Source of the DNA: Streptomyces capillispiralis
GTDB taxonomy: Bacteria > Actinomycetota > Actinomycetes > Streptomycetales > Streptomycetaceae
Direction of reading: 5' to 3'
NCBI RefSeq assembly: GCF_007829875.1
Contig: NZ_VIWV01000001.1
Span: forward strand, 3,814,501 to 3,878,500
Length of the DNA stretch: 64,000 nucleotides
The notes below the pieces were generated by a model. That model was not told the DNA's origin. It made no database searches and saw only the letters and a program-made list of their open reading frames with translations. The position numbers and the translations under genes are program-made. Numbering within the stretch: position 1 is the first letter of the stretch; every line of letters begins with the position of its first letter. Positions 1-64,000 of this stretch are shown piece after piece.

Positions 1-358
1 CGCCCACCACCCCGGTCTCCCCGTACGGCACGACGAGCACCGCCGCCACGGCCGTACCGGCGACCGGCACCCACCACCGCAGCCGCCACAGGTCGACGGC
101 GAGTCCGAGCACGTAGACACCGCCCGCGGCGGCCGGCAGCCTCCCGACCCCGCCGCCGAGCGGTGCGACGCCGGCCGCGTCACCGGCGGCCGCGACCAGG
201 CCGGTGGCCAGCACGACGGCCGCTCCCCCGGACAGCGGCACCGCCCGCCGCCGCCTGCGGTCCAGGACGCCCAGGCGCTTGACGGGGGCCCGCAGCAGCG
301 CCGTGAGGAGGGCGGACAGCAGCAGGGCGGTGGCGGTGGCGACGATCCCGGAGAGCAC
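1..358 (-). CDS. MraY/WecA-like sugar-phosphate transferase, N-terminal part
   Basis: The visible 119 residues start with a membrane helix (residues about 2-22) and then a loop reading LRAPVKRLGVLDRRRRRAVP followed by LSGGAAV. This resembles the N-terminus of polyprenyl-phosphate N-acetylhexosamine-1-phosphate transferases (glycosyltransferase family 4), which load a sugar phosphate onto a lipid carrier at the inner membrane. The gene runs off the left edge, so the catalytic Asp residues cannot be checked. The GTG start has no Shine-Dalgarno sequence, but TAACTT lies 6 bases upstream, as in leaderless Streptomyces genes. Family assignment is by pattern only. Confidence 0.6.
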   Translation of the reverse strand, partial: MLSGIVATATALLLSALLTALLRAPVKRLGVLDRRRRRAVPLSGGAAVVLATGLVAAAGDAAGVAPLGGGVGRLPAAAGGVYVLGLAVDLWRLRWWVPVAGTAVAAVLVVPYGETGVVG

Positions 359-456
359 GGATATAAGTTAGGGGCATATCGACCGATTTAGCGCGAATAA
401 CACGATCGGATCCCGGACGCCATCCGGGACTCCACCCGGGTCGCCCCGACGGGTCA

Positions 457-526
457 CCGGAACGGCCGCCGAACCGGCCACCGGAACGGCCGCCGAACCG
501 GCCATCGGAGCGGCCGTCGGAACGGC
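457..526. repeat. 24-base tandem repeat, two exact copies plus a decayed third
   Basis: The unit begins CCGGAACGGCCGCCG and ends AACCGGCCA. Copies lie at 457-480 and 481-504; a diverged third copy follows to about 526. It is non-coding and has no evident function. Confidence 0.75.
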
Positions 527-631
527 GGCAGGACCGGTTGCCGGAGTAGGCAACCCTCAGCGATTCAGATCACCCCGCGCCCGGCTACAGTGCGGCAGGG
601 GATGGGGGTAGTCTCGAACGGACTGCATAAG

Positions 632-645
632 TTACCGCTTAGTAA
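632..645. promoter_or_regulatory. Short inverted repeat upstream of the Fe-S oxidoreductase
   Basis: TTAC-CGCTTA-GTAA has 4-base arms, 60 bases before the oxidoreductase start. The arms are short, so it is only a candidate regulator-binding site; its position in the promoter region is the main support. Confidence 0.3.
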
Positions 646-705
646 TCTCGGGGAAGCCGTAGTGGAGCCCCGACGAATCCCCTCGCAGGCCCGAGGAGCC
701 CCGTA

Positions 706-2997
706 ATGCAACTCGCCGCGATCATCGTGTCGATGGTCCTCATGGCAGTCGGCGTCGCCCTGTTCGGCCGTGCCGTCGTGCAGATCTTCCGCTTCATGGC
801 GCTCGGCCAGCCGCTGCCGGCCGGGTCGCGGACCAACGACCCCGTGCTGCGCACCATCACCGTGGCCAGGGAGTTCCTCGGCCACACGAGGATGAACCGC
901 TGGGGCGTCGTCGGCATCGCGCACTGGTTCGTGGCGATCGGCTTCTACACACTGCTCCTGACCATCGTCAACGCCATCGGCCAGCTGTTCCGGGCCGACT
1001 GGGTGCTTCCGGTCATCGGCGACTGGGCGCCGTACAACGTCTTCGTCGAGTTCATCGGCACCATGACGATCGTCGGCATCCTGACCCTGATCGCCATCCG
1101 CCAGCTGTCCCGGCCGGACAAGCCGGGCCGCAAGTCGCGCTTCGCGGGCTCCAACACCGGCCAGGCGTACTTCGTCGAGACCGTCATCCTGGTCGTCGGC
1201 GTCTGCATCTTCATGCTGCACGCGCTCGAGGGCGCGCAGCACCACGTCGACGGCTACGAGGCGTCCTTCTTCGTCTCCTACCCGGTGGTGTCGTGGCTGG
1301 AGGGCATGGACGTCTCCACGCTCCAGAACCTCACCTACTTCTTCGCCGGCCTGAAGATCGCCACCTCCTTCATCTGGATGATCACGGTCGCCCTGAAGAC
1401 CGACATGGGCATCGCCTGGCACCGCTTCCTGGGCTTCCCGAACATCTGGTTCAAGCGCAACGCCAACGGCGACACCTCGCTGGGCGCCCTGCTGCCGATG
1501 ACCTCCGGCGGCAAGCCGATCGACTTCACCGACCCCGGTGACGACGACGTCTTCGGCGTCTCCCAGGTCGAGCAGTTCTCCTGGAAGGGCCTGCTGGACT
1601 TCTCCACCTGCACCGAGTGCGGCCGCTGCCAGTCGCAGTGCCCCGCCTGGAACACCGGCAAGCCGCTCTCCCCCAAGCTGCTGATCATGTCGCTCCGCGA
1701 CCACGCCCACGCCAAGGCCCCCTACCTGCTGGCCGGCGGCGGCAAGACCATGGAGGGCGAGGAGAAGGCGTCCGAGGAGCAGCTGGCCGGCGTCCCCGCC
1801 GCCGCGCTCGCGGAGGCCGAGCGCCCGCTGATCGGCACCGCCGAGGAGAACGGCGTCATCGACCCGGACGTCCTGTGGTCCTGCACCACCTGCGGCGCCT
1901 GCGTCGAGCAGTGCCCCGTCGACATCGAGCACGTCGACCACATCGTCGACATGCGCCGCTACCAGGTCATGATCGAGAGCGCCTTCCCCTCCGAGGCGGG
2001 CACGATGCTCAAGAACCTGGAGAAGAAGGGCAACCCCTGGGGCCTGGCGAAGAAGCAGCGCCTGGAGTGGACCAAGGAGGTCGACTTCGAGGTCCCGGTC
2101 GTCGGCAAGGACATCGAGGACCTCTCCGAGGTCGAGTACCTGTACTGGGTCGGCTGCGCCGGCGCCCTCGAGGACCGCGCCAAGAAGACCACCAAGGCCT
2201 TCGCGGAACTCCTCCACATCGCGGGCGTCACGTTCGCCATCATGGGCGGCGACGAGAAGTGCACCGGTGACTCCGCCCGCCGCCTCGGCAACGAGCCCCT
2301 GTTCCAGGAACTGGGCATGGAGAACGTCGCCGCGCTGAACATGGCCTTCGGCGAGGACGACGAGGACGAGTCGACGAAGAAGCCGAAGTCGGCGAAGAAG
2401 ATCGTCGCCACCTGCCCGCACTGCCTCAACACCCTCGGCAACGAGTACCCGCAGCTCGGCGGCGACTACGAGGTCATCCACCACACCCAGCTGCTCCAGC
2501 ACCTGGTCGACGAGGGCAAGCTCATCCCGGTCACCCCGGTCGAGGGCCTCATCACCTACCACGACCCCTGCTACCTGGGCCGCCACAACAAGATCTACAC
2601 GCCCCCGCGCGAGATCATCGGCAAGGTCCCGGGCCTGCGCAACGAGGAGATGCACCGCCACAAGGAGCGCGGCTTCTGCTGCGGCGCCGGCGGCGCCCGG
2701 ATGTGGATGGAGGAGCGGATCGGCAAGCGCATCAACAACGAGCGCGTCGACGAGGCCCTGTCCCTCAACCCGGACATCGTCTCCACCGCCTGCCCGTTCT
2801 GCCTCGTCATGCTGACCGACTCGGTCAACGGCAAGAAGGCCGCGACCGAAAGCGGCTCCGCCGCGGGCGGCCAGGCCAAGGAGTCCATCCAGGTCGTCGA
2901 CGTGGCCCAGCTGCTGCTGGAGTCCGTCAAGACCCCGGCCGACCCGGCGGGCGACGAGGAGAGCGAGAGCGCTCCGGAGCCGCAGCCGGTGAAGTAA
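706..2997 (+). CDS. Membrane-anchored Fe-S oxidoreductase (HdrD/GlpC-like, CCG domains)
   Basis: This 763-residue protein has about five membrane helices in its first 230 residues, resembling the nitrate-reductase gamma/HdrE type. Two 4Fe-4S motifs follow, CTECGRCQSQCP near residue 302 and CTTCGACVEQCP near 393. Two cysteine-rich CCG-type domains come next, with key cysteines near 484 and 570 and then near 622, 658-659 and 697. Such proteins pass electrons between a soluble dehydrogenase or electron-transfer flavoprotein and membrane quinone. In actinobacteria they are often linked to acyl-CoA dehydrogenation; that link is inferred here. The tail is acidic and disordered. A hairpin terminator follows directly, so it is probably monocistronic. 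Confidence 0.88.
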   Translation: MQLAAIIVSMVLMAVGVALFGRAVVQIFRFMALGQPLPAGSRTNDPVLRTITVAREFLGHTRMNRWGVVGIAHWFVAIGFYTLLLTIVNAIGQLFRADWVLPVIGDWAPYNVFVEFIGTMTIVGILTLIAIRQLSRPDKPGRKSRFAGSNTGQAYFVETVILVVGVCIFMLHALEGAQHHVDGYEASFFVSYPVVSWLEGMDVSTLQNLTYFFAGLKIATSFIWMITVALKTDMGIAWHRFLGFPNIWFKRNANGDTSLGALLPMTSGGKPIDFTDPGDDDVFGVSQVEQFSWKGLLDFSTCTECGRCQSQCPAWNTGKPLSPKLLIMSLRDHAHAKAPYLLAGGGKTMEGEEKASEEQLAGVPAAALAEAERPLIGTAEENGVIDPDVLWSCTTCGACVEQCPVDIEHVDHIVDMRRYQVMIESAFPSEAGTMLKNLEKKGNPWGLAKKQRLEWTKEVDFEVPVVGKDIEDLSEVEYLYWVGCAGALEDRAKKTTKAFAELLHIAGVTFAIMGGDEKCTGDSARRLGNEPLFQELGMENVAALNMAFGEDDEDESTKKPKSAKKIVATCPHCLNTLGNEYPQLGGDYEVIHHTQLLQHLVDEGKLIPVTPVEGLITYHDPCYLGRHNKIYTPPREIIGKVPGLRNEEMHRHKERGFCCGAGGARMWMEERIGKRINNERVDEALSLNPDIVSTACPFCLVMLTDSVNGKKAATESGSAAGGQAKESIQVVDVAQLLLESVKTPADPAGDEESESAPEPQPVK

Positions 2998-3018
2998 CGC
3001 GGCGGCACACACGCGTGA

Positions 3019-3052
3019 CGAAGGGGCCGTTCCCACCGGGGCGGCCCCTTCG
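3019..3052 (+). terminator. Rho-independent-type terminator after the Fe-S oxidoreductase
   Basis: Ten-base perfect arms, CGAAGGGGCC and GGCCCCTTCG, with a 14-base loop, 22 bases after the stop codon. There is no U-tract, as is usual in Streptomyces. Confidence 0.75.
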
Positions 3053-3211
3053 CCATGTTCACGTACAACCCTCCGGCCGACTCGGGGGTCTCCTGTTCGG
3101 CGATCACCCGTGAACCCCCGGGCAACTCCCGGCGACACACAGGTGCACAGCGCCCCAGGACCCGTGGACGGCCGTACCCGGCGACCGCCCCGCACACCGC
3201 AGGAGAACTCC

Positions 3212-4669
3212 TTGCACAGAAACCTCCGCACCGCTCTCGCGACCGCCACGGCGGCCGCCCTCACCGGCGGCCTGCTGGTCGCCATGGCCGGCCCCGCGGC
3301 CGCCGCCCCGTCGGGGCTCGACGGCGACTTCAACGGTGACGGCTACCGGGACGTCGCCGTCACCGCACCTCTCGCCCACGTGAGCGGCAAGGGCGGCGCC
3401 GGCGCCGTCACGGTCCTCTACGGCTCCCCCGCGGGCGCCGGCGCGAACAAGGTCCAGACCCTCACCCAGGACAGCGCGGGCGTCCCGGGCGCCGCCGAGA
3501 AGGACGACCAGTTCGGCGCCCACACCGCGCCCGGCGACTTCAACGGCGACGGCTACGCCGACCTGGCCGTGGGCGCCCCCGGCGAGGACGCCGGCGACGA
3601 CGCCAACGGCGGCACCGTCGTCATCCTGTGGGGAGGCTCCGCCGGCCTCTCCGGCGGCACCACCGTCTCCGACCCCTCCCGCTCCAGCCACGACTGGTTC
3701 GGCCAGGTCGTCGCGGCGGGCGACTACAACGGCGACGGCCGCGACGACCTCGCGATCGCCTCCGACATCAACAAGGTCGACATCTACCGCGGCGGATTCA
3801 CCAAGTCCGGCTCCACCGGCGGCCGCTACACCGTCACCGCGCCCATCCTGCCGGTCCCGGGCATCGACATCTTCAACCTCACCCCGGGCGACGTCGACGC
3901 GGACAACCGCACCGACCTCGTCGTGGACGGCTACGAGGGCGACAGCGACGGCGAGTACTCGTACAACGCCAACTACTGGCTGCCCGGCTCCTCCTCCGGC
4001 ATCACCACCTCGGGCTCGCGGAAGCTCCCCGCCGGCGTCATCTCCGACATCGGTGACGTGAACGGCGACGGCTACGGCGACATCGTCATCGGCAACTCCT
4101 GGGACGCCGGCACGAACACCGCGGGCACCTCCAAGGGCGGATCGGTGGACGTCGTCTACGGCGCCTCGTACGGCCCCGAGGGCGGCACCGAGCGCGTCAA
4201 CCAGAACACCGCGGGCGTGCCCGGCGACAACGAGACCGGCGACGGCTTCGGCTACGAGGTCACCCTCGGCGACATCAACGGCGACGGCCACGACGACCTC
4301 GTCATCGGCGCGCCGGGCGAGGACCTGGGCGGCATCGCGGACACCGGCATGGTCTCCGTGATCTACGGCGGCGCCGCCGGCCTCTCCGAGACCGGCTCCC
4401 AGTCCCTGCACCAGGACACCGCGGGCGTCCCCGGCAGCAGCGAGGAGGGCGACGGCTTCGGCGGCGAGGTCCTCCTCTCCGACGTCACCGGCGACGGAAA
4501 GGCCGACCTGACCGTCGGCCTGCCGTGGGAGAACGACTCCAACGGCTACGCCGTCGCCTTCACCTCCGACGGCCTGAAGATCAACGCCGCCGGGCGCGGC
4601 ATCGGCCTCGGCGCCGTCGGCGTGTCCTCGTCGGGCAACCCGATGCTCGGCTTCCACGTCAACGGCTGA
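3212..4669 (+). CDS. Secreted FG-GAP repeat (integrin alpha-like beta-propeller) protein
   Basis: I chose the TTG start because AGGAG lies 6 bases upstream and a typical signal peptide follows (charged start, Ala/Leu-rich core, AxA-type cleavage near AAAAPSG). The mature protein has seven FG-GAP-like units with Ca-binding DxNGDG loops, such as DFNGDGYRD, DFNGDGYAD, DINGDGHDD and DVTGDGKAD. It should fold as a seven-bladed propeller outside the cell. The ligand is unknown. A paralog of almost the same length lies at 15597, so there are two copies in 12 kb. An upstream ATG at 3110 is in frame but would bury the signal peptide. Confidence 0.88.
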   Translation: MHRNLRTALATATAAALTGGLLVAMAGPAAAAPSGLDGDFNGDGYRDVAVTAPLAHVSGKGGAGAVTVLYGSPAGAGANKVQTLTQDSAGVPGAAEKDDQFGAHTAPGDFNGDGYADLAVGAPGEDAGDDANGGTVVILWGGSAGLSGGTTVSDPSRSSHDWFGQVVAAGDYNGDGRDDLAIASDINKVDIYRGGFTKSGSTGGRYTVTAPILPVPGIDIFNLTPGDVDADNRTDLVVDGYEGDSDGEYSYNANYWLPGSSSGITTSGSRKLPAGVISDIGDVNGDGYGDIVIGNSWDAGTNTAGTSKGGSVDVVYGASYGPEGGTERVNQNTAGVPGDNETGDGFGYEVTLGDINGDGHDDLVIGAPGEDLGGIADTGMVSVIYGGAAGLSETGSQSLHQDTAGVPGSSEEGDGFGGEVLLSDVTGDGKADLTVGLPWENDSNGYAVAFTSDGLKINAAGRGIGLGAVGVSSSGNPMLGFHVNG

Positions 4670-4842
4670 TCCCCCGCCGACGTGCTCTCCGTCCTCCGCA
4701 GGACCCGGCCACCCCGGGCCCCCTACGGGGACGGACCACGGGGCTGACGACCCCTTAGGGGATGTCACAGCTCGGCCGCAAAGCCGGGCCCGAGAGCCGG
4801 GGCCCGGCACACGACCGCCCGGGACCAGGTACGTTCGAGGAC

Positions 4843-5790
4843 GTGGCTGGATTCAGGATCGGACGCGGCCGGAACAACAACGGCGCTCCTCACGCGCGAC
4901 CGCAACACCCCCCGCACGGACAGCAGACGCCGCAGGGGCCGTCGTACGGCTACCCGCAGGCGCCGCAGCCGTCCCCGCCGCAGCCGTCGTACGGCGGTGG
5001 CGGCGCCGGCCCCTGGCCGCACGCGCACCGCGGCCCGGGCGGACCCGGCGGTCACGGGGGTCACGGGGGGCACGGGGAGCCGGAGTACTTCGGCGACGGG
5101 GCGTACCCGCAGGGCGCCCAGGGCGCCCCGCACGACCCGTACGCGGCCAACAACCCGGGCCACACCCAGGCCTTCTCCCTCGGCGAGGACCCCTACCAGC
5201 AGGGCGACACCTACCGCGCCGGCTCGGCCCCGCCGGCCGGGCCGACCGGCCCCCGCCTGCGCTGGAAGGACCTGCTCAAGGGCATCGTCCTGTCCCCCGC
5301 CCAGACGTTCCTGCGGATGCGTGACTACACGATGTGGGGCCCCGCCCTCGTCGTCACCTTCCTCTACGGCCTGCTCGCCGTCTTCGGCTTCGACGGCGCC
5401 CGTGCGGACGCGATCAACGCCACCCTGGCGAACGCCGTCCCGATCGTCCTGACGACCGCCGTCGCGATGGTGCTCAGCGCCTTCGTGCTCGGCGTGGTCA
5501 CCCACACGCTGGCCCGTCAGCTCGGCGGTGACGGCGCCTGGCAGCCCACGGTCGGCCTCTCCATGCTGATCATGTCCCTCACGGACGCGCCCCGCCTGGT
5601 CGTCGCCATGTTCGCCGGCGGCGACGCCGCCTTCGTCCAGCTGCTCGGCTGGGCGACCTGGGTGGCGGCCGGCGCCCTGCTCACCGTGATGGTCGGCCGC
5701 TCCCACGACCTGCCCTGGCCGAAGGCCCTGGGCGCGTCCGCGATCCAGCTGGCCGCCCTGCTGTCGATCGTGAAGCTGGGCACCTTCTGA
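4843..5790 (+). CDS. YIP1-family membrane protein
   Basis: The first half (to about residue 140) is a Gly/Pro/Gln/His-rich disordered cytoplasmic segment. The second half contains a YIP1-type unit, starting near LKGIVLSPAQTFLRMRDY and followed by four to five membrane helices. Bacterial YIP1 proteins have no settled function. The GTG start fits the conserved N-terminus of Streptomyces relatives (AGFRIGRGR), but GAGG is only two bases upstream. An in-frame ATG at 4762 is the alternative and would add 27 residues. The gene shares a bidirectional terminator with the SDR gene. Confidence 0.75.
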   Translation: MAGFRIGRGRNNNGAPHARPQHPPHGQQTPQGPSYGYPQAPQPSPPQPSYGGGGAGPWPHAHRGPGGPGGHGGHGGHGEPEYFGDGAYPQGAQGAPHDPYAANNPGHTQAFSLGEDPYQQGDTYRAGSAPPAGPTGPRLRWKDLLKGIVLSPAQTFLRMRDYTMWGPALVVTFLYGLLAVFGFDGARADAINATLANAVPIVLTTAVAMVLSAFVLGVVTHTLARQLGGDGAWQPTVGLSMLIMSLTDAPRLVVAMFAGGDAAFVQLLGWATWVAAGALLTVMVGRSHDLPWPKALGASAIQLAALLSIVKLGTF

Positions 5791-5807
5791 CCCACGGCCC
5801 GTGCTGA

Positions 5808-5845
5808 CGAAGGGGGCTCCCGGCGTGAACCGGGAGCCCCCTTCG
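5808..5845. terminator. Bidirectional terminator, YIP1 gene / SDR gene
   Basis: Sixteen-base perfect arms, starting CGAAGGGGGCTCCCGG, with a 6-base loop (CGTGAA). It lies between two convergent stop codons. Confidence 0.9.
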
Positions 5846-5865
5846 GCCTGTTCTCCCCCCACCGC

Positions 5866-6612
5866 TCAGAACTGCATCTCTCCGCCGTCCACGTACAGGG
5901 TGGTGCCCAGCACGAAACTGCTGTCCGCGGAGGCGAGGAAGGCCACCGCGGCGGCGACCTCCTCCGGGCGCCCCAGCCGGCCGACCGGCACCTCCGTCGC
6001 GAGGCCCGCCTTGACGGCGGCCGCGTTCTCCGCGCCGACGATGGTGTCGATCCCGGGGGTGTCGATCGCGCCCGGCGAGACCGCGTTGACCCGGATGCCC
6101 CGGCCCTTCAGCTCGTTGGCCCAGGTCCGCGTGAGGGACCGGACCGCGGCCTTCGACGCCGCGTACAGGCCGTAGTCCGGCCGGCCGTCGTCGGCGCGGA
6201 CGGAGGAGTTGATGATCACCGCGGCGCCGTCGTTGAGCAGCGGCAGCGCCTTCTGCACGGTGAGCAGCGTGCCCCGGACGTTGACGCCGAAGATCTGGTC
6301 GAACTGCTCCCCGGTGGCCTGCGCGAGGGGTGCGAACGTCGCCGTGGCCGCGTTGGCGAACACCACGTCCAGGCCCCGGCCCCGGTCGCGGACCGCGTCG
6401 TAGAGACGGTCCAGGTCGGCCGGGTCGGCTATGTCGCCGGGCACGGCGGTGACGGCGGAGCCGATCGACCCGACGGCCCGGTCCAGCACGTCCTCGCGCC
6501 GGCCGGTGATGAACACGTGCGCGCCCTCGGACACCAGCCGCGCGGTGGTGGCCAGGCCGATCCCGGTGCCGCCGCCGGTGACGACGGCGGTCTTGCCTAC
6601 CAACTGTCCCAT
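5866..6612 (-). CDS. SDR-family oxidoreductase
   Basis: A 248-residue classical short-chain dehydrogenase/reductase. It shows the nucleotide-binding TGGGTGIG loop at residues 12-19, NAAT in place of NNAG near 87, and the catalytic Ser136/137-Tyr150-Lys154 set (INSSVRA, YAASK). C-terminal GGEMQF is usual for the family. The NADP/NAD preference and substrate cannot be told, though GRRE after beta-2 suggests NADP. It is divergent from a TetR regulator across a strong composite palindrome, so it is very likely the regulator's target. Confidence 0.92.
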   Translation of the reverse strand: MGQLVGKTAVVTGGGTGIGLATTARLVSEGAHVFITGRREDVLDRAVGSIGSAVTAVPGDIADPADLDRLYDAVRDRGRGLDVVFANAATATFAPLAQATGEQFDQIFGVNVRGTLLTVQKALPLLNDGAAVIINSSVRADDGRPDYGLYAASKAAVRSLTRTWANELKGRGIRVNAVSPGAIDTPGIDTIVGAENAAAVKAGLATEVPVGRLGRPEEVAAAVAFLASADSSFVLGTTLYVDGGEMQF

Positions 6613-6633
6613 TGTCTGAACTCCCGAAACTTA

Positions 6634-6685
6634 GATACCGATCGGTGCAGAACTGAACCGTAGCACTTCTGCACCGATCGGTATC
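6634..6685. promoter_or_regulatory. Composite operator between the SDR and TetR genes
   Basis: Two 19-base arms, perfect reverse complements (6634-6652 and 6667-6685), are separated by 14 bases. Each arm contains the palindrome ACCGATCGGT (6637-6646 and 6673-6682). A TetR dimer could bind each inner palindrome, and the site covers the start regions of both divergent genes. Autorepression plus control of the SDR gene is inferred. Confidence 0.85.
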
Positions 6686-6704
6686 GAGGGAGTAGGATGG
6701 GGCC

Positions 6705-7313
6705 GTGGAGATCACCCGGAAAGCACCGATCGGCCGGCCGCGAGGATTCGACGCCGACGAGGCCCTGGAACGGGCGATGAAGGTCTTCTGGGAGCAGGGC
6801 TACGAGGGCGCCAGCCTGACCGACCTGACCAGCGCCATGGGCATCACCCGCAAGAGCATGTACGCGGCCTTCGGCAACAAGGAGGACCTCTTCCGCAAGG
6901 CCCTGGACCGCTACACCGACGGCCCCGCCTCCTACGCGGCCCGCGCGATGGAACTGCCCAGCGCCCGGGAGGTGGCCACGGCGTTCCTCACCGGCTCGGT
7001 CCGGGCGACCACGAGCCCCGGCTGCCCCGCCGGATGCCTGGGCGTACAGGGCTCACTGGCTGCCGGCGACGCGGGGAGAGTGGCCCAGGACACCCTGACC
7101 GCCTGGCGCGACGACGGCCGCGCCCGCCTCCGCGACCGGTTCCGGCGGGCCGTCGACGAGGGCGACCTGCCCCCGGACGCGGACCCCGAACTGCTCGCCC
7201 GCTACCTCATGACCGTGGCGAACGGCATCGCCGTGCAGGCCGCGGGCGGCGCCACCCGCCCGGAACTCCAGCGGGTGGCCGACGCGGCCCTGCGCAACTG
7301 GCCACCGCTGTGA
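6705..7313 (+). CDS. TetR/AcrR-family transcriptional regulator
   Basis: 202 residues. The N-terminal helix-turn-helix spans about residues 13-57 (AMKVFWEQGYEGASLTDLT, then MGITRKSMYAAFGNKEDLF). The effector domain carries a GCPAGC pair of cysteines near residue 106-110, frequent in one AcrR subgroup. It starts at GTG 20 bases after the second operator arm. It probably represses itself and the divergent SDR gene; the inducer is unknown. Confidence 0.92.
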   Translation: MEITRKAPIGRPRGFDADEALERAMKVFWEQGYEGASLTDLTSAMGITRKSMYAAFGNKEDLFRKALDRYTDGPASYAARAMELPSAREVATAFLTGSVRATTSPGCPAGCLGVQGSLAAGDAGRVAQDTLTAWRDDGRARLRDRFRRAVDEGDLPPDADPELLARYLMTVANGIAVQAAGGATRPELQRVADAALRNWPPL

Positions 7314-7455
7314 CAGCCGGTGCGCATGGGCATCATGGGGCGCACGGGGCTCTCTTGCCCCGCCCGGAGACTCGGACGCGCGACGGCGTCCGCGAGGTGC
7401 CGGCCCGGCGCGCGGGCGGGGCCGGCGTACGGACGTGAGGTGTCCGCAGGCCCCC

Positions 7456-7944
7456 TCAGGCGTCGAGCACCTGCCCCGACCGCCTGACCACGGGCTCCTG
7501 GACGGACCAGGGGAAATTGATCCACTCGTCGGTCCGCTTCCACACGTACTCGCACTTCACCAGCGACTGCGTCTTCTCGTAGACGACGGCGCTGCGCACC
7601 TCGGCGACGGCGTCGAGGCAGAAGTCGCGGACGAGCTTCAGCGTCTTGCCGGTGTCGGCGACGTCGTCCGCGATCAGCACCTTCTTGTCGGTGAAGTCGA
7701 TGGCGTTGGGCACGGGCGCCAGCATGACCGGCATCTCCAGGGTGGTCCCCACGCCCGTGTAGAACTCGACGTTCACCAGGTGGATGTTCTTGCAGTCGAG
7801 GGCATAGGCGAGCCCGCCGGCGACGAAGACACCGCCGCGCGCGATGCTCAGCACTATGTCGGGCTCGTACCCGTCGTCGGCGATCGTCTGCGCGAGCTCG
7901 CGCACGGCCACCCCGAACTGCTCGTAGCTGAGGTTCTCCCGCAT
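7456..7944 (-). CDS. Phosphoribosyltransferase (purine salvage type)
   Basis: 162 residues with the PRPP-binding loop VLIADDVADTGKT (about residues 89-101) and an upstream SIARGGVFVAGG hood. These features define type I phosphoribosyltransferases that salvage hypoxanthine, guanine or xanthine. Substrate choice is not readable. It directly follows dcd: a GTG at 7953 overlaps the dcd stop as GTGA, but ATG 7944 has AGGTG eight bases upstream and is preferred. Being co-transcribed with dcd suggests a nucleotide-salvage unit. Confidence 0.85.
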   Translation of the reverse strand: MRENLSYEQFGVAVRELAQTIADDGYEPDIVLSIARGGVFVAGGLAYALDCKNIHLVNVEFYTGVGTTLEMPVMLAPVPNAIDFTDKKVLIADDVADTGKTLKLVRDFCLDAVAEVRSAVVYEKTQSLVKCEYVWKRTDEWINFPWSVQEPVVRRSGQVLDA

Positions 7945-7949
7945 GCCGC

Positions 7950-8525
7950 TCACACCTGCGTCCGGTGGAAGTTCAGGTAGGACCGCGAGGCCGTCGGCCC
8001 CCGCTGCCCCTGGTACCGCGAGCCGTACCGCTCGCTCCCGTACGGGTGCTCGGCCGGCGAGCTGAGCCGGAACATGCACAGCTGCCCGATCTTCATCCCG
8101 GGCCACAGCTTGATCGGCAGCGTCGCCAGATTGCTCAGCTCGAGCGTCACGTGCCCGGAGAACCCGGGGTCGATGAACCCGGCCGTGGAGTGCGTCACCA
8201 GCCCGAGCCGCCCCAGCGAGCTCTTCCCCTCCAGCCGCGAGGCGAGGTCCACGGGCAGCGTGATGACCTCGTACGTGCTGGCCAGCACGAACTCACCCGG
8301 ATGCAGAATGAACGGTTCGTCCCCCTCCGGCTCCACGAGCCGGGTCAGATCCGCCTGCTCGACGGAGGGGTCGATGTGCGGGTAACGGTGATTCTCGAAC
8401 ACCCGGAAGAAGCGGTCGAGGCGTACGTCGATGCTGGACGGCTGCACCATGGATTCGTCGTAGGGATCGATCCGCACCCGCCCGGCGTCGATCTCGGCCC
8501 GGATGTCCTTGTCTGAGAGAAGCAC
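7950..8525 (-). CDS. dcd: dCTP deaminase
   Basis: 191 residues, the usual length when the GTG start before [12 protein letters not shown] is used. Motifs include [10 protein letters not shown], the substrate loop [22 protein letters not shown] with the catalytic Glu, and [13 protein letters not shown]. The enzyme deaminates dCTP to dUTP, the precursor of dTTP, as a trimer in the cytoplasm. An in-frame ATG at 8585 would add 20 residues with no homologous look. Confidence 0.95.
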
Positions 8526-8619
8526 GCCCCGAGGATACGCAAGGCGCGCGGAGCAGCGACAACCGCCGCCGCGCCGCGCGCCCACGCCCTCTGTCTCTAC
8601 CGCTCTCCCGAGCCCCTCG

Positions 8620-8841
8620 CTACCGCTTCTGGAGGGTCACCGGCACGACACTGCGAAGCCGCGCACAGCGCGGGCACCGCACGAGCCGACCGGGGCCGAG
8701 TCGCTCGGCCTGCTGCATCGGGAACGAGGCGGCGGTGAACACGTGCCCATCGGCACAGCGGACGACGGTGCGCTCCATCAAGTCCAAGAGTCCCTTCCCC
8801 AAGAGCCGCGTCTGGCTAGCTGCCCTGACGACGAACGGCAC
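8620..8841 (-). CDS. Small zinc-ribbon-like protein, Streptomyces-conserved
   Basis: 73 residues with two cysteine pairs (VVRCADGH and RCPRCARLR), consistent with a small treble-clef or zinc-ribbon fold, and the conserved-looking core [18 protein letters not shown]. Function is unknown. The start could also be the internal ATG at 8778. It sits alone between dcd and tRNA-Gly. Confidence 0.6.
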
Positions 8842-9057
8842 ATTACGGGATCAAAGAGACACCCCTCCAGGCGGCACCCCGGTACCCGACCGAACGCCGC
8901 CCGACCCCTCCACCGTACGCCCCAACTTCTGCCCCCCGCAGCAGCATCCATCCCCTGAAACACCGTCAGACCCCCGGGCTTGGACACCGGGGGCCTGACA
9001 TGGGGTAAAGTGAGCGAGCGTCCGGAGACCACTCGGGTGAGGGGCTCTGGATCTTAC

Positions 9058-9128
9058 GCGGGTGTAGTTTAATGGTAGAACATCAGCTTCCCAAGCTGAG
9101 AGCGCGAGTTCGATTCTCGTCACCCGCT
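9058..9128 (+). tRNA. tRNA-Gly(CCC)
   Basis: A 71-base cloverleaf: acceptor GCGGGTG pairs with CACCCGC, anticodon stem TCAGC/GCTGA, loop TTCCCAA giving anticodon CCC (9090-9092), T-loop TTCGATT. CCA is not encoded. The region immediately 3' is rich in decayed accessory genes, so this tRNA may have served as an integration site. Confidence 0.95.
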
Positions 9129-9133
9129 CTTCT

Positions 9134-9164
9134 CGAAGCCCCAGGTCAGTGACCTGGGGCTTCG
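9134..9164 (+). terminator. tRNA-Gly terminator hairpin
   Basis: Fifteen-base perfect arms (CGAAGCCCCAGGTCA at 9134-9148 and its complement at 9150-9164) around a single base, only 6 bases after the tRNA. Confidence 0.85.
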
Positions 9165-9328
9165 CAGTGCGCATCGCAATCTTTCCGCCTTGAGGCCCTC
9201 AGGTTGACCTGGAAGGTGACGGACAGGGCACTGTGACGGACGAAGAGCTGTGGGAAAGACTGGCGTGGGACGGCGGAAGCTCGAAGAGATGGGCGTCTTC
9301 CGGTCTCTGGTCGGGCGACAAAGGCACG

Positions 9329-9693
9329 TCAGACGACGTCGTGGACGTTGTGCTCGGTCAGGTCGGATGCGTGCCGGGCGACAGTGCTGTAGTCGGCATC
9401 GTCATGAAGGACAGTCAGGCCGTGGTGGGCGGCAGTGGCTGCGATGACGAGGTCTACTGCCGAAGCACTGCGATGCTCCCCTGCCTGGGCCATACGGTGT
9501 TGCACCGCGCTGATCCAACGCCCTGCGTTCTTCGGCACCGCCGCATCGGGATAGAGGTCGGGAAACATTTCCGCTGCTGCTCGGCGTAGAAGTTCAGAGC
9601 GAGATTGACCGCCTCCTCCTTGGTTCGGACGTGGGCCAGAGCCATGGCCCGCCCCAGGGCGTCGTCGTCGATATCGATCTGGGTCACGGACAT
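9329..9693 (-). pseudogene. vapBC remnant: VapB-like start joined out of frame to a VapC-like end
   Basis: From ATG 9693 (GGAGGT just upstream) a VapB-type antitoxin opens: MSVTQIDIDDDALGRAMAL, then TKEEAVNLALNFYAEQQRK. After about 42 residues it loses its family pattern, and its frame stops at 9454. In another frame, down to 9329, lies the C-terminal half of a PIN-domain toxin (HRSASAVDLVIAATAAHHGL, then LHDDADYSTVARHA). The antitoxin's second half and the toxin's first half, including its first catalytic Asp, are missing. The simplest explanation is an internal deletion. Neither product should work as a toxin-antitoxin pair. Confidence 0.7.
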
Positions 9694-9848
9694 ACGGCAC
9701 CTCCCAGGCAATGTTGGGTCCACATGTCGGCTCCCGGTGTACGCAGTCGCGACGGGTCCTCCAGAGCCGAATCGTCGGGCGTACGGAGAGCACGAGCTCC
9801 TTGAGGTGCCGGGCCGCTCGCCCCGCCGCACGGCGCCGACCCGCGCTT

Positions 9849-10364
9849 TCACCGAGCGCTTGCCGCGGGAGGCCACATGTCCCCTGCGGGAGTGGGCGCT
9901 TGGCTGCGGAGGATCCTGGGGCAGAGCGGGAGATCGTCGGGGAGTACCCGGAACGCCTTGTGGTGGCCCAAGGGGCGTACGGCCCGGAAGTCACGTCGGT
10001 CGAGAGCGAGGAGCGCGTCCGTGTCGTAGTCGGCAGCCAGCGCCACGTGGACCGCGTCAGCGAGGTCGAGGTCCAGCGCACGGTGGCGGACACGGACGGA
10101 CTGGGCGGCGCCCAGGTGGTCCGCCGTGATCTCCGGCATGACGACACGCCCCCGGCTCATCCAGCGTCGGAGGTCGTCGACCGCGCCGAGGGCGGCCTCC
10201 CTGCCGAGCTCACGCGTGGCGACGTGATCCAGTTCGGCCAGCAGCAGCGGGGACATGACCAGGAGGCCGGCAGCCATGATCGCCTCGTTCGCCGCCCGGT
10301 GTTCGGGGTGAGCCGAGTCCAGGGCCGCCAGGAGACCGGACGTGTCGGCGATGACAATGATCAC
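9849..10364 (-). CDS. vapC: PIN-domain toxin (VapC-like)
   Basis: 171 residues starting at GTG. The PIN pattern is present: IADTSG with the first Asp at about residue 7, an acidic LLAELDH, and DLDLADAVHVALA with later Asp residues. VapC enzymes are Mg-dependent ribonucleases. Family members normally end near AFRVLPDD; this one runs on for about 25 more residues into what looks like junction sequence. Its GTG overlaps the stop of the upstream antitoxin reading frame (GTGA), the usual vapBC coupling, but that antitoxin is broken. Confidence 0.75.
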   Translation of the reverse strand: MIIVIADTSGLLAALDSAHPEHRAANEAIMAAGLLVMSPLLLAELDHVATRELGREAALGAVDDLRRWMSRGRVVMPEITADHLGAAQSVRVRHRALDLDLADAVHVALAADYDTDALLALDRRDFRAVRPLGHHKAFRVLPDDLPLCPRILRSQAPTPAGDMWPPAASAR

Positions 10365-10620
10365 GCGGCGGTTCCGGAATCCGGGTCGGTCCCACGGCGG
10401 ACAGCGTCGGCGACCGTGTCACGCACCTCCGATCTGGAGGGCGTGCGTCCCGTTCCTCGAAGGTGCGCGAGAACAGCGGCTCGCCCCAGACCCTGTTCGC
10501 CATGGCCGCGAGGTGGATGCCCTGACGGATGATCTCGGCCTCACTTATCCCCCGACGCTTCGCGGCCTCCTTGATGATCGCCAGGTCTTAGGGGTCGGCG
10601 TAGACGTTCGTGCGCTTCAT
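10361..10620 (-). pseudogene. Broken antitoxin gene upstream of the PIN toxin
   Basis: The frame begins MKRTNVYADP, then hits TAA at codon 11 where family members have an acidic residue. It continues DLAIIKEAAKRRGISEAEII as a ribbon-helix-helix DNA-binding segment. After FSRTFEERDAR the reading shifts: the expected tail SRSEVRDTVADAVRRGTDPD is present in another frame and ends at the TGA overlapping the toxin GTG. There are therefore two independent lesions, a stop and a frameshift near 10440. A sequencing error could explain one but hardly both. Confidence 0.75.
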
Positions 10621-10806
10621 GGACATGTACCAGTCCGTCGGCTCATCGGATACCGCGATCGCAGACATGGGTGCGGCATCGAGCTGTGGCCCCGCAACGT
10701 GCTCGCCAAGGTGCTGCGCCGGTCTCCGTGCCGCCCCGGCACAGCGGAGTCAGTACGCTGAGTGCAGCGGGATCGGGCCCGCCACACAGTGTCCGGGAGG
10801 CGTGTC

Positions 10807-11373
10807 ATGACTGCCGAGATGGTGGCCCCGGCGTGGATGCACGAGCAGATCACGGCGGAGGAGTACGAGTCGTGGTCCGAGGAGCAGTGCGCCGGCATCG
10901 AGATCGTGGACGGAATGGTCGTCGTGAGCCCTAGCGCCTCCAAGCGGCACAACCGGCTGGCCCGCCTCCTGGCGAACGCCCTGGACGCCGCCGCGGGCCC
11001 CGACTGGAACGCCGACACGGACTTTGACGTCCGGCTACAGGACGTCCCGCTCACCAACCGCCGCCCCGACGTCATCGTCTACCGCGCTGACACGATCGAC
11101 ATCACGCCCACCCGGCCCGAGCACGTACTGCTGGTGGCCGAGGTGGTGTCGCCCGGCTCGGAGACCACCGACCGGATCGTGAAGGTGGACCAGTACGCCA
11201 AGGCCGGGATCGGCTTCTACTGGCGGATCGAGCAGGCCGCGACGGGCACACCGCTGGTGTATACGTACCTGCTCGATCCCGCGACGAGGACGTACCGCGA
11301 AGGGGACGTGTTCGCCGGCACCCTGAAGACCACCGCCCCCTTCGCGGCGGAGATCGACCTCGGCCAGGTCTGA
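10807..11373 (+). CDS. Uma2-family (PD-(D/E)XK-like) protein
   Basis: 188 residues, ATG with GGAGG six bases upstream. The family pattern is present: IEIVDGMVVVSPSASKRHNRL, NRRPDVIVYRAD (metal-binding Asp) and LLVAEVVSPGSE with the E-V-x-S-P motif, then KVDQYAKAGIGFYW. Uma2 proteins have a restriction-endonuclease-like core and are abundant in actinobacteria and cyanobacteria; their biological role is not established. It lies within the accessory strip after tRNA-Gly. Confidence 0.85.
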   Translation: MTAEMVAPAWMHEQITAEEYESWSEEQCAGIEIVDGMVVVSPSASKRHNRLARLLANALDAAAGPDWNADTDFDVRLQDVPLTNRRPDVIVYRADTIDITPTRPEHVLLVAEVVSPGSETTDRIVKVDQYAKAGIGFYWRIEQAATGTPLVYTYLLDPATRTYREGDVFAGTLKTTAPFAAEIDLGQV

Positions 11374-11686
11374 ACTGGTCGCAGGGCAGTCAGAGGGGCT
11401 GCTCAGCCTGGACGACAAGCACAGCAAATCAAGCGGGGAACAGCATCCACCCAGGTGACGCCCGAGTCGGCTCGAAGCGATCGCAGCGTCCCGGGCTGAG
11501 GGCTTCGCAGCGCTCGCGTGCGGTTGCCCCGGTCAGCCCTCCGCCCACCACCGGAAGCGGTCCGCCCCACCGCCGGCCTGTGGGGCTCGTGGGGGCCGAT
11601 CACGGCGTTCGTCTCACGCAGCGCGGCCCGGCGCTCCGGAAGGGGACGCGGCGGCGCGTGAGCGGGTGGGCCGACTTGGCGGCGTT
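11374..11686. other. Gene-free stretch
   Basis: 313 bases with no convincing coding frame, tRNA or strong hairpin. Short open frames on both strands have no family pattern and no ribosome-binding site. Confidence 0.5.
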
Positions 11687-11917
11687 CTACGAACGCGCGT
11701 CACGATCCCTCAGGGCACTGATGCCACTGGCATCGTTGAAGTGGCGATAGGCGTGTGCCTGGCGACGCGCATCGTGAAGGCCTCTCGTAGCCGCCGCCTC
11801 AATTCGCTGCGCTTCCGGACTGGCAACCATCCGGCGCCGGTCGCGGCGCACCAGCACGATCACTGCGGCTGCCACGATGGACACGACCGCTGTCGCAGTC
11901 ATCACCAGGAAGCCCAT
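11687..11917 (-). CDS. Small single-pass membrane protein
   Basis: 76 residues: one hydrophobic helix at about residues 2-23 (FLVMTATAVVSIVAAAVIVL), then a basic cytoplasmic tail. AAGGGGGGTGACT directly precedes the ATG, a good ribosome-binding site. I do not recognise the family. A GTG six bases earlier is an alternative start. Confidence 0.5.
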   Translation of the reverse strand: MGFLVMTATAVVSIVAAAVIVLVRRDRRRMVASPEAQRIEAAATRGLHDARRQAHAYRHFNDASGISALRDRDARS

Positions 11918-12082
11918 AGTCACCCCCCTTTTCACCCCAGGCCACTCATCACGGCGCTTCGGCCTTATCGCCAAAGACTGCCAGGTAACCGTACCCATTC
12001 GGCTGTCGCCGCAGACCGGTCGCTTCTCCGCAGCAGTAACGCCCTGAACTCTGCCGCCCTCCAGCAAAGCCATCTGTGGCCC

Positions 12083-12253
12083 CTGCTTTCCCGAGTGGTG
12101 GAAGAACTCCTCGTGCATGCGGGAGCGGGCGACCCCCAGACCGCGCAGCGCCCGCTCGGCGCACTCGACCAAGCCGTACGGCCCGCTCGGGAACCAGCCG
12201 TCCACCTGCTGCTCGGGCAGCAGGGCCGGCAGCAGTCCGGTTCCGTAGCCGGC
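12083..12253 (-). pseudogene. Fragment of a ferredoxin/NAD(P) reductase-type C-terminus
   Basis: The peptide VDGWFPSGPYGLVECAERAL followed by RGLGVARSRMHEEFF matches the NAD-binding C-terminal pattern of FNR-like reductases (CGPxxLvxxaexaLxxxGvxxxRihxExF), with Ser in place of the usual Cys. No FAD-binding part or start lies upstream, and the frame continues into unrelated sequence. It is read as a gene remnant; the resemblance is judged by eye only. Confidence 0.42.
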
Positions 12254-12372
12254 CCACCGCAGGTCAGCGTGGCAGCCATGCGCAGGAGACCAAGGAGATC
12301 GTGGCTGCTGGTCGCGCGGAGTGAGGGCGGTGCCTTCGCCCGGGGCCCGGCAAGGGGCGCGCACCGTTGACA

Positions 12373-12416
12373 TGAGGAAGGGCCGTCCCGGTTTATCCCG
12401 GGGCAGCCCTTCCTCA
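12373..12416 (-). terminator. Terminator after the CsbD-like gene
   Basis: Eleven-base perfect arms, TGAGGAAGGGC and its complement, with a 22-base loop, 16 bases beyond the stop codon. Confidence 0.75.
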
Positions 12417-12431
12417 GGTGTCACGGCGGCG

Positions 12432-12605
12432 TCAGCGCTTGAAGACGTCCTTGGTCTTCTCCTTGGCTTCGCGGGCGTCTCCCGTGCTCTTCTTGGCCTG
12501 TCCCTCGGCGGCCATGCGGTCGTTTCCGACGGCGCTCCCCACCGCCTTCTCGGCCTTGCCCTGAGCCTGCTCGGCCTTCGCCTTGGCCTTCTCACCGGCA
12601 CTCAT
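12432..12605 (-). CDS. CsbD-family stress protein
   Basis: 57 residues, rich in Lys, Ala, Glu and Gly with no aromatic residue except one Phe near the end. The repeated GKAEKAVG and AEGQAKKSTGDAREAK pattern is that of CsbD, a small sigma-B-type general stress protein in Gram-positive bacteria whose biochemical role is unknown. It is divergent from a hydrophobic protein gene that is also often stress-linked. Confidence 0.85.
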   Translation of the reverse strand: MSAGEKAKAKAEQAQGKAEKAVGSAVGNDRMAAEGQAKKSTGDAREAKEKTKDVFKR

Positions 12606-12742
12606 GGATCATGCCTCCTCATGGCGTCCTTGCCGCTGTCGCGGTGAAGCCCGCGTGCCCCCACTTTTCCTTCACAAACAAGACGCTGTTGGTGAATGAC
12701 GGCACCGACGCAGGGCAAACGGTGGCGCAGGAGGTAATGACT

Positions 12743-12913
12743 ATGGTTCCCCTGTTGCTCGTTCTGCTTCTCGCGCTGATCCTCTTCGGTGCGGGTTTCG
12801 CCGTGAAGATCCTTTGGTGGGTCGCCATCGCCGTTCTGGTGATCTGGCTGCTCGGTTTCGTCATGCGTTCCACCTCGGCAGGCGGTGGCCGAGGCCGCTG
12901 GTACCGATGGTGA
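12743..12913 (+). CDS. Small hydrophobic membrane protein
   Basis: 56 residues starting MVPLLLVLLLALILFGAGFA, a two-helix protein with a Gly/Arg-rich tail ending RGRWYRW. The family is common in Streptomyces and has no known function. AGGAGG eight bases upstream favours this ATG over the one at 12737. It is followed by a long perfect terminator. Confidence 0.78.
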   Translation: MVPLLLVLLLALILFGAGFAVKILWWVAIAVLVIWLLGFVMRSTSAGGGRGRWYRW

Positions 12914-12937
12914 TGCGTCCCTGAGTCGCGTTACGTA

Positions 12938-12975
12938 TCGCAGGGCCCGGCCACCGCGGTGGCCGGGCCCTGCGA
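12938..12975. terminator. Perfect 38-base palindromic terminator
   Basis: A continuous palindrome centred between 12956 and 12957 (left half TCGCAGGGCCCGGCCACCG). It lies 25 bases after the hydrophobic protein gene. Confidence 0.85.
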
Positions 12976-13228
12976 TCACGCGTGGGACATCGGAATGCCG
13001 AGCCCGACGAATGGCTCGGCCGGCACGGGTGCGGGCCGCCGTGTTTTCACGGCGCCGCGTCGAAGCGGGCAGCCCATGTGGCCGAGCCGGTGTACCGGCA
13101 TTGGACGAGGCGGTCGGTTGAAGCCGACACCGACGCCACCTCGCCGGTCATTGAGGTCAGGAACTGACCTACATGCCGCTTAGCGTCTTGCCTGTTCGAC
13201 GGAGTACGAACCACGGAAGGCAGTGACC

Positions 13229-13798
13229 ATGAGCGAGACCTCGACTGTCAACGAACCGGCCACCCACGACTCGGCCCATGAGCCGGCCCCCACCGGCGAG
13301 CGCGCCGACCTGCTGGAGTCCCTGGCCAAGCACCGGCACTTCCTGCGCTTCACCACCCGTGACCTCACCGACGAGCAGGCCGGGCGCCGGACCACCGCCA
13401 GCCAGCTGTGCCTGGGCGGGCTGATCAAACACGTGACCGCGGTCGAGCGAAGCTGGGCGCGGTTCATCCTGGACGGCCCGTCGGCGATGCCCGACTTCAC
13501 CACCATGACCGACGCCGACTGGGCCCGACGGGCCGACGAGTTCCGGATGCTGCCCGGCGAGACGCTGACCGGCGTGCTCGCCGACTACGCCGAGACGGCC
13601 CGCCGAACCGACGAACTGGTCGCCACCCTCCCCGACCTGAACGCCACCCACCCGCTGCCGAAGGCCCCGTGGTCCGAGCCGGGCGCGCGATGGTCGGCCC
13701 GCCGGGTACTGCTGCACATCATCGCCGAGACCGCCCAGCACGCCGGCCACGCCGACATCATCCGCGAGTCCCTGGACGGCGCCAAGACCATGGGGTGA
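13229..13798 (+). CDS. DinB-family protein (mycothiol/bacillithiol transferase-like fold)
   Basis: 189 residues from ATG, with GGAAGG eight bases upstream. The four-helix DinB pattern is present: a first helix with LLESLAKHRHFLRFTTRDL, then LGGLIKHVTAVERSW with the first metal-site His, and a C-terminal ETAQHAGHADIIRE supplying the other His residues. Such proteins bind a divalent metal and many act as thiol-dependent S-transferases. The substrate is unknown. A GTG at 13223 is possible but too close to the ribosome-binding site. Confidence 0.88.
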   Translation: MSETSTVNEPATHDSAHEPAPTGERADLLESLAKHRHFLRFTTRDLTDEQAGRRTTASQLCLGGLIKHVTAVERSWARFILDGPSAMPDFTTMTDADWARRADEFRMLPGETLTGVLADYAETARRTDELVATLPDLNATHPLPKAPWSEPGARWSARRVLLHIIAETAQHAGHADIIRESLDGAKTMG

Positions 13799-13810
13799 CC
13801 GGCGGGCGCG

Positions 13811-13851
13811 GCACGGCGTATCGCCCCGATACAGGGGGCGATACGCCGTGC
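13811..13851 (+). terminator. Terminator after the DinB gene
   Basis: Seventeen-base perfect arms (GCACGGCGTATCGCCCC and its complement) with a 7-base loop. Confidence 0.9.
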
Positions 13852-14032
13852 CTACTGTCGGGTGCAGGCCGGCGTCGCCCTGTGCACTCCTGGCGCCGTG
13901 GGAGTGCGTTCGCGAGATCGGGTGGCGTCGGGACGGAGGGGCCGGCGTGCCCGGTCGCGGAGTGGTGGCTTGTGGAGTACCGGAGGGTCCGGGGGCCAGG
14001 GGTGTCCGGGTGGGCCGTGGTGAGATGGTGTC

Positions 14033-14461
14033 GTGAGCCGCGCTGTGGAAGAGACCAATCGCCGTATGCTCCGGGCGCGTGACGTCATGGACCGTGACTA
14101 CGCGCAGCCGCTGGACGTCCCCGCCCTGGCCCGTGTCGCGCATGTGTCCCCGGCGCACTTCACGCGTACCTTCCGGGCCACGTTCGGTGAGACACCGCAC
14201 CGCTACCTGCAGCGGCGCCGCGTGGAGCGGGCGATGTTCCTGCTGCGGGAGACCGACCACAGCGTGACGGACATCAGCTTCGAGGTCGGGTTCACCAGCC
14301 CGGGCACCTTCAGCCGCACGTTCCACGACATCGTCGGCCGGTCGCCGCGGACGTACCGCAAGGAAGCGGTCGCCGCGGGGGTGCCGACGTGCTTCACGAT
14401 GGCGTGGGCCCGCCCGTACGTCCGTATGCCCGGCCGGTCGTCGGACCAGCCGGGCGACTGA
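14033..14461 (+). CDS. AraC-family regulator, DNA-binding domain only
   Basis: 142 residues with both AraC helix-turn-helix units: LDVPALARVAHVSPAHFTRT (about residues 24-45) and VTDISFEVGFTSPGTFSRTF (about 76-95), ending RSPRTYRK. There is no sensor domain. It lies 48 bases upstream of a VOC protein on the same strand, an association common in actinobacteria, so it probably controls that gene. Confidence 0.9.
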   Translation: MSRAVEETNRRMLRARDVMDRDYAQPLDVPALARVAHVSPAHFTRTFRATFGETPHRYLQRRRVERAMFLLRETDHSVTDISFEVGFTSPGTFSRTFHDIVGRSPRTYRKEAVAAGVPTCFTMAWARPYVRMPGRSSDQPGD

Positions 14462-14509
14462 GCAGTTCTGGATAAGTTTTCCGCCCGGCCGGTCCTTAGG
14501 GTCGGTGTC

Positions 14510-14920
14510 ATGTTCAACGCCATCACGCAGTCGCAGATATACGTCCTCGACCAGGACGAGGCCATCGACTTCTACGTCGGCAAGCTCGGCCTGGAGATCA
14601 CCGCGGACGTCGACATGGGGTTCATGCGCTGGCTGACCGTCAGCGTTCCCGGCCGGCCCGAACGACAGATCCTGCTGGAGAGGCCGGGCGCACCGGCGAT
14701 GTCGGAGGAGACGGCGGAGCAGGTGCGCCAGTTGGTGACCAAGGGGGCCATGGGCGGCTGGCTCATCCTCACCACGGACGACTGCCGCAAGACCTACGAG
14801 ACGCTGCTCGGCAAGGGCGTGGAGTTCACCGAGGAGCCCACCGAGCGCCCGTACGGGATCGACTGCGGTCTGCGCGACCCGTTCGGCAACCGCATCCGTT
14901 TCACTCAGCCGAAGGCCTGA
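14510..14920 (+). CDS. VOC-superfamily (glyoxalase/bleomycin-resistance fold) protein
   Basis: 136 residues with the paired beta-alpha-beta-beta-beta pattern. It starts FNAITQSQIYVLDQDEAIDF, with YVGKLGLEI, and ends RDPFGNRIRFTQP, the usual VOC C-terminus. It may bind a metal and modify or sequester a small molecule; the substrate is unknown. It is probably co-transcribed with the upstream AraC gene. Confidence 0.9.
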   Translation: MFNAITQSQIYVLDQDEAIDFYVGKLGLEITADVDMGFMRWLTVSVPGRPERQILLERPGAPAMSEETAEQVRQLVTKGAMGGWLILTTDDCRKTYETLLGKGVEFTEEPTERPYGIDCGLRDPFGNRIRFTQPKA

Positions 14921-15011
14921 AGGAGGGCTCGGGCCCCTTCGCGCACGGGCGGGGTGGGCAGGGACGAGAAACGATCTACCGTCTGCCCCATGGGGACGCC
15001 AGGATGGTTCC

Positions 15012-15428
15012 ATGGGGGATTCCACCGTGCACGCGGCGTTCCGTCTCACGTTCACCGACTACCAGCAGGACCCGAACGACAGTGATGTCCTGCGGCGGGC
15101 GGTGACCGTCCAGGCCGACCGGATCACGTTCGACGACGGCCACCTGAACCTGTGGCTCGACGGCACCCATGTCGGGGAGTTCTCCCTCGACATCATCGAG
15201 TCCGTCTCTCCGCAGGGCGACGGTGGCAGGAGGCGTGAGACGTGGGAGGAGCAACGGGCTCGTTTCCCTCGGATGGGCCACCCGTGGTCGCCGGAGGACG
15301 ACGCCCGTCTCCTCGCCCTCTACCAGCAGGGGGAACGTGACCTGAGCGCCCTCGGGGAGCAGTTCGGGCGCAAGCCCGGCGCCATCCGGTCCCGCCTGGC
15401 CAAGCTCGGGCTCGAAAGCCTCGCCTGA
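15012..15428 (+). CDS. Hypothetical protein with SANT/Myb-like C-terminal helices
   Basis: 138 residues. The first 75 look like a small beta-rich domain (ADRITFDDGHLNLWLDGTHV, GEFSLDIIESV). The last 50 read HPWSPEDDARLLALYQQGER, then LSALGEQFGRKPGAIRSRLAK, a Myb/SANT-like three-helix unit with conserved Trp and basic third helix that could bind DNA. Function is unknown. It stands alone upstream of the second FG-GAP gene. Confidence 0.7.
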   Translation: MGDSTVHAAFRLTFTDYQQDPNDSDVLRRAVTVQADRITFDDGHLNLWLDGTHVGEFSLDIIESVSPQGDGGRRRETWEEQRARFPRMGHPWSPEDDARLLALYQQGERDLSALGEQFGRKPGAIRSRLAKLGLESLA

Positions 15429-15596
15429 CAGGTTCGGGGGGAAAAGGAACGGCTGGACGGCTGGACGGCTGGACCGCTGGACGGCTGTGGCTGGGGGCGG
15501 CGGGCTCGTGGGCCACCAACTCCCCTGTTTCGTACAACCTTTCGGGTGCGACGGAGGTCTTTTCTGCGTCCTTATGTATGTCGTGGAAAGGAACTC

Positions 15597-17051
15597 ATGA
15601 CCCGGTCCCCTCACCAGCGTTCCCGGCGTTCCGTCGTGCTGGGCGCCACCCTCGTCGCCGCCCTGGCCGGTGGGCTGCTCATCGCCCTGCCCGGCGGGGC
15701 GAGTGCCGCCCCGTCGGGTCTCGCCGACGACTTCAACGGCGACGGCTACCGTGACCTGGCCACGGGCGCCCCGGGCGCCGTCGCGGGCGGGAAGGCGAAG
15801 GCGGGTGCCGTGGTCGTCACCTACGGCTCCTCTAGCGGTATCAGCGCCTCGCGCCACAAGAGCACGTCGCAGAGTTCCTCCGGCGTGCCGGGCTCTCCCG
15901 AGACCTCCGACCGCTTCGGCACCGAACTCGCGCACGGTGACCTCAACAGGGACGGCTACGGCGATCTCGTCGTGGGCACACCGCTGGAGGACGTCGGCAG
16001 CGACGTCGACGGCGGGTCGGTCACCATCCTGTGGGGCGGCTCGTCCGGCCTCTCGGGCGGTACGGCGATCAGCGACCCGAACGCGTCGGGCCACGACCGG
16101 TTCGGCCAGTCCCTCGCCGTCGGCGACTTCACCGGTGACGGGAAGCCCGATCTGGCGGTCGGGTCCACCGGCAAGGAGGTGTGGATCTTCAAGGGCGGCT
16201 TCACCAAGTCCGCCGGCGCGGCCGGGAAGCTGCGCTTCGACGCGAAGATCGAGTCCGGCGCGTACCCCAAGGGCGCCGTTCACCTGGCGGCCGGGGACTT
16301 CGACGACGACGGGTCGGACGACGTGGTGGTGGGGTCCTCCGTGGGCAACGTCGTCCACCGGGGCGGCCCGGCCGGGCCCACGCCGCAGACGCAGGTGGGC
16401 ACGGGGTACGCGGGCGCGCTGGCCGTGGCCGACTTCGACCGCGACGGGCACGACGACCTGGTCGTCGGCACCGACTCCGCTCCCGTCCTGGACCAGACGG
16501 CGAAGGGCGGCTACGTCACCGTCTTCTACGGCGGTGGGGCGGGCGTCACCACCACGCGCAACACCGTTCTCACCCAGGACAGCGCGGGTGTGCCGGGAGC
16601 GGACGAGTCCTACGACCTGTTCGGTGGCGCGCTCGCCGCGGGCGACGTCAACGCCGACGGCTACCCGGACCTCGCCGTCGGCGCGGGCTTCGAGAGCATC
16701 GGCACCGCGAGCCACACGGGCATGGTCTGGGTGCTGCGCGGCGGCGCCTCCGGCCTGACGGGTACCGGTGCCCAGGCCTTCAACCAGGGCACCGCGGGTG
16801 TCCCGGGCGCCAACGAGTCCTCTGACGTCTTCGGCGGCGCCGTCCACCTCGCCGACCACGACAAGGACGGCCGCGCCGATCTGTCGGTGGGCGCGGCCGG
16901 CGAGAACAGCGACGACGGCGCGGTGTGGGTCCTGCGCGGCTCCACCGCGGGCGTCACGGTCACCGGCGCGGTGAGCTTCGGCGCGTCGTCCGTGGGCATC
17001 GGGGAGTCGGGGAACGACCCCATGTTCGGGGACGTCCTGTCCGGTTCCTGA
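15597..17051 (+). CDS. Secreted FG-GAP repeat protein, second paralog
   Basis: 484 residues from ATG (AAAGGAA upstream), with an Arg-rich signal peptide cleaved near ASAAPSG. Seven FG-GAP units are visible, among them DFNGDGYRD, DLNRDGYGD, DFTGDGKPD, DFDDDGSDD, DFDRDGHDD and DVNADGYPD. Length, repeat spacing and the N-terminal mature sequence APSGL.DFNGDGYRDLA match the protein at 3212, so these are paralogs. It is presumably an extracellular Ca-binding beta-propeller with an unknown partner. A strong terminator follows. Confidence 0.9.
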   Translation: MTRSPHQRSRRSVVLGATLVAALAGGLLIALPGGASAAPSGLADDFNGDGYRDLATGAPGAVAGGKAKAGAVVVTYGSSSGISASRHKSTSQSSSGVPGSPETSDRFGTELAHGDLNRDGYGDLVVGTPLEDVGSDVDGGSVTILWGGSSGLSGGTAISDPNASGHDRFGQSLAVGDFTGDGKPDLAVGSTGKEVWIFKGGFTKSAGAAGKLRFDAKIESGAYPKGAVHLAAGDFDDDGSDDVVVGSSVGNVVHRGGPAGPTPQTQVGTGYAGALAVADFDRDGHDDLVVGTDSAPVLDQTAKGGYVTVFYGGGAGVTTTRNTVLTQDSAGVPGADESYDLFGGALAAGDVNADGYPDLAVGAGFESIGTASHTGMVWVLRGGASGLTGTGAQAFNQGTAGVPGANESSDVFGGAVHLADHDKDGRADLSVGAAGENSDDGAVWVLRGSTAGVTVTGAVSFGASSVGIGESGNDPMFGDVLSGS

Positions 17052-17069
17052 GCACTGGACGGACGGCCG

Positions 17070-17107
17070 GAAGGGGCGGCACCGGAACTCTCCGGTGCCG
17101 CCCCTTC
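17070..17107. terminator. Terminator between the FG-GAP gene and the trefoil-like gene
   Basis: Sixteen-base perfect arms (GAAGGGGCGGCACCGG and its complement) with a 6-base loop; convergent genes on both sides. Confidence 0.9.
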
Positions 17108-17184
17108 CTCAGTGCCTCACGGGGGTGATCCGCGGGGTGGGCCCCTCAGCGGTCCCCGTGTCGTCCGTGCCGGACGCGTGAGGG

Positions 17185-17853
17185 TCAGACGAGGGTGTAG
17201 AGGTTGAACTCCTGCCAGCCGGCGATCTCGGCGGAGCGGGCGCGCAGGACGTACTGGAGGGAGCCGGTGTAGCTGTTCTCCATGGTGACGAAGAGGCCGT
17301 TCAGCGTGGACTGGAGCGCCCAGCGGTCCTCGGTCTCGTTGTAGTAGAGGACGAACCGCTCCCAGCCGCCGACGCTGGTGGAGCGGGCGCGCAGCTCGTT
17401 CTGCGCGCTGCCGGTGTAGTTCTTCTCGACCGCCACGTAGAGGTCGTTGGCCAGGGACTTCAGCGCGTACGTGCTGGTGGTCTCGTCCCACTCGAAGGAG
17501 AAGCCCTCCCAGGAGCCGCTGTACTCGGCGGAACGAGCCCGCAGCACACCGGTGTTGGGGGCGGGGTACGTCTTCTCCGTGGCGACGAACCTGTCGTTGC
17601 GGACCGACTGCATGGCCAGCAGCTCGGGCTCCTCGGCCTGCGCGGAGACGTCGTCGCCGGCGGCGAGCGGCGCCTGGCGGGCGTTCGTGTTCTCGGTGAT
17701 GTGGGCCAGTTCGGCGGCGTCGACCTTCTCCCAGCCGCTGGGGACGGCCGCCGGCCGATCGGCCTGCGGGGCGGCGCCGGCCGCGGGTGCGGTCCAGGCG
17801 GAGGCCGCCAGCAGGGCGCTGAGGGACAGGAGGACGGGGGTCATGCGTCTCAC
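17185..17853 (-). CDS. Secreted protein with three fascin-like beta-trefoil repeats
   Basis: 222 residues with a signal peptide (LLSLSALLAASAWTAPAAGA). Three homologous units of about 45 residues follow, each with the order AxxS.xND.xVA.EK, then a run such as GVLRARSAE or YVLRARSAE, then W-x-x-F. Examples are ALKSLANDLYVAVEK and ALQSTLNGLFVTMEN. This spacing is typical of fascin/actin-crosslinking or ricin-like beta-trefoils, which usually bind carbohydrate. No catalytic domain is present. The fold assignment is inferred from the repeats. Confidence 0.7.
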   Translation of the reverse strand: MRRMTPVLLSLSALLAASAWTAPAAGAAPQADRPAAVPSGWEKVDAAELAHITENTNARQAPLAAGDDVSAQAEEPELLAMQSVRNDRFVATEKTYPAPNTGVLRARSAEYSGSWEGFSFEWDETTSTYALKSLANDLYVAVEKNYTGSAQNELRARSTSVGGWERFVLYYNETEDRWALQSTLNGLFVTMENSYTGSLQYVLRARSAEIAGWQEFNLYTLV

Positions 17854-18395
17854 AGTTATTCCTCACCATTCGTCGAACGGATGCTGGGCACGGCGAGACG
17901 GTGGGCCCACGAAGGGTTCTCCGGCCGTTTCTCAGGAGGTCGGCGGCGCCGCGGCGCGAGCCGCTTCACGCGCGCGGGGACCTGTCCCCGACGCGCGGCT
18001 GGCCCCTCCCGTATTCCTCGCCCCCCACGACTGCGGTCGGTGCCCCTCCCCGGGCACTTCGGCAGCGGCTGCGCCCCATGGCGTAGCCGCGCCAGCGTAA
18101 GCAGTGGGGCGGGTGTTCCGGCAGTGATTTAACCTCGAATTACGTGAGGGTTCATCGCCGGACGCCGCCCCCTGCGCAGGGCGCGGGAAGGGGCTCACCG
18201 CCGGGCCGTCCGGGTCGTCCGGGTCGTCCGCGCCGTCCGCGCCGCGCGGTCGTCGCTCGTCGGGTTGTCCGCGAACTCCCCCGGAATTGTCCGTGATCGG
18301 TAACCGGCGCATCCGGGAGGCGCTGATCTCCGTCCTGCCAGGTGGTCTCCCACGGAGCGGGGATCGACGGGGAACTGCGGGAGGGCGGGGCGGAC
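17854..18395. other. Gene-free stretch with divergent promoters
   Basis: 542 bases between the divergent trefoil-like and deacetylase genes. Open frames here have no family pattern. A run of imperfect GTCCGGGTC/GTCCGCGCC repeats lies near 18205-18245. Promoters for both genes must lie here, but no clear consensus stands out. Confidence 0.5.
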
Positions 18396-19169
18396 ATGGC
18401 GCGGCACGGGGCTGGGCGGGGCTGGTACGGCAAGGTGGTCACGGCGGCGCTGGGGGTGACGGTGTTCGCCGTCGGTGCCTCGGTGTGGACCGCGCAGGCC
18501 GACGTCGTGGGCGGTTCCTCGCCGGAGGCGACCGCGCCGGCCACGCCGGGCGGTGACCTCCGTCCGGTCGCGAAGACCATCGTGCACGCCTCGGACCAGG
18601 GGGCGCGCGGCGTCAACATCACCGTCGACGACGGCCCCGACCCCGCGTGGACGCCTCAAGTGCTGGACGTGCTGGAGGAGTTCGGGGTGAAGGCCACGTT
18701 CTGTGTGACGGGGGCGCAGGCGCAGGCCCACCCGGATCTCGTGAAGGAGGTCGTGGCGGCCGGGCACCGGCTGTGCGACCACACGGTGTCGCACGACGTC
18801 ACCATGGACAAGAAGTCCGAGGCCTACCAGAAGAAGGAGATCCTGGACGCCGAACGCATGATCGTCGAGGCGTCCGGGGGCGTACGGCCGCAGTACTACC
18901 GGGCGCCCGGCGGGGCCTTCACCCCGTACAGCCGGGAGCTGGCCGCGTCCCGCGGCATGCGTCCGCTCGGCTGGAACGTGGACACCAAGGACTTCGAGCA
19001 GCCGGGTGCCGACGCCATCGTCGCCACCGTCCAGCGGGAGATCGCCAACGGGCCGACGGTGCTGTTCCACGACGCGGGCGGCGACCGTGCCCAGACGGTC
19101 GAGGCCATGCGCCGCGTCCTTCCCTGGCTGAAGGAGCAGGGGTACTCCTTCGGGTTCCCGGTGCGCTGA
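18396..19169 (+). CDS. Polysaccharide deacetylase (CE4/NodB-type), membrane-anchored or secreted
   Basis: 257 residues from ATG (GGGAGGGCGGGGCGGAC upstream). A signal anchor lies at residues 13-33. NodB motifs are in order: VNITVDDGPD (catalytic Asp and metal-binding Asp), HTVSHD (H-x3-H metal ligands), YYRAPGGAF, LGWNVDTKDF and VLFHDAGG. CE4 enzymes remove N- or O-acetyl groups from chitin, peptidoglycan or xylan; the target is not readable. It is monocistronic and closed by a strong hairpin. Confidence 0.92.
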   Translation: MARHGAGRGWYGKVVTAALGVTVFAVGASVWTAQADVVGGSSPEATAPATPGGDLRPVAKTIVHASDQGARGVNITVDDGPDPAWTPQVLDVLEEFGVKATFCVTGAQAQAHPDLVKEVVAAGHRLCDHTVSHDVTMDKKSEAYQKKEILDAERMIVEASGGVRPQYYRAPGGAFTPYSRELAASRGMRPLGWNVDTKDFEQPGADAIVATVQREIANGPTVLFHDAGGDRAQTVEAMRRVLPWLKEQGYSFGFPVR

Positions 19170-19170
19170 A

Positions 19171-19198
19171 CCCTCCGCGACGTGGTCGTCGCGGAGGG
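19171..19198. terminator. Bidirectional terminator, deacetylase / AidA-like gene
   Basis: Twelve-base perfect arms CCCTCCGCGACG and CGTCGCGGAGGG with loop TGGT, starting two bases after the deacetylase stop. Confidence 0.88.
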
Positions 19199-19247
19199 CG
19201 CGGTGATCAGCCGGGGGCCGGTCGGGGCCGCCGGGGCGGTGACGACC

Positions 19248-19757
19248 TCAGGGGCGCTCGATGGTGATGAAGGGGTCCCACTGGAAGTAGCCCCGCAGGT
19301 TGCGGTGGCGGTCCAGGATCTGGAAGTAGAAGTGGTAGACGACCTTGCCGGTCCGCTTGACCGTCGTGCGCCAGTAGTGGTCCTCGTACTCCTGGGTCGT
19401 GAACGCCGGTGTGCCCTCGCTGCCCTCCTGCGGCATCGGGTAGACGCCGTCGACCACCTCGATCTCCGGCGTCCTGATGAGCACGTGGCTGGTGTCGCTG
19501 CTCACGTACCGGTACAGGAGCGCCTTGTAGTCGCTGCCGAGTGACAGCGTCGTCTCCCGCCACTTGACGCTGTCCCCCGGCTCGGCCCGGAGGTTCAGCT
19601 CGGCGCCCGAGGTGCCGATGATGTGGTCCTGCCGCGTGGTCATGTAGATGAGGCTCTGGTCGGCGTAGGTCGGTGCGTCGGGGTTCCTCGACGCGTTGGG
19701 GTTGCGCTCGACGATGGTGGCCGCGTCGAACGCGATCAGGACGTTGAGTTCAGCCAT
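19248..19757 (-). CDS. AidA/PixA (inclusion body)-family protein
   Basis: 169 residues, no signal peptide. It begins AELNVLIAFDAATIVER and has YMTTRQDHIIGTSGAELNLR, then YWRTTVKRTGKVVYHFYFQI and GYFQWDPFITI near the end, the pattern of the PixA/AidA family. Founding members are the Xenorhabdus inclusion protein PixA and quorum-controlled AidA of Ralstonia/Burkholderia; none has a known enzymatic role. It is the third gene of an operon with an amine oxidase and a ThDP enzyme, 60 bases after the latter. Confidence 0.82.
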   Translation of the reverse strand: MAELNVLIAFDAATIVERNPNASRNPDAPTYADQSLIYMTTRQDHIIGTSGAELNLRAEPGDSVKWRETTLSLGSDYKALLYRYVSSDTSHVLIRTPEIEVVDGVYPMPQEGSEGTPAFTTQEYEDHYWRTTVKRTGKVVYHFYFQILDRHRNLRGYFQWDPFITIERP

Positions 19758-19817
19758 GTCGTGCCCCTTCCGGATGCGGGTCGTGGGACGTCCGTGCCTG
19801 CCGGGCCGGTCGGCCCG

Positions 19818-21656
19818 TCAGCTGCTCGTGCCGGGCTTCGGCACCTTGTACGCCATCGCCCTCGGGTAGTCGTGCCGGTGCAGGCGGACGCGGACCAGCA
19901 GCGGTCCGGCGTTCACCGGGTCGGCGGGGTCGGTGAGACGGGCCAGCAGGGCGTCCAGTTCGGCGGTGTCCGTGACGCTGACGCCGCTCGCCGGTGTGTC
20001 CCGGCCGGCGAAGACGGCGGCGAGGCGGTCGTAGTGCCACGGGTGGAGGACGTTGTAGAAGTCCGGCTCGGGGCCGTCCTGTCCGGCGTAGTAGCCGGGG
20101 TGGACCAGCATCTGCTCGATGCCGTAGAAGTGCCCGTTGTCCATGACGAACACCACCGACCGCAGTCCCAGCCGGGTGTGGGTGGAGATCTCCTGGCAGG
20201 TCTCCTGGAAGGCGCCGTCGCCGACGAACACCATCGGGCGGGCGGGTGTGCGCTCGGGGGCGAGCGCGGCACCGGTGGCCGCGCCGACCGACCAGCCGAT
20301 GGACAGCCAGCTGACCTGCGACAGGAAGCCGCCCGCGGGCAGCGACAGGTTCATCGAGCCGATGAGGGAGAACGCGGCGTCGGAGACGACCGTCCAGTCC
20401 TCCCGGGTCTCCTCGCCCAGGAAGTGGTTGATCCGGTCGAACACGCCGTCGTAGGTGAGGTGGTGGGGGTGCCGGGACGCGGAGCCGGGGACGCGCAGGG
20501 CGGCCCGGTGGTCCTCCAGGGTGGCCGGGCGGTGGCGGGGACCGCGGTGGTGGGCGTGGGCCTCGGCGTAGTAGTCGGCGCTCAGCCCGCCGGAGCCGTA
20601 GGCCTTGACCAGCGCGTCCTGGAGGGCGGGCAGCAGGTCCTCGAGCTGGACGTCGGGGAAGTAGGAGGTGCCGACGCTGACGCCGCCGTTCGCGGCCATC
20701 ACCCAGTCGGTGCCGACGGACCGCTCGCCGCCGAGGTTCTTCGACGTGGACCAGGCGCCGAGCCCGATCCGGCAGGTGGCCCACTCCTTGAAGACCCAGT
20801 GGACGTCCGGGTGGCTGGCGTGGCCGTTGTAGACGCCGTGGAACTGCGGGTGGTCCTCGTCGAGGACGGCCTTGGCGCCGACGGTGGTGCAGAACGGCAC
20901 CCCGGTGGCCTCCACCAGGTCGGTGAGCTGCCCGCCGAGGCGGAACCGGTCGGTCTCCTCACCGGCCCACACGATGGGGCGGGGCCTGCCGTCCGGACCC
21001 GGGTGCTCCTCGACCAGGGTGAGGATCGCGTGCACGGCGTCGTCCAGCAAGGAACGGCCGCGGTCGCCGAGCGGCCGTTCACGGCGCAGGAGCGGCTCCT
21101 CGGGCTCGGCGCAGGGCTCGTCCCACAGGTCCTCCATGACCTCCAGGTAGACCGGCCTGCGCTCGGTCAGGCAGGCGGTGAGCGCGGCGTCGATCTGGCC
21201 GGGGGCCAGGCCCGGGTGGGAGATGACCTGCGCGTCCACGGTGACCTGCCGGTAGACGTCCAGGTTGCTCTCGGTGCGCGGGCTCATGTGGGAGGTGAGC
21301 AGGCCGAGGGCGCGCTGGTTCTGCCACTGCTCGTAGGGCGGGGAGGCGTTGACGGCGACGAGCGGGACCCGTTCGACGTAGGCGCCGCCGCAGGCGTTGA
21401 GCAGGTTGAAAGCGCCGACGCCGTAGGTGACGGCGGCCGCGCCGATGCCGTGGATACGGGCGTAGGCGTCGGCGGCCTGGCCGGCGCCGCCCTCGGTGGG
21501 GGTGCCGACCCACTCGATGTCGCCCTCGGCGCGCAGGGTGGTCAGGAACGGGCCGAGGTGGTTGCCGGGGACGCCGAACAGGTGGGTGATGCCCAGCTCG
21601 GCCAGGCGCAGGGCGAGGTAACGGGCGACCGTGCACCCGGGGTTGACCGCGATCAC
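19818..21656 (-). CDS. Thiamine-diphosphate-dependent enzyme (pyruvate/indolepyruvate decarboxylase-like)
   Basis: 612 residues. The N-terminal PYR domain starts [20 protein letters not shown] and VPGNHLGPF, with the catalytic Glu in [18 protein letters not shown] middle domain runs from about residue 200 to 370. The C-terminal PP domain carries the ThDP motif [13 protein letters not shown]...[10 protein letters not shown]. It most resembles 2-oxoacid decarboxylases rather than acetolactate synthases, but this is by eye. Its GTG start overlaps the amine oxidase stop (GTGA), implying coupling: the oxidase would make a 2-oxo acid, which this enzyme would decarboxylate. The substrate is unknown. 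Confidence 0.85.
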
Positions 21657-23692
21657 GATGCGTTCCCCTCCCGCTCCGGGCCGGGGGTGGTGACCGGCGG
21701 GGCCTGGTGGACGGCGACGGCGGCGCGGACGGCGCTCTCCAGGGCGCCCTCGATCCAGGCGTGCTTGAGGGAGGTGTGCTCGCCGGCGAAGTGCACGGGG
21801 CCCTCGGGCCGGGAGACGTCCAGGTGGAAGCTGGTCATCTGGTGGGCGGTGTAGATGGCGGCCTCACCGAAGGCGTACGGGTCGCGGGCCCAGGACTGGG
21901 TGGCGCCCCGGCCGGTGAAGAACACCTCGATGCGCCGGCCGTGCAGGGCCTGGAGGTTGCGCAGGGCGTAGACGTAGCGCTCGGCGTCGGGCATGGAGTC
22001 CCAGCGGGCGGCGTCGTCGGACCAGCAGTAGGAGGCGAGGACGACGCCGCCGGTGCTGCCCTCGACCCGGTGCGAGGGGTAGTACATGAACCGGTTGGGG
22101 TTGTCGGCCGCGGAGCCCCCGCCGAAGCAGTGGGTGGCGGGGCGGACGGCGGGGCCGCGCAGCGGCAGGCTGCTGTCGATCCGGCGCATCTCCTCGGTGA
22201 CGCCGCTGTCCTTGATCGCGGCACCGAGCAGGCCGGCCTCCGGCTGCGGGAGGGTGACGCGGGACACGGCGTCCGCGTCGGCGCCGTACCGGTAGGAGTC
22301 GTACAGGCCCGGGGCGATGGCCTCCAGCTCGCTGCGCCAGTCGTCCTCGGTGAACTCCCACCACCGGTGGCTGAACTCCAGCAGCACCTTGGTGGCCTGG
22401 TCGTAGTGCGTCTCGATGATCGCCCGGCGCTTCTTGTACGACATCGAGGGGACGATCTCCACGAAGCGCAGCGCGGAGAACGGGACGGTGACGATCGCCA
22501 GGTCCGCGGTCCACAGCTGCGGCGTGTCCTGGGGGTCGTCCTCGGTGACGGTCTGTACGGCCACGCCCCAGCCGTCGGGGCCGACGGCGCCGGTGCCGTC
22601 GGGGTCGGCGTCGCGGCTGGGGTCGTGGTATTCGAGGCGGATCACGCGTTGGCCGAAGCGCACTTCGTCGAGCAGGCCCTGGTGGAGGGCGTGCGGCAGG
22701 CGCCAACTGCCGCCCGGGACCTCCCAGTAGCGCACGCCGGGGTTGATGTCGCTGCGGCTGAGGAAGCTGTGGAAGAAGGAGAGGTGCAGCCGTGAGGACA
22801 TGTTCTCCAGCGTTCCGACGGCCTCGATCGCCTCGTCGCTGAGCCCGGCGTGGTCGCGCAGGAAGCCGCCCATCGAGTAGCCGTCGAAGTCGCGGATCAC
22901 CCGCGCCCAGCCCTCGATCCACTCGTCGACCGGCTTGTTGACGCGCTGCCCGTCGACGACGTCGGAGTAGTAGTCGCGGACGCTCTCCAGGGCGTCGTCG
23001 ACCATTTTGACCACGGGGGCGCGGACCTCGTCGTCGGTGAGGTGGAAGCCCTCGTTGATCCGCTCGGGCCCGGCGGCGTACGCGGACCTGCGCACCTGGG
23101 TGCGGTTGGTGCGGATCCAGGAGTTGCCGCGCTTGTCGGGTTCGCGGAAGTCGGGGCTGTCGTCGCCGTAGGTCCAGGTGCGGCCGGTGAAGGAGGTGTA
23201 CGTGACCGGGGGGACGGGGACGTCGGGGCCGCTGCCGGTGGCGGGGTCCACGTCCACGTTGTAGAACTGGCGCCGTCCGAGGCCGAGTTTGTCGACGAGG
23301 GCGAGGACCAGCGGGTGGAAGTCGGGCAGCCGCATGGCGCCGGCCTCGGCGTACTGGGCGGGGTCGGCGAAGGGCTGGTGGTGCTCGGTGGCGCGGAAGG
23401 TCTTGATGCGTCCGCCGACGCGGTTGGCGTTGGCCTCCAGGACGGTGACGTCGTGGCCGGCGTCCTTGAGCAGACGGGCGGCGACCAGGCCGGTGATGCC
23501 GGCGCCGATGACGAGGATCTTCTTGCGCGGGTGGCGGGTGGGGCCGAGGTGGCCGGTGTCGATGAGGGTGTGGAGGTAGTCGAGCTTGAGGTCCTTGTCG
23601 TCCGGGCCGACGAGGAGGAGTTCGCGGGCAAGTCGGAGACAGGTCTGCCAGCGCGCACGGGTGGCGGAGTTTTCCCGTGAAAGGTCGGTCAT
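21653..23692 (-). CDS. Flavin-dependent amine oxidase (L-amino-acid oxidase-like)
   Basis: 679 residues. The FAD-binding motif is [20 protein letters not shown] with [16 protein letters not shown] (about residues 60-100). A conserved [11 protein letters not shown] substrate region follows, and [20 protein letters not shown] near the end closes the FAD site. No signal peptide is present. It is longer than typical bacterial L-amino-acid oxidases, with an approximately 55-residue N-terminal extension. Likely reaction: amino acid plus O2 to 2-oxo acid, ammonia and H2O2. The ATG has no clear ribosome-binding site; AAAAGGAG lies too far upstream, so the true start is uncertain. First gene of the oxidase-ThDP-AidA operon. 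Confidence 0.87.
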
Positions 23693-23987
23693 AGCTTGCG
23701 ATCGTAGGGATGGAGAAACGGTTGCTCCTTTTCTTTCGGGGACAAAGTCCAAAAAGCACTGATCGCCTCGCATGACGTGAATTCGGCTTGCTCGGTCCAT
23801 TCCCGCCGGACGGCAGGTCCGCCAGGGGCGGGTGGGAAAAGAGAAACAGAGCCGAATCGATAATCCACAAGGGGAGTACGGAATTCCCGTCGGCTCGGTG
23901 GGGGTGGTCCCGCCATTCGACGGGGGTGAAAAGGGCGCCGGGACGGTGGTTTTCCGCCGGGTCGCCGGGGCCGGGCGATCGCCGCCT

Positions 23988-24532
23988 TCAGACGACGGGG
24001 CGGTCCTCGTCGACGTGGCGGAGTGTCGCGTCGTCCGGGATCCAGGGGAACCGGATGCCGGGGAACCTCGCCGGCCAGGGCCCGTACGGGTCGAAGGCGA
24101 GGACCGCCTCGACGAACGGCCGGGGCGGCAGGTAACCGTGGTCGGCTACGTAGTGGCCGATGAGGTGCGGGGCCGCGAAGACGGTGCCGGGGGTGCCGGG
24201 CACGCGGATCTCACCGGTGCCGGCGCTCGCGCGCAGGTGTCCCGGCCGGGGCGTGTACCAGGGGTGGGCGTCCGGCAGCGGCGTGGGGCAGAGGGCGCAC
24301 TCGTGCAGGCCGAGCACGGCGTTCACCTGCTGGGCGTCCAGGACGGCCGCCAGCCTGTCGGTGAAGCCGGCGGGGGCCGGGCCGGTCGTCCAGCGGTGGC
24401 CGGCCGCCGGCCAGCCGACGGTGACGCGTGCGTAGTCCGGCCGGAAGCCGACGGACCGCATGCGTCGGTGAGATCGGTGAACGTGTCGTCGCCGTCCCGG
24501 TGCGGGTAGCGGCCGAGGTCCTCGTAGAACAT
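23988..24532 (-). pseudogene. DUF7919-like protein, frameshifted
   Basis: The start MFYEDLGRYPHRDGDDTFTD (ATG 24532) and the following RSVGFRPDYARVTVGWPAAG, then VNAVLGLHECALCP and ending FPWIPDDA, together match one Streptomyces family (family number from memory). They lie in different frames: after DLTDA the frame is lost at about 24461-24466, consistent with one missing base. From ATG 24461 an open frame covers the remaining 157 residues. It is either a real frameshift or a sequencing error. Function is unknown; the family is often found near secondary-metabolism or polymorphic loci. Confidence 0.65.
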
Positions 24533-24609
24533 GCGGCCATCATCGCGCCGCGGCTGCGCGCCGCGGCTCCGCCGCCTCTGCCCGGTCGTTGCGGCGCGGC
24601 GGACGACGG

Positions 24610-24653
24610 CCGGGCGGCCCGCCGGGACCCCACGGGTCCGGCGGGCCGCCCGG
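24610..24653 (-). terminator. Terminator after the SH3-like gene
   Basis: Sixteen-base perfect arms CCGGGCGGCCCGCCGG and complement with a 12-base loop, 6 bases beyond the stop. Confidence 0.88.
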
Positions 24654-24659
24654 GTCGCG

Positions 24660-25016
24660 TCAGCAGTGCGGAGCGTAGTAGCGCCACCTGTCCCCGGAGC
24701 CGGGCGTGCCGTTGCCCGAGGAATTGACGTAGACGGCGGACGCGTAACCGTAGACACCGGTGGCGGCGTTCCGTCCGCGCACCCACACCGTGCTGCCGGA
24801 GACGGACGTGCCGTCCGTCCAGCAGTCCACGTTGAAGGTCTGGAGCCGCTGCCCCTGACCCACCACCGTGCAGGAGGTGTAGGCGCACGAACGGATGTTC
24901 ACGCCGTCTCCGAGGAAGAAGCCCGCCGTCGCCGCCTGCGCGGTACCGGCCAGCGTCATTCCGCCGAGCGCCAGCGTCGCGCCGGCGACGACCGTCGCTC
25001 GCAGCACGTTTCTCAT
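24660..25016 (-). CDS. Small secreted SH3-like domain protein
   Basis: 118 residues: a signal peptide ending near GTAQAATAG, then a bacterial SH3-like pattern (GVNIRSCAYTSCTVVGQGQR, VWVRGRN). Four cysteines (SCAYTSC, VDCW and the C-terminal Cys) could form two disulfides outside the cell. Similar Streptomyces proteins are short and of unknown function, perhaps wall-binding. GGGGGG upstream of ATG supports the start. Confidence 0.8.
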   Translation of the reverse strand: MRNVLRATVVAGATLALGGMTLAGTAQAATAGFFLGDGVNIRSCAYTSCTVVGQGQRLQTFNVDCWTDGTSVSGSTVWVRGRNAATGVYGYASAVYVNSSGNGTPGSGDRWRYYAPHC

Positions 25017-25185
25017 GTGACAACCCCCCGTGGTCGACTCATCGAATAGCTGAGCCCAGCCAAACAGAAAAGGCATGCCCACGTCAATGGGATGGATTAC
25101 CGGTCGGGGACATGGGTACGGGAATGGTGAATTCCACTCCGGGCCGGCGGGAAAGGGAATGCCGGCACCGAAACGGAATCCCCCT

Positions 25186-25233
25186 GGGTCACATCGGCTA
25201 CTGGGTCAGATCGGCTACTGGGTCAGATCGGCT
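25186..25233. repeat. 17-base tandem repeat, nearly three copies
   Basis: Unit GGGTCAGATCGGCTACT at 25186, 25203 and 25220 (the first copy has CACA for CAGA, the third is partial). It spans the PAP2 gene's stop codon, so each unit repeats the terminal codons and the stop. Confidence 0.75.
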
Positions 25234-26707
25234 CGGGCTGTGGTTCCGGGGTGCGCGCCGGTGTGAGCCTCGGTTCCCACAGGGCGGTGGTCCGGACGTA
25301 GCCGTAGACCACCGAGGCCGTCACCAGCAGGAGCAGCGGACCGGAGATCCACGCGTGCCGGGCCAGCTCCACCGGAAGGAAGCGGTACGACAGCAGGAGG
25401 GCGACGAAGACCGTCGTGCCGTACGCGGTCAGCCGCACCCCCGACCGGTCCCAGCCGCGGTCGTACGCGCGCAGGGCCGCCTCGATGGTGAGCGTGAACA
25501 CCACGCCGGCCAGGAGATCCGCGCCGTAGTGGTAGCCGAAGCCGAGCGTCGCGGCGAGCGTGGCGATCAGCCAGAACGTTCCCGCGTAGCGCAGGACGCG
25601 CGGGCCCTTCCGGGAATGGATGAAGATCGCGGTGGCCCACGCCGTGTGCAGGCTGGGCATGCAGTTCCGTGGGGTGATCCCGTCGAACGGTATGGAGTGC
25701 GGGGCCGTGATCGGCGGAGGGGTGTGCGGCCACAGGTCGGCCACCGCCCACTGGACGCTGGGCGGCATGTCCTCCGCCCACAGGCTGACCGCCGCCCAGT
25801 GCTCGGTGCCGGTGCCGTAGGCGAAGAGCGGGCCGACCACGGGGTAGATCATGTAGAAGGCCGGGCCGAGGAGGCCGATCACCAGGAAGGTGCGCACCAG
25901 GTGATGGGCCGGGAAGCGGCCCTCGGTGGCCACACCGCGCAGCTGGTAGAGCGCGACGACGACCGCGGCGACCGCGAGCTGGCCGTAGACGAAGTCGAGG
26001 AGGTTGAAGCCGAGGGGGCCACTGGCCGTGACGATCCGGCCCACCACCCACGAGGGGTTGCCCAGCGCCTGGTCGGCGATGGCCACGTACGGGTCGAGCA
26101 CCTGTGGGCGGGTCTGGGAGGTGATGAACAGCCAGGTGTCACCGGTCTTGCGGCCGGCCATCAGCAGCAGGGCGAGCCCGACTCCCTTCAGCAGCAGGAC
26201 ACGTTCCCGGCCGGTGCGGCGCGTGACGGCGACGACCGCACAGCCCAGGGTCACCCACAGGGCGCCGTTGCCGAAGGGGTGGCCGCCGTTCGTGCCGATG
26301 TCGAACGCCCACCGGACCACCAGGAAGACGAGGTCGACACCGATCGCCGCCCCCAGCGCGACGAGCCGTTGCCGCCAGGTGAGGACCACCATCATCAACG
26401 CCATGGAGGCGTACAGCAGACCGCCCGACTTGGGGGCGAACACCACCTCGCGGGCCTGGTTGGTGATCGGCCCGGGAAGGCCGTGGCGGCGCGCGGCGAC
26501 CTCCAGCGCGATCATGAATCCGAGGGCCACGGCACCCGCCAGGGCCCAGAGTCCCGCCCGCGGACGGCGCCACACGGACGACAGGGTTATTCGGTTCTCC
26601 TGTGCCCGGTTCTCATGTGCCGGGCTTTCATGTGCCCGGTTCTCATGTGCCCGGTTCTCGTGTATTCGGTTCTCACGCGAAAGGTGCTGCGGGGGTATGT
26701 CGGTCAA
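25223..26707 (-). CDS. PAP2-superfamily integral membrane phosphatase-like protein
   Basis: 494 residues with about ten membrane helices. The C-terminal half carries a PAP2-type signature: RNCMPSLHTAWA (central His) and GYHYGADLLAGVV (second His), as in phosphatidic-acid phosphatases and inositolphosphotransferases. It probably acts on a lipid phosphate at the membrane. The first 40 residues are an unusual repeat (HENRAHENRAH and variants) encoded by a 15-base tandem repeat. The TTG start is uncertain because the repeat could be extra sequence; LSSVWRRPRAGLWAL would suit a conventional N-terminus. Confidence 0.75.
   Translation of the reverse strand: MTDIPPQHLSRENRIHENRAHENRAHESPAHENRAQENRITLSSVWRRPRAGLWALAGAVALGFMIALEVAARRHGLPGPITNQAREVVFAPKSGGLLYASMALMMVVLTWRQRLVALGAAIGVDLVFLVVRWAFDIGTNGGHPFGNGALWVTLGCAVVAVTRRTGRERVLLLKGVGLALLLMAGRKTGDTWLFITSQTRPQVLDPYVAIADQALGNPSWVVGRIVTASGPLGFNLLDFVYGQLAVAAVVVALYQLRGVATEGRFPAHHLVRTFLVIGLLGPAFYMIYPVVGPLFAYGTGTEHWAAVSLWAEDMPPSVQWAVADLWPHTPPPITAPHSIPFDGITPRNCMPSLHTAWATAIFIHSRKGPRVLRYAGTFWLIATLAATLGFGYHYGADLLAGVVFTLTIEAALRAYDRGWDRSGVRLTAYGTTVFVALLLSYRFLPVELARHAWISGPLLLLVTASVVYGYVRTTALWEPRLTPARTPEPQPEPI
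26589..26676. repeat. 15-base tandem repeat coding the PAP2 protein's N-terminus
   Basis: Unit TGTGCCCGGTTCTCA occurs about five times, with variants such as GCCGGGCTTTCA and TGTATTCGGTTCTCA. It keeps frame and encodes a pentapeptide like ENRAH on the minus strand. Copy number may vary between strains. Confidence 0.85.
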
Positions 26708-27191
26708 TGTTCTGGCTGCTTCGCTAGATGGGGTGGACAGGGCGGGCGGCGGGGCGGGCCGGTGCGGTGCGGACGGTCGGCTTCGGGGCGGGGTGCCCTC
26801 GCTCCGGCGAGGAGCGGCCCGCCGTGGAAAGACGGGATGACGACGGTCCGCGTTCCGGGCGCGGGGTCACGGCGGGGCGGCACGGGGCGCCGGGCCCGTC
26901 ACGCCGCGAGGCCGGCACACGAGCCGGCACGCGAGCCGTCGCCCCGATGCCGACACCTCATGCCCCCTTGTTCCGCCCCCACACGCCACCCGTTCCCTCG
27001 GTGTGCCCCCGGCCGCCCTCGACGGCCGCCCCCCGGCCCTGGCCGCGAGCGAAACACGGGGGATCTACGCAGGTCAATATGCGTGCCGGAGTCGTTTCCG
27101 GAGGGCTCCGCGGCCGGGTTCCGGCAGCGTCGGTACGAGCCGTCCGGGCGGTCGCGCCGAAGGCGACGGCGCCCGCGCCGCCGCCGTGTCC
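26708..27191. other. Gene-free stretch
   Basis: 484 bases between the PAP2 gene and the end of the lasso operon. Open frames here show no family pattern. No strong terminator hairpin or operator was found. Confidence 0.5.
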
Positions 27192-29018
27192 TCAGGTCAC
27201 CGGCAGGTGCTCGCCCGGCGGGGGCAACAGCAGTTGCGTGGCCGCCAGTTGCCGGTACAGGACGTCCTGGGCAATCAGCTCCTCGTGGCGTCCGACCGCC
27301 CGCACCCGGCCGCGGTCCATGACGACGATGCGGTCGGCCATGGTCACGGTGGAGAGGCGGTGGGCGATGACGATCACCGTCGTCTCACGGACCAGGTCCG
27401 CGACGACGTCCCGCAGCGCCTGCTCGTTGGTGGCGTCGAGCTGGGACGTGGCCTCGTCCAGGAGGAGCAGCCGGGGCCTGCGCAGCAGGGCGCGGGCGAC
27501 GGCCAGGCGCTGGCGTTCGCCGCCGGAGAGCTTCGTCCCCCGGTGGCCGACGTGGGTGTCGAGGCCCTGCGGCAGCGAGCGGACGAACTCGTCGAGGCGG
27601 GTGCGCGCGAGCGCCTCGTGGATCCGGTCGTCACCGGCGTCGGGAGCCGCGAAGACGAGGTTCTCCCGCAGGGTCCCGGAGAGCACGGGTGCGTCCTGCT
27701 CGATGTAACCGATGGCGGCCCGGAGCCGGGGCAGGGGGATGCCGAGCACATCGTGGCCGTCGACGAGCACCCTGCCACCGGTGGGTTCGTAGAACCGCTC
27801 GATGAGCGCGAAGACGGTCGACTTGCCCGCACCGGAGGGGCCGACCACGGCCGTCATGTGGCCGCTCGGCGCCGTGAAGTCCACGCCCCGGTGAACGTCG
27901 GGCAGTTCGGGGCGATAGCGGAAGACGACGTTCTCGAACGTGATGGTGACGGGGGCGTCGGGGAGGGCCGTCGCGCGTGCCGGCCGGTCCGCTCCGCCGA
28001 CGTCGTCGGTCTCCAGCAGGTCGATCTCCCGCAGCCGTGCGACGGCGGCCGCGCCGACGTGGAACTGCGTGGTCGCCTGGATCAGCTGGGAGATGGGCTC
28101 CATCAGGTAGAAGAGGAAGAGGAGGAAGGCGACCAGGGTGGACACGCCGATGGTTCCCGAGGCCACGCGGGCGCCACCGACGCCCAGGACGGCGAGGAAG
28201 GACATCTGGACGGAGAGTCCCGCGGAAGTGCCCATCACCGACTGCCACTTGGCGGCCTGCACGCCGTTGCGCCACGCCTCGTCGACGGACTCCCGCACCA
28301 CGGCGGTCTCCCGGTCCTCGGCTCCGGAGGCCTTCACGGTGCGGAAGGCGCCCAGCGCGCGTTCGAGTACGGCCCCCATCGCGCCCACCGACGCCTGGGC
28401 CCGCAGCGTCGCGCGGGAGATGCGCGGCATCGTCGTGGTGATCACCCCGCCGACGAGGGTGATGACGCCGACGGTGACCCCGAGGAGCAGGGGGTCGAGC
28501 CTGCCCATCATCACCATCACCCCCGCGAGGGTGAGGACACCGTTCACGGCCGAGACGGTGGACTGGGTGGTGACCTGCCGCAGCAGGGTGGTGTCCGAGG
28601 TGACGCGGGCCAGCAGGTCGCCGGGCTCGGTGCGTTCGAGCTCTCCCACCTTGAGGCGGAGGAGCCGTGCGACAAGCTGGTGGCGGGAGTTCCGTACGAT
28701 CGACTCGGCGGTGTGGGCCAGGACGTACTGGCTCAGGGCCTTGAGGACCGCACCGAGCAGGACGAGGCCCGACAGCATGATCAGGGTGCCCGTGAACAGC
28801 TCCCCCTGGCCGAGGTCGTCTATGAGCTCCTTCGCCGCCAGCGGCTGGACCAGGACGGCCGCCGCCCCGGCGAGACCGAGCAGCCAGCCGGCGGCGATCC
28901 GCCCCCGGTGCCGGCGGACGTGGACCAGCAGCACGCCGAACGTGGCGCGCGGGGAGAGCGGGGGGCGGGGCCGGGAGCCGGTCCCCGGCCCCGTGTCGAG
29001 GCGGTCGGTGTCACGCAT
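27192..29018 (-). CDS. ABC transporter with fused membrane and ATPase domains (lasso peptide exporter)
   Basis: 608 residues. Six membrane helices occupy about residues 30-330 and a nucleotide-binding domain follows from about 350: Walker A GPSGAGKST, Q-loop GYIEQDAPV, signature LSGGERQ, Walker B LLLLDEATS and H-loop IVIAHRLS. This is the half-transporter type that works as a homodimer exporting peptides or lipids. Last gene of the lasso operon, 18 bases after the LLM gene. Export of the mature lasso peptide and producer immunity are the likely roles. Confidence 0.9.
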   Translation of the reverse strand: MRDTDRLDTGPGTGSRPRPPLSPRATFGVLLVHVRRHRGRIAAGWLLGLAGAAAVLVQPLAAKELIDDLGQGELFTGTLIMLSGLVLLGAVLKALSQYVLAHTAESIVRNSRHQLVARLLRLKVGELERTEPGDLLARVTSDTTLLRQVTTQSTVSAVNGVLTLAGVMVMMGRLDPLLLGVTVGVITLVGGVITTTMPRISRATLRAQASVGAMGAVLERALGAFRTVKASGAEDRETAVVRESVDEAWRNGVQAAKWQSVMGTSAGLSVQMSFLAVLGVGGARVASGTIGVSTLVAFLLFLFYLMEPISQLIQATTQFHVGAAAVARLREIDLLETDDVGGADRPARATALPDAPVTITFENVVFRYRPELPDVHRGVDFTAPSGHMTAVVGPSGAGKSTVFALIERFYEPTGGRVLVDGHDVLGIPLPRLRAAIGYIEQDAPVLSGTLRENLVFAAPDAGDDRIHEALARTRLDEFVRSLPQGLDTHVGHRGTKLSGGERQRLAVARALLRRPRLLLLDEATSQLDATNEQALRDVVADLVRETTVIVIAHRLSTVTMADRIVVMDRGRVRAVGRHEELIAQDVLYRQLAATQLLLPPPGEHLPVT

Positions 29019-29036
29019 GGCGCGGCGGCCCGCCCC

Positions 29037-30110
29037 TCAGACGGCGCCACGGCCGGGAACCGCGCCGACGGCCCGCCGGACGGCGGGGAAGACCTCCGTG
29101 GCGAGCCGCTCCAGGTTGCGGAGCACGTCGCCGGTCTTCTCGGCGGCTTCGACCTGGCACATCACGCGCCGGCAGCCGGAGACGGAGACATGGCGCACCA
29201 GCCGTTCCACGCAGGTCTCCACGGAACCGACGGGCTGGGTGCCGAGGAGCCGGTCCGTGAGTGTCCCGACGCTCTCGGGGGACACCGGGGGCGGGACGGA
29301 CTCCGGCCGGGCGGCCAGCCGGCTCGGGTCGTTGTTGAGGGAGAGGATGAACCGCGCCCGGTTCCCCATCAGCCGCCGTGCGCGCTCAGCCGACTCGGTC
29401 ACCTGTGTGAAGACGGCGAACGCGTGGCCCCAGGGGGGTGCCGGGCGGCCGCCGGCGCGGGCCCTGGCGTCGTAGTGGGCCACCATCTGCGCCTTGGCCT
29501 CGGGGCCCTTGTCGTAGAACAGCAGCAGGGGCAGGCCCCGGTCGGCCGCGAGCTCCGTCGTCGCGGGCGAACCGGCGGCGACGTAGACCGGTGGGCGCGG
29601 GAGGGACCGTACGGCCGGTGACGGCCGCAGGGGCGCGGGGAGGCCGTGCGCGATGCCCGTGGTCACCTCACCGTTCAGCGTGGCGAGGGTGAGGTCCAGG
29701 GGCTCGGCCAGACCGGCCCGCCAGGACGCGAGCCCGGGGCCGATCACGTCGTACTCGACGCCGGGGAACCCACGGCCGACGCCCAGGACGAACCGGCCGC
29801 CCGACAACTGGTCCAGCAGGGCGGTCTGCTCCGCCACGTGGACGGGTGAGTGCAACGGCAGCACCGTCACCGCGGTGCCCACGTGCACGGTGTGCGTCTT
29901 GCCCAGCAGATAGGCCGCGAGCCCGAGCGCCGAGGGGTTCACGGAGGCGCCGAGGAAGTGGTGTTCGGTCAGCCACAGGTCGTCCAGGCCCAGCTCCTCG
30001 GCGAACCGCGCCACCTCGACCGTACGGGCGAGGACGTCGCCGTCGGACTCGTCCGCGTACCGGTCGGTGGACAGCAGCACACCGAACCGGATGTCGTCAT
30101 GCGTGGTCAC
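29037..30110 (-). CDS. LLM-class flavin-dependent oxidoreductase in the lasso operon
   Basis: 357 residues of the luciferase-like monooxygenase fold: RFGVLLSTDRYADES, ELGLDDLWLTEHHFLG, NPSALGLAAYLLGKTHTVHV, GTAVTVLPLHSPVHVAEQTA and SGGRFVLGVGRGFPG. It could use FMN or F420, and the sequence does not decide. Its GTG start overlaps the B2 gene by 14 bases, so it is an integral operon member. Core lasso enzymes do not include LLM proteins; a tailoring oxidation of the peptide is the natural hypothesis. The core has four Trp and one Tyr as possible targets. Confidence 0.9.
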   Translation of the reverse strand: MTTHDDIRFGVLLSTDRYADESDGDVLARTVEVARFAEELGLDDLWLTEHHFLGASVNPSALGLAAYLLGKTHTVHVGTAVTVLPLHSPVHVAEQTALLDQLSGGRFVLGVGRGFPGVEYDVIGPGLASWRAGLAEPLDLTLATLNGEVTTGIAHGLPAPLRPSPAVRSLPRPPVYVAAGSPATTELAADRGLPLLLFYDKGPEAKAQMVAHYDARARAGGRPAPPWGHAFAVFTQVTESAERARRLMGNRARFILSLNNDPSRLAARPESVPPPVSPESVGTLTDRLLGTQPVGSVETCVERLVRHVSVSGCRRVMCQVEAAEKTGDVLRNLERLATEVFPAVRRAVGAVPGRGAV

Positions 30111-30540
30111 GGGCCCTCCGTCGGTCGGTCGGGGCGGGTACGCGGATGAGTGTGTGGAAGAGCCGGACGTTCTCGTCCTCGCCCACCGGGTGGCGGTTCA
30201 CCTCGACCCAGGCGTGGGCCCGGAAGGGCTGGGTGCGCACGCCGGTGCACCAGTCCGGCCAGTTGCCCTTCACCCGGCAGAGCAGCACCGTGGCCACGGC
30301 ACGCTGCAGGCAGCCCTGGCCGGCGCACCTGCGGCTGACGGACACCACGGCCCGGCGGCTCGTCAGGGCCTCGGCCTCGGTGGCGGGACGGGCGCCCCGG
30401 GCGGCGGCGCCCAGGACACGGCGCAGCCTCGCGGGGGGCAGCTTGATGAGGAACCAGGCGGCCGTCACGGCGATCCGGGCGAGGAGCGCCAGGGGCCAGG
30501 GGGTCCGGGTGCGCTGCTCGGGCAGGAGCGGGAAACTCAT
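30097..30540 (-). CDS. Lasso peptide biosynthesis B2 protein (leader peptidase)
   Basis: 147 residues with the transglutaminase-like protease pattern: catalytic Cys77 in GQGCLQRAVATVLLCRVKG, His109 in FRAHAWVEV, and the acidic third residue in HPVGED. B2 removes the leader from the precursor in cooperation with B1 and C. It starts ATG overlapping the B1 stop (ATGA) and overlaps the LLM gene at its end. The separate B1 and B2 genes are typical of actinobacterial lasso clusters. Confidence 0.92.
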   Translation of the reverse strand: MSFPLLPEQRTRTPWPLALLARIAVTAAWFLIKLPPARLRRVLGAAARGARPATEAEALTSRRAVVSVSRRCAGQGCLQRAVATVLLCRVKGNWPDWCTGVRTQPFRAHAWVEVNRHPVGEDENVRLFHTLIRVPAPTDRRRARDHA

Positions 30541-30794
30541 GAGGTCACCAGTCCGGCCCTGGTCAGACCCGCCAGCAGCTTCTCGACGTCCGCCGTCACG
30601 CGCGCGGGGTCCTGTGCGAAGCGTGTGCTGAGTTCGTCGACGACGTCCGGAATGCGCCTGCCTTCCTGGAGCAGCCGTACGACCGCCGCTCCGGTGGGGT
30701 TGAGCATCCAGTAGCGGCCCGTGCCCTCGTGGAGCAGGACCATGCCGTCGTCGGTCTCGGTCGTGGAGACCTCGGGGCCGAGTGCGAAGCTCAT
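30537..30794 (-). CDS. Lasso peptide B1 protein (PqqD-like RiPP recognition element)
   Basis: 85 residues with the PqqD/RRE pattern: a beta-hairpin (VSTTETDDGMVLLHEGTGRY), WMLNPTGAAVVRLLQEGR, then three helices ending LLAGLTRAGLV. RREs bind the leader peptide, classically at its YxxP motif, and hand it to the B2 protease and C cyclase. It starts ATGA-overlapped with the cyclase gene stop. Confidence 0.92.
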   Translation of the reverse strand: MSFALGPEVSTTETDDGMVLLHEGTGRYWMLNPTGAAVVRLLQEGRRIPDVVDELSTRFAQDPARVTADVEKLLAGLTRAGLVTS

Positions 30795-32623
30795 CGGGTT
30801 CCTTCCCTGCCCCGCGCCCGTGTGCGCGCCGCCTCGACCGAGCGCAGCCACGACTCGCAGGCCAGTGTGGCGACCATGGGGATGAACGTCCGGGAGGTGG
30901 GGTGCGGGCTGAGCAGTACGGTGCGGACCGCCTCCTCGTCCACGAGTCCCAGGCGCGCCAGGCGCATGTCCTCGCCGAGTGCGAGCAGGTCCCGCCGGTA
31001 CCGGCGCACCCCCGCGTACACCTCGGCGCTGAACTCGCCCTTGGTGGAGCGGCTCAGGACGGGGGCGGGGACGACGCCCCGCATGGCGGTGGCCAGCACC
31101 GGTTTGGCCTGCCCCGTGTCGTAGCGGTCCGCGATGCGCGCCGAGAGCGCCGCCTCCACCACCCGGTCGTCGAGGTACGGGGCGTGGTAGGCCACCCCGA
31201 GGGGGGAGGTGAGGCGGTCGGTCAGACGGACCTTGCCTCCGCACTGGCGCACGGCCTGGATGAGCACGTGCTGGGCGGGCGAGGCGGAGAAGGGTGCGGT
31301 TCCCGCCCCGGCCGCCTCGTCGAACGCTGCCCGGCACGCGTCCACGGCGTCGCCGGTCGCCCAGTGGGGCAGCCTCGGGAAGTAGCCCCAGCCGGTGACC
31401 GGCTCCCGGGGTCCGTGGATCGGCCGGGACAGCGACGCGGAGGCGGTGGCGAGCCACTGGCTGTAGGAGGGGTTGCGCAGGAGGTTGCGCAGCATCGCCC
31501 CGAGCGGCCAGCGGTACATGCTGCGGGCGGCCCGCAGTGCGCTGACCGAGCGCAGCGGCCGGTCGCGGGCGAGGGCGTGGTAGAGGGAGGGCGGGGCGTT
31601 GAAGAGTTCGTCGCCGCCGTGGCCGGTGAGCCGGACCGACACGCCCTGGGTGGCGAGGCGTTCGGTGACGTACAGGGTCTCCGCCCTCTTGCGGTTCCAG
31701 GCGTACGGGGCTTCGAGGACGTCGTCGTGGTCGAGCTGCCCGGCGAACGAGGGCGGCAGGTCCGTCGCGTCGAACACCAGGTGTTCGGCGTCGGGCAGCA
31801 GGGCGGCCGCCCGGGCTCCCCATCGTGCGTCGTCGTTGCCGGGGTCCGTGGCCTCGTGCCGTACGGTCACCCATCTCCGGCCGGGCTCCCGGCGGCCGGT
31901 GAGGAAGGCGAGGGACGAGGAGTCCATGCCGCCGGACAGGTCGCAGGCGAGGCCCGTCCCGGAGCGCGTCCGCGCGGCGACGGCGTCCGTCAGCGCGTCA
32001 CGGACCCGTACGGCGGCCTCGGCGAGCGGCAGGCCGGGGGCCGGTGGGACCCACCAGGCGACGGTCCGGTGGCTGCCGTCGGGGTGGACGCGCAGACGGT
32101 GTCCCGGCTTCAGGCACTCGACTCCGCGCCATGCCGTGCGTTCGCTCAACGGCGGGGGCGGCTGGGCCATGAGGTGGCCGAGCAGGGCCCGTTCGTCGAT
32201 GCCGCCGCCGGCCAGCTCCGCCAGGGTGTCCGGCCGGTCGGCCGCCAGGGTCGCTCCGTTGACGGTCGCGTAGAAGACCTCGCGGACGCCCGAGAGCGAC
32301 CCCTGCACGGTCAACTGGCCCTGCAAGGACGCGACGGCGTGGTAGCTGCCCGGGATCCTGCGCAGCGCCTCGTGGAGTTCGTCGGCGCCGGTGGCGCGTT
32401 CCAGTAGTCCGCCGAGGTCCGCGGGGACGGCCCGGAAGCAGCCGAGAAGCGCCAGGCTCCGGTTTCCGCGCGTGACCGTCAGGACGTCCCCGTCGTCCCA
32501 CGTGCCCACCAGCCACGGCCGTCCGGACGCGTGCGACAGCGTCCTGTCCCGTTTCCCGTCGCGGAGGACGTCCTCCACGACGGCCGCGCCGGCCCGGTTG
32601 TCGGTGACAGCGAGGAACTCCAC
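30791..32623 (-). CDS. Lasso cyclase (asparagine synthetase-like C protein)
   Basis: 610 residues. The N-terminal glutaminase-like domain lacks the catalytic Cys at position 2 (it begins VEFLAV), as is normal for lasso C proteins. The synthetase domain has the ATP-pyrophosphate motif CDLSGGMDSS (Ser230-Ser235) and RLTGHGGDELF. It adenylates the Asp/Glu side chain of the core and forms the macrolactam with the core N-terminus. The start is GTG with GGAGG upstream. It is separated from the precursor gene by a hairpin. Confidence 0.93.
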   Translation of the reverse strand: MEFLAVTDNRAGAAVVEDVLRDGKRDRTLSHASGRPWLVGTWDDGDVLTVTRGNRSLALLGCFRAVPADLGGLLERATGADELHEALRRIPGSYHAVASLQGQLTVQGSLSGVREVFYATVNGATLAADRPDTLAELAGGGIDERALLGHLMAQPPPPLSERTAWRGVECLKPGHRLRVHPDGSHRTVAWWVPPAPGLPLAEAAVRVRDALTDAVAARTRSGTGLACDLSGGMDSSSLAFLTGRREPGRRWVTVRHEATDPGNDDARWGARAAALLPDAEHLVFDATDLPPSFAGQLDHDDVLEAPYAWNRKRAETLYVTERLATQGVSVRLTGHGGDELFNAPPSLYHALARDRPLRSVSALRAARSMYRWPLGAMLRNLLRNPSYSQWLATASASLSRPIHGPREPVTGWGYFPRLPHWATGDAVDACRAAFDEAAGAGTAPFSASPAQHVLIQAVRQCGGKVRLTDRLTSPLGVAYHAPYLDDRVVEAALSARIADRYDTGQAKPVLATAMRGVVPAPVLSRSTKGEFSAEVYAGVRRYRRDLLALGEDMRLARLGLVDEEAVRTVLLSPHPTSRTFIPMVATLACESWLRSVEAARTRARGREGTR

Positions 32624-32705
32624 ATGTCCTCCACGGTGCGGTGGTGTGGTTGCACGGAGACACGCACGCGAGCCGGACGGGACGGTGCCGCCCGGCGGTT
32701 CCACG

Positions 32706-32739
32706 CCTTCCGGCCACCGCTGGTCCGGTGACCGGAAGG
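32706..32739 (-). terminator. Partial terminator hairpin between lasso precursor and cyclase genes
   Basis: Arms CCTTCCGGCCACC (32706-32718) and GGTGACCGGAAGG (32727-32739) pair with one mismatch around an 8-base loop. It sits in the 135-base gap after the precursor stop. Such hairpins are known to lower downstream transcription so that precursor exceeds enzymes. Confidence 0.65.
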
Positions 32740-32758
32740 ATGTCGCACGGCCGCGGAA

Positions 32759-32884
32759 TCAGCAGCCCAGCCACCAGCACTGGTCGTACTCGTCCCAGCC
32801 CCAGGTGCCGTTGTCCAGCGTGAGGTCCGAGAACTCCCCGATCTCCACCAGGGCGGGCGGTTCGTACACCGAGACATCGCTCAT
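32759..32884 (-). CDS. Lasso peptide precursor
   Basis: 41 residues. The leader has the actinobacterial recognition motif YEPPALVEIGEF (Y7 to F18), with Gly16 spaced as usual. T22 is the conserved Thr two places before cleavage. Cutting after L23 gives an 18-residue core, DNGTWGWDEYDQCWWLGC. The ring would then join Asp1 to Asp8 or Glu9. Cys13 and Cys18 could form a tail disulfide, as in LP2006 (class IV). Asp as the first core residue is uncommon; cutting before G26 (ring to the ninth residue, D34) is the alternative. GGAGAGGTG precedes the ATG. Confidence 0.9.
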   Translation of the reverse strand: MSDVSVYEPPALVEIGEFSDLTLDNGTWGWDEYDQCWWLGC

Positions 32885-33122
32885 AGCGGTCACCTCTCCT
32901 GTTGATCGACTGTGTGCGGAACGCCACCGGTCATCACTCGCGCACCGGCACGCGCCGCCCAATCTATGAAGGCCGCTGTCCCGGACACCTGAGCAAGCGG
33001 TCCCGGCCCTGTCCCGATTCGGTCCTGGGACATGGACACGCCCGCGGGGCACGCCACAGCATGGGCGCGGTGAGAGCCGGGGGGCCGCCGAGTCGGCACA
33101 ACGCAGGAGGGATGCACTCCGT
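32885..33122. promoter_or_regulatory. Divergent promoter region, lasso operon / Tat-exported protein gene
   Basis: 238 bases between divergent starts, with no coding frame. It must contain the lasso operon promoter (minus) and that of the gene at 33123 (plus). Sharing one control region hints that the two are regulated together. No clear operator palindrome stands out. Confidence 0.55.
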
Positions 33123-33929
33123 ATGGATGCGACGCAGAGCGACCGGTACGGCAGGAGGCGTGCACTGCGGGGTGCTCTGGGGATCACCGGATCCCTGGCG
33201 CTCGGTATGACGGCGCTCGGCACGCCGGCCCGGGCATCGGTGCCCCGGCGCGACGGCCCCGGTCTCCCCGAGGTGCCGGGGATGCTCGGGGACCGGCTGG
33301 CCAACGAGTTCTGGTACCAGTTCGACGAGGCGACGTACTTCCGGCAGACGCCCGAGCTGGTGGAGGCCTACGCCGCGGTGGCCGAGTACACGGGCGGCAA
33401 CCCGTTGGGCGGTGTCCGCGCCGCCTGGGTGCGCACCGGAACGGCGGCGGGCTACCCGGACACCTACGCGTCGTTCCTGGAGCCGGTGCGCGGCCCGCTC
33501 GCGGTGATCTCGCGCGTACAGGTCGACGTCTTCGAGAGGTACTACGGCCGCGACCACCGCCGGATCGTGGAGGCCATGGCGTACTTCGCGCAGGGAGTGC
33601 TGTTCGACCCGCGCAGGGCGCCCACGCAGTCCGAGGTGCACACCATGGACGGCGATCCGCCGCTCGCCTACCACACCTGGCACGCCTACCAGTACGCGAG
33701 CGTGCTGCTGGGGATCGACCGGCGGTTCTGGACGTCGATGATCCCCGTCAACGGATTCGCGTGGGCGGTGCAACTGCTGGCGAAGCCCCGTACGCGGACG
33801 GTCAACCCGCCGCTTCCGCGGAGCACGGTGGCACGGGTGGCAGCCGAGTGGCTGCCGCGCGGGGTGCGCCGGGTCGACGCACAGCTGCTGGCCTTCCATC
33901 GCCCGCCGGACGACCCGGGCACGCGCTGA
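33123..33929 (+). CDS. Tat-exported protein of unknown function, paralog A
   Basis: 268 residues. A twin-arginine signal (YGRRRALRGALGITGSLALG) ends near ARASVPR. The mature part shares an ordered series of blocks with the protein at 33961: VPGM-GDR-ANE-WY-F, PVR-L--ISRVQ-DVF--YY, YF-QG-LFDPR, VHTMD, AYHTW, GID---W, FAWAVQ and NPPLP--TV-R-A--WLP. Conserved His, Asp and Trp hint at a metal or cofactor site. I do not recognise the family. AGGAGG lies 12 bases before the ATG. Confidence 0.75.
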   Translation: MDATQSDRYGRRRALRGALGITGSLALGMTALGTPARASVPRRDGPGLPEVPGMLGDRLANEFWYQFDEATYFRQTPELVEAYAAVAEYTGGNPLGGVRAAWVRTGTAAGYPDTYASFLEPVRGPLAVISRVQVDVFERYYGRDHRRIVEAMAYFAQGVLFDPRRAPTQSEVHTMDGDPPLAYHTWHAYQYASVLLGIDRRFWTSMIPVNGFAWAVQLLAKPRTRTVNPPLPRSTVARVAAEWLPRGVRRVDAQLLAFHRPPDDPGTR

Positions 33930-33960
33930 CCGGCCCCGTGCCCCGGTTCCGGTTCTGCGG

Positions 33961-34761
33961 CTACCGGCCCGTCGTACCGGGCGGGCCGGGGAACGACTGG
34001 AAGGCCCGGTCGAGCCGGCGGGTGGTCAGGGGCAGCCAGGTCCGCGCGAGCCGGTGCACCGTCCGGTGCGGCAGGGGCGGGTTGACCTCGTCCATCGCGG
34101 GCCGGGCCGTGTTCTGCACGGCCCACGCGAACGCGAGGACGGGTGCCGTACCGCGCCAGCGTTCCGCGTCGATGCCGTGGAGCATCATCGCGCGCATGAA
34201 GAGGAACCAGGTGTGGTACGCGGTCGGGGCCTCCCCTTCGGCCGCGTCCATGGTGTGCACCCGCAGGCCCGCGCGCTCCCGCGGGTCGAACAGCGTGCCC
34301 TGCCCGAAGTACGAGAACGCCTCGACCAGGTCCCGCTGCCGCGCGTAGTAGGTGTCGAACACGTCGAGCTGTACGCGCGACAGAATCCGCAGTGCCCGTC
34401 GCACGGGAGCCATGAACGCCGCGAAGTTGGCGGGGTAGTCGGGCTCCCGGTACTGGGCGAACCAGGTTTCCCGCAGTGTCACCGGGAGATTGCCACCGAA
34501 GTGGTTGTTGATCTCCGCATAGGCTTCCTTGATCTCAGCGGACTGGTCGTAGAGCGTGGCCTGGTTGAATCTGTACCAGAGTTCGTTCGCGCGCCGGTCC
34601 CCGGACATCCCCGGAACGTCGGGGAAATCGGGTCCGCCGGATCCCTCGAGTAGGGGAACGGCAATTCCCCGACCCGTTCCCGCGGAGAGCAGCCAGGCCA
34701 TCCCGGCCGCTCCCACGCCCACCCGGAGCGCGTTGCGGCGACTCACTCCCTTACCGTGCAT
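33961..34761 (-). CDS. Tat-exported protein of unknown function, paralog B
   Basis: 266 residues, convergent with paralog A and sharing its conserved blocks. A twin-arginine signal (VSRRNALRVGVGAAGMAWLL) follows an AGGAGA ribosome-binding site. Distinct parts include YDQSAEIKEAYAEINNHFGG and a C-terminus ending PGPPGTTGR. Two diverged copies next to the lasso operon suggest a role tied to the exported peptide (modification, binding or immunity), but this is guesswork. Confidence 0.75.
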   Translation of the reverse strand: MHGKGVSRRNALRVGVGAAGMAWLLSAGTGRGIAVPLLEGSGGPDFPDVPGMSGDRRANELWYRFNQATLYDQSAEIKEAYAEINNHFGGNLPVTLRETWFAQYREPDYPANFAAFMAPVRRALRILSRVQLDVFDTYYARQRDLVEAFSYFGQGTLFDPRERAGLRVHTMDAAEGEAPTAYHTWFLFMRAMMLHGIDAERWRGTAPVLAFAWAVQNTARPAMDEVNPPLPHRTVHRLARTWLPLTTRRLDRAFQSFPGPPGTTGR

Positions 34762-34799
34762 GACGTCTCCTCTTATTCGACGGTTTCGGGCGAGGGCTT

Positions 34800-35627
34800 T
34801 CACGCACCTATCCCCGCGTTCCTGGCGAGAACGACCGCCATGGACCTGTCGCTCACATTCAGCTTCGCGAATATGTGGGACACATGATTGCGCACGGTCT
34901 TCTCGGCCAGGAAAAGACGTCGGGCGATCTCCCGGTTTCCGCAGCCCCGCGCGAGGAGATCGAGCACCTCCCGCTCCCGCAGCGTCAGCTGGGAGAACCC
35001 CGACTGCTCCGGCAGGTCACCGAACGCGGAGAAATAGGACTGCATGCGCTGGGCGATGGCCGGGCCGAAGACGGCACCGCCCGCCGCGACGAGACGGATG
35101 GCGAGGAGGAAGTGCTCGCGCGGGACGGTCTTGCCGAGGAACCCCCGGGCACCCGCGCTCATCGCGGCGATCACGGCCTCGTCGCTCTCCGTGATGGAAA
35201 CGACCAGTAAGCGCGCCGCATTCGCCTCGGACAATCGGCCCACGGTCCGCACGAAGTCGCCCTCCCGGATCCGGGAAAGCGGGAAATCGGCCACGATCAC
35301 GTCAGGGACCGGGCGGGAACCGCCATGGAGTTCGCGGACCGCCTCCTCTTCCGTCGCGGCCTCTCCAGCCAGTTCCAGATCGTGCGTCCGCTCCAGTTCC
35401 AGGCGGACACCGGCCCGGAACATGGGGTGCTCATCGACCAGGAACACGCGCACAGGTGCCAGTCGGCCTCTTGTCGAGGGTGTCGTCCGTTCGTCTTGCC
35501 GCGCTCTCCCGCGGAAGGAGTTACCGGAATATTCCAGTCTCCTCGATGAGCCCGTCTCGAACTCGGTGGAAACGCTCGGGGCGCTGCTCGATGCACGTGG
35601 ACCCACATCGCTCCTGAGCTCACTCAT
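34800..35627 (-). CDS. LuxR-family response regulator (NarL type)
   Basis: 275 residues from the ATG chosen. An unusual 58-residue Ser/Arg-rich N-terminus precedes the receiver domain: VRVFLVDEHPMF with the acidic pair, phospho-acceptor in PDVIVADFPL, and GFLGKTV with the conserved Lys. The C-terminal LuxR HTH reads LTLREREVLDLLARGCGNRE, then LFLAEKTVRNHVSHIFAKL. No sensor kinase gene is adjacent. GTG 35453, right at the receiver domain, is an alternative start; neither has a clear ribosome-binding site. It may regulate the nearby lasso cluster. Confidence 0.85.
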   Translation of the reverse strand: MSELRSDVGPRASSSAPSVSTEFETGSSRRLEYSGNSFRGRARQDERTTPSTRGRLAPVRVFLVDEHPMFRAGVRLELERTHDLELAGEAATEEEAVRELHGGSRPVPDVIVADFPLSRIREGDFVRTVGRLSEANAARLLVVSITESDEAVIAAMSAGARGFLGKTVPREHFLLAIRLVAAGGAVFGPAIAQRMQSYFSAFGDLPEQSGFSQLTLREREVLDLLARGCGNREIARRLFLAEKTVRNHVSHIFAKLNVSDRSMAVVLARNAGIGA

Positions 35628-35935
35628 AACAAAAGGATAGACCAGCCTGCATACAATCCGGCTGATGAATTCCGGACAATCAAGAAAAGTGCGTTGACAG
35701 GTTCCGCTTTTACTGTACGGAAAGCCCGTAGGCGTACACCGGAGCGCGAACATCACACACCCACGGGATGCGCCCGGGCGTCCTCCCGGTATCCGCGGAC
35801 GGGACGCCGCGCGCGAGCGTCGCGTGGGGTGCAAGCTGGAAGGGAGGCCGCCTCGACACCCCCGGGCGCGGGCTCGGCGGACGCGGTCTCGCCACTCCGA
35901 GGGAGCCCCCGTGGGCTCGGCAGGAGGGAAGCGAG
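35628..35935. other. Gene-free divergent region, LuxR / DUF1326 genes
   Basis: 308 bases, AT-richer near 35628-35720. It contains TTGACA at 35694 but no well-spaced -10 partner on the plus strand. It should hold the promoters of both divergent genes. Confidence 0.5.
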
Positions 35936-36595
35936 ATGGCAGCAGATCAAGTCACCACCGGTACACGCTGGCACCTGGCCGGTGACTGGTTCGACGTGTG
36001 CAAGTGCGCCATACCCTGCCCCTGTACGTTCGCCCAGCCCCCGACCTACGGCGACTGCCAGGGCGTGATGGTCTGGCACATCCGGGAGGGCAGTTTCGGC
36101 GACGTGCGGCTCGACGGGCTCAACGTCCTGATGCTCGGCTCCTTCACCGGCAACCCCTGGGCGGGCACCCACACCGACCCCTACGCCGCGATCTTCTTCG
36201 ACGAACGGGCCAACGAGCGGCAGCGCGGCGCACTCGGGGCGATCTTCGGCGGTGAGGCGGGCGGATGGCCCGCGGAGTTCGGGGAGATGTTCCACCCGGA
36301 GATGCGCGGCATGGAGTTCGCTCCCGTGCACGTCGAGATCGACGACGACCTCGCCACCTGGCGGGCCGAGGTACCCGGCCGGGTGACCGCCACCGCCGAG
36401 GCGCTCACCGGCCCGACGACGCCGGACGGCGCACGCGTGCAGGTCCTCAACGCCCCGGGCGCCGAGGTCGGGCCGGGCCAGGTCGCCACCTGGGGGCGGG
36501 CCACCGCCGACCGGGCCGACGCGTACGGCTTCTCCTGGGAGCACTCGGGCAAGTCGAGCAAGCACTTCCCGTTCGACTGGAGCGGCCCCGACTGA
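35936..36595 (+). CDS. DUF1326-family cysteine-rich protein
   Basis: 219 residues from ATG with AGGAGG upstream. The N-terminal GDWFDVCKCAIPCPCTF motif (CxCxxPCPC) is the family hallmark and looks like a metal-binding site. The rest is a beta-rich domain ending SSKHFPFDWSGPD. The reaction is unknown. Genes of this family usually accompany DUF2182 membrane proteins, and one follows here on the opposite strand. Confidence 0.9.
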   Translation: MAADQVTTGTRWHLAGDWFDVCKCAIPCPCTFAQPPTYGDCQGVMVWHIREGSFGDVRLDGLNVLMLGSFTGNPWAGTHTDPYAAIFFDERANERQRGALGAIFGGEAGGWPAEFGEMFHPEMRGMEFAPVHVEIDDDLATWRAEVPGRVTATAEALTGPTTPDGARVQVLNAPGAEVGPGQVATWGRATADRADAYGFSWEHSGKSSKHFPFDWSGPD

Positions 36596-36616
36596 GGAGC
36601 GCGACCGCCGCACGAG

Positions 36617-36694
36617 TGGGACGACCCGCCGTCAACGGGCGTCCCGGGGGCGGCGGGGCCGCCGTACATGGGACGACCCGCCGTCAACGGGCGT
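36617..36694. repeat. 26-base direct repeat, two copies
   Basis: Two identical copies start TGGGACGACCCGCCGTCAAC at 36617 and 36669 and end CGGGCGT. They lie between the convergent DUF1326 and DUF2182 genes. Each copy can form a small CCCG/CGGG stem, so together they may terminate transcription. Confidence 0.75.
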
Positions 36695-36781
36695 TCCGCG
36701 GGCGGCGGCGGGGTCGTCGTCGCATGGCACGACGACGACTCAGCCACCGCCCGTCGACGGCATCGGGAGCATCGTCGGCAG

Positions 36782-37621
36782 TTAGGACATCATCGGCATC
36801 GACGGCCGCAGTCCCGGCAGCAGCCAGTCCTGGAACGGCGCGAGCACGGCGAGCACGAGGAAGGCGATGCCCACGGCCCGGGAGAGCAGCGGCCCACGCG
36901 ACCACAGCTTCTCCAGGAAGACCACCAGCGCCAGCCCGGCCATCGCCGCCACGTTCATCACACCGAGCGGGATCAGGACCACCATGAGCCCCGCGCAGCA
37001 GCCGACGCAGTAGGCGCCGTGGTGGAGGCCCACCCGCAGGTCGCGGGCCGGCCGCCGGAACCCGGCGTAGCGCACCAGCTGGCTCATGGGGTCGCGGCAG
37101 TGCCGCAGACAGACGTTCTTGAGGGGGCCGAGCTGGTACAGGCCCGCGAGCAGGAAGGCCACCGCGCCGATCCAGCGTCCGGCGGTCGCGCGGCCGTCCA
37201 CCAGGCCGCCGGTGAGGGCCAGGGCACCGTAGGCGAGCAGGCCGAAGGCGGTCCACACCAGCAGGTACCCGCACACGAACGCGACGGTGCGCACGGCCCG
37301 CCGCGGGCCGGAGGACTGCCGGCCGATCCCGCGCACCCAGGTGACGGCCACCGGCGCCATGGACGGCAGCATCATGGCCGCCATCATCGTCACCCACAGC
37401 AGCAGGAACAGCGGCAGTGCCAGGCCCATCGTGCCGGGCTCGACGCCCATGTCCCGGGCCTGGCCGACCGTCAGCACCCAGGCGGGCACCGCGATCAGGG
37501 CGATCAGGGCGAGGAGGAGCCAGGAGGCGGCGAGGTCGCGGGCCGACAGCAGGCCCCCGCGCGCTCCGGTCGGCGCGGGAGTCCGGGCGGACACGAGGGT
37601 GGGGGTCCGGCTGCGGCGCAT
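36782..37621 (-). CDS. DUF2182 integral membrane protein (predicted metal-binding)
   Basis: 279 residues with seven or eight membrane helices. Family hallmarks are the WVTMMAAMMLPSMAPVA helix, KNVCLRHCRDP and GAYCVGCCAGLM, whose Cys, His and Met residues suggest copper or another soft metal. ATG 37621 has AGGAG nine bases upstream. It converges on its usual partner, a DUF1326 protein; the pair may assemble or carry a metal centre. That is inferred from family associations only. Confidence 0.88.
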   Translation of the reverse strand: MRRSRTPTLVSARTPAPTGARGGLLSARDLAASWLLLALIALIAVPAWVLTVGQARDMGVEPGTMGLALPLFLLLWVTMMAAMMLPSMAPVAVTWVRGIGRQSSGPRRAVRTVAFVCGYLLVWTAFGLLAYGALALTGGLVDGRATAGRWIGAVAFLLAGLYQLGPLKNVCLRHCRDPMSQLVRYAGFRRPARDLRVGLHHGAYCVGCCAGLMVVLIPLGVMNVAAMAGLALVVFLEKLWSRGPLLSRAVGIAFLVLAVLAPFQDWLLPGLRPSMPMMS

Positions 37622-37859
37622 GGGCGTGTACTCCTGTGACTGGTTCCAGGACAGCACGCATCCCGTCGCCGCGCGACCGCGCACCGCCCCCGCGGCCCGC
37701 CGCCGTCCGGAAAGGAAGGGAGCCGTCAGGACGTGGCCGTCACGTAGTAGATGCCCTGACCGGGCCGAAGTGTCCACGACAGCAGCGCCGCGCCCTGGCA
37801 CCATGGTGCGGGCCGCTCGCGGCGAAGGCCGGACCGGTTCTCGAGGGACGGGGGCAGGT

Positions 37860-39251
37860 ATGTCGTTTCGGGGAGCGAATCCCGAGGACCTGGAGCAGCT
37901 GGCGAAGCTCCTGGACGGGCGCGGCGGGGTGGAGGACCGCCTCGACGAGGCGTTCACCCGCGCCGCCCGGCTGGGTGTGAGCGGGCAGCTGGCGACGCTG
38001 AAGCCGATGCGGTCCTGGGCCGGCGGTGAGGCGCGGGACCTCCGCAAACGCGCCGTCGTCCTGCGCCTGGAGAACGGCGATCCGACGGCCGGCCTGCTGT
38101 GGGCGGGGTTCACACCGAAGGACCTGGAGACCTACCGGGGCGAGGGGATCAGCCCGGAGACGCTGCTGCTGGCCAACTCGGTGGCGGCGAGCGGCGATCC
38201 GAACGCCGAGGACCTGGCGCGGCAGCCGGGCGAGAAGCTCGGCGACTGGGTCGCACGCCTGGAGGCGCACGCGATCTCGAAGATCCCCGGTCTGGAGCCG
38301 CACGAAGAGACGCTCACCGAGATGATCAAGTTCGGTGCCGACGCGTTCAACGTCGCGGCCGCGACCCAGGTGGTGGCGGCGACCGGCTTCTCGGGCACCA
38401 AGGTGCTGCTGGGCAACGCGGTGAAGACCGGCAAGCTCGGGCCGATGAAGGACGCCCTCGCGGCACGCTGGACGGCGGCCGGCAGCAACCCCATACTGAA
38501 CCGGCCAGGCAGATGGCTCCGAAGTTACGATCCGCCGATTCGCTCCTTGTCCGCCCCAGGAAGCTGGTTTCCCGGACAGCTGGGCAACATGGCGTCCCGA
38601 AGCCGGACCTACCAGAGAGTTGCCAACGTGCCCTTCAGCACGGGCTGGTTGGATGACCGTTGGGGCAAGGGATGGGACGCACTGCGCCAACGCGGCTTCA
38701 TGAACTCCAAGCTGCTCGGCTTCACTCCCAACCAGGCCATCAACTTCTTCGCCGGGTCGGACGACATGGCCCGCTTGTACGGTGGAGCGACCCACTCCGG
38801 TCAGACCGTCACACGCGCGGGGCAAGCCAGTCTCGTGCAGGTGGGGAAGGCCGGTGGGTTCAAAGCAGCGGTGAAGACCGCAGGTCTGTGGCGCGGAGCC
38901 GGCATCGTCGGGTCGGCGGGGGCGACGGCCTTCTCCGTGGCCAACATCGCCACCATGGACCACGCGAAGGAGTGGGAGAAGAGCAAGGCCGGCTATCTCG
39001 CCAACTACGCGGAGGTCGGGTTCAACGCCTCTCTGACCGCGGCGATGGTCGCCCCCAACCCGGTCACGATCGGTCTCGCCGTGGGAACCGGCATCGTCTA
39101 CGGGGGCCTGAAGGTCGTTGAGCACTGGGACGACATCACCGAGGGCGCCGACAAGGCGGCCGAGTGGGTGGGGGACAAGGCGAGCGACATCGGGAACGAC
39201 ATCGCCGACGGTGCCAAGAAGCTGGGCAGCGCGCTCAACCCCTTCGATTAG
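37860..39251 (+). CDS. Large hypothetical protein, possible WXG100/type VII-linked effector
   Basis: 463 residues without a signal peptide. The N-terminal part (MSFRGANPEDLEQLAKLLDG, DRLDEAFTRAARLG, GEARDLRKRAVVL) is helical and resembles the start of Streptomyces proteins found near type VII (Esx) genes. The C-terminal region has Gly/Ala-rich hydrophobic segments (about 350-430) and ends with an amphipathic DKAAEWVGDKASDIGNDIAD repeat. No catalytic motif is visible. A smaller gene follows after 12 bases and is probably co-transcribed, as in effector-partner pairs. Confidence 0.65.
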   Translation: MSFRGANPEDLEQLAKLLDGRGGVEDRLDEAFTRAARLGVSGQLATLKPMRSWAGGEARDLRKRAVVLRLENGDPTAGLLWAGFTPKDLETYRGEGISPETLLLANSVAASGDPNAEDLARQPGEKLGDWVARLEAHAISKIPGLEPHEETLTEMIKFGADAFNVAAATQVVAATGFSGTKVLLGNAVKTGKLGPMKDALAARWTAAGSNPILNRPGRWLRSYDPPIRSLSAPGSWFPGQLGNMASRSRTYQRVANVPFSTGWLDDRWGKGWDALRQRGFMNSKLLGFTPNQAINFFAGSDDMARLYGGATHSGQTVTRAGQASLVQVGKAGGFKAAVKTAGLWRGAGIVGSAGATAFSVANIATMDHAKEWEKSKAGYLANYAEVGFNASLTAAMVAPNPVTIGLAVGTGIVYGGLKVVEHWDDITEGADKAAEWVGDKASDIGNDIADGAKKLGSALNPFD

Positions 39252-39263
39252 CGCACGCACGAG

Positions 39264-39884
39264 ATGAGAGTCTTTGTCGCCATGGACACGAGTAGTGAGC
39301 CCTTGCAGTTCGAGCTGCTGCCGTACAGGACCGCGCCCAAGAAGCAGTTGCCCACAGCCGGGGTCAAAGGCGACGTGGGGCGCTTCGGGTCCGTCGTCGT
39401 GGAGCGCTGCCCGCTCTACCGGCCGACCGACAAGGGAATGGACACCGCTCGGCTGTCCGGTCCCGCTTTCCCGGAGACGGTCTTCCGGGGAAAGCGCCGG
39501 ACAGGACGGCCGTCACTCTTCAAGGCCGAGCTCACCCTGGACGGCCGGCCCGCGGAGTTGCAGTTCAACTCTCGGGCCCTGCGCAAGCAGGACAGAGCGC
39601 TGCGCATCGGGTACGAGGGACGGGAGTATGTCTACGGCCTTGAGGGCCTGGGCAGCGTGCGGGACTTGACGAGGGATGGCGTCAAGGTTTCGATCGGACC
39701 CGGCCGTCATGTCCCGCCCGCAACGACCTACAGCGCCGGCACGGCCACCGGCCCGGTGGACGCCGTGGACCTGGCCATCGCCATCGTGCTGGAGGAGGTG
39801 GACACCGATGTCCTCACCCTGGGCGGCGCCGCGCTGTCGGCACCCTTCGCCCTGATGCAGCGTTTCTCGGACGGGGCGGAGTAG
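39264..39884 (+). CDS. Hypothetical partner of the upstream large protein
   Basis: 206 residues, soluble, beta-rich in the middle (LFKAELTLDGRPAELQFNSR, ALRIGYEGREYVYGLEGL) and with a hydrophobic C-terminal helix (VLTLGGAALSAPFALMQRF). I do not recognise the family. It follows the 463-residue gene after 12 bases, so it may be its chaperone, partner or immunity protein. The start could instead be ATG 39282; neither ribosome-binding site is strong. Confidence 0.62.
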   Translation: MRVFVAMDTSSEPLQFELLPYRTAPKKQLPTAGVKGDVGRFGSVVVERCPLYRPTDKGMDTARLSGPAFPETVFRGKRRTGRPSLFKAELTLDGRPAELQFNSRALRKQDRALRIGYEGREYVYGLEGLGSVRDLTRDGVKVSIGPGRHVPPATTYSAGTATGPVDAVDLAIAIVLEEVDTDVLTLGGAALSAPFALMQRFSDGAE

Positions 39885-39903
39885 GGGATCCGGCCGGCCC
39901 GGT

Positions 39904-40728
39904 TCAGGGCGCGCCCAGCTCCTCCTTCTCGGGCAGCAGGTCGGTCAGCCTGCGCCATATCTCCCCGGCGTCCGAGCGGACCAGGTGCAGTGGACTCTCC
40001 GGCGTGACCTGGCCGGGGAGGATCGGCTCCTCCGGCTGTTCGCGGATCCAGTAGCCCCGGGGACCGCAGTCCCAGACCGCCAGGCTGCGGAGCATCGGCG
40101 CGTGCTCGCCGTCGTGCCGGCCGTCCCAGGCGACGGTGACCCGCCAGGAGGAGTTCAGGGCGAGGATCAGCTCCGTCAGCGTGTCCGCCGTCTCCCCGGT
40201 GGTGCCGGCGTCGGTGAGCTGCTTCCGCACCGCGGTCCGGTCCTCCTCCGGTTCCCCGGTGGGGGCGGACAGCACGGTGAAGGCGGCGTCCAGCGCCTTC
40301 ATCGTCGACTCGACGCGGGGTGTCCGCGGCTGCTCGCCGGCACCGCGACGGCGCAGGTGGACCATGCGGGCGAGCTCGAAGACGAGGGTGCTCGGTTCGA
40401 CCGGGATGTACTCCGACTCCTCCTCGCCCGGCCAGCCCTCGTGGGCGATCACCGTGTCCTGGCCGACGACGGCACCGTGGTGCACGGGGCCGGACTCGCC
40501 GGTGGTCTCGACGCTGATGACGAGGACGGGGTCGCGCAGCGCCTCCACCAGCTCGCGCAGGAGCGGGGAGAGTTGGCCCTCCTCGCCGACCAGGCCCAGT
40601 TCCCGCAGTTCACCGAGGGAGGGGAAGAGTTCCGGGCTCGGGGTCTCCCCCTCGGCGAGACGGGTCAGCACCCGGACGTGGCGATCGGCCAGGCGCAGAC
40701 GGGACCTCGAACTGTCGTAACCGGGCAT
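39904..40728 (-). CDS. Hypothetical protein, possibly EspG-like secretion-associated
   Basis: 274 residues, soluble, acidic. It begins SSRSRLRLADRHVRVLTRLA, has two alpha/beta segments (LRDPVLVISVETTGESGPVH and SSWRVTVAWDGRHDG), and a conserved-looking WDCGPRGYWI. Size and fold pattern are reminiscent of EspG-type chaperones of type VII systems, but the resemblance is weak. It is convergent with the two-gene unit before it. GGAGG lies 8 bases before the ATG. Confidence 0.6.
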   Translation of the reverse strand: MPGYDSSRSRLRLADRHVRVLTRLAEGETPSPELFPSLGELRELGLVGEEGQLSPLLRELVEALRDPVLVISVETTGESGPVHHGAVVGQDTVIAHEGWPGEEESEYIPVEPSTLVFELARMVHLRRRGAGEQPRTPRVESTMKALDAAFTVLSAPTGEPEEDRTAVRKQLTDAGTTGETADTLTELILALNSSWRVTVAWDGRHDGEHAPMLRSLAVWDCGPRGYWIREQPEEPILPGQVTPESPLHLVRSDAGEIWRRLTDLLPEKEELGAP

Positions 40729-40886
40729 GAGCACATCCTCCGCGGGCGGGTGGCTCGAGGCTAGCCCACGAACGGCCCGCCCCGGCCGGGTCCGCCCGCA
40801 CCCGGCGGCGGTCGCGGGCGGGGCGGTTCCGGCGGGGGCGGGTGCGGCCGAGGCGGCCGACGGCTGTGACGGGGCCGGTGCGGGTG

Positions 40887-42113
40887 TCAGGCCGACGCCT
40901 CGGCCGCCGCCGTGGTCTCGGCCGTGGTCGCCGCCGTGGCCGCGGCCGGGCGGCGCAGGACGCGGCGGCGCCGGGTCGGCAGCCCGAGCATCGGGTGGGC
41001 GACGCCCCAGGCCGCGCCCTTGCAGACCAGTTCCTTGTAGACGGCGGCGAACCGTCCCGTCAGGGCCGCCCCGACGGAGCGGTCGTCGGCGGTGACGTAC
41101 TGGATCAGCCCTTCCCTGCGGCCCAGCGAGACGCACTGGTTGTAGTAGCGCAGCGGCGCGTTCGGGAGCTTCCCGCCGGTCAGGCGGGCCGCGATGGAGT
41201 CGGCGGCCTGCCACGCGGTGGGGATGCCCGAGGCGCACGACATCCGCAGCGGCTTGCCGCCGGGGCCCATCGCCATGGCCGCGTCACCGATGGCGTACAC
41301 GTCCGCGTGCGAGACCGAGCGCATCGTCCCGTCGACGACGATCCGGCCCGTGTCGGTGACCTCCAGAGCGGTGGCCCGTGCGATCGGGTGGACGGCGAAG
41401 CCGGTGGTCCACACGGTGACGGCGGCCGGGAGGGAGGTGCCGTCGGCGGTGGTGACGCGGTCGGCCTCGACGGCGGTGACGGAGGTGTGCTCGTGCACGG
41501 TGATGCCGAGTCCGTCGAAGACCTTCCGCAGGTGACGGCGGCCCTTCGGGGAGAGCCAGTCGCCGAGGCCGTCGCGGGCGGCGAGGGAGACGTCGAGGTC
41601 CGGCCGGGCCTCGGCGATCTCGGTCGCGGCCTCCACACCGGTCAGGCCACCGCCCACCACGAGAACGGACTGTCCGGCCTCCAGGCCCTTCAGCCGCTCG
41701 CCCAGCCGACGTGCTCCCGGGCGGCCGGCGATCTCGTACGCGTGCTCGGCGGTGCCGGGGACGCCCTGGTCGTTCCAGCCGCTGCCGAGGGCGTACACGA
41801 GGGTGTCGTACGCCAGTTCCGCCTCCCGGCCGTCGTCCGCGTCGAGGACGGCGACGGTCCTGCGGTCGGCGTCGACGCCGGTGACCCTCGCGATCCTCAG
41901 CTCCACCCCGGTACCCGCGAGCATGTCGCCGAGGGGGCGCGGCCTGAGCTGCTGGCCGACCGCGAGCTGGTGCATCCGGACGCGCTCGACGAAGTCGGGC
42001 TCGGCGTTGACGAGGGTGATGGCGACGTCATCGCGGTGCAGCCGCCTGGCGAGGCGTCCGGCGGCGACGGCTCCGGTGTATCCGGCTCCGAGGACGATGA
42101 TGCGGTGCTGCAT
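40887..42113 (-). CDS. FAD-dependent NAD(P)H oxidoreductase (NDH-2-like)
   Basis: 408 residues with two dinucleotide folds: FAD-binding IIVLGAGYTGAVAAGRLAR at the start, NAD-binding VLVVGGGLTGVEAATEIAE near residue 155, and the FAD-closing motif DVYAIGDAAMA near 280. These are the marks of type II NADH dehydrogenases and related flavoproteins. No C-terminal membrane helix is evident, so it may be peripheral or act on a small substrate. It follows an ECF41 sigma factor gene and is the likely target of that sigma factor. Confidence 0.9.
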   Translation of the reverse strand: MQHRIIVLGAGYTGAVAAGRLARRLHRDDVAITLVNAEPDFVERVRMHQLAVGQQLRPRPLGDMLAGTGVELRIARVTGVDADRRTVAVLDADDGREAELAYDTLVYALGSGWNDQGVPGTAEHAYEIAGRPGARRLGERLKGLEAGQSVLVVGGGLTGVEAATEIAEARPDLDVSLAARDGLGDWLSPKGRRHLRKVFDGLGITVHEHTSVTAVEADRVTTADGTSLPAAVTVWTTGFAVHPIARATALEVTDTGRIVVDGTMRSVSHADVYAIGDAAMAMGPGGKPLRMSCASGIPTAWQAADSIAARLTGGKLPNAPLRYYNQCVSLGRREGLIQYVTADDRSVGAALTGRFAAVYKELVCKGAAWGVAHPMLGLPTRRRRVLRRPAAATAATTAETTAAAEASA

Positions 42114-42149
42114 GGCGGGGCTCCTGTCATCGACGGGTTCGCCCCTTGA

Positions 42150-42175
42150 ACCGGGCGGCCCGCCGTTTCCTGACA
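42150..42175 (-). promoter_or_regulatory. Candidate ECF41-type promoter of the oxidoreductase gene
   Basis: On the minus strand TGTCAGG (42175-42169) is followed after 15 bases by CGGT (42153-42150). Known ECF41 promoters have TGTCACA and CGTC with a similar gap; this is an imperfect match, supported mainly by its position before the gene. Confidence 0.35.
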
Positions 42176-42206
42176 GGAGTGCGGTGTGACGCCGGTCACA
42201 TGCCGG

Positions 42207-43151
42207 TCAGAAGGCGATGAGCAGGGGTTCGCCGTGGTCCGTGGCCGCCCACGCCCGGGTCGCGCGCTCCAGCTTGTCCGGGTTGACCTGGCTGCGGATG
42301 GCGGCGATCCCGTCGACGGTGGCCTCCAGACAGATGATGCCGACGATCCGCCCGTCGAGCACCGCGACCAGGGCGGGCCCGCCGTTGGCGGTCGTGGCGT
42401 AGATGCCGGGCGAGCCGCCGACCAGGTCGCGCTTGGCCTTGCCGGGCTTGAACAGGCCGCGCATGAACGTGGCGACCGCGAGGGCGCCTTCGAACGCCTT
42501 GGCGCGGGCCGGGACCTTCCCGCCGCCGTCCCCGATCGCGATGGCGTCCTCGGTGAGCAGCCGCACGAGCGGCTCGGTCCGGCCGCTGGTGGCGGCCGCG
42601 AGGAACTCGTCGACGATCCGCCGGGCGGCGGCCTCGTCGATCTCGGCACGGGCCCTGCCGTCCGCGACGTGCCGCTTGGCGCGGTGGAGGATCTGCTGGC
42701 TGGCGGCCTCGGTGATGCCGAGGATCTCGGCGATCTCCCGGTGCGAGTGGTCGAAGGCCTCCCGCAGCACGTACACCGCCCGCTCGTTCGGCGAGAGCCG
42801 CTCCAGCAGGACGAGGACCGCGTACGACACCGACTCGCGCTGTTCGGCGGTGTCGGCGGGGCCGAGCATCGGGTCGCCGGCGATCAACGGCTCGGGGAGC
42901 CAGGCGCCGACGTAGGTCTCGCGCCGGGCGCGGGCGGAGGTGAGCTGGTTGAGGCACAGGTTGGTGAGCACCTTGGTCAGCCACGCCTCGGGGACCCTGA
43001 TGCGGTCGACGTCGGCGTCCTGCCAGCGCAGGAACGTCTCCTGCACGGCGTCCTCGGCCTCGCTCGCGGAGCCGAGGAGGCGGTAGGCGATGGCTTCCAG
43101 ACGGGGCCTGGAGGCCATGAACCGGTCGACGTCGCTCATGGTCAGGGCCAT
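42207..43151 (-). CDS. sigJ: ECF41-family RNA polymerase sigma factor with SnoaL-like domain
   Basis: 314 residues. Region 2 is at about 12-75 (LEAIAYRLLGSASEAEDAVQ, ETFLRWQ) and region 4 at about 120-180 (LSPNERAVYVLREAFDHSHR). A C-terminal SnoaL-like domain follows. All three ECF41 signatures are present: WLPEP in the linker, DGGGK and NPDKL in the C-terminal domain. In this group the fused domain modulates activity in place of an anti-sigma factor. TAGGAT lies 6 bases upstream of ATG, so the transcript may be leaderless. Confidence 0.95.
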   Translation of the reverse strand: MALTMSDVDRFMASRPRLEAIAYRLLGSASEAEDAVQETFLRWQDADVDRIRVPEAWLTKVLTNLCLNQLTSARARRETYVGAWLPEPLIAGDPMLGPADTAEQRESVSYAVLVLLERLSPNERAVYVLREAFDHSHREIAEILGITEAASQQILHRAKRHVADGRARAEIDEAAARRIVDEFLAAATSGRTEPLVRLLTEDAIAIGDGGGKVPARAKAFEGALAVATFMRGLFKPGKAKRDLVGGSPGIYATTANGGPALVAVLDGRIVGIICLEATVDGIAAIRSQVNPDKLERATRAWAATDHGEPLLIAF

Positions 43152-43157
43152 GCCCGG

Positions 43158-43163
43158 ATCCTA
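43158..43163 (-). promoter_or_regulatory. -10 element of the sigma factor gene, leaderless start
   Basis: TAGGAT on the minus strand, six bases before ATG 43151. Transcription from this -10 would begin at or next to the A of the start codon. Confidence 0.55.
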
Positions 43164-43412
43164 GCCCGCACCCGGCGCCCGGGACGGGCGCGGGCACACG
43201 AGCTGTGGCGCTCGGGCGCCGTCGGGGAGCACCGGGCCGCCCGCAAGACCGTCGACCACCCCCGCGTCGGCGCCGTGGTCCTGGACTCCGACGTCCTCGG
43301 TGTCGCCGGCAGCGACCTGCGGATCATGGTCTGCACGGCCCCGCCCGGCTCGGCGGACGCCGACCGTCCGGCGCTCCTGGACGCCGTGGGGACGCGGTCC
43401 CTCGTCGGGTGA
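43164..43412 (+). pseudogene. C-terminal fragment of an MmyB-like HTH regulator
   Basis: The frame reads [20 protein letters not shown], then [40 protein letters not shown] and a stop. This is the ending of the MmyB-type ligand-binding domain found in Streptomyces XRE regulators (LWxxHxV...K.f.HP.VG.l.l...L...g..l.v.tA.PGs). The DNA-binding domain and most of the ligand domain are absent, because the sigma factor gene lies immediately upstream in the opposite direction. It is a remnant. Confidence 0.7.
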
Positions 43413-43568
43413 CCGACGGGGGCGCCCCCGGAGGCGGGGGGTGTCCCCCGGCCGTGTCGTGTCCGGCGATGCGGACCGGTGTGGCCCCGGGAGGCATGCG
43501 AGCGTGGTTTGCGGACAGGTGCACCGAGCTACTCCGACGCAGCCGGCAAGTGGGGAGCGATCTCGTTC

Positions 43569-45014
43569 ATGGCCAAGGCACCGGACCCGACGACCGCGGA
43601 AGACATCGGACCGGAGACGCGGACGGCGGGAGCCGGAGCCCGAACCGGACCCGGAACCGGAGCCCGAACCGGACCCGGAACCGGAGCCCGGACCAGAGCC
43701 GGAACCGGGACCCGAACCGGAGCCCGAACGGGACCCAGACCCAGACACGGAACCGGAACCGGAACCCGAACCGGAACCCGAACCGAGGACGGAACCGGCA
43801 CCGGAACCGAGGGCGGAACCGGCGCCCGGACCGGAGCCGGTGACCCCGCCCGGTCGTCCGGCCCGGCGACCGGGGCCCCCGGCCCCACCGCCACCCCGGC
43901 GGCGGACCGTGGCTTCCCGTCCGCGCTCGCGCACAGCGGACGCGTGCCCGCCCTGGACGGGCTGCGCACCTGCGCGGTCGCCCTGGTGGTCGTCTACCAC
44001 GTGGCACCGGACCTGGTGCCGGGCGGCTCGGTCGCCGTGGACCTCTTCTTCACCCTCAGCGGTTTCGTCATCACCCGGCTGCTGCTCGCCGAGTACGCCC
44101 GCACCGGCGGTGTCGCGCTGCTCCCCTTCTACCGGCGCCGCTGGCTGCGGCTGGTCCCCGCGCTGCTGGTGCTGTGCGCGGTCTGCGCGGCGCTGTCGCT
44201 GACCACCTCGCTGTGGGGCTTCGCCGACTCCTGGCGGGCGGCGGGCGTGTCGGCGCTGTTCCTGGTCAACGTCGTACGGGCGACGGAGTCCGGCCCCTAC
44301 TCGGACTTCACCGGACCGCTCGCGCACACCTGGTCGCTGGGCGTGGAGGAGCAGTTCTACCTGCTCTGGCCGCTCGTCCTGCTCGCCCTGCTGCGGTACA
44401 CCCGGGCCCGCACGGTCCTGCTGTGCACGGCGGCCCTGTGCGCGCTGCCCGTGCTGTGGCGCTGCGCCCTGTGGGCCCCGGACGCGGCCCACCGCGTCTA
44501 CAACGGCACCGACACCCGCGCCGACCAGCTGCTGGCCGGCGCGCTCGTCGCCGTGGTCCTGGCCCGGCTGCGCGCGGACGACCCCCGGCTGGCGCGGCTG
44601 CGCACCTGGGCAGGGCGGCTGGCCTGGCCCGCGCTGGGACTGCTGGCGCTCGTCGCCTGGCGGGTGCCGGTGACCGCGGACAGCGGGGCCTGGACGGCCG
44701 TCTGGTACACCGCCGGGTTCCTGGGGGTGGCGGTGCTCTCCGCCACCGTCGTCGCGGGGCTCGAACTGCGGCCCGGCGGATGGCTGTCACGGCTGCTGTC
44801 GCCGGCCCCCCTGGCCTGGACCGGCCGCCACCTCAGCTACGGCGTCTACCTGTGGCACTACCCCGTCGTACGGCTGCTGGCGTCCCTCGGCATGGAGGAC
44901 GGACGGCTGCCGGCCACCGTCGTCCTGACCCTGCTGCTGGCCCTGCTCTCCCACCGCCTTGTCGAGGCGCCCTTCCTGCGCCGGGCCCACCGCCCCGCCG
45001 TCCGGCGCCCGTGA
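43569..45014 (+). CDS. Acyltransferase-3 family membrane protein with repeat N-terminus
   Basis: 481 residues. From about residue 118 it is a typical acyltransferase-3 (OafA-like) protein: [20 protein letters not shown] with the catalytic His, [51 protein letters not shown] and a last WHYPVVRLL, about ten helices. It would O-acylate a sugar or lipid substrate. The first 115 residues are a Gly/Thr/Arg-rich low-complexity run encoded by a GGAACC-type repeat. The ATG has GGGGAG upstream. The repeat may be a linker or a relic of another frame. Confidence 0.85.
43630..43850. repeat. Low-complexity GGAACC/GGAGCCCGAACC tandem repeat
   Basis: Degenerate 6- and 12-base units: (GGAACC), (GGAGCCCGAACC), (GGACCCGGAACC). 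In the acyltransferase frame it gives T/A-R-T-G runs. The next frame would give [11 protein letters not shown], a common protein linker composition, and the minus strand gives Gly-Ser runs. Confidence 0.85.
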
Positions 45015-45121
45015 TCTTCGCCGGTTGTTCACCCGGGCGCCCGCCGGTCCTGGCCCCCGGGTGCGACGATCCGGCTCCGCAGGGGGCACACCGCTCCGCG
45101 GCGGAGCACACCGGAGGAACG

Positions 45122-47443
45122 ATGCTCGCGAAGAGAACCCACGCCGCGCTCGCGGCCCTGGCCGTGACCGCGGGCGCCCTGGCGGGCGCGGGCGCGGCGA
45201 GCGCGGATCAGCGCACCGGCGCGGACCGCACGCCGAAGCGCCCGCCGGCGTTCGAACGCACCGCCACCTACCCGGTGTTCCAGAACCGGCCCGCCGGACA
45301 GGACGCCGCCGCCGAGACCGTCGCCGAGATCTCCGCGGTCAGCGAGGACGGCCGCACCCTCGTCCACACCGACGCCGCCGCCAAGCGCATCGGCTTCCTC
45401 GACATCAGCGACCCCGGCCGGGTCAAGGGCCTCGGCACGCTGTCGCTGGCCTCCCTGGGCGACGCGGAGGACGAGCCGACCTCGGTGACCGTCGTCGGCG
45501 ACCACGTGCTGGTCGTGGTGAACACCAGCGCGAGCCACGCGAACCCCTCCGGACGGCTCGACGTCGTCTCGCTGCGCACCCGCGAGCGGGTGGCGAGCCA
45601 CGACCTCGGCGGGCAGCCCGACTCGATCGCGCTGAGCGAGGACAAGCGGTACGCCGCCGTCGCCGTCGAGAACGAGCGCGACGAGGACGCCGCCCCGGCC
45701 GGCGGCGAGGAGGGCGATCTGCCGCAGGCGCCCGCCGGGTTCCTGCAGATCGTCGACCTGAAGGGCGCCTCCCCCGAGGCGTGGGGCCTGCGCAGGGTGC
45801 CGCTGACCGGCCCCGACGGCTCCGCGCTGCCCGCGCTCGCCGCCGCCGGGATCACCGGACCCACCGACCCCGAGCCGGAGTACGTCTCCGTCAACGGCCG
45901 GGGGCAGCTCGCCGTGACGCTCCAGGAGAACAACGGCATCGTCCTGGTCGACCTGCGCACCGGGCGGATCACCAAGGCGTTCTCCGCCGGTACGGCGTCG
46001 GTGCGCGGCGTCGACACCGTCGAGGACGGGGTGATCGACCAGAGCGGCTCGCTCACCGCCGTGCCGCGCGAGCCGGACGCCGTCGCCTGGCTCGACGACC
46101 GCTATCTGGCGACCGCCAACGAGGGCGACTGGCGGGGCGGTTCGCGCGGCTGGAGCGTCTTCGACAGCCGCACCGGCAAGGTCGTCTGGGACGCCGGGAA
46201 CAGCTTCGAGCACCTCGCCGCACGCCACGGACTGCTGAACGAGGGCCGTGCCGAGAACAAGGGCGCCGAGCCGGAGGGCCTGGCCGTCGCCACGTACGAC
46301 GGTGTGCGCTACGCCTTCGTCGGCTCCGAGCGGAGCAACTTCGTCGCCGTCTACGACGTCAGCCGGCCCGGCAGGCCGGTGTTCCGGCAGGTCCTGCCGA
46401 CCACCAACGGCCCCGAGGGGCTGCTGCCCGTCCCGTCGCGCGGGTTGCTCGCGGTCTCCAGCGAGGAGGACGACGCCGACGCGGGCGTGCGCGCCACGGT
46501 CAGCCTGTTCCGGCTGGGCGCGGGCACGCCCGCCTTCCCGTCCGTCGTCTCGGCGCCCGGTGCCGACGGCGCGCCGATCGGCTGGGGCGCGCTCGGCGCG
46601 CTGTCGGCCGTCCCGGGCCGCCCGCACGAGCTCTACACCGTCACCGACGCCGCGTACGCCACCACCCGCGTCCTCACCGTCGACACCCGGCGCGAACCGG
46701 CCGTCATCAAGCGGGAGCTGACGGTCAGGGACGCGGCGGGCAACCCGGCCGGCTACGACGCCGAGGGGATCTTCGCCCGTCCGCGGGGCGGGTTCTGGCT
46801 GGCCGTCGAGGGGAAGACGGGCGCCGGGAACCGGCTGGTGCGCCTGGACCGGTCCGGTGTCACCCGGCAGGTCGTGCCGCTCCCCGCCGATGTCGCCGCG
46901 GGCCTCGGCTCGCAGGGCTTCGAGGGCGTCACCGCCACCACCGGCGCCGACGGCCGCGAGATCGTGTGGGCCGCCCTCCAGCGCGGGGTCGCGGGCGACC
47001 CGGCGGGCGTGGTCCGGCTCGGCCGCTACGACGTCCGGGCCGGCACCTGGAGCTGGTACGGCTACCGGCTCGACACCACCGCCACGCCCGGCGACTGGAT
47101 CGGCCTGTCCGAGATCACCGTGGTCGGCGACCGGCTCGCCGTCATCGAGCGCGACAAGCTCAACGGCCCGGCGGCCGAGGTGAAGCGGATCCACACCGTC
47201 GGACTGCCGCGGGACGCCGCACCGGCGGGCGCGCTCACCGTCCTGCCCAAGCGGCTCGCCCACGACGTGCTGCCCGACCTGCGGGCCACCAAGGGCTGGA
47301 CGCAGGAGAAGCTGGAGGGCCTGACCGTGGCGGGCGACGGCCGCGTCTACGCCGTGACCGACAACGACGGCCTGGACGACTCCACCGGGGAAACGGTCTT
47401 CCTCGACCTCGGCAGCAGCCGCGACCTGTTCGGCCGCGACTGA
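45122..47443 (+). CDS. Secreted esterase-like phytase-family beta-propeller protein
   Basis: 773 residues with a signal peptide (LAALAVTAGALAGAGAASA) and GGAGG before ATG. The N-terminal half looks like a lactonase/choice-of-anchor-type propeller with ISAVSEDGRTLVHTDAAAKR, DSIALSEDKRYAAVAVENER and EPDAVAWLDDRYLATANEGD. The C-terminal 350 residues have the phytase-like esterase pattern (YTVTDAAYATTRVL, GYDAEGIFARPRGGFWLAVE, EKLEGLTVAGDGRVYAVTDN). It may hydrolyse extracellular phosphate esters; activity is unproven for most of the family. Confidence 0.85.
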   Translation: MLAKRTHAALAALAVTAGALAGAGAASADQRTGADRTPKRPPAFERTATYPVFQNRPAGQDAAAETVAEISAVSEDGRTLVHTDAAAKRIGFLDISDPGRVKGLGTLSLASLGDAEDEPTSVTVVGDHVLVVVNTSASHANPSGRLDVVSLRTRERVASHDLGGQPDSIALSEDKRYAAVAVENERDEDAAPAGGEEGDLPQAPAGFLQIVDLKGASPEAWGLRRVPLTGPDGSALPALAAAGITGPTDPEPEYVSVNGRGQLAVTLQENNGIVLVDLRTGRITKAFSAGTASVRGVDTVEDGVIDQSGSLTAVPREPDAVAWLDDRYLATANEGDWRGGSRGWSVFDSRTGKVVWDAGNSFEHLAARHGLLNEGRAENKGAEPEGLAVATYDGVRYAFVGSERSNFVAVYDVSRPGRPVFRQVLPTTNGPEGLLPVPSRGLLAVSSEEDDADAGVRATVSLFRLGAGTPAFPSVVSAPGADGAPIGWGALGALSAVPGRPHELYTVTDAAYATTRVLTVDTRREPAVIKRELTVRDAAGNPAGYDAEGIFARPRGGFWLAVEGKTGAGNRLVRLDRSGVTRQVVPLPADVAAGLGSQGFEGVTATTGADGREIVWAALQRGVAGDPAGVVRLGRYDVRAGTWSWYGYRLDTTATPGDWIGLSEITVVGDRLAVIERDKLNGPAAEVKRIHTVGLPRDAAPAGALTVLPKRLAHDVLPDLRATKGWTQEKLEGLTVAGDGRVYAVTDNDGLDDSTGETVFLDLGSSRDLFGRD

Positions 47444-47488
47444 CCGGGCGGGTCCCGGACGGGACCCGGTACCCCGGCCCCGGTACGA

Positions 47489-47512
47489 CGGCCGGCCCCG
47501 CGGGGCCGGCCG
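47489..47512 (+). terminator. Palindromic terminator after the phytase-like gene
   Basis: A perfect 24-base palindrome with left half CGGCCGGCCCCG, 46 bases after the stop codon. Confidence 0.75.
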
Positions 47513-47588
47513 TTTCCGTTGCCCGGACCCCGTGACCCGCCCACCGCTCTCCATTCACGCATATGAATCTGATCCAGCGTCACAACTC

Positions 47589-47633
47589 TTGACGCGTCCA
47601 CGGCAGCGCCCTACGGTCCGAGAAAGCGCTTTC
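47589..47633 (+). promoter_or_regulatory. Promoter and LacI-type operator of the beta-helix lyase gene
   Basis: TTGACG (47589-47594), a 17-base spacer and TACGGT (47612-47617) form a standard vegetative promoter. The perfect 12-base palindrome GAAAGCGCTTTC (47622-47633) sits where transcription should start and matches the shape of LacI-family operators that control carbohydrate genes. Repression relieved by a sugar signal is inferred. Confidence 0.75.
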
Positions 47634-47760
47634 CCCCCTCCACCTTCGGGACAGCCCGCGACACCACCGTTCACGTACACGCACGCGACGCACCGACACC
47701 CCGACGCACCGACGCACCGACGCCCTCGTCCGACCAGCCCACCGAACCTGGAGACGAACG

Positions 47761-49341
47761 ATGCACTTGAGACCCGCACTCGCCTGTACCGGCCTGCTGG
47801 CCGGTGCGCTCGTCGCGCTGTCCGGCACCACCGCTCAGGCCGCGTCCGTACGGTACGAGGCCGAGGGACCCTCGGCGGTCTGCTCCGGAGCCATCGAGTC
47901 GGAGTGGTCCGGATACTCCGGCAGCGGCTTCTGCAACGGCACCAACGGCACCGGCGGCTACGCCCAGTTCACCGTGAACGCCCCGGCCGCCGGCACCGCG
48001 ACGGTCCAGGTGCGGTTCGCCAACGGCAGCGGCAGCGCACGGGCCGCGACCATCGTGGTGAACGGCGGCACCACCGGCTCCGCCTCCTTCGAGCACACCG
48101 GCGCCTGGGACACCTGGACGACCAAGACGCTCACCGTGCCCGTGCGGTCGGGCAGCAACACCATCCGGTTCAGCCCCACGACCTCCGCCGGGCTGCCCAA
48201 CCTCGACTGCGTCGACGTGGAGACGAGCGGCGACACCACCACCCCGCCGCCCACGGCCTCCGCGCTCTACGTGGCACCGGGCGGCAGCGACGGCGCGTCG
48301 GGGACGCAGTCCGACCCGACGACGCTCACCTCCGCGATCGGGCGCATCACCCCCGGCGGCACCATCTACCTGCGCGGCGGCACGTACTCCTACGCGCAGA
48401 CCGTCACCATCCCCGCCGGCACCAACGGCACCGCGGGCGACCGTACCGAGCTCGCCGCCTACCCCGGCGAGACGCCCGTACTGAACTTCTCCGCGCAGAG
48501 CGAGAGTTCGTCGAACCGGGGGCTCGCCGTCAACGGGTCGTACTGGCACGTCAAGGGGATCGTCGTCGAACGGGCCGGGGACAACGGCATCTTCGTCGGC
48601 GGCAGCAACAACGTCTTCGAGCGCACGGTGACGCGCCACAACCGCGACACCGGACTGCAACTGTCCCGGATGACCTCGGACACGCCCCGCGACCAGTGGC
48701 CGTCCCACAACCTGATCCTCGGCGCGGAGTCGCACGACAACGCCGACTCCGACGGTGAGGACGCCGACGGCTTCGCCGCCAAGCTCACCTCCGGCCCCGG
48801 CAACGTCTTCCGCTACGCCGTCGCCCACAACAACATCGACGACGGCTGGGACCTCTACACCAAGTCGGACACCGGCGCGATCGGCGCGGTGACCATCGAG
48901 GACTCCCTCGCCTACGAGAACGGCACCCTCAGCAACGGCGGCCAGGCCGGCAACGGCGACCGCAACGGCTACAAGCTCGGCGGCGAGGACATCGCGGTCG
49001 ACCACGTCGTCCGGCGCAGCATCGCCTACGACAACGGCAAGCACGGGTTCACCTACAACCGGAACCCGGGCACCATGACCGTCTCGGACAACGTCAGCGT
49101 CGACAACGCCGAGCGCAACTTCTCCTTCGACGCGGGCACGTCGGTGTTCCGGAACAACACCTCCTGCCGCGGTGACGACGGGTCGAACGACAAGACCGTG
49201 GGCAACGCCGACGGCTCCAACCAGTTCTGGACCGGCTCCAACGGCTCCCGGTGCGCCTCCTACTCCGGCGCCCTGGACTGGTCCTTCGCCTCGGACGGCC
49301 GTCTGGTCGTCACCTTCGGCGGCAACGCGGTGACACCCTGA
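47761..49341 (+). CDS. Secreted CBM-fused right-handed beta-helix protein (pectate lyase-like)
   Basis: 526 residues. The signal peptide ends near TTAQAASVRYEAE. Residues about 30-160 form a carbohydrate-binding module of family 35/6 type (YEAEGPSAV, GGYAQFTVNAPAAGTATV). After a Thr/Pro linker comes a polysaccharide-lyase/PL9-like beta-helix: LYVAPGGSDGASGTQSDPTT, PGGTIYLRGGTY, DGWDLYTKSDTGAIGAVTIE, NGYKLGG and RRSIAYDNGKHGFTYN. It probably cleaves pectin-like polysaccharide outside the cell, in keeping with its LacI-type operator. There is a long leader of about 130 bases. Confidence 0.88.
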   Translation: MHLRPALACTGLLAGALVALSGTTAQAASVRYEAEGPSAVCSGAIESEWSGYSGSGFCNGTNGTGGYAQFTVNAPAAGTATVQVRFANGSGSARAATIVVNGGTTGSASFEHTGAWDTWTTKTLTVPVRSGSNTIRFSPTTSAGLPNLDCVDVETSGDTTTPPPTASALYVAPGGSDGASGTQSDPTTLTSAIGRITPGGTIYLRGGTYSYAQTVTIPAGTNGTAGDRTELAAYPGETPVLNFSAQSESSSNRGLAVNGSYWHVKGIVVERAGDNGIFVGGSNNVFERTVTRHNRDTGLQLSRMTSDTPRDQWPSHNLILGAESHDNADSDGEDADGFAAKLTSGPGNVFRYAVAHNNIDDGWDLYTKSDTGAIGAVTIEDSLAYENGTLSNGGQAGNGDRNGYKLGGEDIAVDHVVRRSIAYDNGKHGFTYNRNPGTMTVSDNVSVDNAERNFSFDAGTSVFRNNTSCRGDDGSNDKTVGNADGSNQFWTGSNGSRCASYSGALDWSFASDGRLVVTFGGNAVTP

Positions 49342-49383
49342 GGCCATGAGGCCCTGAGGCCGTCGCACGTCCCGAGCCGCACC

Positions 49384-49416
49384 GGCCGGCCCGCCCGCTC
49401 CCCGGGCGGGCCGGCC
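49384..49416. terminator. Bidirectional terminator, beta-helix lyase / sugar-binding lipoprotein genes
   Basis: Fourteen-base perfect arms GGCCGGCCCGCCCG and complement with a 5-base loop, between convergent genes. Confidence 0.85.
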
Positions 49417-49429
49417 CGCGCCGCCCGCG

Positions 49430-50563
49430 CTACGTCAGACCGATCTCCGCGCAGTCCGCCGCGTAGGCCGGGGTGCAGATCTCCTCGACGGTGTAGACGC
49501 CGTCCTCGATCACCGTGTCCTCGATGTTCTCCCTCGTCAGCGCGACCACCGGCACGAGCATCGCCGGGATGTCCTGCTGCGTGGGGCTGTCGACCCGGTC
49601 CCGGGCCAGCGCGTCGAACTGGATCGAGCGGTCCTGCACCTTGGCCACCGCCATGTCGGCGGCACCGGTCGCCTGGAGCAGGAAGGACTTGTAGACCGAC
49701 ATGTACTGCTTGCCGGCGACGATCCGCCGCACCGCCTCCAGGTCCGCGTCCTGCCCGGTCACCGGCGGGAGGTCGGTCACCCCCGCCTCCTCCAGCGCCT
49801 CGATGACGGCGCCCGCCATGCCGTCGTTCGCCGAGTAGACGGCGGCCACGTCACCGAGGCCGACCTCCTTGATCGCTCTGCGCATGTTCTCCGCGGCGAC
49901 CTCGGGCAGCCACTTCTCCGTGTCGTAGGACTTGGCGATGTCCACCCGGCCGTTGAGTTCGCTGAGCGCGCCCTTCTTGAACAGTGCCGTGTTCGGGTCG
50001 GCGGGCTCGCCGTTCATCATGACGACCTTGCTCTTCTCGGCGCCCTCGCCGAGCGCGTTCACCAGGGCGCGGCCCTGCACCTGGCCGACGAGTTCGTTGT
50101 CGTGCGAGACGTACGCGTCGACCGGGCCCTGGGCGAGACGGTCGTAGGCGATCACGGGTATGTCCGCGTCCTTCGCCTTGCGCACGTCCGGCGCGATGGC
50201 CTCGGCGTCCACCGCGTCGACCACGATCACGTCGACGCCGTCGGCGACCAGCTTGCCGAACTGCTCGCTCTGCCGCTCGGCACTGCCCTCGGCGTTGGCG
50301 TAGACGACCTTTCCCTGCTTGTTGGTGAGGGAGGAGATCCGCTCCTTGATCAGGGGATGGTCGAACTTCTCGAAGCGTGCCGTGTCCCGGTCGGGCAGCA
50401 GCAGGCCGACCGTCATGTCGTAACTCCTGCGGGACGACGCCGAGTCCTCCCCCGCACCGGATCCGCCGACGACACCGCACGCGGTGAGCGAGAGGGCGGA
50501 GAGACCGGCGGTCAGGGCAAGGGTGACACGGCGTACACAGTGGGGGGTGGTACGGGGGATCAC
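49430..50563 (-). CDS. Sugar-type periplasmic binding lipoprotein (xylose/ribose-binding-like)
   Basis: 377 residues from GTG with GGAAGG nine bases upstream. A lipoprotein signal ends LSLTACG (lipobox Cys). The mature part follows the Peripla_BP_4 pattern: MTVGLLLPDRDTARFEKFDH, LVADGVDVIVVDAVDAEAIA, IPVIAYDRLAQG, VDAYVSHDNELVGQVQGRAL, VYSANDGMAGAVIEALEEAG, DLPPVTGQDADLEAVRRIVA. It most resembles xylose-binding XylF-type proteins. No permease or ATPase gene is beside it, so it either pairs with a transporter elsewhere or acts as a sensor. It converges on a polysaccharide lyase-like gene. Confidence 0.88.
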   Translation of the reverse strand: MIPRTTPHCVRRVTLALTAGLSALSLTACGVVGGSGAGEDSASSRRSYDMTVGLLLPDRDTARFEKFDHPLIKERISSLTNKQGKVVYANAEGSAERQSEQFGKLVADGVDVIVVDAVDAEAIAPDVRKAKDADIPVIAYDRLAQGPVDAYVSHDNELVGQVQGRALVNALGEGAEKSKVVMMNGEPADPNTALFKKGALSELNGRVDIAKSYDTEKWLPEVAAENMRRAIKEVGLGDVAAVYSANDGMAGAVIEALEEAGVTDLPPVTGQDADLEAVRRIVAGKQYMSVYKSFLLQATGAADMAVAKVQDRSIQFDALARDRVDSPTQQDIPAMLVPVVALTRENIEDTVIEDGVYTVEEICTPAYAADCAEIGLT

Positions 50564-50863
50564 GTGAGATGCCTTCCGGGCGATCGTGCAGCGCGGGCGA
50601 CCGAACGACTGGACGGCCGACGCGGCACCTCCGTGCGGCGTCAAGGCCAACTTCCGTCACGGGCCCGAACGTTGTAGTGAGCAGTGTGTCCATTGTGCGG
50701 TGGTGCGACGGTCGTGCTCACGACCTCCCCGCCGACCGTGCAGAGAATGTGCGCAGGAGAGGCACACAGGCTGCACACAGTCGGGGGTGGCCCTCGTTAG
50801 CGTGGCTGTGCCCTGCCCCCGGACCAGTCGCCCCTGGGCGCCGGTACCTCACCTGAGGAAGAC
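50564..50863. other. Gene-free divergent promoter region
   Basis: 300 bases between the sugar-binding lipoprotein and the SCO2400-like gene, with no convincing coding frame. It should contain both promoters; no standout operator was seen. Confidence 0.5.
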
Positions 50864-51781
50864 ATGGACTACTGCTCCACGTGCCGCCGTCATCTCAACG
50901 GCGCTCTGGTCTGCCCCGGCTGCGGCGCCTACGCTCCCGACATCGAGCCCGCCGTCGTCGGCGACCGGGCCGTACCCGCCGCGACCGCCGCCGCGACCGC
51001 CGCCGCGACCATCGGCGCGACCACCGGCGCCGCGTTCCCCGGTGACGGCACGGACCCCGGTGACGGCGCGTTCCTCGGTGACGGCACGGACGCCCCGCCC
51101 CCCGCCGGCGCACCGCACGCGGTGGCCGCGGCCTCGGGCACCGGCCGGGCGGCCCGGCGGCGGCAGCAGGTCCGCTGGCGCAAGACGCAGCGCCGGGCCC
51201 TGGTCGCCACGGCCGTGGCCCTGGTCGGCGGCGGCATCACCCTGGCCTCACTGGACCGGGGCACCGGAGACCGCGCCCAGGCCGCTTCGGCACCCGACCT
51301 CAAGGGCATGGGCGGCGCCAAGAGCCCCACCGACCGGTACGGCGACCCGGACATACCGACGCCCGGACCGGAGCGGACCACGCGGTCGTCCTCGACGGAC
51401 GACCGGCCCACCCGCCCCGCCGACGACGACACCCCCGCGTCCACCACCTCGTCGGACACCCGCACGGACGGCACCGCCACCCCGCGCACCGCGGTGACCA
51501 CCCAGCCCCGCACCACGTCCCCGGACTCCGGTTCCGCCGCCCGTCCGGACACCACGACGGGCACCTCCACCGGCTCGGACGACGCCGCCGGCACCGGCGG
51601 TGCGGCCCCGGTCACCCAGCCGGCGGACCCGCCCCCCGCCACCGACGACGGCACGGGCACCGGCTCGGACAGCGGCACCGGCCAGGGCACCGGCGGCTCC
51701 GAGCCCGCCCCCACCACCCCGTCGGCCACCACCCCGGACTCCTCCCAGCTCTGCCTGCTGGTCATCTGCCTCGGCGGCTGA
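50864..51781 (+). CDS. SCO2400-family zinc-ribbon membrane protein
   Basis: 305 residues. The N-terminal zinc ribbon MDYCSTCRRHLNGALVCPGC (two CxxC pairs) is followed by an Ala/Thr-rich segment. A basic stretch (RRRQQVRWRKTQRR) and one membrane helix (ALVATAVALVGGGITLASL) come next, then an extracellular Thr/Ser/Asp/Pro-rich disordered region. It ends with the hydrophobic LCLLVICLGG typical of the family. This is a Streptomyces-restricted family of unknown role; topology suggests a link between a cytoplasmic zinc domain and the cell wall. Confidence 0.85.
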   Translation: MDYCSTCRRHLNGALVCPGCGAYAPDIEPAVVGDRAVPAATAAATAAATIGATTGAAFPGDGTDPGDGAFLGDGTDAPPPAGAPHAVAAASGTGRAARRRQQVRWRKTQRRALVATAVALVGGGITLASLDRGTGDRAQAASAPDLKGMGGAKSPTDRYGDPDIPTPGPERTTRSSSTDDRPTRPADDDTPASTTSSDTRTDGTATPRTAVTTQPRTTSPDSGSAARPDTTTGTSTGSDDAAGTGGAAPVTQPADPPPATDDGTGTGSDSGTGQGTGGSEPAPTTPSATTPDSSQLCLLVICLGG

Positions 51782-51814
51782 CCCGGCGGCGCACACGGCC
51801 GGGGCGCCCGCGCC

Positions 51815-52747
51815 TCAGCGCAGGACGGCGAGGGTGCGCCGGGTGGCCTCGGCGACCAGCGGATCGCTCGGCGCGGCGGCGCGCTCGGGCAGTTCGGTCA
51901 GCACCGCCAGCACGATCGGCGCGCCCCGGTCGGGCCACAGGACGGCGACGTCGTTGGCCCGGCCCCAGTCGCCAGTGCCGGTCTTGTCGCCCGCCTTCCA
52001 GCCCCGGGGCACGCCCGCCCGGATGCGCTCCCCGCCGGTCGTGCTGCGGACCAGCCAGTCCGTCAGCAGCTCCCGCTGGGCGGCGGGCAGGGCGTCGCCC
52101 AGGACGAGGGCGCGGTAGTCGGCGGTCACGGCGCGTGGGGTGGTGGTGTCGCGCGGGTCGCCCGGCGGGTTCCGGTTCAGCTCGGGCTCGTTGTGGTCGA
52201 GACGGCTCACCCGGTCGCCCAGTCCGCGCAGGTAGGCGGTGAGCGCGCCGGGTCCGCCGAGGTGGCGCAGCAGCAGGTTGGCGGCCGCGTTGTCGCTGTG
52301 GCGTACCGCCGCGTCGCCCAGCTGACGGAGCGTCATCCCGGTGCCGACGTGCTTCTCGGCCACCGGTGAGTAGGCGACGAGGTCGTCCCGGGTGTAGGTG
52401 ACCCGCTGCTCCAGGCCGTCGAGCGGGCCGCGGTCCAGGACGGCGGCCGCGGCGAGGGTCTTGAACGTGGAGCAGAACGCGAAGCGTTCGTCGGCGCGGT
52501 GCACGACGGTGGCGCCGGTCCCGGTGTCGACGGCGAACACGCCGAGCCGGGCGCCGTACTCGCGCTCCAGGTCGGCCAGGGCGCGCGGGTCCACCGGGGC
52601 GGGGGCGCCGCGGCCCGGGGCGGCGGAGTCCGCCGGTGCCGTGGAGGACGCGCGGGGCTCGCGCGCCGGGGTGCCGGTGGCGCATCCGGCGACGGGGGCG
52701 AGGGCGGCCGCCAGCAGCAGCGCGCGGCGGGAGGGAGGTACGGACAC
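51815..52747 (-). CDS. Class A beta-lactamase (lipoprotein)
   Basis: 310 residues. A Tat-like Arg pair and lipobox (VAGC, Cys22) suggest a membrane-attached extracellular enzyme. Class A motifs are complete: S93-T-F-K96, S151-D-N153, E187-P-E-L-N191 (the general base Glu166 region) and K255-T-G257. It hydrolyses beta-lactams. The GTG start lies 26 bases after the PBP stop, so it is the second gene of a PBP-lactamase operon, divergent from a LysR/serine-hydrolase pair resembling the blaA-blaB regulators of S. cacaoi. Confidence 0.94.
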   Translation of the reverse strand: MSVPPSRRALLLAAALAPVAGCATGTPAREPRASSTAPADSAAPGRGAPAPVDPRALADLEREYGARLGVFAVDTGTGATVVHRADERFAFCSTFKTLAAAAVLDRGPLDGLEQRVTYTRDDLVAYSPVAEKHVGTGMTLRQLGDAAVRHSDNAAANLLLRHLGGPGALTAYLRGLGDRVSRLDHNEPELNRNPPGDPRDTTTPRAVTADYRALVLGDALPAAQRELLTDWLVRSTTGGERIRAGVPRGWKAGDKTGTGDWGRANDVAVLWPDRGAPIVLAVLTELPERAAAPSDPLVAEATRRTLAVLR

Positions 52748-52773
52748 GGGGGTTCCCCTTCTCTGTGGTGCGG

Positions 52774-54393
52774 TCAGGACTCGGGTACGGCGGACAGCAG
52801 GGCGTGCAGCACGGGTCCCGCGGAGCCGCCCCCGGTGACGCCCTCCTCGACCACGCAGGCCACGGCCACATCGCCCCGGTGGGCGACCATCCAGCCGTTG
52901 TTGTCCTGGTCGTCGGAGACCTCGGCGGTGCCGGTCTTGGCGCCGATCTCCCCGGGCAGGTCGGACAGCACGCGCGCGGTGCCCTCGGTGACGGTCGCCC
53001 GCATCAGTGCGCGCAGCTGGGTCACGACCCGCGCCGGGAGCGGCGTCGTGGCCGTCGTGTCCTCGGTGCCGGCGACGAGCGAGGGCTGGTGGAAGGTGCC
53101 GGACACCGCCGTCGCGGTGACCGACGCCATGATCAGCGGGTTGGCCTGGACCCGGCCCTGCCCGATCATCGACGCGGCCTTCTCCGTCGCGTCGCGCGGG
53201 ACCGGCACCGAGCCGTCGTACGAGGGCACCCCCACATGCCAGGTCTGCCCGACGCCGAAGTACTTCTTCGCCACGTCCCCGAGTTCGCCCTCCCCCAGCT
53301 TGTCGCGCAGGCTGATGAACGCGGTGTTGCAGGACTCGGTGAAGTCCTTGCGGAAGGTGGCGCCCGGGTGTTCGGAGGTCTCCACGTTCTGGAACCGTTT
53401 GCCCACCGTGAGGTACTGGGGGCAGTCCACCACGTCGTCCGGCGCGACCGCGCCCTTCAGCAGCAGGGCGCCGCTGGTGACGATCTTCCAGGTGGAGCCG
53501 GGCGCGTAGGTGCCGGAGACGGCGCGGTTGAAGCCGGACACGGGCGAGTTGGCGACGGCCAGGATCTCGCCGTCGTCGATGCGCAGGGCGACGAGCGCGG
53601 CGTTCTTGCCGTCGGCCCGGGCGAGGGCGTTCTCGGCGGCCCGCTGCCAGTCGGCGTCGAGGGTGGTGCGGACGGGACCCTCGTCCCCGGCGGGGTCCTT
53701 CCCGCCGAAGGACACCTCGGTGCGCCGCACCGTGCCGGTGGCCCGGTCGACGAGGTGCACGGCACCGCGCGGTCCGCCGCCGTCCGCCGCGCCGGCGAGC
53801 CGGGCGAGGACGGGACCGAGGGAGGGGTGGGTGGCGGCGGAGAGGGTCTCGCCGTCGCGGTCGGTGGCCTCGACGGGCTCGGTCTCCTCGCGTTCCAGGC
53901 GGAACTTCTCGGTGTCGCTGAGCCGGGGGTGGACCAGCGACAGCTTCCAGTCCACCTTCCAGACGCCGCCGGCCTGCTCCCGCAGCGGCAGCTTCGCGCT
54001 GTACGTCCAGGTGCCGAGGCCGGTGACGGGCATCCGGGCGGTGAAGGGCACGGTGACGGTGCCGTCGCCGGTGTCCCGCGGGTCCTCGGCGGTGAGCTTC
54101 GGCCTCCCGATGTCGAGTCCGGTGGTGAAGCTGCCCAGCACCTGCTCGGCGCGCCCGGGTCGGGTCGTGCGGGCGGCGGCGTCCGGGAACCGTCCGGCGG
54201 ACCAGTCGGCGAGGAAGGCGCGCGCGGTGGCGGCCGCCGCCGGGTCGGGTCCGCCCCCGTCGTCGAAGGGCGGCAGTCCGGCCGCGTACGTCCCGCCCGC
54301 GGCGACCGCGGCCACCACCGCCACGGCGGTGAGCGTCCTGGCCGTCCGGCGCGGGCGACGGCCGGTGCGGGGGAGGTCGGGGTAGGAGTTCAT
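52774..54393 (-). CDS. Class B penicillin-binding protein, MecA-like
   Basis: 539 residues: N-terminal membrane anchor (21-37), an NTF2-like domain (about 50-160, PAAAATARAFLADWSAGRFP), a linker/dimerisation domain and the transpeptidase domain. Motifs are S300-T-W-K303, S354-C-N356 and K486-T-G488. The NTF2-like N-terminal domain is the mark of the MecA/PBP2a-like group, which includes low-affinity, beta-lactam-tolerant transpeptidases. It is first in the operon before a beta-lactamase and divergent from a LysR gene, so a beta-lactam-induced replacement transpeptidase is a reasonable inference. Confidence 0.9.
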   Translation of the reverse strand: MNSYPDLPRTGRRPRRTARTLTAVAVVAAVAAGGTYAAGLPPFDDGGGPDPAAAATARAFLADWSAGRFPDAAARTTRPGRAEQVLGSFTTGLDIGRPKLTAEDPRDTGDGTVTVPFTARMPVTGLGTWTYSAKLPLREQAGGVWKVDWKLSLVHPRLSDTEKFRLEREETEPVEATDRDGETLSAATHPSLGPVLARLAGAADGGGPRGAVHLVDRATGTVRRTEVSFGGKDPAGDEGPVRTTLDADWQRAAENALARADGKNAALVALRIDDGEILAVANSPVSGFNRAVSGTYAPGSTWKIVTSGALLLKGAVAPDDVVDCPQYLTVGKRFQNVETSEHPGATFRKDFTESCNTAFISLRDKLGEGELGDVAKKYFGVGQTWHVGVPSYDGSVPVPRDATEKAASMIGQGRVQANPLIMASVTATAVSGTFHQPSLVAGTEDTTATTPLPARVVTQLRALMRATVTEGTARVLSDLPGEIGAKTGTAEVSDDQDNNGWMVAHRGDVAVACVVEEGVTGGGSAGPVLHALLSAVPES

Positions 54394-54437
54394 GCCCCGA
54401 CCACAGCAGCGGCGGGGGCCTTCCGTCCAAGTCCGCT

Positions 54438-54465
54438 ATCGATCATGGATCGATCAATACTCGAT
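54438..54465. promoter_or_regulatory. Candidate LysR operator between PBP and lysR genes
   Basis: ATCGATC-ATG-GATCGAT (54438-54454) is followed by an overlapping ATCGA-N7-TCGAT (54449-54465). The inverted repeats lie 14 bases upstream of the LysR start and in the promoter region of the divergent PBP, the usual place for LysR binding. Confidence 0.72.
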
Positions 54466-54478
54466 ATGATGACTGGTC

Positions 54479-55444
54479 GTGGACCTGGTGCGGCACCTGG
54501 AGTGCTTTGTGGCTGTTGCAGAAGAGTCACACTTCGGGCGTGCCGCGGCCCGTCTGGGGATGGCCCAGCCGCCGCTGTCGCAGCGCATCCAGCGGCTCGA
54601 ACGGGAGCTGGGGGTCCGGCTGTTCGAGCGGACCAGCCGTCAGGTGAGGATCACCGAGGCGGGGCGTCTGCTGCTGGCGGAGGCCCGTGAGCTGCTCGCC
54701 CGTTCCGATGCGTTCCTGGCCTCCGCGCGGCGGGTGCGGGACGGCGAGACCGGGCTGCTGCGGGCGGCCCTGCCCCCCGACCTCTCCGGTGAGACCGTCG
54801 CCGCCCTGCTCTCGGACTTCGGGCGCCGTCACTCCTCGCTGGAGCTGGAGCTGCACGAGCTGTCCACCGCGCAGCAGCTCGCCCGGCTCGCGGCCCACGA
54901 ACTGGACGTCGGCGTCGTCCACCATCCGTGTGACGTGGCCGGTCTGGAGCTGGGCCCGGTGCTGCGGCGGGAGCTGGGTGTCCTGCTGCCGCGCGGTGCC
55001 TCCGCGGCCGGGCTGGAGGAGGTCCCGCTGGTCGCGCTGAGCGGCCGGGACCTGATCCTCTTCCCGCGCGCCGCGGCCCCGGCCGTCTACGACGACCTGC
55101 TCACCACCTGCGCCCGGGGCGGCTTCACCCCCGCCGCCGTCCGTCACGGCCAGGGCGCCAGCTTCGTACGCGGTCTGGTGCTGTCCGCCGGGGCCGTCGC
55201 CCTGTGCCCGCGCGACGCCCTGCCGCCGTCGGGGGACGGGGACCCGGAGGTCGTGTGGCGTCCGCTCACCGGGGGAGCGCCGGCGCTGCGCCATTCGGCC
55301 GCCTGGCCCAAGGGGCGCGGGGACGCCGCGGTGCAGGCGTTCGCCGAGGCGGCCACGCGCGCGTTGCGCACCACCGCCGGGGCAACGCCCGACGCTCCGG
55401 CCCGCCCGCTGCACCTGCGCCCGGCATCGGAGTACTGGCTGTGA
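54479..55444 (+). CDS. LysR-family regulator (BlaA-like)
   Basis: 321 residues from GTG. The LysR HTH is DLVRHLECFVAVAEESHFGR, then LGMAQPPLSQRIQRLERELG (residues 2-50); an effector domain runs from about 95. Its stop overlaps the GTG of a serine-hydrolase-fold gene (GTGA). LysR regulator plus a penicillin-recognising-fold partner, divergent from a beta-lactamase, is the arrangement of blaA-blaB-blaL of Streptomyces cacaoi, where BlaA activates the lactamase gene. The assignment rests on this context. Confidence 0.9.
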   Translation: MDLVRHLECFVAVAEESHFGRAAARLGMAQPPLSQRIQRLERELGVRLFERTSRQVRITEAGRLLLAEARELLARSDAFLASARRVRDGETGLLRAALPPDLSGETVAALLSDFGRRHSSLELELHELSTAQQLARLAAHELDVGVVHHPCDVAGLELGPVLRRELGVLLPRGASAAGLEEVPLVALSGRDLILFPRAAAPAVYDDLLTTCARGGFTPAAVRHGQGASFVRGLVLSAGAVALCPRDALPPSGDGDPEVVWRPLTGGAPALRHSAAWPKGRGDAAVQAFAEAATRALRTTAGATPDAPARPLHLRPASEYWL

Positions 55445-56343
55445 CCGACGCCCTCGCCCGCATCCACGCGGCCTTCGCCGACGCCGGGGTCACCGGCTGG
55501 CTGCACGCCCTCGACATCGACTCCGGCGCGCAGCTCGACGCCGGGGCGGACCAGCCGGTCTGCACGGCCAGTGTCCACAAGCTGTGTGTGCTGGTCGCCC
55601 TGCACGAGCAGGCGGCGGCCGGGATGCTGGACCTCACCGAGCAGGTGGAGTGCCCGCCGGCCGGGCGCACCACGGGTCCCACCGGGGTCGCCGCCATGCT
55701 GGACGCGGCCCGGCTGTCCCTGCGCGACCTGGCGTATCTGATGATGGCGGTCAGCGACAACGCCGCCGCCGACCTGCTGCTGCGCCGGGTGGGCCTCGAC
55801 GCCGTGAACGCCACGACAACCCGGCTGGGGCTGACCCGTACCCGCGCCGTTCACTCCTTCGGCCAGATGCTGGCCACCATCAGGGAGGACGCCGGCCCCG
55901 ACGGCGCCCGGGCGCTCACCGACCCGCATGTCATCACCCGGCTGCGCGCGCTCGACCCGGCCCGCACCAACCGCAGCACGCCGCGCGACATGACCCGGCT
56001 GCTGGGGGCGGTGTGGCGGGACGAGGCGGGTACGCCGGAGCACGGCGGCGCCATGCGGCGGATCCTGGGGCTCCAGGTGTGGCCGCACCGTCTGGCCTCC
56101 GGTTTCCCCTTCGACGATGTGCACGTCGCCGGAAAGACCGGCAGTCTGCCCACGCTGCGCAACGAGGTCGGCGTCGTCGAATATCCGGACGGCGGGCGTT
56201 ACGCCGTCGCGGTGTTCACCCGCACCGCGCAGACCGCGGCCACCCTTCCGGCGGCCGACGCGGTGATCGGCACGGCGGCGCGGATCGCGGTGGACGCGCT
56301 GCGGGCGGAGGGATTGCGGGCGGAGGGGTTGCGGGCGCGTTGA
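55441..56343 (+). CDS. Serine beta-lactamase-fold protein (BlaB-like, probably regulatory)
   Basis: 300 residues, no signal peptide, so cytoplasmic. Active-site motifs of penicillin-recognising enzymes are present: S44-V-H-K47, S105-D-N107 and K232-T-G234, but no ExxLN general base is evident. BlaB of S. cacaoi has the same motifs, lacks lactamase activity and is needed for induction. Translational coupling to the LysR gene supports a sensor or signalling role. The C-terminus ends in a repeated GLRAE pentapeptide encoded by a short tandem repeat (about 56297-56340). Confidence 0.85.
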   Translation: MTDALARIHAAFADAGVTGWLHALDIDSGAQLDAGADQPVCTASVHKLCVLVALHEQAAAGMLDLTEQVECPPAGRTTGPTGVAAMLDAARLSLRDLAYLMMAVSDNAAADLLLRRVGLDAVNATTTRLGLTRTRAVHSFGQMLATIREDAGPDGARALTDPHVITRLRALDPARTNRSTPRDMTRLLGAVWRDEAGTPEHGGAMRRILGLQVWPHRLASGFPFDDVHVAGKTGSLPTLRNEVGVVEYPDGGRYAVAVFTRTAQTAATLPAADAVIGTAARIAVDALRAEGLRAEGLRAR

Positions 56344-56383
56344 TCCGAGGAGAAAAGCAGGCGAATGGAAACGCGAAAACAAA

Positions 56384-56419
56384 GAGCAGGGGCCCGCACC
56401 GAAGTGCGAGCCCCTGCTC
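56384..56419. terminator. Bidirectional terminator, BlaB-like gene / cold-shock gene
   Basis: Arms GAGCAGGGGC and GCCCCTGCTC enclose an inner GCAC/GTGC stem with a GAA-type loop, between convergent genes. Confidence 0.85.
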
Positions 56420-56437
56420 TCAAACCCTGCGTGCAGG

Positions 56438-56641
56438 TCAGGCGGGAACGATGTTCTCCGCCTGCGGGCCCTTCTGGCCCTGGGTGACGTCGAAGGTCAC
56501 CTTCTGGCCTTCCTGGAGCTCGCGGAAGCCCGAGGTGGCGATGTTCGAGTAGTGGGCGAAGACGTCAGCGCCGCCGCCGTCCTGCTCGATGAAGCCGAAG
56601 CCCTTTTCCGAGTTGAACCACTTCACGGTACCGGTGGCCAT
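56438..56641 (-). CDS. Cold-shock protein (CspA family)
   Basis: 67 residues with RNA-binding motifs RNP1 KGFGFIEQ and RNP2 VFAHYSNI, beginning [15 protein letters not shown]. It is a single-stranded nucleic acid chaperone. The gap to the next gene upstream is about 240 bases, leaving room for a long leader as in other cold-shock genes. A MerR-type gene lies upstream on the same strand. Confidence 0.96.
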
Positions 56642-56858
56642 ATCAAATCTCCTGAGACAGTGCTGGGACTCGCACTTTACGAATCCCTTCATCGTCGCGA
56701 TGATCACCTGCCCGGAGAACCGGTAGCAAACTGGCAACCACAACTGCAACTGACGTCAGCCTAGCACGGAAGGCATCAGCGGCAAGCGAGGAAAATCACC
56801 GGAGAAAACTCCGGCGGCAGGTTTAGGGAATGTTATTTTGGCAGTGATGGAGGAATTT

Positions 56859-56876
56859 CTGTCGCGGCGACGGCAG
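56859..56876. promoter_or_regulatory. Degenerate copy of the MerR-site sequence upstream of the cold-shock gene
   Basis: CTGTCGCGGCGACGGCAG resembles the perfect repeat at 57345-57364 but with a shorter spacer and one changed arm base. It lies about 220 bases before the cold-shock start. Confidence 0.45.
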
Positions 56877-56880
56877 GTTT

Positions 56881-57258
56881 TCAGCGGTGACCGTGGACCG
56901 TGTCCGCGCCCTGCCGCAGCTCCTCGTTGGCCCGCTCGGCCCCTTCCAACTGCTCCTCGAGGCTGATGATCCGGCACGCGGCGTCGACCGGAGTCCCCTG
57001 GTCGACCAGCTCACGGGCGCGCGCGGCCAGTCTGAGCTGGTGGCGCGAGTAGCGGCGGTGACCGCCGTCCGACCGCGTCGGCGTGATCAGCAGTGCCTCG
57101 CCGAGCGCACGGAGGAATGCGGGTGTGGCTCCGACCAGTTCCGCGGCCCTGCCCATGGTGTAGGCCGGGAAATGGTCGTCGTCGAGCCGGTCCGCGACGG
57201 GGAGCCGGTCCTGGTCCGGCTGCCGGCCGTCGTCGTACGGCTGACTTTCCGAGGGCAT
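56881..57258 (-). CDS. MerR-family transcriptional regulator
   Basis: 125 residues. MerR-type winged helix: YTMGRAAELVGATPAFLRAL (about 31-50), then RSDGGHRRYSRHQLRLAARA. The final part is a coiled-coil (LEEQLEGAERANEELRQGA) for dimerisation. No effector domain is present. This short MerR type is often next to cold-shock genes in Streptomyces. A perfect inverted repeat lies upstream and a degenerate copy lies before the cold-shock gene, so it may control both. Confidence 0.88.
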   Translation of the reverse strand: MPSESQPYDDGRQPDQDRLPVADRLDDDHFPAYTMGRAAELVGATPAFLRALGEALLITPTRSDGGHRRYSRHQLRLAARARELVDQGTPVDAACRIISLEEQLEGAERANEELRQGADTVHGHR

Positions 57259-57344
57259 ACGCACCTTTCCGCGGACCACAACGGGCACGGTCCGCCACGG
57301 GGACGGATTCCCCGCAGAGGAACTCTAGTCGCCTCGACGGAAAA

Positions 57345-57364
57345 TCTGTCGCGGCGGCGACAGA
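57345..57364. promoter_or_regulatory. Inverted repeat, likely MerR operator
   Basis: TCTGTCGC-GGCG-GCGACAGA, eight-base perfect arms with a 4-base spacer, 86 bases upstream of the MerR start. Confidence 0.68.
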
Positions 57365-57438
57365 TGCAGTCCCCCGAGTCCACTCGCCCCGCGGGCCGGT
57401 CGCCCTCCGCACCAGGAGCCCTGCGCCGGGAACGACGC

Positions 57439-58167
57439 CTACGGCGCCTGCGGCGCCCCGTCCTTCGTCCGCGTGTCCTCGGCCGGCCGGGCCCGGTGCG
57501 GACCCATCTCGGCGAGCACGGCACCGAGTGCGTCCTCGGTGAGGGGGCTGCCGGGGAGGGGGTGCGGTGGGGTGGCCGGGGTGGCGCGGAGGCCGTCGAG
57601 GAAGAGGGCGAGGGGCCGGCGCCAGGCGTCGGGGGCGGTGGCCGTGGTGAGGGGCGGGACGGCACGGCCGAGGGCGGCGAGGGCGAACAACACGTCCTCG
57701 GTGGTGACGTCGGGGCGCACGGTGCCCTCCGCACGGGCGCGTTCCAGCAGGAGTTCGACCGTGCGGCGGTTGTGGGCGTGCACGGCTCGGAGGGCCTCGA
57801 CGTCCGGCAGGCGGGTGGTCATGAGGTCGTTGGTGCCGCGGTCGGCGGCCAGGGTGCCGAAGACGGCGCGGAGGTAGTCGTTCAGCCCCGTCCAGGCGTC
57901 CGGGGCGGTCCGGGCGCGCTCGCCGGCGGCCATGGTGCCGGTCAGCTGGTCGCGGAAGACCGCGTCGACGAGGGCGGCCCTCGTGGGGAAGTGCCGGTAG
58001 AGCGTCGCGTTGCCGACGCCGGCCCGGCGCGCGATCACGTCCAGGGGGGCGTCGAGGCCCTGCTCGGTGAAGACCGCGTGCGCCGCCTCCACCAGCCGGT
58101 CCCGGTTGCGCCGGGCGTCACGCCGCTGCCGGGGGGCGGGGGCGGGGGGTCCTTCACCGACGGTCAT
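57439..58167 (-). CDS. TetR-family regulator divergent from a cytochrome P450
   Basis: 242 residues. The TetR HTH is RDRLVEAAHAVFTEQGLDAP, then VIARRAGVGNATLYRHFPTR (about 22-65); a typical C-terminal ligand domain follows (TEDVLFALAALGRAVPPL). The start is ATG with GGAGG close upstream. Two matching palindromes lie between it and the P450 gene, so it most likely represses both. Confidence 0.92.
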   Translation of the reverse strand: MTVGEGPPAPAPRQRRDARRNRDRLVEAAHAVFTEQGLDAPLDVIARRAGVGNATLYRHFPTRAALVDAVFRDQLTGTMAAGERARTAPDAWTGLNDYLRAVFGTLAADRGTNDLMTTRLPDVEALRAVHAHNRRTVELLLERARAEGTVRPDVTTEDVLFALAALGRAVPPLTTATAPDAWRRPLALFLDGLRATPATPPHPLPGSPLTEDALGAVLAEMGPHRARPAEDTRTKDGAPQAP

Positions 58168-58187
58168 CGTCTTCCTCCGTACGAAGC

Positions 58188-58244
58188 GGGGAGCACTCCC
58201 CGGTGCGATGCTATCGTCGGCCAAAGAAGTGGGGAGTGGTCCCC
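58188..58244. promoter_or_regulatory. Two TetR-type operators between tetR and P450 genes
   Basis: GGGGAG-CA-CTCCCC (58188-58201, perfect) and GGGGAG-TG-GTCCCC (58231-58244, one mismatch) are 43 bases apart, four helical turns. One site lies close to each gene's start. Confidence 0.85.
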
Positions 58245-58272
58245 GTTTCCGTCGCGGAGAGAGGACGGTGTC

Positions 58273-59469
58273 GTGCGAGCACCCACCCTGGACGAGCTGG
58301 CCCCTGCGGGCCACGACGCGGCGGCCGGTCCGTACGCCGTGCACGCGGCCCTGCGGGCCAGGGGGCCGGTGCACCGGGTCCACGTCCCGGGCAGCGGGGA
58401 CGCCTGGCTGGTGCTGACCCACGAGGCGGTGCGGGCCGCGCTGACCGACCCCCGGCTGCGCAACGACATCCGGCACTCCGCGAGCTGGGAGACCGACGGC
58501 GGCCATGCCGTCGGGCGCAACATGCTGCAGAGCGACCCGCCCCACCACACCCGGCTGCGACGGCTGGTGGCGGGCCACTTCACACCGGGCCGCGTCGCGG
58601 GGCTGCGGCCGGGCATCGAGCGGGTGGCGCGCGAGCTGCTGGCGCGACTGCCCCGGCCGGGCACCGCCGACCTGGTGAGCGGTTACGCCCTGCCGCTCCC
58701 GGTCACGGTGATCTGCGATCTCCTCGGGGTGCCCGTGGCGGACCGCGCGGCCTTCCACACCTGGTCGAACGAGCTGGTCCTGCCCACGGGAGAGGAGGCC
58801 GCCGCCGCTTCGAGCGCCGCACTGACCGGCTACCTCACCGACCTGATCGCCGAGAAGACCCGCACGCCGGACGGCTCCCTGCTCGCGGCCCTGGCCACGA
58901 CCGCCGGTCACCCGGGCTCCGGGGACGGCCTGAGCCGCGAGGAACTCCTCGGCATGGCCTTCCTGCTCCTCGTGGCCGGTCACGAGACGACGGTCGACCT
59001 GATCTCCGCGACCGTGCACAGCCTGCTGACGCACCCGGACCAGCTCGCCCTGCTGCGCGCCGACCCCGCCCTGACCGGTGCCGCGATCGAGGAGTCCCTG
59101 CGCTTCAACTCCCCCGTCCACGCGGGCGCGTTCCGCTTCGCGGCCGAGCCGCTGGAACTGGCCGGCACCCGGGTGGCCGCCGGTGACGCGGTGCTCGTCT
59201 CCCTGGCCGCGGCCTCCCGTGACCCGCTCGCCTTCCCGGACCCGGACCGCTTCGACATCACCCGCCGGCCCCAGGGCCACCTGGCCTTCGGGCACGGCGT
59301 CCACCACTGCCTCGGCGCCCCGCTGGCCCGCACGGAAGCCGCCCTCGCCCTCCGCCTCCTCTTGGAACACCACCCCGCCCTCGCGCTCGCCGCCGACCCG
59401 GCGGCCCTCACCTGGCGGACCGGCACCCTGCTGCGGGGCCTGACCGCACTGCCGGTGCACCTCGGCTGA
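58273..59469 (+). CDS. Cytochrome P450
   Basis: 398 residues from GTG, normal for soluble actinobacterial P450s. Motifs: I-helix LLVAGHETTVDL (acid-alcohol pair replaced by E-T-T as usual), EESLRF (ExxR), and heme-binding FGHGVHHCLGAPLARTEA with the axial Cys. The substrate is unknown; no ferredoxin gene is adjacent. Control by the divergent TetR suggests induction by a small molecule, perhaps a xenobiotic or fatty acid. Confidence 0.94.
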   Translation: MRAPTLDELAPAGHDAAAGPYAVHAALRARGPVHRVHVPGSGDAWLVLTHEAVRAALTDPRLRNDIRHSASWETDGGHAVGRNMLQSDPPHHTRLRRLVAGHFTPGRVAGLRPGIERVARELLARLPRPGTADLVSGYALPLPVTVICDLLGVPVADRAAFHTWSNELVLPTGEEAAAASSAALTGYLTDLIAEKTRTPDGSLLAALATTAGHPGSGDGLSREELLGMAFLLLVAGHETTVDLISATVHSLLTHPDQLALLRADPALTGAAIEESLRFNSPVHAGAFRFAAEPLELAGTRVAAGDAVLVSLAAASRDPLAFPDPDRFDITRRPQGHLAFGHGVHHCLGAPLARTEAALALRLLLEHHPALALAADPAALTWRTGTLLRGLTALPVHLG

Positions 59470-59748
59470 CCTGCGCCTGCTTGCTCGCGACGGGCACGGC
59501 GCTCACCGTCACCGGGCGGACGACGCGCGAGTCGGGAAGGCCGGGGCCGGGCCCCGAGCTGCACACGTGGGGACGCGACGGCCCGTCCCGGCCTTCCCTC
59601 TGGCCGCAATCTGCCACGGGGGCACCCCGGCCGCCCGCCGGAACGGGCCGAACGAGCGGGGAGCGGAGAGAGGAGCAGGGGTGGCCCGGGGAAAACCGAC
59701 GGGACATTCCGGGCGCTTTATCGCATTTCCTCGTCCATAATCGGAAGC

Positions 59749-60120
59749 ATGAGCATGGCAGCGTATGAAGTACTGGCCGCGAGCCAGCACGTGTGGAACG
59801 TGTTCGCGGCGTTCATCGGCGGACTGGTCGTGTCCGGCGCGCTGATCTGGGCCGTACGCGTCGGCATGCGGTACATGGACCAGGAGGAACCCCGTCCGAA
59901 GGCCGAGGAGCAGCCGAGACTGCCGGACGGTGGCGCGGTGCACGAGCTGCGGGAGATGCGGGAACCGGACGAGATGCCGGACATGTCGAAGACCGGGTCC
60001 CGGATGATGCCCTACGAGCTCCATCACGCCGCGACCAGGACGGGCAAGGACCAGAAGCGCAGGCGCTGGCTGCCCGGCTCCAGCGGCGCCTTCGGCAGCG
60101 GGGGCCCGGGACACGTGTGA
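59749..60120 (+). CDS. DUF6479-like small membrane protein
   Basis: 123 residues: one membrane helix at about 17-38 (VWNVFAAFIGGLVVSGALIW) followed by a charged cytoplasmic tail with an acidic REMREPDEMPD stretch and a basic KDQKRRRW stretch. This layout is that of a Streptomyces family of unknown function (family number from memory). ATG 59755 is an alternative start. Confidence 0.7.
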   Translation: MSMAAYEVLAASQHVWNVFAAFIGGLVVSGALIWAVRVGMRYMDQEEPRPKAEEQPRLPDGGAVHELREMREPDEMPDMSKTGSRMMPYELHHAATRTGKDQKRRRWLPGSSGAFGSGGPGHV

Positions 60121-60137
60121 CGTGACGTGACCGTGCG

Positions 60138-60172
60138 GACGCCGCCCCGGGTCACCGGCCCGGGGCGGCGTC
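60138..60172. terminator. Bidirectional terminator overlapping the Ig-like gene's stop
   Basis: Arms GACGCCGCCCCGG and CCGGGGCGGCGTC, 13 bases, with a 9-base loop that includes the minus-strand stop codon. Confidence 0.8.
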
Positions 60173-60919
60173 CCCCACCGTGATCTGGATCTGCTCGCTC
60201 GCGGCGCTCACCCCGTTCAGGGTGGCGGTGGCCTGGAGGCTGCCGGGGCCTGCGGGCAGGGCGGGCCCGGGGGTGCAGGTCCAGTGGCCGTCGGGTCCGG
60301 CGGTGTCGGTGCACACCTCGCCGCCGTCCTGGCCGGAGACGGTGATCTGGGCGCCCGGGTGGGCCGTACCGGCGATCGTCGGCCGTGCGTCCAGCGGTAC
60401 GCCGGACTCCGGGCTGGTCAGAGTCGGCGAGGCCAGCCCCACGGTCACCTGGCAGCCGCCGGCCGCCCGCACCGCGCCGTGCGCGTCGGCGAGGCTCAGG
60501 GCGCAGCCGCTCAGCCGGGTTCCGGGCACCGCGTCGGCGGACATCGCCAGTACGAAGGGAAAGCGCCCTTGCCGCCAGGGCCGTTCCACCGAGGGGGTCG
60601 CCGTGTACGTGGCGGTACGGCCGTCGGCGCCCACGGCGCCCCGGTAGCCGGGGGTGCCGAGGGGGACGCCGGTCACCCGGGTCCCGGCGGGGGCGGTGAG
60701 GGTCAGGGTGGAGCCGGCGCCGAAGGCCGCCCCGTCGAAGCCCGCCGCCTCGACGACGCCCTGCCGGCCGGGCGGGATCGTCACCTCGCCCCACAGGACC
60801 CGGGCGACCCGGGGCGGGTCGTCGGCGGCGGCCGGGGAAGCGGCGGCCGGCCACGCGCCCGCGAGGATGCCTGTCGCGGCCAGCGCGACGGCGGCCGCTG
60901 TCCTGCTGGATCTGTTCAT
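60152..60919 (-). CDS. Secreted protein with C-terminal Ig-like domain
   Basis: 255 residues. The signal peptide ends near WPAAASPAAA. The middle part is a beta-rich domain (VEAAGFDGAAFGAGSTLTLT). The last 90 residues form a bacterial Ig-like repeat (PTIAGTAHPGAQITVSGQDG, GHWTCTPGPALPAGPGSLQA, ATLNGVSAASEQIQITV). No enzyme motif is seen; it is probably an extracellular structural or adhesive protein. Confidence 0.78.
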   Translation of the reverse strand: MNRSSRTAAAVALAATGILAGAWPAAASPAAADDPPRVARVLWGEVTIPPGRQGVVEAAGFDGAAFGAGSTLTLTAPAGTRVTGVPLGTPGYRGAVGADGRTATYTATPSVERPWRQGRFPFVLAMSADAVPGTRLSGCALSLADAHGAVRAAGGCQVTVGLASPTLTSPESGVPLDARPTIAGTAHPGAQITVSGQDGGEVCTDTAGPDGHWTCTPGPALPAGPGSLQATATLNGVSAASEQIQITVGDAAPGR

Positions 60920-61062
60920 CGTCGGCGGGCTCCTCGCACGTCCGGCACGGACACCCCTGGCACCGATTGTGGCGGCGGACACGCACGGGCCGCCCGCGCT
61001 GGACGGCCGTACGGGTGGCGCTCGTGAGGTGCCTTCGCGGTGCCGCGTCGGTCACACCCCGC

Positions 61063-61092
61063 CCCCGGCCGGCCCGCGTGGGCCGGCCGGGG
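61063..61092 (-). terminator. Terminator after the GH13 gene
   Basis: Thirteen-base perfect arms CCCCGGCCGGCCC and complement with a 4-base loop, 15 bases beyond the stop. Confidence 0.8.
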
Positions 61093-61106
61093 ACGCGGGG
61101 TGCGGT

Positions 61107-62810
61107 TCAGCGGCCGAGCCAGGCCGTCGTGTCCGGGCCGAGCCGGCCGTCCTCCAGGGGGGCGCTGGTCAGCAGGACCTCGCCCGCCGGGAGGGAGACC
61201 GGGTCGGGGGACAGGTTGGTCACGCAGCGCCAGCCGTCCCCGCGGTCGAACTGGAGCACCCCGGGCGGGGTCTCGTCCGCCCACGTCAGGGACTCGCCGT
61301 CCAGCAGCTTGCGGCGCAGCCGCAGGGCCGTGCGGTACAGCTCCAGGGTCGAGCCCTCGACCCCGTCCTGCGCCTCGACGGCGTACGCGGCGAAAGCGGG
61401 CGGCTGCGGCAGCCAGGCGCCGGCCGCCCCGAAGCCGTACGACGGTCCGGTGGCCGTCCACGGCAGCGGGACCCGGCATCCGTCGCGGCCCTTGCGGACA
61501 CGGCCCGTCTGCTCCCAGATCGGGTCCTGGAGGACCTCGGTCGGCAGGTCGGCGACCTCGGGCAGACCGAGTTCCTCGCCCTGGTAGACGTACGCCGAAC
61601 CGGGGAGCGCCAGCATCAGCAGGGTGGCGGCGCGCGCCCGGCGCAGTCCGGCGTCCGGGTCGACGGCGGGGGCGTGTCCGCCGGACAGCAGCCAGGCGTT
61701 CTCGTCCGTGTCCGGCGGCAGCATCAGCCGGGAGGCGTGCCGCACCACGTCGTGGTTGGAGAGCACCCAGGTCGCCGAGGCACCCGCGGCGTGCGCCGTC
61801 GTCAGCGAGTCGGTGATCACCTGGCGCAGCTCCCCCGCGTCCCACGGGGTCTGGAGGTACTCGAAGTTGAACGCCTGCCCCAGCTCGTCCGGGCGGGCGT
61901 ACAGGGCGCGCCGGGCACCCGGGACCCACGCCTCGGCGACCGCCATCCGGGGCGGGGAGTAGGCGTCGAGGATCTTGCGCCAGTCGCGGTAGATCTCGTG
62001 CACCTCGTCGCGGTCGTAGAACGGGTGCGTGCCGGGCTCGAACTCGGTGAGGGCGGCCTCGCCGCTCAGCTCGGGCGCGCCGAGGTCGCGCAGCGGGTCG
62101 GCGAGGTCCTTGGTGAGGGCGTGCGCGACGTCGACGCGGAAGCCGTCCACGCCCCGGTCGGACCAGAAGCGCAGGGTGGTGCGGAAGTCGTCGCGGACGT
62201 CCTGGTGGCCCCAGTTGAGGTCGGGCTGCTCGGCGGCGAACAGGTGCAGGTACCACTGCCCGTCCGGCACCCGCTGCCAGGCGCTGCCGCCGAACACGGA
62301 CTGCCAGTCGGTGGGCGGCAGCTCGCCGCCGGGGCCGCGGCCGTCGCGGAAGACGTAGCGGTCGCGGGCCGGGGAGCCGGGTCCGGCGCGCAGCGCCTCC
62401 TGGAACCAGACGTGCTGGTGGGAGGTGTGGTTGGGGACGATGTCGACGATCACCTTCAGACCGAGCCGGTGGGCTTCGCGGACCAGGGCGTCGAAGTCGT
62501 CGAGGGTGCCCAGGCGCGGGTCGACGTCGCGCGGGTCGGCGACGTCGTAGCCGCCGTCGGCCAGCTCGGAGGGGTAGAAGGGGCTCAGCCACAGGGCGTC
62601 GACGCCCAGGGCGGCGAGGTGGGTGAGGCGCCGGGTGATGCCGCGGAGGTCACCGAGCCCGTCGCCGTCGGCGTCGGCGAAGCTGCGGGGGTAGACCTGG
62701 TAGACGACGGCCTGCCGCCACCAGTCGGGGTTCTTGGAGGAGAGGTCGGGCGTGGCGTCGGGGGCGGGGTGCGGGGGCCGGGGGCCGGGCGTGGCGGTGC
62801 GATCGGTCAC
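61107..62810 (-). CDS. Glycoside hydrolase family 13 alpha-glucosidase
   Basis: 567 residues, no signal peptide, so cytoplasmic. Conserved GH13 regions are intact: DIVPNHTS (region I, about 123-130), GFRVDVAHA with nucleophile Asp227, AVAEAWV with acid Glu293, and SNHDVVRH with transition-state Asp354. The size and pattern fit oligo-1,6-/alpha-1,4-glucosidases such as bacterial AglA. It hydrolyses short alpha-glucosides after uptake. No sugar transporter is adjacent within the window. Confidence 0.93.
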   Translation of the reverse strand: MTDRTATPGPRPPHPAPDATPDLSSKNPDWWRQAVVYQVYPRSFADADGDGLGDLRGITRRLTHLAALGVDALWLSPFYPSELADGGYDVADPRDVDPRLGTLDDFDALVREAHRLGLKVIVDIVPNHTSHQHVWFQEALRAGPGSPARDRYVFRDGRGPGGELPPTDWQSVFGGSAWQRVPDGQWYLHLFAAEQPDLNWGHQDVRDDFRTTLRFWSDRGVDGFRVDVAHALTKDLADPLRDLGAPELSGEAALTEFEPGTHPFYDRDEVHEIYRDWRKILDAYSPPRMAVAEAWVPGARRALYARPDELGQAFNFEYLQTPWDAGELRQVITDSLTTAHAAGASATWVLSNHDVVRHASRLMLPPDTDENAWLLSGGHAPAVDPDAGLRRARAATLLMLALPGSAYVYQGEELGLPEVADLPTEVLQDPIWEQTGRVRKGRDGCRVPLPWTATGPSYGFGAAGAWLPQPPAFAAYAVEAQDGVEGSTLELYRTALRLRRKLLDGESLTWADETPPGVLQFDRGDGWRCVTNLSPDPVSLPAGEVLLTSAPLEDGRLGPDTTAWLGR

Positions 62811-62988
62811 GCGGTCTCCTCTGGGTGCGTGCGGGCGACAGAAGTAAATCTGTCCACATCACCGTAAAAGCGAACACCCGGGCAGCAGGAGCCATTCCCA
62901 CGGGTGTGGCGCACCCCACCATTCGTCCCGCATCCCACCATTCGTCCCGATGTGCCGGACGGCCGCCGGGAGAGCACCCGGCGGCCGG

Positions 62989-63972
62989 CTACGCCCCGGC
63001 CCGCTCGACCGTCGCCAGGTACAGCTCCACGTAGCGCTCCACGTCCACGTCCAGGCCGACGTCCACCAGGGGCTGCTCGCGCGTGCCGCCGTGGATCTCG
63101 GACTCGCCGACGCGCGGGCGGCGGTCGACGACGGTCTGGCCGCGGGTCGGTCCCGGGGCCAGGGAGACCTCGACGGGGAGCCGGTGGGTGGTCAGCCCCT
63201 CCGGGTCGGCGACCGCGCAGAGCGCGCCCGCGTCGCCGAGCCCGCCGGCGTCCTCGGCGGGGTCGTCGGGGCGGCTGCCCGGGGTGGCGGGGCGGTGCGC
63301 GAGCAGCTCACCGGCCAGCCGGGTGCCCGGTTCGGCGCTCGCGCGCAGCCGCCGGACCTCCGCCCCCGGGACGACGACCCGGGTGAACACGTCCAGGCCG
63401 TACATGGTGATCGGCACCCCGGCCGTGAGCAGGATCGCGGCGGCCTCGGGGTCGTGCCAGACGTTGAACTCGGCGACCGGTGTGGCGTTGCCCGCGCCCG
63501 CCGCGCCGCCCATGAACACGATCCGCTCGATGTTGCGGGTGACCTCGGGGTGGGTGCGCAGCAGCAGCGCGATGTTGGTCAGCGGGGCGGTGGGCACCAG
63601 GGTGACCGGGCGCGGGGAGGCGAGGATCTCGCGCCGCAGCAGGGTCACCGCGTCCACGTCCACCGGGGTGCGGCGCGGGGCGGGCAGGCCGAGGTCGCCC
63701 ATGCCGTCGTGGCCGTGGACGTGGCGCGCGGAGCGCGGTGCCTCGATCAGCGGGCGCTCGGCGCCCCGCGCCACCGGGACGTCCGGGGCGCCCGCCTGCT
63801 CCAGCACGGTCAGCGTGTTGCGGACGACGCCGTCCACGTCGGTGTTCCCGGCCACGCAGGTCACCGCGCGCAGGTCGATCCCCGGGTGGCGTACGGCGAA
63901 CAGCAGGGCCAGGGCGTCGTCGACACCGGTGTCGCAGTCGATGATCACCGGGGTGGGCTGTCCGTGTGTCAC
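62989..63972 (-). CDS. Nucleoside hydrolase
   Basis: 327 residues from GTG with AAAGGAG upstream. The calcium-site motif DCDTGVDDALAL at the N-terminus defines the family, followed by VTCVAGNTDVDGVVRNTL, GPTAPLTNIA-type VPTAPLTNIALLL, VFMGGAAGAG, EFNVWHDPEAA and, near the end, GGLGDAGALCAVADPE where the last Asp helps bind Ca. It cleaves the N-glycosidic bond of ribonucleosides; inosine-uridine preference cannot be read. Confidence 0.94.
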   Translation of the reverse strand: MTHGQPTPVIIDCDTGVDDALALLFAVRHPGIDLRAVTCVAGNTDVDGVVRNTLTVLEQAGAPDVPVARGAERPLIEAPRSARHVHGHDGMGDLGLPAPRRTPVDVDAVTLLRREILASPRPVTLVPTAPLTNIALLLRTHPEVTRNIERIVFMGGAAGAGNATPVAEFNVWHDPEAAAILLTAGVPITMYGLDVFTRVVVPGAEVRRLRASAEPGTRLAGELLAHRPATPGSRPDDPAEDAGGLGDAGALCAVADPEGLTTHRLPVEVSLAPGPTRGQTVVDRRPRVGESEIHGGTREQPLVDVGLDVDVERYVELYLATVERAGA

Positions 63973-64000
63973 GTCGGAGGCTCCTTTCGAGCGGCTGCGG

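Follow-up and report, generated by a model that had tools for sequence, protein, structure and literature searches.

The window, by which we mean the whole 64,000-nucleotide stretch of DNA analysed here, carries on its minus strand a lasso peptide operon in which a gene for a luciferase-like monooxygenase (LLM) directly follows that of the leader peptidase. The features are as follows:

32759..32884, minus strand: precursor peptide A, made up of MSDVSVYEPPALVEIGEFSDLTL and the predicted class IV core DNGTWGWDEYDQCWWLGC, identified by translation, by the lasso leader model NF033521 of NCBIfam (above cut-off) and by alignment with class IV cores
30791..32623, minus strand: lasso cyclase C, asparagine-synthetase-like (PF00733, passed, E 5.7e-42; best NCBIfam model NF033561, E 8.6e-74, 249 bits against a cut-off of 300 and thus below it)
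30537..30794, minus strand: B1, leader-binding protein of the RRE/PqqD family (PF05402 and NCBIfam NF033530, above cut-off)
30097..30540, minus strand: B2, transglutaminase-like leader peptidase (PF13471 and NCBIfam NF033537, above cut-off)
29037..30110, minus strand: FilE-type LLM (PF00296 over its full length, E 1.2e-58)
27192..29018, minus strand: ABC exporter with fused membrane and ATPase domains (PF00664 and PF00005)

With a leader, a B1 (RRE), a B2 and a cyclase all present, this locus is, judging by the profile matches, a lasso peptide biosynthetic cluster. The LLM reading frame is intact, with a GTG start at 30110 and a GGAGGG ribosome-binding site just upstream. The original prediction placed a 14-base overlap between the LLM and B2 genes and an 18-base gap between the LLM and exporter genes, and both figures are exact (B2 at 30097-30540 and LLM up to 30110; exporter starting at 29018 and LLM ending at 29037). 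That the LLM is made together with the lasso machinery, as was also proposed, is well supported by its membership in the operon and by the recurrence of its placement next to B2 in eight other lasso clusters, which argues against a chance arrangement; as these clusters have similar cores, the LLM likely acts in making or handling the lasso peptide of the window. Promoter and terminator scans returned nothing. The source genome harbors about 18 PF00296 genes (19 matched stretches, two within one frame) and four lasso B2 genes, with an LLM adjoining only the B2 of the window. The three other lasso clusters of this genome (L098, L127 and L131), with cores such as LLGRAGNDRLILSKN (citrulassin-like) and GSWLGQHIEGGPPPFQLRP, have neither an LLM nor a MauE-like gene beside B2.

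The translated core contains four Trp and one Tyr, as originally noted, along with two Cys residues that had gone unmentioned, and its class IV nature had likewise been missed. With the core start set by the usual Thr at position -2 and by alignment (the cleavage site being inferred), the core aligns with the pattern G-x-x-x-W-G-F-D/E-x4-C-x(3-4)-C, which is that of LP2006 (GRPNWGFENDWSCVRVC) and felipeptin A1 (GSRGWGFEPGVRCLIWCD) (sequences listed in PMC12427821). In an alignment of nine cores, Asp8, Cys13 and Cys18 correspond to what class IV requires, namely an Asp/Glu ring acceptor and two tail Cys residues, and the cyclase groups with class IV cyclases in a tree (support 86/84). By sequence, then, the operon is a class IV lasso cluster of the felipeptin kind, with a predicted ring between D1 and D8 and a predicted tail disulfide between C13 and C18. 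The core is unusual in its Asp1 and its richness in Trp; it adds one cluster to the felipeptin type and could be expressed.

The original prediction had called for modeling of an FMN or F420 pocket, and both the fold and the phosphate-binding residues of the modeled LLM turned out to be of the FMN luciferase type. The best PDB match is 8cbb, the Enhygromyxa luciferase (E 6.6e-43), to which the AlphaFold2 model (pLDDT 82.6, pTM 0.85) aligns with a Z of 37.3 and an rmsd of 3.2 over 337 residues; LuxA comes next and F420 enzymes rank lower (Z of about 30 vs. 37). The likeness to LuxA (1LUC, 3FGC) and to 8CBB extends over the whole length of the fold (Z 36-37, 27-30% identity). In the phmmer alignment, from which the residue pairing was taken, H50, H51, R113 and S181 of the LLM correspond to H44, H45, R107 and S176 of LuxA, which we take to be the catalytic His and FMN-phosphate residues, and all four are invariant in the 18 relatives compared. 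There are differences from LuxA as well, in that its reactive Cys106 and its Glu175 are both replaced by Gly. No lux genes were seen around the LLM of the window, and no cut-off of the NCBIfam LLM subfamilies (MsnO8, LuxA and F420 groups) was reached, with scores of 122.7 bits vs. 600 for LuxA and 105.4 vs. 166.95 for MsnO8. Based on this sequence and model comparison, we consider the LLM to be of the FMN (LuxA) type rather than of the F420 type. Were the LLM instead an F420-dependent enzyme that reduces or dehydrogenates the peptide, it would resemble the LanJC reductases of lanthipeptides and have a parallel in the LLM-superfamily reductases that act on dehydroalanine in other RiPPs, but the ranking of the matches speaks against it, as does the absence of a dehydratase from the operon and the scanned neighbors, which would leave no dehydroamino acid to reduce; we regard such a role as highly improbable.

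Recurrence of LLM genes beside B2 genes with similar cores, proposed at the outset as a check, was indeed found, in eight other class IV clusters. With the precursor as bait, 14 lasso loci were retrieved from Streptomyces, none of which had an LLM beside B2, and a scan of GTDB r220 genomes and viral contigs with the single LLM sequence confirmed no close relative. Of 60 lasso loci drawn from a class-wide survey of B2 genes, one, L090, had the same operon and an LLM 49% identical to that of the window. The single-sequence scan being insufficient, a profile built from these two LLMs was needed, and it retrieved 13 loci in named genomes; LLMs within class IV lasso clusters were found in Streptomyces iconiensis, S. 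atratus, S. sp. XM4193 (L158, the same locus as L090) and Embleya hyalina, while the remaining loci (Nocardia, Sciscionella, Pseudonocardia, Kutzneria and others) had no lasso cluster around the LLM. Close relatives of the LLM also exist as standalone actinobacterial genes; those inspected in Nocardia, Sciscionella and Kutzneria have no lasso genes nearby. The Embleya cluster is decayed, with the class IV precursor, B1 and LLM intact (L159:8366-11080), the cyclase broken and B2 not found. The LLM-type class IV cluster of S. iconiensis encodes a second precursor with a Cys-free core, GYPGFSYDYAWVHKGPPSGISA (L150:7006-7170), and about a dozen lasso-leader matches occur in that genome. A precursor profile run against the family to which the Kutzneria genome belongs recovered seven more class IV clusters, of which four have an LLM; in another family, guessed as a possible host of the felipeptin producer, only other lasso peptides were found. 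In all, the order A-C-B1-B2-LLM is shared by the window and eight further actinobacterial loci, every one with class IV cores.

One of these loci, L205, encodes GSRGWGFEPGVRCLIWCD and GGGGRGYEYNKQCLIFC, which match felipeptins A1 and A2 at every residue (the cores of L206 are the same), and its LLM (L205:7028-8071), directly after B2, is 52% identical to that of the window. The felipeptin (fil) cluster is a class IV cluster of Amycolatopsis containing FilE, a 'flavin-dependent oxidoreductase' whose role was called obscure in a 2022 review (PMC9266682). Given the exact match of the cores, the LLM of L205 is almost certainly FilE, and the LLM of the window belongs with it by sequence: the nine lasso LLMs fall on one side of a branch apart from other LLMs, near standalone actinobacterial ones, with moderate support (90/86, 91% of bootstrap trees). 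The two clusters share gene order and core class, but the felipeptin cluster has two tandem precursors and a C13-C17 spacing, whereas the window has a single precursor, Asp1 and C13-C18. The exporter of the window is 57-60% identical to those in the same position in its Streptomyces relatives (L150, L151 and L158) vs. about 30-36% for felipeptin-type loci.

The slot after B2 is not always occupied by an LLM. In eight other class IV clusters (L026, L027, L112, L124, L201, L203, L204 and L212), the gene following B2 encodes a MauE-like membrane protein, with a (D/E)CxCFG motif and PF07291 matches of E ~1e-20 in L026, L112 and L124. Thus, each of the 17 class IV clusters carries exactly one of the two genes, nine an LLM and eight a MauE-like gene; in the window and the eight other LLM clusters the LLM gene lies directly after B2 on the same strand, with the 14-base overlap in the case of the window. 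If loci that were retrieved by way of the LLM itself are set aside, 13 class IV clusters remain (five LLM and eight MauE), whereas none of about 70 other lasso loci has an LLM adjoining B2. For many of these other loci no precursor was identified, and a search of them by pattern turned up no further class IV core; the link of the LLM to class IV has a Fisher value of 4e-5, kinship ignored. On the cyclase tree, a single change of label within class IV is sufficient to account for the LLM/MauE exclusion, so the split may represent one old replacement that was retained rather than many. Distant LLM genes do lie kilobases from three MauE-type class IV clusters, on the opposite strand (L203:10986-11930, L204:11127-12053 and L201:3641-4582); with E values of ~1e-23 to 1e-26 and 26-31% identity to known LLMs, they fall outside the FilE type. 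L212 (genome G1173), whose core is exactly that of LP2006, has the precursor pattern and core enzymes of the window, but its B2 is directly followed by a MauE-like gene (L212:10274-10777) and there is no LLM. The 2022 review describes class IV clusters as lacking additional homologous genes beyond A-D and mentions none for LP2006 (PMC9266682). We found no description of the LLM/MauE slot exchange in the literature searched.

As four Trp and one Tyr are available in the core, and 7-hydroxy-Trp occurs in RES-701 lasso peptides, the LLM had originally been cast as a candidate tailoring enzyme, with Trp hydroxylation as the suggested model. RES-701 clusters do resemble the window in pairing an extra gene, that of the proposed hydroxylase ResE, with a Trp-containing core, and ResE is described as a hypothetical protein (PMC9266682). 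The hydroxylated Trp of the RES-701s is, however, C-terminal, whereas the core of the window ends in Cys. Trp14 was considered as a target on the basis of the window and L090 cores and rejected, since other LLM-linked cores have Ala or Leu at this position. Trp hydroxylation of this type is unlikely, because no Trp is common to the LLM-linked cores, felipeptin A2 has none at all and, for felipeptins A1 and A2, a tail disulfide is the only additional change listed (PMC12427821). Much of this evidence also bears on a broader proposal, that the LLM adds oxygen to the core, either on a side chain (e.g. a Trp, Tyr or Phe ring) or on the backbone, to give a product of +16 Da. LuxA-type LLMs are O2-activating monooxygenases and residue 7 is aromatic in all LLM-linked class IV cores, but an aromatic residue 7 is equally present in the MauE-type cores, and together with the felipeptin data this leads us to rate such oxygenation as improbable, albeit less so than the F420 role. 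Of the two mass shifts first suggested, -2 Da would fit as a disulfide, while +16 Da by Trp hydroxylation is not supported. The calculated masses are 2214.82 Da for the lasso dithiol, 2212.80 Da for the disulfide and 2228.80 Da for the disulfide with one added oxygen. The LLM is more likely concerned with the two cysteines than with Trp hydroxylation.

We therefore postulate, tentatively and as something that may well prove wrong, that the FilE-type LLM oxidizes the thiols of Cys13 and Cys18, taking the place of MauE. In this scheme, the LLM would be a two-component, FMNH2- and O2-using monooxygenase of the bacterial luciferase type, probably cytosolic and possibly handed the precursor by B1, which has that role for CanE and MslH; the flavin peroxide of the LLM would convert one Cys to a sulfenic acid, which the second Cys would attack to close the tail disulfide, a task that a MauE-like membrane protein would perform from the same gene slot in other class IV clusters. 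Several observations favor this reading: 1) the LLM and MauE exchange in one slot, strictly so among the 17 class IV clusters and with no LLM beside B2 in the other lasso loci, and disulfide formation has been speculated for MauE (PMC7794033), as it has been annotated for the DoxX-family SviE/HumE of class I clusters; 2) beyond the lasso essentials, the LLM-linked cores have in common only the class IV pattern, with aromatic residue 7 and, most notably, two tail Cys residues; 3) the nine clusters sharing the operon order are all class IV, one being the felipeptin cluster by exact core; and 4) the fold and the conserved phosphate and catalytic residues are of the FMN luciferase type, and other LLMs (SsuD, SfnG and CmoJ) act on sulfur compounds. 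To our knowledge, no LLM makes a disulfide, and we know of no description of disulfide formation by a flavin-peroxide/sulfenic-acid step in the LLM superfamily.

The main rival is that the disulfide forms spontaneously, with the LLM in an accessory role (protection of the producer, redox balance, export or repair), which also seems to be the case for the redox genes of class I. Those clusters (SviE/HumE, DoxX; SviF/HumF, thioredoxin-like) also combine extra redox genes with a disulfide-bearing peptide, but have four-Cys cores, other gene families and redox genes placed after the transporters rather than after B2. In class I, mutants without mslE, mslF or sviF continue to form disulfides, though yield is reduced or export is changed, engineered disulfides form unaided, and class IV disulfides have been considered possibly non-enzymatic (PMC9266682). 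An accessory role would also be consistent with the intact LLM next to the decayed C and B2 of Embleya and with the standalone relatives, whereas the strict tie of the LLM to class IV and to the position directly after B2, maintained across LLM divergence to about 50% identity, speaks against it; we view this alternative as possible but somewhat doubtful. The case for thiol oxidation is itself weakened by the dispensability of the class I genes and the unaided engineered disulfides, by the Embleya cluster, by the Cys-free second precursor of S. iconiensis and by the single label change that could explain the LLM/MauE exclusion. It is further weakened by the cysteines of the LLM, where a lasso-specific redox pair was looked for and not found, the conserved Cys being common to non-lasso relatives.

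Both the formation of the class IV tail disulfide and the role of FilE have been stated as open questions (PMC9266682). The felipeptin type of class IV cluster was already known; what is added here is the LLM/MauE slot exchange, which makes the FilE question testable: FilE very probably represents a conserved enzyme of the luciferase type and trades places with a MauE-like gene, so that a direct genetic test is at hand. More generally, class IV clusters might conceivably rely on either of two unrelated redox modules for the tail disulfide, one being a MauE-like protein in the membrane and the other a soluble flavoenzyme of the luciferase type that works via a flavin-peroxide/sulfenic-acid step, although we hold this with considerable reservation; if true, disulfide formation by way of these intermediates would be a reaction of an LLM.

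Two further features of the window lie outside the lasso operon. A 15-base unit, CGGTTCTCATGTGCC, is repeated 5.6 times at 26592-26675, within the N-terminal part of a DUF5933/PAP2 gene (25223-26707), and genes for a PixA-like inclusion body protein, a thiamine-pyrophosphate enzyme and a flavin amine oxidase (19248-23800, minus strand) possibly constitute a separate small pathway.
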